Shown here: positions 1 through 32,674 of the stretch, piece after piece
How the letters are laid out: each line of letters starts with the position of its first letter
How positions within the stretch are numbered: position 1 is the first letter of the stretch
Source: Anaerolineales bacterium
GTDB lineage: Bacteria > Chloroflexota > Anaerolineae > Epilineales > JAANWY01
Assembly (NCBI GenBank): GCA_018263655.1
Contig: JAANWY010000334.1
Span: forward strand, 1-32,674
Direction: 5' to 3'
DNA: 32,674 nt
The notes under the pieces: model-generated
Seen by the model: the letters and a program-made list of their open reading frames with translations, nothing else
What the model was told of the DNA's origin: nothing
The model's database searches: none
Program-made: the position numbers and the translations under genes

Positions 1-195
1 GAAGTGGAGATCGTATCGAAGGGTGCGGCTCAAGCAACGCCTCGAGGCAAACCCGCACCCTTCGATACAGCTTTCGCTTCGCTACAGCTTACTCAGGATG
101 CTGGTCAACGAATTAAGCATAATCGGCACCATTATTTACTTGCAGTTCCCTAAAGTGGTCAACATGCCCCTCGGGACACCATGAAGTAAAAAATA

Positions 196-444
196 GGTAA
201 CCGTTCAGGAGGTATTAGGACTAGCATCCCGAGTAGCGCGAAACAACGTTGAGCGCGTATCGAGGGGTGCGGGTTTGCGACGATTCTTCGCGCAAGCCGC
301 ACCCCCTTCGATGAACTCGGGACGTCGCTTCGATACGACCTCGGCTTCGCCTCGGTCTACTCAGGCGGCGTCCTGAGCGGCGTCCTGAGCCTGTCGAAGG
401 GCCTGTCGAAGGGATGCTCCATGGGTTACCCCCTGAACGCTTAC
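196..444. repeat. Family A MITE-like element, copy 1
   Basis: GGTAACCGTTCAGG ... CCCCCTGAACGCTTAC imperfect terminal inverted repeats; internal sequence nearly matches 25645-25930. Confidence 0.8.
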
Positions 445-547
445 AAAAATAGTTCTGGCTCGGTCTGTAAGCGAAGCGGCGACCGGCCAGAGCGGCATTC
501 ATAGATCCCCCAAGAATCACCGGACGACAAGGAAAGGAGCAAGAGAG

Positions 548-1855
548 ATGGGAAGCAAACTGTTTGGGAAAAACGGCATTACGGTATTCAGGGCGGTTAT
601 CATCTCCGTAGTATTGGCCGTCGTGGTTATGGGATGTGCACCGTCCTCGCCGGCGCCATCACCTACGGAGGCGACGGGAGCCGGCCAAGAGGCCACAGAG
701 GCTCCTGAAGCAGCCGAGGAGGGTGTCACTCTAACCATCGAGCATTTTAGCATCATCGAAGGGACAACCTGGTCGGGCGCCCACGATCGCGCGGGAAAGC
801 GGCTCGCTGAGAAATACCCAAACGTAGAATACGTCTACCGCGAGGAAGTAGGTCCGGACCTCACCGTTCCCTACGCCGAAGAGTTGATCTCTAACGGGGC
901 CGACATTGTCGTCGGTAACGCAGAGTTCATGGGGCTGCCCCTGGAGGATATCGCTGATAAGTATCCGGACGTTTATTTCGCCTCGGTCATCGCCAGTGAT
1001 CTGAGCACGCAGCGGAACTTCATCAGGTTCTTCCCCAGGCAATATCAGGCGCTGTACCTGGAAGGCCTCATCGCTGGGGCGTTGACCGAGACCGGTAACA
1101 TCGGCATCGTCTCGGCATTCCCATCGGGCCAGGTCGCCCGGCGGCAGAACGGCTTTTACCTCGGGGTGCAGGATGCGGCCGAGATGCTTGGAAAAGACAT
1201 CACGGTGTATGTGAAGTACGCCGGCGACTGGTACCTGCCCTCGGAAGAGCGCGATATCGCGAAAACCTTGATCTCTCAGTACGACGTGGACGTCTTGACC
1301 CAGCAGACCGATTCCGGCTCCCCGCTGGACGTGGCCCAAGAAGAGGGCATCTGGTTCGTGGGGAAGGACATGGACATCGTAGGGTTCTACGGCTGGGCCG
1401 GCACGGATACGGTAGCCGTGTCCTTCGATACGCGTTGGGAAGTCCTCTACGATCAGATGACCCGGGATTGGATGGCCGGCAAGGACGATCCGGCAACGGT
1501 GCTGTACTTGGGCATGGACAGCAGTATGACGCTGGCTGACGGGACAGAGGTTGCCACTGTCGACATCATGAACGACGGCAAGGTGGGGGTTGACGCCATC
1601 AGTCCAGCGGCACGACCATCGGTGCCGGATGAGATCGTAGAACTCGTCGAGCAGAGGCGAGAGCAGATGATGAACGGCGAGTGGGATCCGTTCGCCGAGC
1701 GCGAGTTCGTGAGCAACGGAACCGGCTTTGCGCTGGAGAATTTGCCGATTCCGGATGCTGGGGCAGTGGTCAAGCCGGCCGGCGAAATGCCGTCGAGCGA
1801 GTGGCTGCTTTCACAGTTCAACTTCGACCTGGAAGGCATGCAGATATTGGAGTAA
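548..1855 (+). CDS. BMP-family ABC transporter substrate-binding lipoprotein
   Basis: 435-aa ORF with N-terminal hydrophobic stretch and lipobox-like VVVMGC, then an S/P/E-rich linker; BMP-like body (NGADIVVGNAEFMGLP, YLEGLIAGALTETGNIGIVSAFP); followed by cognate ATPase and two permeases; AGGAAAGGAG upstream. Confidence 0.9.
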   Translation: MGSKLFGKNGITVFRAVIISVVLAVVVMGCAPSSPAPSPTEATGAGQEATEAPEAAEEGVTLTIEHFSIIEGTTWSGAHDRAGKRLAEKYPNVEYVYREEVGPDLTVPYAEELISNGADIVVGNAEFMGLPLEDIADKYPDVYFASVIASDLSTQRNFIRFFPRQYQALYLEGLIAGALTETGNIGIVSAFPSGQVARRQNGFYLGVQDAAEMLGKDITVYVKYAGDWYLPSEERDIAKTLISQYDVDVLTQQTDSGSPLDVAQEEGIWFVGKDMDIVGFYGWAGTDTVAVSFDTRWEVLYDQMTRDWMAGKDDPATVLYLGMDSSMTLADGTEVATVDIMNDGKVGVDAISPAARPSVPDEIVELVEQRREQMMNGEWDPFAEREFVSNGTGFALENLPIPDAGAVVKPAGEMPSSEWLLSQFNFDLEGMQILE

Positions 1856-1856
1856 G

Positions 1857-1950
1857 ATATGGAGAATGGAAGATGGAAAATGGAGGGACGGAGAATGGAC
1901 TTCCCCTTTCCATCTTCCATTCCCCCCTTTCCATCTTCCCCCCTTCCATC
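1857..1950. repeat. Family D purine/pyrimidine palindromic repeat (ATGGAGAATGGAAGATGG / CCATCTTCCATTC)
   Basis: TATGGAGAATGGAAGATGGAAAATGG ... CCATCTTCCATTCCCCCCTTTCCATC; similar at 31397-31490. Confidence 0.75.
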
Positions 1951-2101
1951 TGCTTCTAGAAACCAGCCAAGTTTCTGGTCCCAACCTTCTTAAATATCCA
2001 ATGTCAAATATCCAGTTCCCCATATTTTGGTGGTCGAAATACCGACTTTAGCTCTGAGGATAGAACAGTTTTAACGGAGAGAATCCCAGGAGGAGAGATA
2101 G

Positions 2102-3676
2102 ATGCAAGCAGGGCTCCTGGACGGGGTACAATATGGAGACACGGTCTTAGAGGCGCGGGGAATCACCAAGCGATTCCCGGGCGTCGTCGCGAATGACCAC
2201 ATCGATTTCGAGATAAGGGCCGGCGAGATTCACGCCATCCTCGGGGAGAATGGCGCCGGGAAGACTACCCTGATGAATATCCTGTTCGGACTGTTGCAGC
2301 CCGACGAGGGCGAGCTCTATATCGGCGGTAAGAGAGTCGAGTTCAGGTCACCGCTGGATGCCATCGATCTGGGGATCGGGATGGTTCATCAAAACCGCAA
2401 ACTGGTGTCTGCTCACACGGTGATCGAAAACATCATCCTCGGGCGCCCGCGGGCTGGGACAGTCCTGAACCTGAAGCGGGCGGAGGAGGAAGTCAACGAA
2501 CTCTGCGAGAGATACGGGTTCAAGATAGACCTCCGGGCGAAAGTCTGGCAGCTTTCAGAGGGAGAAAAGCAAATCGCCGAGATCCTGAAGGCCCTCTATC
2601 GCGGCGCCAAGGTCCTCATCCTGGACGAGCCGACTTCCGCGCTGGCGCCTCCTCAAACGAAGAACCTCTTGGCATCCATCCAAGCCATGGCTAGCGACGA
2701 ACTCGCCATCGTCCCTTTCATCACCCACAAGTTACCCATCGTGCTGGAGATCAGCGACCGGGTGACGGTTTTGAGACGCGGGAAAGTCACCGCTCGCTTA
2801 GAGACGCAGGACGCAACGGAGGAGAGCCTGGCCAGGCAAATGGTGGGGCGCGAAGTCATCTTCAGGGTCGAGAGCACGAAGGTTGAGACGGGGAAACGAA
2901 TACTCCAAGTAGAAAACCTTTCCACTCGCAGCGACAAAGGGTTTCTGGCGTTGAAGGGTGTTTCGTTTTCCATTCGTGAAGGCGAAATCTTCGGCATAGC
3001 CGGCATCTCCGGCAATGGGCAACACGAGCTAGCCGAAGTGCTCGCCGGCCTCCGCAAGGCGGAGGAGGGGCAAGTGATTCTTGAAGGCCAAGACATCACT
3101 CATTCCTCCAGCTTAGAAAGATGGCGGATGGGTGTAGGCTACATCCCCTCCGAGCGCGTAGATGTGGGTTCGATCGGCGATTTCTCCCTCGTGGAAAATG
3201 TCGCGATGAACTTCTACTTCGATGACGATTTCTCCGGGCCGGGAATCGTGAATTACGGCGATATACGGCAGCTCACAGAAGAACTCATCTCCGAGTACGA
3301 TGTGGCCGCCCCGAGTCCAGACACGAAGGCTAAGAACCTCTCTGGCGGAAACCTCCAAAAAATCATCCTGGCGCGCGTGCTGGCACGCAAACCGCGGCTC
3401 GTGATCGCCAATCTGCCGACTCAGGGACTTGACGTCGGGGCGACGGAGTTTGTGCGGAACAAGCTCGTGGAGGCGAAGGAGGCAAAAGCCGGCGTTCTCC
3501 TCATCTCCGAGGATCTCGATGAGGTTTTGTCGTTGAGTGACCGGGTGGCACCGATTTATGAAGGCAAGTTCATGGGCATCATCCCGGGGGACGTGGCCAA
3601 GCTGGAGCAGGTGGGCGCGATGATGGCCGGCTTGCGACTGGAGGGAAATATAATAGAGGAGACAGGGGACACATGA
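2102..3676 (+). CDS. Sugar/nucleoside-type ABC transporter ATP-binding protein (two ABC domains)
   Basis: Walker A GENGAGKTT, first-domain LSEGEKQ signature, second-domain LSGGNLQK signature; GGAGAGATAG upstream; ATGA overlap with next gene. Confidence 0.95.
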   Translation: MQAGLLDGVQYGDTVLEARGITKRFPGVVANDHIDFEIRAGEIHAILGENGAGKTTLMNILFGLLQPDEGELYIGGKRVEFRSPLDAIDLGIGMVHQNRKLVSAHTVIENIILGRPRAGTVLNLKRAEEEVNELCERYGFKIDLRAKVWQLSEGEKQIAEILKALYRGAKVLILDEPTSALAPPQTKNLLASIQAMASDELAIVPFITHKLPIVLEISDRVTVLRRGKVTARLETQDATEESLARQMVGREVIFRVESTKVETGKRILQVENLSTRSDKGFLALKGVSFSIREGEIFGIAGISGNGQHELAEVLAGLRKAEEGQVILEGQDITHSSSLERWRMGVGYIPSERVDVGSIGDFSLVENVAMNFYFDDDFSGPGIVNYGDIRQLTEELISEYDVAAPSPDTKAKNLSGGNLQKIILARVLARKPRLVIANLPTQGLDVGATEFVRNKLVEAKEAKAGVLLISEDLDEVLSLSDRVAPIYEGKFMGIIPGDVAKLEQVGAMMAGLRLEGNIIEETGDT

Positions 3677-4788
3677 GGATCGGTGGCTGTCAATTGAAAC
3701 TCGAGCAGCGGGTGACGCTAGCCGGCTGGGAGGCAGCGCTCATGTCGATCCTCGCCATCGTCTTCGCCCTCTTCCTCTTCGGCTTCGTCTTCATCCTGGA
3801 CGACGTCGACCCGCTGTCGGCTTATCAGGAGATCTTTTCCTTCGCGTTTGCAAATCCTTATGGCCTGCCGCTGACGATCAACAGGTTCATATTCCTGTTG
3901 CTGTGTACATTCGCATTCATCATCCCGTTTAAGGCTGGGCTCTGGAACATCGGAATGGCGGGGCAGCTTTACGCCGGCGCGTTGGCCGCATTCGGTGCCC
4001 TGTTTGCCTTTGGTGGAAAAGAGCTTCCGTCCCCGGATCTTTCTCCTGGAATCGTCATCCCACTTATGTTGATGGCAGCGGCCCTGGGCGGTGCAGGGGT
4101 TGGAGCCATTGCCGGGTTTCTGAAGGGGAAGTACAACATCAACGAGATTGTGGTGACCATGATGCTGAATTTCATCGCTTTCTGGCTGGTTGCCTACATG
4201 ATCAAAGAGGGAGGTCCCTTCATGAATCCTGGCGGGAGAGGTGAGAGCTTTGAGCTCCCCTCTTCTGTATACGCGCCCTTGGTCATGGACGTCCCCTTCA
4301 CCATTTTCCTCGTCCTCGGGATAGCCGTGTTGCTGTACTTCCTGTTCGCCAAATCCAAAATCGGATATCAGATCAAGGCCCACGGTCATAACCCGGCTGC
4401 GGCCCGATATGCCGGCATCAGTACATTCAAGATACCGCTCTGGGTCTTTGTCGTGGGAGGGGGGCTGGCCGGCCTGGCTGGATATCACTATTTCGCCGCG
4501 GTTCCCGGTGTCTACAAGATCGCGCGGAACTACGGGTTTTTCGGCGATCTAGCCTTCTATGGTATCATATGTGGGCTGATCTCTCTCGGAAACCCCCTAG
4601 CCGCGATTCCCGTAACGCTGCTCTTCGGGGGATTGTCTATCGGTGGCCGATTCGTCCAGGGCAAACTCAATATGGGTTTCGGTTTGGATTATGCTCTGCT
4701 CGGCGTTTTGATGATTACGCTCGTCGCTTTCCAGTTCTTTTACCGCTATAAGCTTGTCCTGAGCCCGTCGAAGGGATCGTATTGGTAG
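3673..4788 (+). CDS. ABC transporter permease (BMP/nucleoside type)
   Basis: Multi-TM protein, NIGMAGQLYAGALAA and GKYNINEIVVTMMLNFIA typical of this permease family; 4-nt overlap with ATPase gene. Confidence 0.92.
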   Translation: MRIGGCQLKLEQRVTLAGWEAALMSILAIVFALFLFGFVFILDDVDPLSAYQEIFSFAFANPYGLPLTINRFIFLLLCTFAFIIPFKAGLWNIGMAGQLYAGALAAFGALFAFGGKELPSPDLSPGIVIPLMLMAAALGGAGVGAIAGFLKGKYNINEIVVTMMLNFIAFWLVAYMIKEGGPFMNPGGRGESFELPSSVYAPLVMDVPFTIFLVLGIAVLLYFLFAKSKIGYQIKAHGHNPAAARYAGISTFKIPLWVFVVGGGLAGLAGYHYFAAVPGVYKIARNYGFFGDLAFYGIICGLISLGNPLAAIPVTLLFGGLSIGGRFVQGKLNMGFGLDYALLGVLMITLVAFQFFYRYKLVLSPSKGSYW

Positions 4789-4909
4789 GGTATGATCATC
4801 GTTTCGGCCACTAGCTCGGCTTGGATTGCCAAATCCAAGCCATAACCGCTGGATTTGGCAATCCAGCGGGAGCAGGCGGAAGCCAATGGCCGAAACGATG
4901 ATCAAGGCT
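4788..4909. repeat. Family C palindromic element, copy 1
   Basis: ATGATCATCGTTTCGGCC ... GGCCGAAACGATGATCA terminal inverted repeats; two inner hairpins (GGCTTGGATTGCCAAATCCAAGCC, CGCTGGATTTGGCAATCCAGCG). Confidence 0.88.
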
Positions 4910-4951
4910 TATTGGTAAAGATAACAGGGAGAACGGAGGAGAAGCGATTAG

Positions 4952-5827
4952 ATGTGGGAGTTTATCGCTAGAAGCCTAGAGGCCTCGACGATTTTCACCG
5001 TTGCCGCTCTCGGCGAGCTCATCGACCAGCGCTCGGGCATTCTGAACGTTGGGATTGAGGGGGTGATGCTTTTTGGCGCCACCTTCGGTTTCATCGCCGC
5101 CCAATCTACGGATAGTTACTTGCTCGGCTTTTTGGTGGGGATTGCTATCGGCAGCCTGCTGGGCCTGCTCCACGGCTTCTTTTCCGTCACGCTGGGCGCC
5201 GATCAGGTGGTGGTCGGGATGGGCATCTGGATCTTCGGCTTCGGCCTCACGACCTACATCGGCAACCCGTACACCGGACCATTGGGGATGGAGAGGGTCC
5301 CGCCTATTTTCGGGCTTTCCCCCTTCTTTTACCTCGGAATCGTGCTGGCAGCCGTTTCGTGGTTCACGCTCTCCAAAACGAACCTGGGCCTGAGGATAAG
5401 ATCGGTGGGGGAGAACCCATCGGTCGCGGAAGTTTCGGGTATAAATGTCACGAGGACCCGCTATCTGTGTGTCACAATCGGTGGGATGTTGGGGGGGCTC
5501 GCGGGTGCAATTTACTCCCTGTTCTACAACCCGGTCTGGAACTACAATTTTCTCATGGGCTGGGGTTTCATCGCGCTGGCCCTCGTCTTTTTCTCCATGT
5601 GGAATCCTTGGGTCCTGCTGGGTGGCTCTTTGCTTTTCGGAACCTTGTGGCAACTATCGCTCAACCCACAACTCGTACTCCCCGGCCTCCTGTCCAGGTA
5701 CATCTGGCGGACGATTCCCTTTGCCGTAACCATCGGGGTACTGCTGATCATCTCGACAGCGTGGTTTCGGCGCCGATGGGGGGCAGCAAAACCTGAAGCG
5801 CTCGGAGAACCCTACGTAAAAGAGTAA
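4952..5827 (+). CDS. ABC transporter permease (BMP/nucleoside type), second subunit
   Basis: Multi-TM, LGELIDQRSGILNVGIEGVMLFGA motif typical of the partner permease. Confidence 0.93.
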   Translation: MWEFIARSLEASTIFTVAALGELIDQRSGILNVGIEGVMLFGATFGFIAAQSTDSYLLGFLVGIAIGSLLGLLHGFFSVTLGADQVVVGMGIWIFGFGLTTYIGNPYTGPLGMERVPPIFGLSPFFYLGIVLAAVSWFTLSKTNLGLRIRSVGENPSVAEVSGINVTRTRYLCVTIGGMLGGLAGAIYSLFYNPVWNYNFLMGWGFIALALVFFSMWNPWVLLGGSLLFGTLWQLSLNPQLVLPGLLSRYIWRTIPFAVTIGVLLIISTAWFRRRWGAAKPEALGEPYVKE

Positions 5828-5849
5828 GTAGCCGCCAGCCCAAATGCGG

Positions 5850-5878
5850 TTGACACCACCCAAGCTGACGTATACAAT
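5850..5878 (+). promoter_or_regulatory. Candidate sigma70-type promoter upstream of the AMP-binding ligase gene
   Basis: TTGACA (5850-5855), 17-nt spacer, TACAAT (5873-5878); CDS starts at 5977. Confidence 0.5.
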
Positions 5879-5976
5879 TTTGGCCCAGAGGGTGTGGGAA
5901 ATCGGGAAGGTGACACCAAGACCGTGAATCGGGAGCGTGCTGAATTTGAAGTGACGCCAAGCGGCGAGTAGGATTT

Positions 5977-7491
5977 ATGAATCTCCACGATCTTTTCGCA
6001 ATTGCTCGACACCGGACCCCCGATAAGCTCGCTCTGCAGTTTCGAACGGGGGACAAGCCGGCAGAAACGTTTAGCTACGCCGAACTTTTCGGCGCCGCTG
6101 ACCGCCTCGCCGCCGGCCTCCATGATTGGGGCCTCCAGAAGGGCGATCACGTCGCCTTCTACCTGGACAATTGCCCCGAGTTCGTCATCGCCTACCTGGC
6201 CGTGATTCGGCTGGGGGCCGTGATGGTGCCCATCAACCGGCGCTATCGCCGGCGCGAAATCGGCCACATCCTGACCGACGGCACGCCGCGCCTGCTCATC
6301 ACGGAAGCGGCGCAGCTCCCCATCCTGGACGACGTCGACGCCGAAGCTAAAGCCAGTCTGGAGGACATTCTCGTCGTCGAAGACTTGAGCGAGTGGCAAA
6401 CCGACGCTGCCGAGTTCGCGCCCCCCGTCGTCGAGGGTGACGATACGGCGTTGATCATGTACACGTCCGGCACGACCGGACGCAGCAAAGGCGCCATGAT
6501 CAGCCACAACAACGTTCTGGCGACGATGACGGGCTTGCTTTCAGCCTGGGCCTGGGAGCACGACGACGTGCTGTTGCTCGTATTGCCCCTGTTTCACACC
6601 CACGGACTCGTGGTGGGATTGCACTGCGCGCTGGCCGCCGGCGCCACCACGCTCCTACGTCGCAAATTCGACTCAACGGAAACCGTGAACGAGCTGCTGA
6701 GCGGTGAGTCGACGCTGTTCTTCGCCGTGCCGACGATCTACGTCCGCGTCGTGGATGAGTTGCGCCAACGGTCTGAGCCCATCGACATGAGCCACATGCG
6801 ACTGTTCTGTTCCGGGAGTGCGCCGCTGGCTCCAGAGACGCTCAAGGCCTTTCGCGATCTGACCGGCCACACGATTCTGGAGCGCTACGGCATGACGGAG
6901 ACTGGCATGAATCTGAGTAACCACTACGCCGGCCCGCGCGTGCCCGGCAGTGTCGGCGCCCCGCTGCCCGGCGTTGCCATGCGCATCGTGAACGAGCAGG
7001 GCGAGGATGTCACGCCTGGCGAGGAAGGTGAAATCTGGCTACGCGGCAGTAACGTGTTCAGTAGTTACTGGCAGGCACCGGAGAAAACCTTAGAAAGTTT
7101 TACGCGCGATGCGTTAGGCCGGCGCTGGTTTCACACCGGCGATATGGCGCGACAGGATCCGGAATCTGGCTACGTCACGCTGCTGGGCCGGCAGCACGAT
7201 CTCATCATCAGCGGCGGTTTCAACATCTATCCCCGCGAAATCGAGGAGACGCTGACGACGTTCGCCGGCGTGCGCGAGGCTGCCGTGATCGGTGCACCAC
7301 ATCCCGAATGGGGCGAGGTTCCGGTGGCCTGCCTCGTCGTGGAACACGAGATTGATGAAGACGAAATCATCGCTTTTTGCAAGAGAGAGCTTGCCGGCTT
7401 CAAGGCGCCGCGCGAGTTCCGCTACTTCGACGAACTGCCGCGCAATGCTATGGGCAAGCTCCAGAAGCATTTGATTGAGTTAGAGGACTGA
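5977..7491 (+). CDS. AMP-forming acyl-CoA synthetase, malonyl-CoA synthetase (MatB)-like
   Basis: IMYTSGTTGRSKGA P-loop; ERYGMTETGMNLSNHY...RVPGSVGAPLPGV resembles MatB; C-terminal PRNAMGKLQK. Confidence 0.85.
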   Translation: MNLHDLFAIARHRTPDKLALQFRTGDKPAETFSYAELFGAADRLAAGLHDWGLQKGDHVAFYLDNCPEFVIAYLAVIRLGAVMVPINRRYRRREIGHILTDGTPRLLITEAAQLPILDDVDAEAKASLEDILVVEDLSEWQTDAAEFAPPVVEGDDTALIMYTSGTTGRSKGAMISHNNVLATMTGLLSAWAWEHDDVLLLVLPLFHTHGLVVGLHCALAAGATTLLRRKFDSTETVNELLSGESTLFFAVPTIYVRVVDELRQRSEPIDMSHMRLFCSGSAPLAPETLKAFRDLTGHTILERYGMTETGMNLSNHYAGPRVPGSVGAPLPGVAMRIVNEQGEDVTPGEEGEIWLRGSNVFSSYWQAPEKTLESFTRDALGRRWFHTGDMARQDPESGYVTLLGRQHDLIISGGFNIYPREIEETLTTFAGVREAAVIGAPHPEWGEVPVACLVVEHEIDEDEIIAFCKRELAGFKAPREFRYFDELPRNAMGKLQKHLIELED

Positions 7492-7541
7492 TGAGCTACC
7501 AAGAAGAGAGCCATCGAATGAATTCGACGTCTGGTAATGAA

Positions 7542-7616
7542 AAACCCGTTAAAACGGGTTGCCATAACTCGACGCGTTTTAACGCGTTCTCCGTATCAGC
7601 TGCGAATTCATTCGCG
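7542..7616. repeat. Cluster of short palindromes (AACCCGTTAAAACGGGTT, AACGCGTTTTAACGCGTT, GCGAATTCATTCGC)
   Basis: Consecutive self-complementary motifs in the intergenic region after the ligase gene. Confidence 0.6.
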
Positions 7617-7663
7617 GTGCCACGACGAACTGCCCCAGTTCCCTCCAACAACCTCCATCCATT

Positions 7664-7711
7664 ATGACAATCATCAAGTCCGACGTCCGCCCCGGTGTCT
7701 ACTACGATTCT
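7664..7711 (+). pseudogene. 5' remnant of a second fdrA-like gene (16 codons)
   Basis: MTIIKSDVRPGVYYDS aligns without gaps to the intact FdrA N-terminus MSATKVEIRSGAYYDS (8/16 identical, incl. YYDS); similarity ends abruptly at 7711. Confidence 0.6.
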
Positions 7712-7808
7712 CAAAACGGGTTGGGGGCTCGGTCGGAGACCGGCCCCAGCGGCAGATTGCTACCCTCTGCGCGAGCCAGATCCCACGCTCGATCAGCCAC
7801 GATAGCTT

Positions 7809-7837
7809 TTGACAGGCCGGCCTTCACAGCCTATACT
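7809..7837 (+). promoter_or_regulatory. Near-consensus sigma70 promoter of the Rpn-like gene, leaderless geometry
   Basis: TTGACA (7809-7814), 17-nt spacer, TATACT (7832-7837), 7 nt, then ATG at 7845. Confidence 0.65.
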
Positions 7838-7844
7838 TGTTGGC

Positions 7845-8927
7845 ATGGGAGACATCGGCTCACCCCATGACCACTTCTTTCGCATGGCCTTTGGCCGGCC
7901 CGAAGTGGCCAGGGACTTTCTACACCACTACCTGTCACAACCCGTGCGGGACCTGGTGGACCTGTCCACGCTGACCCCGCACAAAGACTCATTTGTCGAC
8001 GAGGAGCTGCGCGACCACTTTTCGGACCTCCTGTACGAGGTCCGCTTGCACAGCGAGAAGCCGGCCTACGTCTACCTGCTCTTCGAGCACAAGAGCTACT
8101 CGGAGCCGCTGATCGCGTTTCAACTGCTACGCTACATGGTGCGCATTTGGGAAGTCGTTCCACGTGGCGCGAAGAACAAGCTGCGGTCCATCATTCCGCT
8201 GGTGCTGTATCACGGCGAGCGGGTGTGGAAGGTAAAGCTGAACTTCGGATCGTTGTTCGAGGGGCCTGAGGAGCTCAAGCGTTACTTTCCGGATTTCGAG
8301 TACCATCTCATTGATCTGTCGGACTACAGTGACGAAGAGATCATCGGTGAAGTGTTGCTACAGGCGTCGCTCCTGCTGCTCAAGCACATCTTTGACCCGG
8401 CGCTGGCGGAGCGACTGCCGGACATTTTTGGGCTGCTGCGCGAGTTGGCACAGCAGCAAACGGGGTTGGAGTATCTGTACGCAGTGTTGCGTTATGTGTC
8501 ACAAGCTGGCAAGACAGTCACAGAAGAAGACCTACGACAGGCCGTAGAGACGGCGTTTTCTAAAGAAGGAGGTGCACTGGTGGCAACCATTGCTGAACGC
8601 TGGACCGAGCAAGGATTTGAGAAGGGGATCGAGCAGGGAATAAAGCAAGGCATCGAGCTTGGTAAGCAAGAAGGGATTCAGCTTGGCAAACAAGCAGGAA
8701 GACACGAGGGGTTGTTGGCCGGCATCGAGATGGCTCTGGAATTGAGATTCGGCGAAGCGGGGTTGCAACTGCTTTCCGAGGTGCAGAAGACCGAGGACTT
8801 GGAGGCCCTACGGGCGCTCTATGCCGGCATCATCACGGCAACCACGTTAGACGAGTTGCGTGAGCGGCTTCAGTCACGGACAACGGAGCAAAAATCGCAG
8901 CCCGAAGAAGAATCTGACGAGACCTGA
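7845..8927 (+). CDS. Rpn family recombination-promoting nuclease / putative transposase (PD-(D/E)XK)
   Basis: MGDIGSPHDHFFRMAFGRPEVARDFLHHYL N-terminus, YVYLLFEHKSY, GKQEGIQLGKQAGRHEG repeats in the C-terminal region, all typical of Rpn/PDDEXK transposase-like proteins. Confidence 0.88.
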   Translation: MGDIGSPHDHFFRMAFGRPEVARDFLHHYLSQPVRDLVDLSTLTPHKDSFVDEELRDHFSDLLYEVRLHSEKPAYVYLLFEHKSYSEPLIAFQLLRYMVRIWEVVPRGAKNKLRSIIPLVLYHGERVWKVKLNFGSLFEGPEELKRYFPDFEYHLIDLSDYSDEEIIGEVLLQASLLLLKHIFDPALAERLPDIFGLLRELAQQQTGLEYLYAVLRYVSQAGKTVTEEDLRQAVETAFSKEGGALVATIAERWTEQGFEKGIEQGIKQGIELGKQEGIQLGKQAGRHEGLLAGIEMALELRFGEAGLQLLSEVQKTEDLEALRALYAGIITATTLDELRERLQSRTTEQKSQPEEESDET

Positions 8928-9025
8928 GCTGCCTGAGCGCCCCATCAGGCCATTGAACCACTGAATGCGCTGAGAGCTCCGAATGAGGCCCAATTTCAGT
9001 GTCCTCAGTGATTTAGGAGTGTGTC

Positions 9026-10735
9026 ATGTCAGCCACCAAAGTCGAAATCCGATCCGGCGCCTACTACGATTCCGTCGTCCTGATGCAATTGCAGGCGTCT
9101 CTGCTTGGCCTGTCTGGCGTAGTCGATGCCGGCGTCGTCATGGGCACGGCGGCCAACAAGGATTTGCTGGAGCAGAGCGGCTTGCTGCCGGCCGACGCCG
9201 AAGTGGCCAAGGCCGATGATCTGGTGATCGTGGTCAAAGCCGAGGATGATGCCGGCGCCACCTCCGCGCTGGACCAGGTAGATGAGCTGCTCACCCGCCG
9301 GCGCTCCGCCACCGAGCAAGAATACCTGCCGCAGAGCGTGGAGGCCGCCGCCCAGATGTTGCCCGACGCGCGTTGGGCGCTCGTGTCGGCGCCGGGGCGC
9401 TACGCCGCCGGCGTGGCGCGCGACGCCCTGCGAGCCGGCAAGAACGTCTTCCTCTACAGCGACAACGTCTCCCTCGATGACGAAATTGCGCTGAAGAAAT
9501 CGGCGGCCGAAAAAGGTCTGTTGGTCATTGGGCCGGACTGCGGCACGGCCATCGTCAACGGTGTCGGCCTGGGCTTTGCCAACCGCGTGCGGCGCGGACC
9601 AATTGGGCTGGTGGCAGCGTCGGGAACCGGCTTGCAAGCTGTCACGACGCGCATCCACCGATTGGGCAGCGGCATCACCCACGCCCTGGGCACCGGCGGG
9701 CGCGATCTGGCTGAGTCCGTAGGCGCGGTCACGGCTCGACAGGGACTCGATCTCCTCAGCCGAGACGCCGAGACGCAAGTGATTGTGCTGATTTCGAAGC
9801 CGCCGGCGCCCAAAGTCGCCCATAATCTGCTGCGTGTCGCGCGAGCCGTGGGGAAGCCGGTCGTGGTGGATTTCGTGGGCTACGCGCCGCCGGCCTCGCA
9901 GCAGGGCAACATCCACTTTGCCACGACGTTTGACCAGGCCGCCAAATTGGCTGCCGAACTGACTAGCTCAGCGTCCGATGAGGGGCCGGCCGCCGACCTC
10001 GACGCCGATCGCTTTGCGGCGGGGCAGCGCTATCTGCGCGGGCTCTTCTCCGGCGGCACGCTGGCCTACGAAGCGTTGCTGGTGCTCCAGGAATACGTGC
10101 CGGCCGTCTACTCCAACGTCCCGCTGGACAAGGACTATCGCCTGGAAGACCCACTGGTCAGCCAGGCGCACACTGTCGTCGATCTGGGCGAGGACGCGTT
10201 CACCGTGGGCCGGCTTCACCCGATGATGGACAACGAGCTCCGCATCCGCCGGCTCCGCCAGGAAGCTGCTGATCCCGAGGTGGCCGTGATCTTGCTGGAC
10301 ATCGTTCTCGGCTACGGCGCCCATCCCGATCCCGCCGGCGAGCTGGGGCCGGCCATCGCCGAAGTGCGGGCGCAGGCGGAGGGTGCCGGCCGGCGCCTGG
10401 AAGTCGTCGCCGTCGTTGTCGGCACGGACGAGGACCCGCAGGACTTCGAATCGCAGGTTGAGCAACTCGAAGCTGCCGGCGCCCACGTCGAGACGAGCAA
10501 TGAAGCGGCTGCGCGCTATGCCGGCCGGCTGGTCCGCGCCCGCAACACGCCCTCCGGCCTACCCCCAGTCGATCTCGCCGTCTTGCATGATCCACTGACC
10601 GCCATCAACGTCGGACTGGAAACCTTCACTGAGAGCTTGCGGGCTCAGGGTGCCCAAGTCGTGCAAGTCGATTGGAAGCCGCCGGCGGGCGGAAACGAGC
10701 AGTTGATGGCGATCTTGGAGCGAATGAAAAGCTAG
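9026..10735 (+). CDS. fdrA: FdrA family protein (AllF homologue; acyl-CoA synthetase-like fold)
   Basis: IRSGAYYDSVVLMQLQ, MGTAANKDLLE, VIGPDCGTAIVNGVGLGFAN, ASGTGLQAVTTRIHRLGSGITHALGTGGRDL. Confidence 0.92.
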   Translation: MSATKVEIRSGAYYDSVVLMQLQASLLGLSGVVDAGVVMGTAANKDLLEQSGLLPADAEVAKADDLVIVVKAEDDAGATSALDQVDELLTRRRSATEQEYLPQSVEAAAQMLPDARWALVSAPGRYAAGVARDALRAGKNVFLYSDNVSLDDEIALKKSAAEKGLLVIGPDCGTAIVNGVGLGFANRVRRGPIGLVAASGTGLQAVTTRIHRLGSGITHALGTGGRDLAESVGAVTARQGLDLLSRDAETQVIVLISKPPAPKVAHNLLRVARAVGKPVVVDFVGYAPPASQQGNIHFATTFDQAAKLAAELTSSASDEGPAADLDADRFAAGQRYLRGLFSGGTLAYEALLVLQEYVPAVYSNVPLDKDYRLEDPLVSQAHTVVDLGEDAFTVGRLHPMMDNELRIRRLRQEAADPEVAVILLDIVLGYGAHPDPAGELGPAIAEVRAQAEGAGRRLEVVAVVVGTDEDPQDFESQVEQLEAAGAHVETSNEAAARYAGRLVRARNTPSGLPPVDLAVLHDPLTAINVGLETFTESLRAQGAQVVQVDWKPPAGGNEQLMAILERMKS

Positions 10736-10762
10736 ATTGAGAGTTGCCGAGCAGGGATAGCG

Positions 10763-11017
10763 ATGGAGAAACAGCTCGAAACGCCTAGCGGTACAGCAAT
10801 TGAGGCGCTGCAATTGGAGCCCATTGATTGGCAACAGCTTGAACTACTGGCGCGGCTTACGCCGGCCCAACGTGTCCTGGCCACGATCCGGGCTGCGGAG
10901 TTCGTCCGCGCCGGCCTGCGAGGCACGTTCCGCCGTCGATTCCCGGAGCTATCCGATGAAGAGATCAATATGAAAGTGCTGGCACATCTGACACCGCTGC
11001 GCGGATACAACGCATGA
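10763..11017 (+). CDS. Small protein, partner of the adjacent nucleotidyltransferase
   Basis: 84 aa, ATGA overlap with the downstream nucleotidyltransferase-like ORF; LTPAQRVLATIRAAEFVRAGLRGTFRRRFPELSDEEINMKVL. Confidence 0.6.
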   Translation: MEKQLETPSGTAIEALQLEPIDWQQLELLARLTPAQRVLATIRAAEFVRAGLRGTFRRRFPELSDEEINMKVLAHLTPLRGYNA

Positions 11018-11415
11018 GCAGCCTGGGATTCTACTTCGATGTAGTGCGAGCGTTGGAGAAAATCGGCGCGCCGTACATATTGATTGGCGCTTTCGCCGCA
11101 TCAGCCTTTGGCGTGACTCGGGCAACGTTCGACGTGGATATCATGGTTGATTTGCAGGAATCCCACTTTGATGCTCTGGCAAGACGTTTCCCACCGCCTC
11201 GCTATTACGCAGATCCTCAACAGATGCGCAATTCTACTCGTGTGGGGATCATGTTCAATATCATCGATACCAGTCAAGGGGTCAAGGCCGATCTTGTTCC
11301 GTTATCTGGCAAGCCGGCCTATCGTGAAGCGTTTACGCGACGTATCCGTCGAACCTTCCAGGATGAGAGCGGAGACGAATTCGAAGGTGTTGGAGATCTG
11401 GCAAGCGTTGCTTGA
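11014..11415 (+). pseudogene. Nucleotidyltransferase-fold protein, probably truncated/frameshifted
   Basis: GAPYILIGAFAASAFGVTRATFDVDIMVDL (NTase G-[AS]...DVDIMV); ends abruptly after DEFEGVGDLASVA while another frame (11147-11464) continues with a helical tail KVLEIWQALLEQARTEIAG. Confidence 0.6.
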
Positions 11416-11484
11416 GCAGGCGAGGACAGAGATCGCAGGCCGAGATCAGTCAGCAAGCAGTTGATTGATGAGGAGACACAATCT

Positions 11485-12726
11485 ATGGACATAGAAGAAG
11501 CAAACACTGATGCCGCGCAACGCATGATCGAAGCCCGCCCGGTGCTGGTTGGACTGCGGAAGGCGCGGGATGTGATTCCCGGCATGCGTGACAATCTGCT
11601 ATTGCACGCCGGCCCACCCATCACGTGGGACCGCGCTTCGGGACCGCTGCGGGGCGCCATCATCGGCGCGTTGATCTTCGAGGGCCTTGCTGATGACGAA
11701 GACGCCGCTGAGGCAATGGTCGTGAACGGCGAGATCGATCTGGAGCCGTGCCACCACCACCAGACTGTCGGGCCGATGGCCGGCGTGATCTCGCCCTCCA
11801 TGTCAGTCTACATCGTCGAGAATGAGACCCACGGCAACAAATCGTACTCGAACATCAACGAGGGCTACGGCAAGGTGCTGCGCTACGGCGCCTACAGCGA
11901 GGACGTGCAAGAGCGCCTGCGTTGGATGGAAGACGTGATGGCGCCCGTCCTGGCCGATGCCATCGCTGCCAGCGAGGGAATTGACATTCGCACGTTGCTC
12001 TCGGAAGCTTTGCACATGGGTGACGAAGGCCACAACCGGAACAAGGCCGGCTCGTTACTTTTCTTGAAGGCACTCTCGCCGCATGTGGCGAAGGTCGCCG
12101 GCAGCGTCGAGACCGCTTCGGAGGTTCTCGGATTCATCGGCGACAACGCGCTGAGCGTGCTGAACCCGGTTATGGCAGCCTGCAAGGCCATGGCGGATGC
12201 CGGCCACGACGTCGAAGGCAGCACCATCGTCACCGTCATGGCGCGCAACGGCACCGACTTCGGGATTCGCATCAGCGGGCTGGGGGAGCGGTGGTTCACG
12301 GCGCCGGCCGACGTGCCAGACGGCCTCTATTTTCCGAGCTTCGAGGCGGACGATGCCAACGCCGATATTGGCGACAGCACGATTACGGAGACAGCCGGCA
12401 TCGGCGGATTCGCCATGGCAGCAGCCCCGGCCATTGTCACCTTCGTCAGCGGCACGCCCAAGGACGCCGTGAACACGACGATGGAGATGTACGAGATCAA
12501 CTACGCGGAGCACAAGCACTTCACCATCCCGCAACTCGACTTCCGGGGCACGCCCACCGGCATCGACGTACGCAAAGTGGTCGAGAAGGGCATCACGCCC
12601 TGCGTCAACACCGGCATCGCGCACAAGGAGCCGGGCATCGGACAGATTGGGGCCGGCCTGGTGCGCCCACCGATGGCGATTTTTGAAGAGGCGCTGGTCG
12701 CCTTCGCTGAAGAGTATGGATACTAA
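11485..12726 (+). CDS. DUF1116 family protein (YlbE/AllG homologue)
   Basis: GAIIGALIFEGLADDEDAAE, HHHQTVGPMAGVISPSMSVYIVEN, SEALHMGDEGHNRNKAGSLLFLKAL; GAGGAGA RBS before ATG 11485. Confidence 0.9.
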   Translation: MDIEEANTDAAQRMIEARPVLVGLRKARDVIPGMRDNLLLHAGPPITWDRASGPLRGAIIGALIFEGLADDEDAAEAMVVNGEIDLEPCHHHQTVGPMAGVISPSMSVYIVENETHGNKSYSNINEGYGKVLRYGAYSEDVQERLRWMEDVMAPVLADAIAASEGIDIRTLLSEALHMGDEGHNRNKAGSLLFLKALSPHVAKVAGSVETASEVLGFIGDNALSVLNPVMAACKAMADAGHDVEGSTIVTVMARNGTDFGIRISGLGERWFTAPADVPDGLYFPSFEADDANADIGDSTITETAGIGGFAMAAAPAIVTFVSGTPKDAVNTTMEMYEINYAEHKHFTIPQLDFRGTPTGIDVRKVVEKGITPCVNTGIAHKEPGIGQIGAGLVRPPMAIFEEALVAFAEEYGY

Positions 12727-12730
12727 ATTG

Positions 12731-12795
12731 GAGACTGGAGATTAGAGATCAGAGATTGGAGACTGTAATATCCGCAATCTCTAATCTCCAGTCTC
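12731..12795. repeat. Long inverted repeat (19-bp perfect arms) of GGAGATTAGAGA type
   Basis: Arms 12731-12749 and 12777-12795 are perfectly complementary; lies just upstream of the cyclase RBS. Confidence 0.8.
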
Positions 12796-12818
12796 TAGTC
12801 TCTATCTTGGAGGATTAT

Positions 12819-14492
12819 ATGGACAGAGAAGCATTCATCAAAACCCTAGCCGATGCCGAACTCTACGACCTGACCCAGGGGTGCAGCATCTTCACCCCTC
12901 CCTTTCCCGGTGAAAAGGCACTGGACATTCACTTCTTCAAGCGGGTGACGGGGGCCCAGGGCGGCGGTCGGGGGGCCAATGGGCAACTGATCAGCTGGAG
13001 CAACACCGCCGGCACGCATTTGGTAGGCGAGCGGGCGTTTCATTCTGCCGGCCGGGCCATCGCCGACGTCCCGCTGGAAGACCTGTGCGGTCCCGGCGTC
13101 GTCGTCGACATCTCGGACGCCGTCTCAGACTACAGTCTCTACACGCCCGAGATGATCACCAGCCGCGCCGACGTCCGCGAGGGCGATATTCTGATCATCA
13201 ACACGGGCTATCACCGCTATTCCTGGGATCAGCCCGATATCCACAACGAAAGCGCTCAGGGCGGTGTGGAGTCCAAAGAATTCGGCTTCCTGGTCCGACA
13301 TCCGGGGCCACATCCGGATTTCTTTCAGTGGGCGCTGGACATGAACCTCAAGGTGATCGGCGTCGACTGTGGCTCGGCGGAGCATCCTATGAACACCCCC
13401 ATACGCTACATGCACGAGCGGGAGTTCCAGAAGGCTGAAGCGAAGCTGGAGGCAGAGTACGGGAAATCCTGGGACGAAATGTTCCCGCCCGAAGAATACT
13501 ACGCGATGACGCACATCAAGATGCCCAAGTCGCATCTCTTGCTGGCCGAATCCATCGTGGGCGACATCGACAAATTGAACAATCAGCGCGCCTGGCTCAT
13601 GATTCAGCCTATTCCGTTCATGGAAGTCGGGACAGCCTGGTCACGCGTCGTCGCTTATCAGCCGCCGGCCAACATGGACGAAGACGCTTTCTTCGACATC
13701 ATGGGCTCAGCCGAAACGCTGGACCTCACACTGCCCTTCAGCGTTCAGACGCCGCAGTGGGCCAACTACGAGCCGCTCACCGTGACCTACACCAAGCGCG
13801 TTGGCGGCCAGGCCTTCGGGATGGGCAGAAACGGCGCGACCTGCAAAGCCAGTTTCCACCTGGCGACCCACATGGACGGCGAGAAACACTTCTGGCCCAA
13901 CGGTCGCACGATTGGCGAGGTCCCGCTGGAGCATTGGGTCGGACCGGGCGTGATTGCCGACATCTCAGACATGGTGAGCGATTCCAGCGTCTACACACCG
14001 GAGATGATCGAAAGCGTCGTCGATGTTCGCAAAGGCGATATCCTCCTCATCAAGACCGGCTGGCACAAATACGGCTGGAACAGCCCCGACTCCGACGAAT
14101 TCCGCTACATGATCAAACACCCCGGTCCGTCGCCGGACTTCTCCCAGTGGTGCGTCGATAAGGAGATCAAGTGGCTGGGCATCGACGCTGTGAGTCAGGA
14201 TCATCCGATGAACACCATTCAGCGGATCTGGCATCCCAAAACGTTCGAGGAAGCCAACCTCAAGCTCCAGGAGCAGTTCGGCAAAGATTGGGACGAGATG
14301 TATCCGCTGGATCAGTACTATCAAGACACGCATCTGAATCTCTTCCCGAAGGGCATCGTGCACGCCGAGAACTTGGGGAAGGATATTGCCGGCGCGCCCA
14401 GCGGACGGTACTACCTCGGCTGCTTCTTGCAGAAGGGGATGGAGTGCGCGTCGATGTGGGGGCGCTTCGTGGCTTTCCGTGAAGGAGGTTGA
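12819..14492 (+). CDS. Tandem-duplicated cyclase family protein (kynurenine formamidase/isatin hydrolase-like)
   Basis: Two homologous halves: ...AGTHLVGERAFHSAG...PGVVVDISDAVSDYSLYTPEMI... and ...HLATHMDGEKHF...PGVIADISDMVSDSSVYTPEMI...; GGAGG RBS before ATG 12819. Confidence 0.88.
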   Translation: MDREAFIKTLADAELYDLTQGCSIFTPPFPGEKALDIHFFKRVTGAQGGGRGANGQLISWSNTAGTHLVGERAFHSAGRAIADVPLEDLCGPGVVVDISDAVSDYSLYTPEMITSRADVREGDILIINTGYHRYSWDQPDIHNESAQGGVESKEFGFLVRHPGPHPDFFQWALDMNLKVIGVDCGSAEHPMNTPIRYMHEREFQKAEAKLEAEYGKSWDEMFPPEEYYAMTHIKMPKSHLLLAESIVGDIDKLNNQRAWLMIQPIPFMEVGTAWSRVVAYQPPANMDEDAFFDIMGSAETLDLTLPFSVQTPQWANYEPLTVTYTKRVGGQAFGMGRNGATCKASFHLATHMDGEKHFWPNGRTIGEVPLEHWVGPGVIADISDMVSDSSVYTPEMIESVVDVRKGDILLIKTGWHKYGWNSPDSDEFRYMIKHPGPSPDFSQWCVDKEIKWLGIDAVSQDHPMNTIQRIWHPKTFEEANLKLQEQFGKDWDEMYPLDQYYQDTHLNLFPKGIVHAENLGKDIAGAPSGRYYLGCFLQKGMECASMWGRFVAFREGG

Positions 14493-14494
14493 CG

Positions 14495-14935
14495 ATGCAG
14501 GGAATTATCGCGAGACACGGGCCAGAAGGATTCACACAAAGAGAGGAAATCCGTGAGATTATGGAGCCTCTTTTGAGGTCGGAAGAGCTGGGCGGCATCA
14601 TCCGATTCTCGGGCTTGACCGTCGAGGATGGGCGAAAGTTGCTGGAGTTGCTCCCGCCGGCCAACAGAGAATGCTATCATAACGCTGCACCTTCTTTCTC
14701 CGAGTTCGTCCTCGAGGTCGGCGAAAGATTCCCGGATGCGCTCTTTTTCGGCCATCAGGTAATTCCCGAACGGGAAGACGAGTGTATCTCGATTGAGGGA
14801 GTTCTGTTACCGATGACGTCTCCTTCCTCGGACAGGGTGTTGGGTGTCATGAAGCAGTTCGCTCAAAGCGAACCTGACGAACTCGATCCGTGGGAGCACG
14901 AAGATAAGTCGTACTGGCGACTGTGGTGGGATTGA
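14495..14935 (+). CDS. Hypothetical protein
   Basis: 146-aa ORF, GAAGGAGG RBS directly upstream, collinear with operon. Confidence 0.7.
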   Translation: MQGIIARHGPEGFTQREEIREIMEPLLRSEELGGIIRFSGLTVEDGRKLLELLPPANRECYHNAAPSFSEFVLEVGERFPDALFFGHQVIPEREDECISIEGVLLPMTSPSSDRVLGVMKQFAQSEPDELDPWEHEDKSYWRLWWD

Positions 14936-14936
14936 C

Positions 14937-15455
14937 GTGAAACAGATGAATCCGGAAGTAGAACAGTACTTGTCCATGATCGAAGACTTGCGTGAGCAGG
15001 CCGGTGAACTGATCGCTGATTTGCCGGTCGAAGCCCTCAACTGGCGCCCCATCGAGGGCGCCGACGACCACGCGACGAACTCGCTGGCTGCCCTGGCGGC
15101 CCATGTCGCCGGCGCGGAACGCTTCTGGATCGCCGAAGTGATCGGGCGCCGGCCCCCAACCCGAGACCGCGACGCCGAATTCGCCACTCAGGCCGCCGAC
15201 GCCGCTGAGGTGCAGCGCCGGCTGGAAGAGGTAGGCTCCGAGACGCGTGAGGTCTTGTCGAACCTTTCCGAATCGGAGTTGGGAAGTACGCGCGAGGCGA
15301 GGGGGCGCGAGGTTCCCGTCCGGTGGGCGATTCTGCACGTGATCGACCACACGGCGTTGCACCTGGGCCACATGCAACTGACGTACCAGTTATGGATGTC
15401 GGGGCGTGCCGGCCCCTCACCGCGTTGGTTTCAACGGCTGTCTTCGGGTCCGTAG
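14937..15455 (+). CDS. DinB superfamily protein
   Basis: 172 aa; ALNWRPIEGADDHATNSLAALAAHVAGAERFWI and VRWAILHVIDHTALHLGHMQLT are DinB-like metal-site patterns. Confidence 0.85.
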   Translation: MKQMNPEVEQYLSMIEDLREQAGELIADLPVEALNWRPIEGADDHATNSLAALAAHVAGAERFWIAEVIGRRPPTRDRDAEFATQAADAAEVQRRLEEVGSETREVLSNLSESELGSTREARGREVPVRWAILHVIDHTALHLGHMQLTYQLWMSGRAGPSPRWFQRLSSGP

Positions 15456-15630
15456 CTTGACATTGTTGAATTCGGTTCAGAAACAGTCTTTTGATCGCCG
15501 AAGAGCCTGTGCTGAGCGTAGCCGAAGTATCTCCTGGCCGAGGCGAATCGGGCTCGGTCAGGCCTGCCTGTGCATCGCACGCAGACAGGAGACCTTCGCC
15601 CAACACGTCAGGTAATTTAACATTGTCGAG
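15453..15630. repeat. Family B MITE-like element, copy 1
   Basis: TAGCTTGACATTGTTGAATTCGGTTCAG...TTTAACATTGTCGAG; internal GATCGCCGAAG...GGAGACCTTCGCCCAA; the most diverged copy. Confidence 0.75.
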
Positions 15631-15639
15631 GTGGCTTTG

Positions 15640-15752
15640 GTCATCGTTTCGGCCGTTGGCTTCCGCCTGCTCCCGCTGGATCGCCAAATCCAGCGGTTAT
15701 GGCTTGGATTTGGCAATCCAAGCCGAGCTAAGTGGCCGAAACGATGATCATA
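15640..15752. repeat. Family C palindromic element, copy 2 (reverse orientation)
   Basis: Near-identical reverse complement of 4788-4909. Confidence 0.88.
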
Positions 15753-15883
15753 CTTGTCGAAGTAGATAGCAAATAGTAGGTCGGAAGGAGATGATGCTGT
15801 GTCACAGCGAAGAGTCGCTCGTGAAGACGGTCACGCTTGATGAGCCACGTTCCGGCTGAGTTACGACGGGAAGAGAGAGTGAT

Positions 15884-16774
15884 ATGAAACCACCGCCCTT
15901 CGAATACTTCGCTCCAACCACTATCGAAGAAGCGCTCGATCTGCTGGACGAGCACGGATGGGACGCCAAGCCGCTGGCCGGCGGCCAGAGCCTGATTCCG
16001 ACACTTAACTTCCGCTTAGCTCAGCCGGCCGTCCTCGTCGACCTGAACAACATTTCGGATCTGTTCTACGTTCGCCCCGGGATCAACGGCAGCGTCCGCA
16101 TCGGAGCGATGGCGCGTCATTCCCAGGTAGAGCGCGATGCGCTGATCGCCGAACGCGTGCCGCTGGTGCACGAGGCGATACCGCTGATCGCACACGCACA
16201 GATTCGCAATCGGGGCACGTTCGGTGGTAGTTTGGCACACAACGATCCAGCGGCGGAATTGCCGGCAGTCACACTGGCCCTGGACGGCCGGCTGCGGGTG
16301 CGGAGTCTGTCGCGGGAGCGCTGGGTGCCGGCTGGGGAGTTCTTTCTCGGCCTCTTCGCCACCGCGCTGGAGCCGGACGAGCTGCTGGTGGAAGTCGAGG
16401 TGCCGGCGCTCCCACCCCGCAGCGGCTGGGCGATCCGCGAGATGGCCCGCCGGCCGGGCGACTTCGCCCTCCTCGGCGTGACGGCCGTGATCACGTTGGA
16501 TGATGAGAATGAGTGTCAAGCGGCGCGCCTCGTCTTCTTCAGCACCGGCGGCGAGGATCCGACTGATGCACGTCAAGCCGCCGAAGTGCTCATCGGCGAG
16601 GCGCCGACGCCAGACGTCATTCGGGCCACAGCCGAGACGGCGGCCAGCGAAGACATCGATCCGACGGGCGACATTCACGCCTCGGCCGAGTACCGCCGGC
16701 ACCTGGCGAAGGTGTTGGCATGCCAGGCGTTGGAACAGGCACTGGAGCGAGTGACCACGGGCGCTCTGTACTAA
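15884..16774 (+). CDS. Molybdenum hydroxylase FAD-binding subunit (CoxM/XdhB-like)
   Basis: PLAGGQSLIPTLNFRLAQPAVLVDL and AHAQIRNRGTFGGSLAHNDPAAELPA. Confidence 0.94.
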   Translation: MKPPPFEYFAPTTIEEALDLLDEHGWDAKPLAGGQSLIPTLNFRLAQPAVLVDLNNISDLFYVRPGINGSVRIGAMARHSQVERDALIAERVPLVHEAIPLIAHAQIRNRGTFGGSLAHNDPAAELPAVTLALDGRLRVRSLSRERWVPAGEFFLGLFATALEPDELLVEVEVPALPPRSGWAIREMARRPGDFALLGVTAVITLDDENECQAARLVFFSTGGEDPTDARQAAEVLIGEAPTPDVIRATAETAASEDIDPTGDIHASAEYRRHLAKVLACQALEQALERVTTGALY

Positions 16775-16775
16775 G

Positions 16776-17280
16776 GTTCTTTGTCCAATCCTTCCAGTTG
16801 GGTAAAATTCTGACGGCGCCGTACGAGATGAAAATCGACCCACCCACTGGCCCGGCACGAGAACCTGATATTCTGTTCATCGCTAGCGAAAACCTTGACC
16901 GCATCACCGAAAATAAGCTGGAGGGGCCGGCTGACTTGATCGTCGAAATCATCTCCGATGACAGCGTAACGCGTGATCGGGCTACCAAGTTCTACGAGTA
17001 TCAGGGCGCCGGCGTACGCGAATACTGGATTATCGATCCCCGCCCCGGTAAGCACGAGGCTGATTTCTGGATCCTCGATGACGACGGTCAATACCGCCAG
17101 GTGCCTGTCGACGACGATGGCATCTATCGTTCTGAGGTCGTCTCTGGCTTCTGGCTCCGCGTGGATTGGTTATGGGCCGAAGGACTGCCGGACCCCCAAC
17201 TGACCTTTGCTGAGATCGCCGATTTTCCACCCGACGCGGTGGATACGTTGCGAGAAATCGCTGCCAGGTATCAGACATAG
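16776..17280 (+). pseudogene. N-terminally truncated Uma2-family endonuclease
   Basis: APYEMKIDPPTGPAREPDILFIASENLDRI...PADLIVEIISDDSVTRDRATKFYEYQGAGVREYWIIDP is Uma2-like; the expected N-terminal ~60-80 aa are absent and the open frame instead runs antecedently through the 3' end of the FAD subunit gene. Confidence 0.7.
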
Positions 17281-17399
17281 AGGACTGACCCGCCCGTTGG
17301 AATCAGCTCTATCGGTTCGGGTGTGGCCAAAATCTGTGAGTAGTAACGGTTTCAACGCCAAAGGGAAAAAGTAACACACCATGATGATTGCGTCGACGG

Positions 17400-17473
17400 C
17401 CCTCTCCCCCCTAGCCCCCCTCTCCCAACCCTGGGCGAGGGGGGAACGAAGCTCCCCTCCCCTAAATTTTGGG
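17400..17473. repeat. CCCTCTCCCC/GGGGAGGGG palindromic dispersed repeat
   Basis: CCCTCTCCCCCCTAGCCCCCCTCTCCCAACCCTGGGCGAGGGGGGAACGAAGCTCCCCTCCCCTAAATTTTGGGGAGGGGG; related element at 23951. Confidence 0.7.
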
Positions 17474-17531
17474 GAGGGGGTGTCTACTACGCAGACCTGG
17501 GGGGTGGGGGCCAGCCCACAGGAGGCCCAAT

Positions 17532-18044
17532 TTGGAGAATCTGTTTACAGTTACCGTTACAGTCAACGGCCGGCAATACGAACGAGCCATTGAGCCCCGA
17601 TTGTTGCTGAGCGATTTCCTGCGCCACGAACTCGGGCTCACGGGTACGCACGTTGGCTGCGAACACGGCGTATGTGGCGCCTGCACCATCCTCTTCGACG
17701 GCCAGCCAGTCCGCTCCTGTATCATGCTCGCCGTGCAAGCCAACGGCCACGAGATCCAAACCGTCGAGAATCTGGCGCTGGACGCAAAGCCCGAAAACCT
17801 GCACCCCCTGCAAGTCGGATTCTGGGAGGCTCACGGTTTGCAGTGCGGCTTCTGCACCCCGGGCTTCTTGATGACTCTCCTACCGTTTCTGGAGGAACAT
17901 CCCGATCCCTCGGAGGAGGAAATTCGTGAAGCGATCTCGGGGAACCTCTGTCGGTGCACTGGATATCAGAACATCGTCGACGCGGTGAAGCTGGCGGCCG
18001 GCAAGATGCAAGAGACCCAAGCAGGACCGGGAGGTGCAGCATGA
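17532..18044 (+). CDS. Molybdenum hydroxylase [2Fe-2S] subunit (CoxS/XdhC-like)
   Basis: VGCEHGVCGACTILFDG, LQCGFCTPGFLMTLLPFLEE, AISGNLCRCTGYQNIVDAV; probable TTG start at 17532 preceded by AGGAGG (17520-17525). Confidence 0.93.
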   Translation: MENLFTVTVTVNGRQYERAIEPRLLLSDFLRHELGLTGTHVGCEHGVCGACTILFDGQPVRSCIMLAVQANGHEIQTVENLALDAKPENLHPLQVGFWEAHGLQCGFCTPGFLMTLLPFLEEHPDPSEEEIREAISGNLCRCTGYQNIVDAVKLAAGKMQETQAGPGGAA

Positions 18045-20389
18045 CGACGCGCTACCTCGGCAAACCCATCAAGCGCAACGAGGATCCGCAACTACTGACC
18101 GGACAGGCCCAATTTGTGGATGATGTCGATCTGCCGGAGATGCTCCACGTGGCCTTCAAACGCAGCGACTACGCTCATGCCAGGATCGTGAGTGTGGACG
18201 TGGAAGCGGCGAAGGCCATGCCGGGCGTGATTGCGGTCTACGTAGCCGAGGATTTGGGCGATTACTGGCAGCCATCGCCGTTGCTGGTGCCTCCACCGCC
18301 GGCCCAGCACGTCGTCTTCAACGAACGCACAGCCGGCCAACTCGCCAAGGACAAAGTCCGCCTCGTCGGCGAGCCCATCGCCATGGTCATAGCGAGGAGC
18401 CGCTATCTCGCCGAAGACGCTGCTGAGACGATCTTCGTCCAATACGAGCCACTCGATCCGGTGATGGATTTGGAAGCTGCTCTTGCTGAAGATTCGGCGC
18501 TGGTGCACGAAGGTGTCGGCTCGAATGTGGCGGCGCACGTGATCCAGGAGAAAGGCAGCTACGAAACGGCGCGCGCCGAGGCCGATGTCGTCGTTTCGCG
18601 GCGTATGCTCTACGACCGAGGCGCCTCCGCGCCGATGGAGACGCGGGGCGTCGTGGCTCACTACGACGCGCTGTCCCAGGAGCTCGTCGTGTGGGATTCT
18701 ACGCAAGCCCCCATCCCCATTCGCAATGGTCTGGCGAGCATGTTGGGCCTCTCCGAGCGGCAGGTGCGTGTGATCGCGCCCTTCGTCGGCGGTGGCTTCG
18801 GGCCGAAGATCATGATGTTCTACCCCGAGGAAACACTGATCCCGTGGGCCGCTATACGGTTGGAGCGCCCGGTCAAGTGGATCGAGGATCGGCGGGAGCA
18901 CTTCTATGCCACGACGCAGGAGCGCTCCCAGCTCCACGATTCCGAAATCGCGCTTACTCGGGATGGAAAGATTCTCGGTATGAAAGATGTTTTTCTACAC
19001 GATACCGGCGCCTACATCCCCTACGGTCTAACTGTACCTCTCAATACCCAGTGTACACTCCTCGGCCCGTACGTCGTGCCGCACTACTACTCCGAATTCC
19101 GGGCGATATTCACCAACAAAACGATCGTCACGCCCTACCGCGGCGCCGGCCGGCAGCAGGGGGTGTTCGTCATGGAACGCTTGCTCGATCTGGCGGCGAA
19201 GGAGATGGAGATGGATCCACTGGAACTGCGCCGGCAGAACTTCATCCCGCCGGACCAGTTCCCCTGGAACAACGAAATCATCTATCAGGACTTCTCCGAG
19301 CTGACTTACGACAGCGGCGACTACGAGCCCATCCTGGACAAAGCGATGGACATGATCGGCTGGGAGGACTTTCGCGAGAACGAACAGCCACGCCTCCGCG
19401 CCGAGGGCAAGCACGTCGGCATTGGGCTGGTGATGTACGTCGAAGGCACCGGCATCGGGCCGTACGAGGGTGCGCGCGTCCACGTCGAATCGTCGGGCAA
19501 AGTGACGGTGGTGACGGGCGTCGGGACGCAGGGCCAGGGACACTACACCAGCTTCGCGCAGGTCGTCGCCGAGGCGCTGGGCGTCCCGCCTGAAGACATC
19601 GCTGTGACGACGGGCGATACGGGTCAATTCGATTGGGGGACGGGCACGTTCGCCAGTCGCGGGGCGGTGGTGGCCGGCTCCGCCATCCACGCGGCGGCAG
19701 AGATGGTGCGCGAGAAAGCCATCCAACATGCTGCCGAACATCTAGAGGCCCGCGAAGAAGACATCGAGCTGGCGGACGGGTTTGCACAGGTGCGGGGATC
19801 GCCCGACGCCCGCGTGAGTCTGGCGGAGTTGGCAGCCAATGCCAACCCCTTGCGCGGCGCTGTCCGTCCGGGAACTGAGCCCGGCCTGGAGGCGACGGCC
19901 TATTTCGGTCCCGAGATGGGGGCCACGGCTAACGGCGCCCACGCCATCATCCTGGAAGTCGATCCGGAGACGTTCGATGTCAAGGTTCACCGCTATGTGG
20001 TCGTTCACGACTGCGGCACACTCATCAACCCTCTGATTGTCGCCGGCCAGGTGCACGGCGGTGTGGCCCAAGGTCTGGGTAATGCCTTCTACGAGCAACT
20101 CGTCTACGACGATGCATCCGGGCAGTTGCTGAATGCCTCCTTCATGGACTACCTGCTTCCGACATCGGAGACGGTGCCGCGCGTGGAGGTAGGACACGAG
20201 GAGACGCCTTCGCCGCTCAATCCGCTGGGCGTCAAGGGGGCGGGCGAGGCCGGCGCCATCCCCGTCGGGCCTGCCTTCGCCCAGGCGATTGAGGATGCGC
20301 TGGCTGACACCGATATCGAGATTCTCGAAATCCCGCTTAGCCCGAACCGCCTGTTCGAAATTGTGCGGCGCGCAACGACGGAGACCTGA
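18041..20389 (+). CDS. Molybdenum hydroxylase large (molybdopterin-binding) subunit
   Basis: MTTRYLGKPIKRNEDPQLLTGQAQFVDDV, APFVGGGFGPK, PYRGAGRQQGVFVMERLLD, GVKGAGEAGAIPVGPA; 4-nt overlap with [2Fe-2S] subunit gene. Confidence 0.95.
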   Translation: MTTRYLGKPIKRNEDPQLLTGQAQFVDDVDLPEMLHVAFKRSDYAHARIVSVDVEAAKAMPGVIAVYVAEDLGDYWQPSPLLVPPPPAQHVVFNERTAGQLAKDKVRLVGEPIAMVIARSRYLAEDAAETIFVQYEPLDPVMDLEAALAEDSALVHEGVGSNVAAHVIQEKGSYETARAEADVVVSRRMLYDRGASAPMETRGVVAHYDALSQELVVWDSTQAPIPIRNGLASMLGLSERQVRVIAPFVGGGFGPKIMMFYPEETLIPWAAIRLERPVKWIEDRREHFYATTQERSQLHDSEIALTRDGKILGMKDVFLHDTGAYIPYGLTVPLNTQCTLLGPYVVPHYYSEFRAIFTNKTIVTPYRGAGRQQGVFVMERLLDLAAKEMEMDPLELRRQNFIPPDQFPWNNEIIYQDFSELTYDSGDYEPILDKAMDMIGWEDFRENEQPRLRAEGKHVGIGLVMYVEGTGIGPYEGARVHVESSGKVTVVTGVGTQGQGHYTSFAQVVAEALGVPPEDIAVTTGDTGQFDWGTGTFASRGAVVAGSAIHAAAEMVREKAIQHAAEHLEAREEDIELADGFAQVRGSPDARVSLAELAANANPLRGAVRPGTEPGLEATAYFGPEMGATANGAHAIILEVDPETFDVKVHRYVVVHDCGTLINPLIVAGQVHGGVAQGLGNAFYEQLVYDDASGQLLNASFMDYLLPTSETVPRVEVGHEETPSPLNPLGVKGAGEAGAIPVGPAFAQAIEDALADTDIEILEIPLSPNRLFEIVRRATTET

Positions 20390-20449
20390 CAGGGCATGTG
20401 TAGAGTCAGCAACCGACTTTCTCTTCTTCAGGATCGAGCTGCCGAGTAA

Positions 20450-21592
20450 ATGCGCTCCGTCAGCGTTGTTGGGGTTGGGCAACTGCCTGTCAGGAAGCAG
20501 GCGACGGCGAGTTTGCGTGAGTTGGGGGTGCGAGCCGCGCAGCTCGCACTGGAGGATGCCGGCGTCGATCGAGTGGCTGTGCTGTTTGCCGGCAACATGC
20601 TCTCCGACGAACTGCAGGGCCAGAAACACGTTGCGACCCTGATTGCCAGCGAAGCCGGCTTGCACGGCATCGAAGCGCTGCAGGTACGGGCGGCGACAGC
20701 AACAGGGGCGGCGGCGCTACGGATGGCGTACCTGGCCGTGGCGAGCGGCGACGTGGAACTGGCGCTGGCCGTCGGATTTGAGAAAATGAGTACGGCGCCC
20801 CCTACCAGCGCCCTGGCGAAAGCGATGGATGCCGAACTCGAAGTGCCGACGGGTGCGACGCTGATTTCGCAGAACGCTGACCTGATGCGAGCCTACCTGG
20901 AGCGCTACGATGTCGCCTACGAGAGCTTCGTGAACTTCGCCATCAACGCCCACCGCAACGCCACCATGAATCCCTACGCTCGCTTTCAGAGCGAAATCTC
21001 GGCGAAAGAGGTGTTGGAATCGCGCATCGTCAACGCCCCAATCCGCCTGTTCGACTGCTCCCCAATCTGCGATGGGGCAGCGGCCGTCGTTTTAGCTCCT
21101 ACCGATGCGGCCACTGCATTCACCGATTACCCCGTTCGGGTGCTCACCGGCACTGTCGCGACCGACTGGCTCCGCGTCGAGGACCGGCCCGAGCCGCTGG
21201 CGGTGGAGGCAGCGCGGCTCTCGGCGCAGAAAGCCTACGCGCAAACCGGCCTCACACCAGACGATGTTGACTTCTTTGAAGTGCACGATGCGTTCTCCAT
21301 CATGGCCTGTCTCCTGCTGGAGGCGGCCGGCTTCGCGGAGCAGGGACACGGCTGGCGATTGGCGGCCGAGGGCGAAATCTTCCGTGAGGGCCGGCTTCCC
21401 ATCGCCACGCTGGGTGGGCTAAAAGCCCGCGGCCATCCCATCGGTGCGACCGCCCTGTACCAGACCTGCGAGATTGTGCAGCAATTGACAGGCCAGGCCG
21501 GCACCAACCAACTGGCGCACGCCGAGATCGGGATGCTCCAGAGCGTCGGTGGGGCTGCGGCCACCGTCTTAACCCATCTCTTTGCCGCGTAA
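20450..21592 (+). CDS. Thiolase-like protein (acetyl-CoA acetyltransferase/SCP2 thiolase family) lacking the N-terminal nucleophilic Cys
   Basis: Thiolase features AALRMAYLAVASGDVELALAVGFEKMS, VHDAFSIMACLLLEA, GGLKARGHPIGATALYQ; expected AACASG reads AATATG. Confidence 0.85.
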   Translation: MRSVSVVGVGQLPVRKQATASLRELGVRAAQLALEDAGVDRVAVLFAGNMLSDELQGQKHVATLIASEAGLHGIEALQVRAATATGAAALRMAYLAVASGDVELALAVGFEKMSTAPPTSALAKAMDAELEVPTGATLISQNADLMRAYLERYDVAYESFVNFAINAHRNATMNPYARFQSEISAKEVLESRIVNAPIRLFDCSPICDGAAAVVLAPTDAATAFTDYPVRVLTGTVATDWLRVEDRPEPLAVEAARLSAQKAYAQTGLTPDDVDFFEVHDAFSIMACLLLEAAGFAEQGHGWRLAAEGEIFREGRLPIATLGGLKARGHPIGATALYQTCEIVQQLTGQAGTNQLAHAEIGMLQSVGGAAATVLTHLFAA

Positions 21593-21749
21593 GGGGATTC
21601 CAGAATTTACCCCCCCCCCCCCAAAAACCCAAGATTTCTGAGGATAATGGGCCATTTTTGGGAGGTTTATTTCCCCGGAAGTTCCATACCATTCTTCGAT
21701 GCAAGCCAGCAAATCCCCCGCCACTTGTTTTCCCACTCGATGATCCTTG

Positions 21750-21758
21750 TGATATAAT
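21750..21758 (+). promoter_or_regulatory. Extended -10 promoter upstream of the amidase gene
   Basis: TGATATAAT (TGn-TATAAT) 48 nt upstream of the ATG at 21807; no strong -35 needed for extended -10 promoters. Confidence 0.45.
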
Positions 21759-21806
21759 CTCCTGGTATGCACCCGGATCGCCGAAATCGACAGGAGGGAG
21801 CCATCC

Positions 21807-23120
21807 ATGCTGATCGTTCCAGCCCCGCTGGCTAAACTCGCCGCTGCGCTGCACAGTGGCGAGTTGGAACTGACGAAACATATCGATGAGGTCTGTGATC
21901 GCGTTGAGAGCGTCGACCGGCGTGTGCAAGCGCTGCTGCCTGAGCCGGTGCGCCGCGTGCGCTTGCTGAACGAGGCGCGGCGCCTACAGGAACGCTTCCC
22001 CGATCCCACCGAGCGCCCCCCACTCTACGGTATTCTCGTCGGCGTGAAAGACATCATCCACATCGATGGGTTTCTCACGCGCGCCGGCTCGAACTTGCCG
22101 CCCACAGCGTTGGAAGGGCCTGAGGCGACTGTTGTCACGACGCTCCGGGAAGCCGGCGCGTTGATCCTTGACAAGACTGTCACGACGGAGTTCGCCTGGT
22201 TTGATCCTGGCCCGACCCGTAACCCCCACAACGTACAGCACACGCCAGGTGGGTCAAGCAGTGGTTCGGCAGCAGCAGTGGCGGCCGGGCTTTGCCCCCT
22301 GGCGCTTGGCACGCAGACCATTGGATCGGTGATCCGGCCGGCGGCCTTCTGCGGTATTGTCGGCTTCAAACCCAGCTTCGGGCGCATCCCGACGGATGGC
22401 GTGATCATGTTCTCAGAGTCAGCCGATCATGTTGGGCTGTTCACGCAGGATGTGGCCGGCATGCGGTTAGCGGCCGCCGTCGTCTGCGATGGCTGGAAAG
22501 TGCCAACACGAGATCGGAAGCTTGGGGGCCGGCCGGTGCTGGGTGCTCCGGAAGGTCCGTACCTCGAACAAGCCTCGGAGGAGGGGCTGGCTGCCTTTCG
22601 GGACCAGTTGCAGCGATTGGAAGCCGCCGGCTACACCGTGCGCCGTGTGCCGGCTTTCGACGACATCGAGACCATCAACCAGCAGCATCGGCGCATGATC
22701 GCCGCCGAAGTCGTGCAGGTACACGCCGATTGGTTCGCACGGTACGAGTCACTCTACCGACCACGCACGGCCGCCGTGATCCGCGAAGGGCAGCAGGTTA
22801 GTGCTGATGAGTTGGCGGAGGCCCGGGCTGGCCGTGAGGTGCTGCGATCTGATCTGGAGCAGCGGATGCAGAAGGCGGGTATTGTCATCTGGGTCAGCCC
22901 CGCTGCGCTTGGTCCCGCACCCCGCGGGATCGACGCGACTGGCGATCCCGCCATGAACCTGCCGTGGACCTATGCCGGCTTGCCGACGGTTACGGTACCG
23001 GCCGGCGGCGCTGAGAATGGTCTCCCCCTCGGTCTGCAGTGTACGACGTCTTTCATGACCGATGAGCGGCTCCTGGCCTGGGCGGAGTCAATCGCTGAAA
23101 CCCTCACTGATCGGAGGTAA
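21807..23120 (+). CDS. Amidase-signature family hydrolase
   Basis: YGILVGVKDIIHIDGFLTRAGS (catalytic Lys) and TPGGSSSGSAAAVAAGLCPLALGTQTIGSVIRPAAFCGIVGFKPSFGRI. Confidence 0.94.
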   Translation: MLIVPAPLAKLAAALHSGELELTKHIDEVCDRVESVDRRVQALLPEPVRRVRLLNEARRLQERFPDPTERPPLYGILVGVKDIIHIDGFLTRAGSNLPPTALEGPEATVVTTLREAGALILDKTVTTEFAWFDPGPTRNPHNVQHTPGGSSSGSAAAVAAGLCPLALGTQTIGSVIRPAAFCGIVGFKPSFGRIPTDGVIMFSESADHVGLFTQDVAGMRLAAAVVCDGWKVPTRDRKLGGRPVLGAPEGPYLEQASEEGLAAFRDQLQRLEAAGYTVRRVPAFDDIETINQQHRRMIAAEVVQVHADWFARYESLYRPRTAAVIREGQQVSADELAEARAGREVLRSDLEQRMQKAGIVIWVSPAALGPAPRGIDATGDPAMNLPWTYAGLPTVTVPAGGAENGLPLGLQCTTSFMTDERLLAWAESIAETLTDRR

Positions 23121-23157
23121 GGAAGTCAACAGAACTCCCCAGACATTTCAGTTAGAG

Positions 23158-23286
23158 TTAGCTTGACAATGACACATTACCGCCTATGATGGGCGAAGGT
23201 CTCCTGACCGGGCGAAAAGGGCTCGGTCAGGAGACCTGCGGCGATCAAACAGCGCTGTTTTGCGAAATGTGCCATTGTCAAGTTAG
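23158..23286. repeat. Family B MITE-like element, copy 2 (opposite orientation)
   Basis: TTAGCTTGACAATGACACATTACC...GGCGAAGGTCTCCTGACC...GTGCCATTGTCAAGTTA. Confidence 0.85.
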
Positions 23287-23295
23287 GAATTGTGT

Positions 23296-23345
23296 GAACG
23301 AAATGTTTGAACGAAATGTTTGAACGAAATGTTTGAACGAAATGA
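23296..23345. repeat. 13-bp tandem repeat (GAACGAAATGTTT, ~4 copies)
   Basis: Copies start at 23296, 23309, 23322, 23335 with exact 13-bp spacing. Confidence 0.9.
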
Positions 23346-23408
23346 TCGACGACATTCTGGCGGCGCTATAGAGGTTCAGATAATGTTTTTGACTCTGCTT
23401 ACCCGGAT

Positions 23409-23493
23409 GTCATTGCGAGGAGGCACGACGAAGCAATCTCCTGGACTGCGGCAATCCAAGGGATTGCTTCGCACAAAACGCTCGCAATGACAC
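23409..23493. repeat. Dispersed palindromic repeat of GTCATTGCGAGG...CTCGCAATGAC type
   Basis: Terminal inverted repeats GTCATTGCGAG/CTCGCAATGAC plus inner GAAGCAATC/GATTGCTTC arms. Confidence 0.85.
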
Positions 23494-23545
23494 GCTGAGT
23501 CAAGATCTTTTTCTGAAAGTCTATACCAGCACAAGGCTGACTGTC

Positions 23546-24478
23546 GTGCATCGTCTGACGTCTGGCGGCAGCCTTGCGGCTGTCACGATTGCTAGTCCCA
23601 GCGCGACGTGGCTCCAAGCGGAGCCGCGCCGTTTGTTTGTGCATTCGGCCTTCTCACGGGTTGTCAATTTGCGTAGTGCGGATGGTCAGTTTTTGACACT
23701 CTTGACAAGGGACAACGACGCTGGCCCGTTTGCGATGCGCTTGGCTGGCCGGCAGTTGCCATCGGTGCCGGTCGGCGTGCCGGCCAGTGCTGAGGGAGGC
23801 ACGATCACCCTGGGGGATTGGCAAATCGACTGGCACGGGGCAGCGGGTTGGAATCCGACGCTCGGGTCGCTGGAACAACCGTCGGATGTCTCGCTGTCGT
23901 CGCTGCTGAATTCTTTGCGTAAGGTTGATTCTATCTTTGCGGAGGCGGTGCTGCCCCTCTCCCCGAAGACTGGGAGAGGGGCAAGGGGGGAGAGGGCTCA
24001 CGCCTCTCTGTTCCACGACTACCTCGCAGTTCAGACCATGCATCTGCTGACGATGTTGTGTGCTGGCCTCCAGGGCAACGAACGCGCGCTGACCGAAGCC
24101 GTGCGTGGACTGTTAGGCTTTGGCCCTGGGTTGACGCCGGCCGGCGACGATTGCCTGTTGGGCGTGTTGGCGGCGCGGCGCATGTCGGGTGAGCCGGCGA
24201 GGATACTCAAAACACTCGTCGGTGACTTAGCTGGGCGCACAACGGCGCTCAGCGCTGCGTTTTTGCGGGAAGCGTGTAATGGGCGTTTTGCCGGCCAGTG
24301 GCATCACCTTCGCGATGCGTTGGCGGCTAAGCAGGCGGCACTGATCGAGGCATCACTCCGCCGAATCCTGGCATACGGCGCTTCCTCGGGTGCAGATGCG
24401 CTGGGCGGATGGGTTATTGGGATGTCGCTGAGGAATCCGTCTACGGAGGCTAGTGCTCCGCGTTACCTCGCCGGCTAA
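23546..24478 (+). CDS. DUF2877 family protein (YlbF/AllH homologue) carrying an in-frame repeat insertion
   Basis: LLGFGPGLTPAGDDCLLGVLAARR motif typical of DUF2877; GTG start; in-frame LPLSPKTGRGARGERA from a palindromic repeat. Confidence 0.85.
   Translation: MHRLTSGGSLAAVTIASPSATWLQAEPRRLFVHSAFSRVVNLRSADGQFLTLLTRDNDAGPFAMRLAGRQLPSVPVGVPASAEGGTITLGDWQIDWHGAAGWNPTLGSLEQPSDVSLSSLLNSLRKVDSIFAEAVLPLSPKTGRGARGERAHASLFHDYLAVQTMHLLTMLCAGLQGNERALTEAVRGLLGFGPGLTPAGDDCLLGVLAARRMSGEPARILKTLVGDLAGRTTALSAAFLREACNGRFAGQWHHLRDALAAKQAALIEASLRRILAYGASSGADALGGWVIGMSLRNPSTEASAPRYLAG
23951..23998. repeat. CCCCTCTCCC-type palindromic repeat inside the DUF2877 CDS
   Basis: Arms GCCCCTCTCCC (23953-23963) / GGGAGAGGGGC (23972-23982) followed by AAGGGGGGAGAGGG. 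Confidence 0.85.
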
Positions 24479-25097
24479 GGAGGTAGAGAATCACCAGGAC
24501 GACCAGTGCGCCAATCAACACAGGCCGCCGCTCCGGTGGAACGAAGTCTTCTGCTACGTCCTTCGCAACGGTTACAGCCACTTCGGTCTGACTCGGTGTG
24601 GCAAGTTCAGGCTTCACTTCCGGTTTCACTTCAGCTTCAGTGGCCTCGGGCGGCTGCCGGCGCGCCTGAATCTGTGCGTCAATGCTTTCCAGTCCCTGAC
24701 GCGTCAGAGACTTAGCTGTGCTGTCCAACAGGCGTTGTCCCACGCTCGCGACGCGGCCTCCGACCTGGACATTGCCGACGTAGTGCATGGTCGTGGAGCC
24801 ATCCTGCTCTTCCAGCGAGGCGTCACCCTCGCCATTGACGAATCCGGGAGCACCTTGACCACTGACCTCCATGTGGCAACTCTCCGGCGGATTCAGGTCT
24901 GACAGGCTGACGCTGCCTTTGAAGCGGCCCTGCACTGGCCCGATTCGGATGTTCAGTGTAGCTTTGTACTCGTTATCATCAACCTGTTCGAGTTCTTCGC
25001 AGCCCGGAAGGGCTTTACTGAGCACTTCCGGATCGAGCATCGCTTCCCACACTTCATCGCGTGGGGCAGCGAAAGTGTAGTTTCCTTCAAGTTTCAT
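24450..25097 (-). CDS. CoxG-like SRPBCC protein with C-terminal TM segment
   Basis: MKLEGNYTFAAPRDEVWEAMLDPEVLSKALPGCEELEQVDDNEYKATLNIRIGPVQGRFKGSVSL; C-terminal PVLIGALVVLVILYLLSRR. Confidence 0.92.
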   Translation of the reverse strand: MKLEGNYTFAAPRDEVWEAMLDPEVLSKALPGCEELEQVDDNEYKATLNIRIGPVQGRFKGSVSLSDLNPPESCHMEVSGQGAPGFVNGEGDASLEEQDGSTTMHYVGNVQVGGRVASVGQRLLDSTAKSLTRQGLESIDAQIQARRQPPEATEAEVKPEVKPELATPSQTEVAVTVAKDVAEDFVPPERRPVLIGALVVLVILYLLSRRGNAEH

Positions 25098-25123
25098 TTA
25101 GTACCGCTCCTACGTGGTGTAAG

Positions 25124-25189
25124 TCAGTTTTGACTATCAGGATCGGTAATAGAGCGGACAGGATTACCGTGTTTGATAGTCAAAACTGA
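25124..25189. repeat. Inverted repeat with 16-bp perfect arms (TCAGTTTTGACTATCA)
   Basis: 25124-25139 TCAGTTTTGACTATCA and 25174-25189 TGATAGTCAAAACTGA; inner CGGTAAT/ATTACCG arms. Confidence 0.85.
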
Positions 25190-25454
25190 TTTAGGGAAAT
25201 TGACTCAACGTCATCTCGCAAAAGCTCGACGTCGTGGGATGGCCCTATATCGAGACGAGCTACGGGTCTACAGGCGGAAAGTGTGCATATTCTATCAGGG
25301 GCAAAGTGCCCCGTCAAGCTTCACTGTGAGCATGTGACCAGCCTCCGCGGCGTATCGGGAATTGACATGGTCTAGCAGGACCAGCATAATGTATGCGTTC
25401 CCCCCGCCGACCCCTTTTTCCCGGGTTGCGCAACTGCGAGGGCGGTCGCCTGAG

Positions 25455-25607
25455 TAGCTTGACAATGTCACATTCGGCTCAGGAACAGTCCTTTGATCGC
25501 CGAAGGTCTCCTGACCGAGGCGAAACGGGCCCTTCGTCAGGCTCAGGACGCCGCTCGGTCAGGAGACCTTCGCCCAACGTGGGGCGGTAATGTGACATTG
25601 TCAAAGC
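25455..25607. repeat. Family B MITE-like element, copy 3 with nested insertion
   Basis: TAGCTTGACAATGTCACATTCGG...GGTAATGTGACATTGTCAA; internal CCCTTCGTCAGGCTCAGGACG nested at the palindrome centre. Confidence 0.87.
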
Positions 25608-25644
25608 AGTTACGTATACGGATAACTGATCACTGTTGACGCTA

Positions 25645-25930
25645 GGTAACCGTTCAGGGGTATCACGACTAGCATCCCGAGTAGCGCGAAACGACGTCCT
25701 GAGCTTGACGAAGGGCGACGTTGAGCGCGTATCGAGGCAACGTCCTGAGCCCAGTCGAAGGGGGTGCGGGTTTGCGACGGTTCTTCGCACAAGCCGCACC
25801 CCCTTCGACTGGGCTCAGGACGTCGCTTCGATACGACCTCGGCTTTACCTCGGTCTACTCAGGCGGCGTCCTGAGCCTGTCGAAGGGCCTGTCGAAGGGA
25901 TGCTCCATAGGTTACCCCCTGAACGCTTAC
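25645..25930. repeat. Family A MITE-like element, copy 2
   Basis: Same ends and same internal order as 196-444, with extra GTCCTGAGC..GAAGGG units inserted. Confidence 0.82.
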
Positions 25931-25962
25931 GACGCTAGAAGCTGAGAGAAGCGAGCCATAAC

Positions 25963-26757
25963 ATGTCTGAACAACCACGCCCCTACATCCTCGTGACCAA
26001 CGACGACGGCGTCGAGGCGCCCGGGCTCCTAACACTGAAGCGCGCCCTAGACGAGGTCGGGGAAACCGTCGTGTTTGCCCCAGACCACAACTGGTCGGCG
26101 GCCGGCCACACCAAGACCATGCACAAGCCGCTGCGCGTCGCGTACGCCGAGCTGGACGACGGCTCGCCGGTCTATACCACCAACGGTGCCCCGTCAGACT
26201 GCATCGCGCTGGCGCTACTGGGTATCCTGGACCGCGAGCCCGACTTGGTGGCCTCGGGCATCAACAATGGCCCGAATCTCGGTCACGACATCACCTATTC
26301 GGGGACGGTGGCCGCCGCCATGGAGGCCGTGATCTTCGGCCTGCCAGCGCTGTCTGTGTCGCTGGACACGTACGAGGCGCCGGAGCCGGCCGCGCTCCAA
26401 GCCGCAGCGTCATTTGCGGCGAAGTTGGCGTCGGCGGTGCTGGAACGTGGGCTGCCGCCCGGGCATCTGCTCAACGTCAATGCCCCGAACCGGCCGGCGG
26501 ATGAGCTTGCGGGTGTCGAGATCACGCGGCTGGGCCGGCGAGTCTATCAGGACGTGCTCATTGAGCGCACGGACCCTCGGGGCCGGCCCTACTACTGGAT
26601 CGGCGGCGATGCACCAACCGGCTTTGACGAAGAAGGAACCGACATCGGCGCAGTGTCACAGGGCAAAATCTCCGTGACGCCAATCCATCTGGATATGACT
26701 GCCTCTGACCTGACGGCAGAGATTGAGCGTTGGGACCTAGCATTCGCTTGCACATGA
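25963..26757 (+). CDS. surE: 5'/3'-nucleotidase SurE
   Basis: ILVTNDDGVEAPGLLTLKRAL, GTPSDCI-like GAPSDCIALAL, SGINNGPNLGHDITYSGTVAAAMEA. Confidence 0.97.
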   Translation: MSEQPRPYILVTNDDGVEAPGLLTLKRALDEVGETVVFAPDHNWSAAGHTKTMHKPLRVAYAELDDGSPVYTTNGAPSDCIALALLGILDREPDLVASGINNGPNLGHDITYSGTVAAAMEAVIFGLPALSVSLDTYEAPEPAALQAAASFAAKLASAVLERGLPPGHLLNVNAPNRPADELAGVEITRLGRRVYQDVLIERTDPRGRPYYWIGGDAPTGFDEEGTDIGAVSQGKISVTPIHLDMTASDLTAEIERWDLAFACT

Positions 26758-26955
26758 CGTACATTCTCCGGCGCTTGACGCTCTTCTTCGATACACCTAT
26801 AATCCAGTTGAGGTTCCCACGTCCCCTTGCCCGGATGCGTATCTGACCAGACAGGTTGTGCGTTCTGAATATGTTGAAGCTGTTTGTGTCTAGCAGGCCG
26901 ACGTACCTCGTTTTCAGCCTTTCGAACGTCCCATTCAGTGCCCAGGAGTAACAGC

Positions 26956-28392
26956 ATGCGCCGACATTTTGTCTCGGTTTTTCTACTCACTCTCGCCCTC
27001 ACCATCAGCGGTAGTTTAGTTGCCAACGCCCAAGGCACCAAGGGGGGCGAAGACCCGCAGCAGGCTGGCGAACCCCCAGCCGTCACAATCGATAATGACT
27101 ACATCCGCGTCTCTGCCGATGACGACGGTCAGTTTGTCATCGGCACAACCGGCGGCGATCCTGGCCTCCCCACGGACGACAACAAACGTCTGCTCTACGG
27201 TTATCCGGACGAAATCTGGTCGTCGTTTGCGACAGTGCGCGTGATCGTCGACGGGCAGACTCGAGACATTCGTCTTCTAGACCAGGTGCCGGTCGAAGGT
27301 CCGATCCGACAGGGAAATGCCATCATCACGACGTGGCTCGTTGATGGGATCCGCGTAACCCAGAGACTTGAGCTGGCCTTCAACGTATACACAAACCGGG
27401 AAGACACCATCCGCATTCAGTACACGTTGACGAACACAGCCGGCACCTCTCACGCGGCCGGCGTCCGCTCGATGCTCGATATCGCAATCGGTCGCGTCGG
27501 GCCTGTGGTCGAGGGGGACGGGGCGCCGTACTTCGTCCCTGGTGCCGGCAACTTGACGCACGAGGCGGAGTTCACGGGAAACATCCCCGCCATTTGGAAG
27601 GCCTTTGAGTCGCTCACCTTCGACCCGGCCAGCACCAAGGGCCAGGGCATTCTCGTGGGCCCCGGAGCGACACCACCGGACCGCCTCGTACTGGCCCGGT
27701 GGGGGCGCTTCGAACAGGAGGATGGCATCCGCTTTCACCCGTGGGACTACACCGTCAATCCTGCGGCCGGCTTAACGCTTGACAGCGCAGTCGCGATGTA
27801 CTGGAATCCTCGAGACCTGGCGCCTGGTGCCTCGCGGACGGTCACCACGTTCTACGGGCTCGCCGGGCCGGGCGGTGGTCAGGCGTGGATTGACGCCCCT
27901 GTGACGCTACAATGTCCGGACCTTACCTTCTCAGCCACACACTGGGTCGCCAATACCGGCGACGAGCCGTTTACGGGTGGCAGTTCGACGATCACACTGC
28001 CGGGCGAACTGGAGATCGTTGATGGCCCCGCCACCCAATCGCTGGGCGCCATCGAGCCCGGCGCGGCTCGTTCAGCCACGTGGATACTGCGACCTCTCTC
28101 CGACGCCCAGGGGGACTTCAGCTACAGTGTGGCGAGCGAGTTCGAGACAGGTTCAGAGCCCTTGACAGCCGAGTCGAGTGTTCACGTGCCTGTGTGCACC
28201 ACGCCCACGCCACCCACACCGACGCCGACGCGGGTCGTAACGCCGGCAGGTCCCACCCCCACGCCTGTGCCGCCAGCAGAGGTGCCTGAGGCTAACACAT
28301 TGATCCTGCTGGCCAGTGGTCTCGGCGCCCTGGCCGGCTACGCACAATTGCGCCGCAGAGCGCGGGGGAGTGAGGACGGCGCTGCGAAGTAG
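26956..28392 (+). CDS. Secreted protein with Thr/Pro-rich linker and PEP-CTERM-like C-terminal sorting signal
   Basis: Signal peptide [51 protein letters not shown] linker; C-terminus [33 protein letters not shown] track start 26884 is upstream; ATG 26956 has AGGAG. Confidence 0.85.
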
Positions 28393-30385
28393 GGGGGAAG
28401 AGAAGACGTCGATTCCCCGACCGGCGAAGGCCTCGGGTGCGTTAGCTTGGTCGCTCGCCCTCATACTCATCGGCGCGGTGACCTGGTCAGGATGGCACGT
28501 TGCACGGCAAGCCAGTGGGTTCATGAAGCCCCTGGCTGCACACGCCATCCAGGAATCCCTCTGGAAGACAACGGGCGACAACATCCCCATTCTGCGGCGA
28601 GCGGCGGATCAGGAATGGCCGGCTGTCGCGCACAACTCACAAGTCGGTGAATATTTGGTGGTCTGGCAGGACCAGCGCAATTTCGACACCACGCGCCTGG
28701 ATGTTTTCGCCCAGCGGCTAGCAGCTAATGGCACTTTCATCGGGGACGCGTTTCCTGTCGTTCAGCAGCCAATGAACCAGAGTTTCCCCCACGTTGCCTA
28801 CAATCCGATCCGCAACGAGTTCTTGGTCGTGTGGTCCGACCAGCGGGATGTTCGCACCGCCGGCTCTGATGTATACGCTCGCCGGGTTGGTGCTGATGGG
28901 GCACTCGTTGGGGCAGAAATCCCGATCGCGACCGCGTTCCGTCCACAGCTGTACCCTCGGGTCGCCTACAACCCTGATGCGGATGAGTATCTGATCGTCT
29001 GGCAAGATAGCCGGCAGAGCTTCGTGACGAGTTCAGACATCTACGGCCAGCGGATAGACGGCGATGGTTCACTGCTCGACGCCAACTTCGTCATCTCCGA
29101 CAACGCGGCGGCCCAGAACCAACCCGATGTCGCCTATAGCTCCGCCACCCAGCACTACTTGGTCGCGTGGGATGATGAGCGCAATTCGGACGGGACCGGC
29201 GTCGATATTTACGCTCAATTGGTGGCCGGCACAGGAATACTGAACGGTGGAGACTTCGCGCTGTCGACAGTTCCCCTCAACCAGGGAAACGTCAATATCG
29301 GCTATAACACGCATCAAGACGAGTTTCTCGTTGCCTGGGAGGACTTTCGCGATCTCAGCGTCACTAACATTGACATCTACGGCCAAGCGGTGAATGCCAA
29401 TGGTGCGCTTCGCGGGGACAACATCCCGCTGTCGACGGGGAACAATGCCGAAAGGGAGCCACATGTGGCTTTCGACTCCAGTTTGAACGGGTATCTGCTG
29501 GTTTGGCGGGACGATCGAAACGAAGCCGGAACTGGCGGGGACATCTTTGGTCGCGCGCTGGACGGTGCCGGCGCTCAGGTGGGGGGCGAGTTCGAAGTCG
29601 CCGTCGAAATCGGTACCCAAAGGAGAGCACAAGTAGCCTATGACGCTGTGGCAGGGGAGTTCCTGGTGACGTGGGAGGACGCACGCAACTTCTTCCTGGG
29701 CGGCCGCGATATCTACGGGCAGCGCATTGAACAGCGTGCGCAGCCAACGGCCACGCCAACGAACACCGCCACGCCGACGGGCACACCGACGGGCACGCCC
29801 ACGTCGACCACAACCCCGACGGTTGACCTGACGCCTACAACGACGCTCACGCCAACGCCGACGGGCCCGACCAACACACCGACAGCGACGCCAATACTAC
29901 CCACACCGACGAATACGCCGTGTGCCTACCCGCCCTGTACGGGTGGGGCGGGCACGGTGTATGTGCCGCTGATACGGCGCGATCACCTGCCGTGCGGCTA
30001 CGACAACCCAGACGCTGACGAGCCGGCCAACAATCAGTGGGAGAGTGCCACACCTTACGGCTACGGTCGTTGGGATGGCCGGACATTCTGGGATCCCAGT
30101 GCCCCGCCGGGCCAGGAGGGTGATGACGTCGACTGGTACGCGTGGGTCGTGGAATGGACGGGGCCCCACTGGATCTGGCCCGAAAACGCGAGCCACAATG
30201 TCGTGGTCTACTCTGAGGTCTTCCGCGCCACCGGTGATCCACGGCGGCCGCTGGAACTGCTAGCTTTCGGAAAGGGCGTACACGAGGTGGAACTAGAAGC
30301 CGGCACCACGTACTATGTGAAGGTCAAGAATGTAGGTGCGAATCCGCCATCCGTCGGTTGCTATGACCTCATCCTCGATCCGTAA
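28370..30385 (+). CDS. Surface-exposed repeat protein: seven ~56-aa repeats (probable beta-propeller), Thr/Pro stalk, C-terminal PPC-like domain
   Basis: Repeats VAYNPxxxEFLVVWxDxRxx...DIYGQRVxxxGxLxG every 168 bp from 28625; [20 protein letters not shown] stalk; N-terminal [16 protein letters not shown]; likely GTG start 28370. Confidence 0.85.
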
Positions 30386-30401
30386 GGCTGTATTGATGCG
30401 A

Positions 30402-30534
30402 CTACTCAGGCACTTCGCACCTACACAAGAAGAGACCGGAAAAAGGGGTCGGTGGAGGGCGGCCGCCCTCCACCGACCCCTTTTTCCGGATTTCCCACCT
30501 GCGAGGGCAGTAGCCGGGCGATAGCCTGGGTAGT
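30402..30534. repeat. Family E repeat (CTACTCAGGCACTTCGCACCTACACAAGAAGA ... GCCTGGGTAG), copy 1
   Basis: Shares ends and core with 32208-32256; its right half resembles 25398-25457. Confidence 0.75.
30436..30489. terminator. 54-bp perfect palindrome, probable bidirectional intrinsic terminator
   Basis: CCGGAAAAAGGGGTCGGTGGAGGGCGG|CCGCCCTCCACCGACCCCTTTTTCCGG; GC-rich stem flanked by A5/T5. Confidence 0.75.
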
Positions 30535-30560
30535 TACGTATTGATTCGATTGATAACGCG

Positions 30561-31385
30561 ATGCTAAACCGAGACCGGGAACACATTTTTGGCATTACGG
30601 CCATGGTGGCGCTTCTGGGCCTTGTCTTCCTGCCGACGCTGCGCTGGCTGGTCGACTCTTGGCTGGGGGATCCGTACTACTCGCATGGGTTTCTTGTCCC
30701 AGTTGTGGCCGGCTATCTCATCTGGCGCCAACGCCATGTGAAAATCGAGCCGTGGGACGCCGGCCTGGCGGTCGTGACGCTGGGCGTGATCTTGCACATT
30801 GCGTCTCTGCCCACGCGAAATCATATCCTGTCGGCGGCTGGTCTACTCGTTGTGCTGGTCGGACTGACGCTCACCTTTGTCGGCCGGCGGGCGGCGAGAC
30901 GCTGGGCCTTCGCGTTTGCGTTCCTGGGCACCGCGATCCCCCTGCCGTTTGTGGAACGCTTCAGCCCGCCGCTGGAGGCCTTCGTTGCTCGCTACGCAGC
31001 CGTGTGCGTGCGTCCGTTAGGCGTTGTCGCTACGACGATCGGTTCTCAAGTGCAGCTCGCATCGTCAGCCTTCACTGTTGGCGCCCCGTGCAGCGGTCTG
31101 CGATCGATCGTTGCGTTGTTCACCCTGACGATCCTGTTTATCTACCTTGTGCGGGGGCCATGGTGGGGTAAGGTGACCCTCCTTGTCGCTGCACTGCCTA
31201 TCGCTGTTGCAGCCAATCTGATGCGCGTGTCATCGTTGTTTTTCGTCGCGGACAATCTGGGAGCGGACGCCGGCCTGCGCTACTATCACACGCTCTCCAG
31301 TCCAACCCTCTTCCTCTTCGCCCTCGGCATGCTGCTGCTTACCAGCCGAGGCGTAAAGTGTCACGCTATCCGATCGGACATTTAG
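30561..31385 (+). CDS. Exosortase family transpeptidase
   Basis: Multi-TM; GAPCSGLRSIVAL (Cys), ANLMRVSSL (Arg), YYHTLSSPTLF (His) conserved exosortase triad context. Confidence 0.93.
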   Translation: MLNRDREHIFGITAMVALLGLVFLPTLRWLVDSWLGDPYYSHGFLVPVVAGYLIWRQRHVKIEPWDAGLAVVTLGVILHIASLPTRNHILSAAGLLVVLVGLTLTFVGRRAARRWAFAFAFLGTAIPLPFVERFSPPLEAFVARYAAVCVRPLGVVATTIGSQVQLASSAFTVGAPCSGLRSIVALFTLTILFIYLVRGPWWGKVTLLVAALPIAVAANLMRVSSLFFVADNLGADAGLRYYHTLSSPTLFLFALGMLLLTSRGVKCHAIRSDI

Positions 31386-31396
31386 GGAGCTGGTGT

Positions 31397-31490
31397 ATGG
31401 AGGATGGAGAACGGAAAATGGAAAATGGAAGGGAGCGGATAGCCGATGAAGCTCCGTCTTCCGCCTTCTCTTTTCCATCTTCCCTTCCCC
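31397..31490. repeat. Family D repeat overlapping the EpsI start region
   Basis: ATGGAGGATGGAGAACGGAAAATGGAAAATGG ... TTTTCCATCTTCCCTTCCCC. Confidence 0.72.
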
Positions 31491-32197
31491 GTTTCAGCCT
31501 GGTTGCCGGCTTGTTGCTTCTGGCATTCGGTGCCTCACTCCTCTTTCAGCCTGGGATGCTGGGAGCCGTGCCGGGAGAGGGTGAGCGCCCGGCGGCGGGT
31601 GCCGGCACGAGGGGGGACGTGTACTTCACCGACACCGAAGGCTGGTACCGCATCACCGACAACGAGCGCGCCGTTCTCAGCCCGTATGCGCTGCACCTCG
31701 ATGCCCTGCCGGACAGCTTGCCGATGGACCTCGGCCCGTGGCGTGGCAGAGAGCTACCCCTTGGCCCCGAAATCGACGAGTGGTTCGACGAACCAGAGGT
31801 TGCCCTCCAGCGCGAGTATCGGAATGCCGGCGACGACATCGTCTGGCTCAGCGTCTTCGGCAGTCGGGGTCCCAAGAGTTTCCGGCTGTTCGAACACACG
31901 CCGGCAACATGCTACCCTTTATCCGGCTGGGAGATGACGCGGGAGGATGTGGACACGATCCCGATTGGCAGCGGCGAGATCTACGCGCGACGTGGTTTCG
32001 CTGTGAACGGTGCACACGAACTGATCGTCCTGTACCTGTATCTCTGGGATAATCCAAACCGTGACTCGGCCGATGGTGTTGTGTCCATTCGGGCGAGTGC
32101 CCCCATTCTGACCAGCGAGGCGGAAACGCTCCGCTTACTGAAGCAGGAGTTTCTGCCCTATCTGTTCACGGACGTCGTGCCGTGGCGCCGGTTCTAG
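31397..32197 (+). CDS. EpsI/DUF3485-domain exosortase-associated protein
   Basis: LGPWRGRELPL, FEHTPATCYPLSGWEM, LYLYLWDN; directly downstream of exosortase. Confidence 0.88.
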   Translation: MEDGERKMENGRERIADEAPSSAFSFPSSLPRFSLVAGLLLLAFGASLLFQPGMLGAVPGEGERPAAGAGTRGDVYFTDTEGWYRITDNERAVLSPYALHLDALPDSLPMDLGPWRGRELPLGPEIDEWFDEPEVALQREYRNAGDDIVWLSVFGSRGPKSFRLFEHTPATCYPLSGWEMTREDVDTIPIGSGEIYARRGFAVNGAHELIVLYLYLWDNPNRDSADGVVSIRASAPILTSEAETLRLLKQEFLPYLFTDVVPWRRF

Positions 32198-32207
32198 AAT
32201 TTTCGTG

Positions 32208-32256
32208 ACTGCTCAGGCACTTCGTGCCTACACAAGAAGACAGCAGCCTGAGTAGT
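32208..32256. repeat. Family E repeat, short copy 2
   Basis: ACTGCTCAGGCACTTCGTGCCTACACAAGAAGA...GCCTGAGTAGT. Confidence 0.75.
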
Positions 32257-32377
32257 TTGACAATGTCACATTACCGTCCCACGTTGGGCGAAGGTCTCCT
32301 GACCGAGCCCGATTCGCCTCGGTCAGGAGACCTTCGGCGATCAAAGGACTGTTTCTGAGCCGAATGTGACATTGTCG
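32253..32377. repeat. Family B MITE-like element, copy 4
   Basis: TAGTTTGACAATGTCACATTACCG...GAAGGTCTCCTGACCGAG...CTCGGTCAGGAGACCTTCGG...GAATGTGACATTGTC. Confidence 0.87.
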
Positions 32378-32412
32378 GTGAGAATTAGGCCGTGTAGTGG
32401 GTATCGCTCGCT

Positions 32413-32674
32413 ATGGTGAATTGGCTAGACCTTGTCTTCGTTGTCGTACTGCTGTGGGCTGTGCGCTCGAGCTGGGAGGCGGGCCTCGTTCAAGAGACGT
32501 TCACCTTGTTGGGTTTGGCCGCCGGCATCATCGTCGCCGGCCAGCTCTACGCGCTCGTGGCGCGGGGGCTATTCGGTCAGGTGCCGAGAGAGGCAGCGAA
32601 CGCCGTCACATTCTTGGCGATCCTGGTGGCTGTCTGGTTCGCGGTTGGCTTCCTCGGCCGGCTGGTCCAGCAGA
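32413..32674 (+). CDS. CvpA-like membrane protein, partial (runs off window)
   Basis: MVNWLDLVFVVVLLWAVRSSWEAGLVQETFTLLGLAAGIIVAGQLY; open to window end. Confidence 0.65.
   Translation, partial: MVNWLDLVFVVVLLWAVRSSWEAGLVQETFTLLGLAAGIIVAGQLYALVARGLFGQVPREAANAVTFLAILVAVWFAVGFLGRLVQQ

Follow-up and report, generated by a model that had tools for sequence, protein, structure and literature searches.

Results

A single reading frame encodes two cyclase domains in Anaerolineales and beyond

A contig of an Anaerolineales bacterium carries a gene whose product holds two domains of the cyclase family (PF04199) in one chain. A preliminary description, made from the sequence alone, proposed that the N-terminal domain is a pseudoenzyme fused to an active C-terminal domain, which raises the question of what the N-terminal domain is kept for and what the fused protein does. 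We addressed this question with the whole contig, a stretch of 32,674 nucleotides (the window) from a 3.8-Mb genome bin made up of 401 contigs. Our preferred reading, to which we assign a probability of roughly 0.6, is that the protein is a fused pseudo-heterodimer in which the C-terminal half is a hydrolase and the N-terminal half its structural partner, and that in most carriers it hydrolyzes a cyclic amide or ureide to feed the AllFGH carbamoyltransferase. The gene is laid out as follows.

12819..14492, + strand: fused tandem PF04199 cyclase, 557 aa
12819..13682, + strand: N-half, residues 1-288 including the linker; putative pseudo-cyclase domain with T63, V69 and A73 replacing His, Asp and His, and with H67, H232 and E244 kept
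12924..13004, + strand: beta-hairpin region of the N-half, residues 36-62; conserved glycine-rich insertion KRVTGAxGGGxGANGQ...SN
13683..14489, + strand: C-half, residues 289-557; intact cyclase domain with H347, H351, D353, H357, H505 and E517 invariant

The frame opens with an ATG at 12819, about 8 nt downstream of a GGAGG motif, and its stop codon ends at 14492; an in-frame TTG at 12756 is a possible alternative start, but in homologs the alignment begins at residue 1 of the ATG form. PF04199 matches the protein twice, at 115 bits in the C-half and 90 bits in the N-half (gathering cut-off 23.1). The two halves had been said to align clearly, and they do, with 42% identity over 278 columns (E 7e-78); the motif letters and coordinates given earlier for both halves were also right when we reread the frame.

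A scan of 85,462 species genomes returned 164 places that encode relatives, of which the best 80 were retained. These are 69–84% identical to the query and nearly all span the whole of it. Most, including the nearest homologs of the window's cyclase, are from Chloroflexota, and other record titles among these best 80 of 164 name Acidobacteria, Verrucomicrobia, Deltaproteobacteria and Candidatus Euphemobacter. Together with the window's protein they make an alignment of 81 distinct full-length fused sequences, so that a search for further tandem cyclases of about 550 aa, suggested in the preliminary description, yields 80 others among the best 80 of 164. In this same set the mean pairwise identity is 71% for the N-half and 74% for the C-half, and the median dN/dS is 0.17 and 0.15, respectively (476 pairs with dS below 1.5). 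From these similar dN/dS values we conclude that the N-half is maintained, not decaying, with purifying selection acting on it about as strongly as on the C-half.

The fused cyclase is associated with genes of the AllFGH carbamoyltransferase

Upstream and downstream of the cyclase gene the window contains genes for all three subunits of oxamate carbamoyltransferase, AllF, AllG and AllH, which were identified in Escherichia coli (PMC11326118), together with genes for a molybdenum hydroxylase, a transporter and an amidase.

548..5827, + strand: BMP/PnrA-type nucleoside ABC transporter (binding protein, ATPase, two permeases)
9026..10735, + strand: AllF (FdrA), oxamate carbamoyltransferase subunit (NCBIfam NF004760, 559 bits, above cut-off)
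11461..12726, + strand: AllG (formerly DUF1116), directly 5' of the cyclase (PF06545, E 3e-95)
15884..16774, + strand: molybdenum hydroxylase FAD subunit, in 55 of 80 homologous loci and always on the same strand
17469..18044, + strand: molybdenum hydroxylase [2Fe-2S] subunit, in 49 of 80 homologous loci
18041..20389, + strand: molybdenum hydroxylase large subunit, in 45 of 80 loci; 5' boundary approximate, the frame opening at 17954
21807..23120, + strand: amidase (PF01425)
23546..24478, + strand: AllH, third oxamate carbamoyltransferase subunit (PF11392, 82.9 bits)

A gene for a YhgA-like/Rpn putative transposase (PF04754) lies within this catabolic cluster at 7809-8927, and a carbamate kinase gene is found elsewhere in the source genome. 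The gap between AllG and the cyclase (12729-12806) forms a near-perfect hairpin of 7-bp GGAGAYT units (−43 kcal/mol, z −5.1). It is a dispersed palindromic repeat: a 19-mer related to it matches the genome 63 times, and the reversed control once.

Neighborhoods were counted over the homologous loci from the best 80 of 164 relatives, with adjacency to AllG scored in the 68 that had enough sequence. AllG lies directly upstream of the fused cyclase in 48 of these 68, and the molybdenum hydroxylase subunits occur in 45–55 of the 80, on the strand of the cyclase without exception. AllH was recognized nearby in the window and in one other homologous locus only, and some loci contain a xanthine/uracil permease, a BMP transporter or a carbon-nitrogen hydrolase. 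At one locus AllF and AllG are themselves fused, in a single frame of 1022 aa (L055:4902-7967). Across 60 related genomes, a fused or single form of the cyclase is present in 19 of the 20 that bear AllG and in 1 of the 40 others (Fisher p ~2e-13). The single-domain cyclases of AllFGH clusters in Anaerolineae (L093-L102, L006, L018 and others) are 42–47% identical to the C-half and share with the fused form an AllG partner and a similar neighborhood, but their motif is intact and they are unfused. Haloarchaeal single-domain relatives adjoin BMP transporters or nucleobase symporters.

The economical reading of these associations is that the fused cyclase converts a cyclic ureide or imide, by ring opening, into the ureido acid that AllFGH uses. 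None of the 60 related genomes contains AllD above its curated cut-off, weaker family members being present, and therefore oxalurate need not arise in these organisms as it does in E. coli. In a survey for allantoinase most matches fell below the curated cut-off. Parabanate is a plausible substrate: a 1965 paper cited in PMC11326118 reports, according to its title, that parabanic acid induces oxamate transcarbamylase. The need for an enzyme that hydrolyzes parabanate is weakened, though, by its spontaneous conversion to oxalurate at neutral pH (PMC5703782).

The AllFGH pathway alone does not account for every carrier, since ten of the 68 loci lack AllG and have almost no cluster genes nearby (in some Chloroflexota, Acidobacteriota and Myxococcota); for the same reason some fused cyclases would act elsewhere. 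Nine loci at which we saw no ureide-cluster genes near the fused cyclase are L056, L058, L062, L065, L066, L069, L079, L080 and L082, and a second function at such loci is possible. One could go further and place the fused protein outside the AllFGH pathway altogether, acting for example on another amide or a lactone and sharing loci with AllG only as part of general nitrogen-scavenging islands. The ten loci would fit this, as would the membership of PF04199, which includes amidohydrolases and esterases (PMC5341072), but the position of AllG directly upstream at most scored loci and its near-perfect co-occurrence with the fused or single form make it doubtful, if still the strongest competitor. 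It concerns the substrate and overlaps with the structural part of our preferred explanation, the pseudo-heterodimer, to which we turn now.

The N-half has lost three of six metal and catalytic residues and the C-half has kept all six

In the kynurenine formamidase KynB the ligands of one zinc ion are His50, His54 and Asp56, those of the other are Asp56, His161 and Glu173, and His60 is the proposed catalytic base (PMC4243253; PMC6117287). By alignment, the C-half has the equivalents of all six (H347, H351, D353, H357, H505 and E517), the first four within the motif H347-LAT-H351-M-D353-GEK-H357, which agrees with the HxxTHxDxxxH reported earlier. The corresponding stretch of the N-half reads T63-AGT-H67-L-V69-GER-A73, again as reported, and lacks the equivalents of His50, Asp56 and His60. 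It keeps three of the six, namely the equivalents of His54 (H67), His161 (H232) and Glu173 (E244), so that the two ligand positions beyond the motif are kept, and invariant, in both halves (H232/E244 and H505/E517). The description of the N-half motif as lost thus stands for the first His, the Asp and the last His, and does not extend to H67, H232 and E244.

These differences are fixed among the 81 fused proteins (the best 80 of 164 and that of the window). All 81 have T, N or S at position 63 and A or S at position 73; at position 69, 79 of them have V and none has the ancestral Asp. The six residues of the C-half are invariant in 81 of 81, as are H67, H232 and E244 of the N-half. The loss in the N-half is derived, since the motif is intact in every one of the 39 single-domain relatives that were aligned. 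With losses that are fixed and derived and a C-half that is apparently intact, the view of the protein as a pseudoenzyme joined to an active enzyme holds up in part; the supposed pseudoenzyme still keeps H67, H232 and E244 invariantly.

We compared 33 positions that are conserved both in the single-domain relatives and in the C-halves. The N-half retains 23 of them at 90% or more and falls below 90% at ten (ancestral letters Y32, H63, D69, H73, F74, G78, Y157, Q229, F236 and H242), several of which sit in or adjoin the metal motif. In a reciprocal control the C-halves keep 24 of 33 conserved positions. Judged from these alignments, the number of losses in the N-half is ordinary, and the unusual feature is which positions went.

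Since H67, H232 and E244 are invariantly kept, the N-half may have a residual metal or ligand site. In the fullest form of this idea, the three residues make up a reduced mononuclear site (2-His-1-Glu) for a metal or an effector, through which the C-half is regulated or a different reaction is carried out. All three match KynB ligands and are invariant in the 81 (best 80 of 164 plus the window's), and E188, H189, N192 and H161 of the N-half are invariant as well. KynB Glu173 lies close enough to contact either zinc ion, so that a single metal might be bound even where the Asp is missing, and the cyclase-like esterase MGS0169 is active despite a reduced motif (PMC5341072). Nevertheless, the bridging Asp, present in 39 of 39 single-domain relatives, is Val in the N-half and the catalytic His is Ala. 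Moreover, invariance is common among N-half positions in general, which makes that of these three weak evidence, and we regard a second ligand site as unlikely. A combined proposal is less likely again: that the fused and single cyclases perform the missing ring-opening step of an undescribed AllFGH route (for example, parabanate to oxalurate), in place of the AllD route of E. coli, and that the H67/H232/E244 pocket has become a regulatory metal or effector site. It is very unlikely that both halves are active, the N-half using other metal ligands such as H75; this residue is His in 73 of the 81 proteins (best 80 of 164 plus the window's), but it is not invariant and lies two residues from the position of the catalytic His, and three of the six metal and catalytic residues, including the bridging Asp, are missing.

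The fusion is widely shared and may have arisen once

That an assembly artifact or recent frame error joined two genes is negligibly probable, because 80 further distinct sequences, drawn from independent assemblies, show this fusion without interruption; we found no support for such an artifact or error, and adjacent unfused cyclase pairs in other Chloroflexota have both members intact.

In phylogenetic trees the N-halves form one clade (100/100) and the C-halves another (100/99), and the two group together at 99/97 in a tree without the distant outgroup. This grouping is consistent with a single duplication and fusion event, as far as the sequences suggest, although it may be aided by long-branch attraction (a program warning) and the alternatives are rejected weakly or not at all by the AU test (N-halves with the single-domain group S, p 0.04; C-halves with S, p 0.06). 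Derivation of the N-half from a neighboring single-domain S gene, with which it shares GANGQ...SN, is disfavored by the 99/97 grouping and the p of 0.04, provisionally given the long branches. The protein at L111, 47% identical and the best candidate for a stand-alone ancestor of the N-half, was rejected (its motif is intact and its grouping with the N-halves has p 0.033 in the AU test), and an apparent second fused tandem in genome G182 (L114) proved to be two adjacent genes, each intact.

Two adjacent, separate cyclase genes, both with the full motif, are found at L113, L114, L115 and L118; such pairs, in another Chloroflexota lineage, exemplify a gene order that could give rise to a fusion. 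At L006, L018, L026, L034, L038, L042, L068 and L071 an intact single-domain cyclase lies on the same strand as the fused gene and no more than about 5.5 kb away, abutting it at L034 and L038. Some carriers therefore have the fused and single forms in one cluster.

The best structural matches include single-domain cyclases that form homodimers

An AlphaFold2 model built with 50 homologs has a mean pLDDT of 91 and a pTM of 0.91 across both halves, the latter implying that the halves have a definite position relative to each other. The top PDB matches are hydrolases with the metal-dependent cyclase fold, isatin hydrolases and KynB (E ~1e-13 to 1e-12). Both KynB and isatin hydrolase are homodimers of single-domain subunits that share an active site, the pocket of each protomer being lined by a hairpin from its partner (PMC4243253, PMC6117287), in line with the earlier statement that cyclases are normally single-domain dimers. 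Because these homodimers share the active site, "internally heterodimerized" is the natural reading of the fused protein, and by analogy its halves would pack like the KynB or isatin hydrolase dimer. Model confidence is lowest at the hairpins (pLDDT 45–78, blocks 31–60), and the glycine-rich stretch of the N-half hairpin region has invariant columns in the 81 fused proteins (best 80 of 164 plus the window's). By the same analogy the N-half hairpin would reach into the pocket of the C-half, for which its invariant glycine-rich stretch may have been kept.

Discussion

We propose that an ancestral homodimeric hydrolase of the cyclase family was duplicated and fused, so that the dimer would have become a single covalent pseudo-heterodimer chain. 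The C-half, with the full set of metal and catalytic residues, would be the hydrolase, leaving one active site per chain and the metal count that goes with it. The N-half, deprived of the first His, the bridging Asp and the catalytic His, would be kept by selection as a structural partner that gives the dimer interface and probably a swapped beta-hairpin completing the pocket of the C-half, and it could be regulatory as well as structural and active-site-completing. In most carriers the substrate class would be a cyclic amide or ureide, whose ring is opened in a purine- or pyrimidine-derived pathway to give a ureido acid for the AllFGH carbamoyltransferase.

The protein is distinct from its characterized relatives. 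KynB (PDB 4CO9, 4COB, 4COG; PMC4243253) has its fold and all six metal and catalytic residues in common with the C-half, but it is a homodimer of ~210 aa subunits with two identical active sites, whereas the fused cyclase has two domains per chain, one with a degraded site; we rejected identity with KynB, the NCBIfam equivalog model TIGR03035 scoring 51.6 bits against a cut-off of 223. Isatin hydrolases A and B (PDB 5NNA, 5NMP, 4M8D; PMC6117287) are cyclic amidohydrolases that share the fold, have the motif HxG[T/A]HxDxPxH, and are single-domain homodimers with a swapped hairpin. They carry a GLQC/GLAS signature (PMC6117287) where the C-half instead has HAEN with E517, a KynB-like state, and the missing signature at this second-site position led us to reject identity with isatin hydrolase; unlike isatin hydrolase, the fused cyclase is also without indole-pathway context. 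MGS0169 (PDB 5IBZ, PMC5341072) is, like the N-half, a PF04199 member with an altered metal motif. It remains active with only the first two His replaced, by Gln, and with the Asp and last His kept, whereas the N-half loses both of the latter; because MGS0169 works, a reduced motif is no guarantee of inactivity in this family.

In the literature searched, which covers few subscription papers, we found no tandem or pseudoenzyme PF04199 proteins. The fused cyclase appears to be a conserved, covalently fused pseudo-heterodimer within a family known as homodimers. Active sites in the cyclase family span the dimer interface, and the wide conservation of the fused form permits comparative study; it could reveal which features a partner subunit has to retain once it has been freed from catalysis. 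Our findings also link a clade of PF04199 with the AllFGH carbamoyltransferase, the genes of which were identified as recently as 2024, and offer a concrete hypothesis for the source of its ureido substrate in organisms that, like the 60 related genomes, are without AllD above the curated cut-off.
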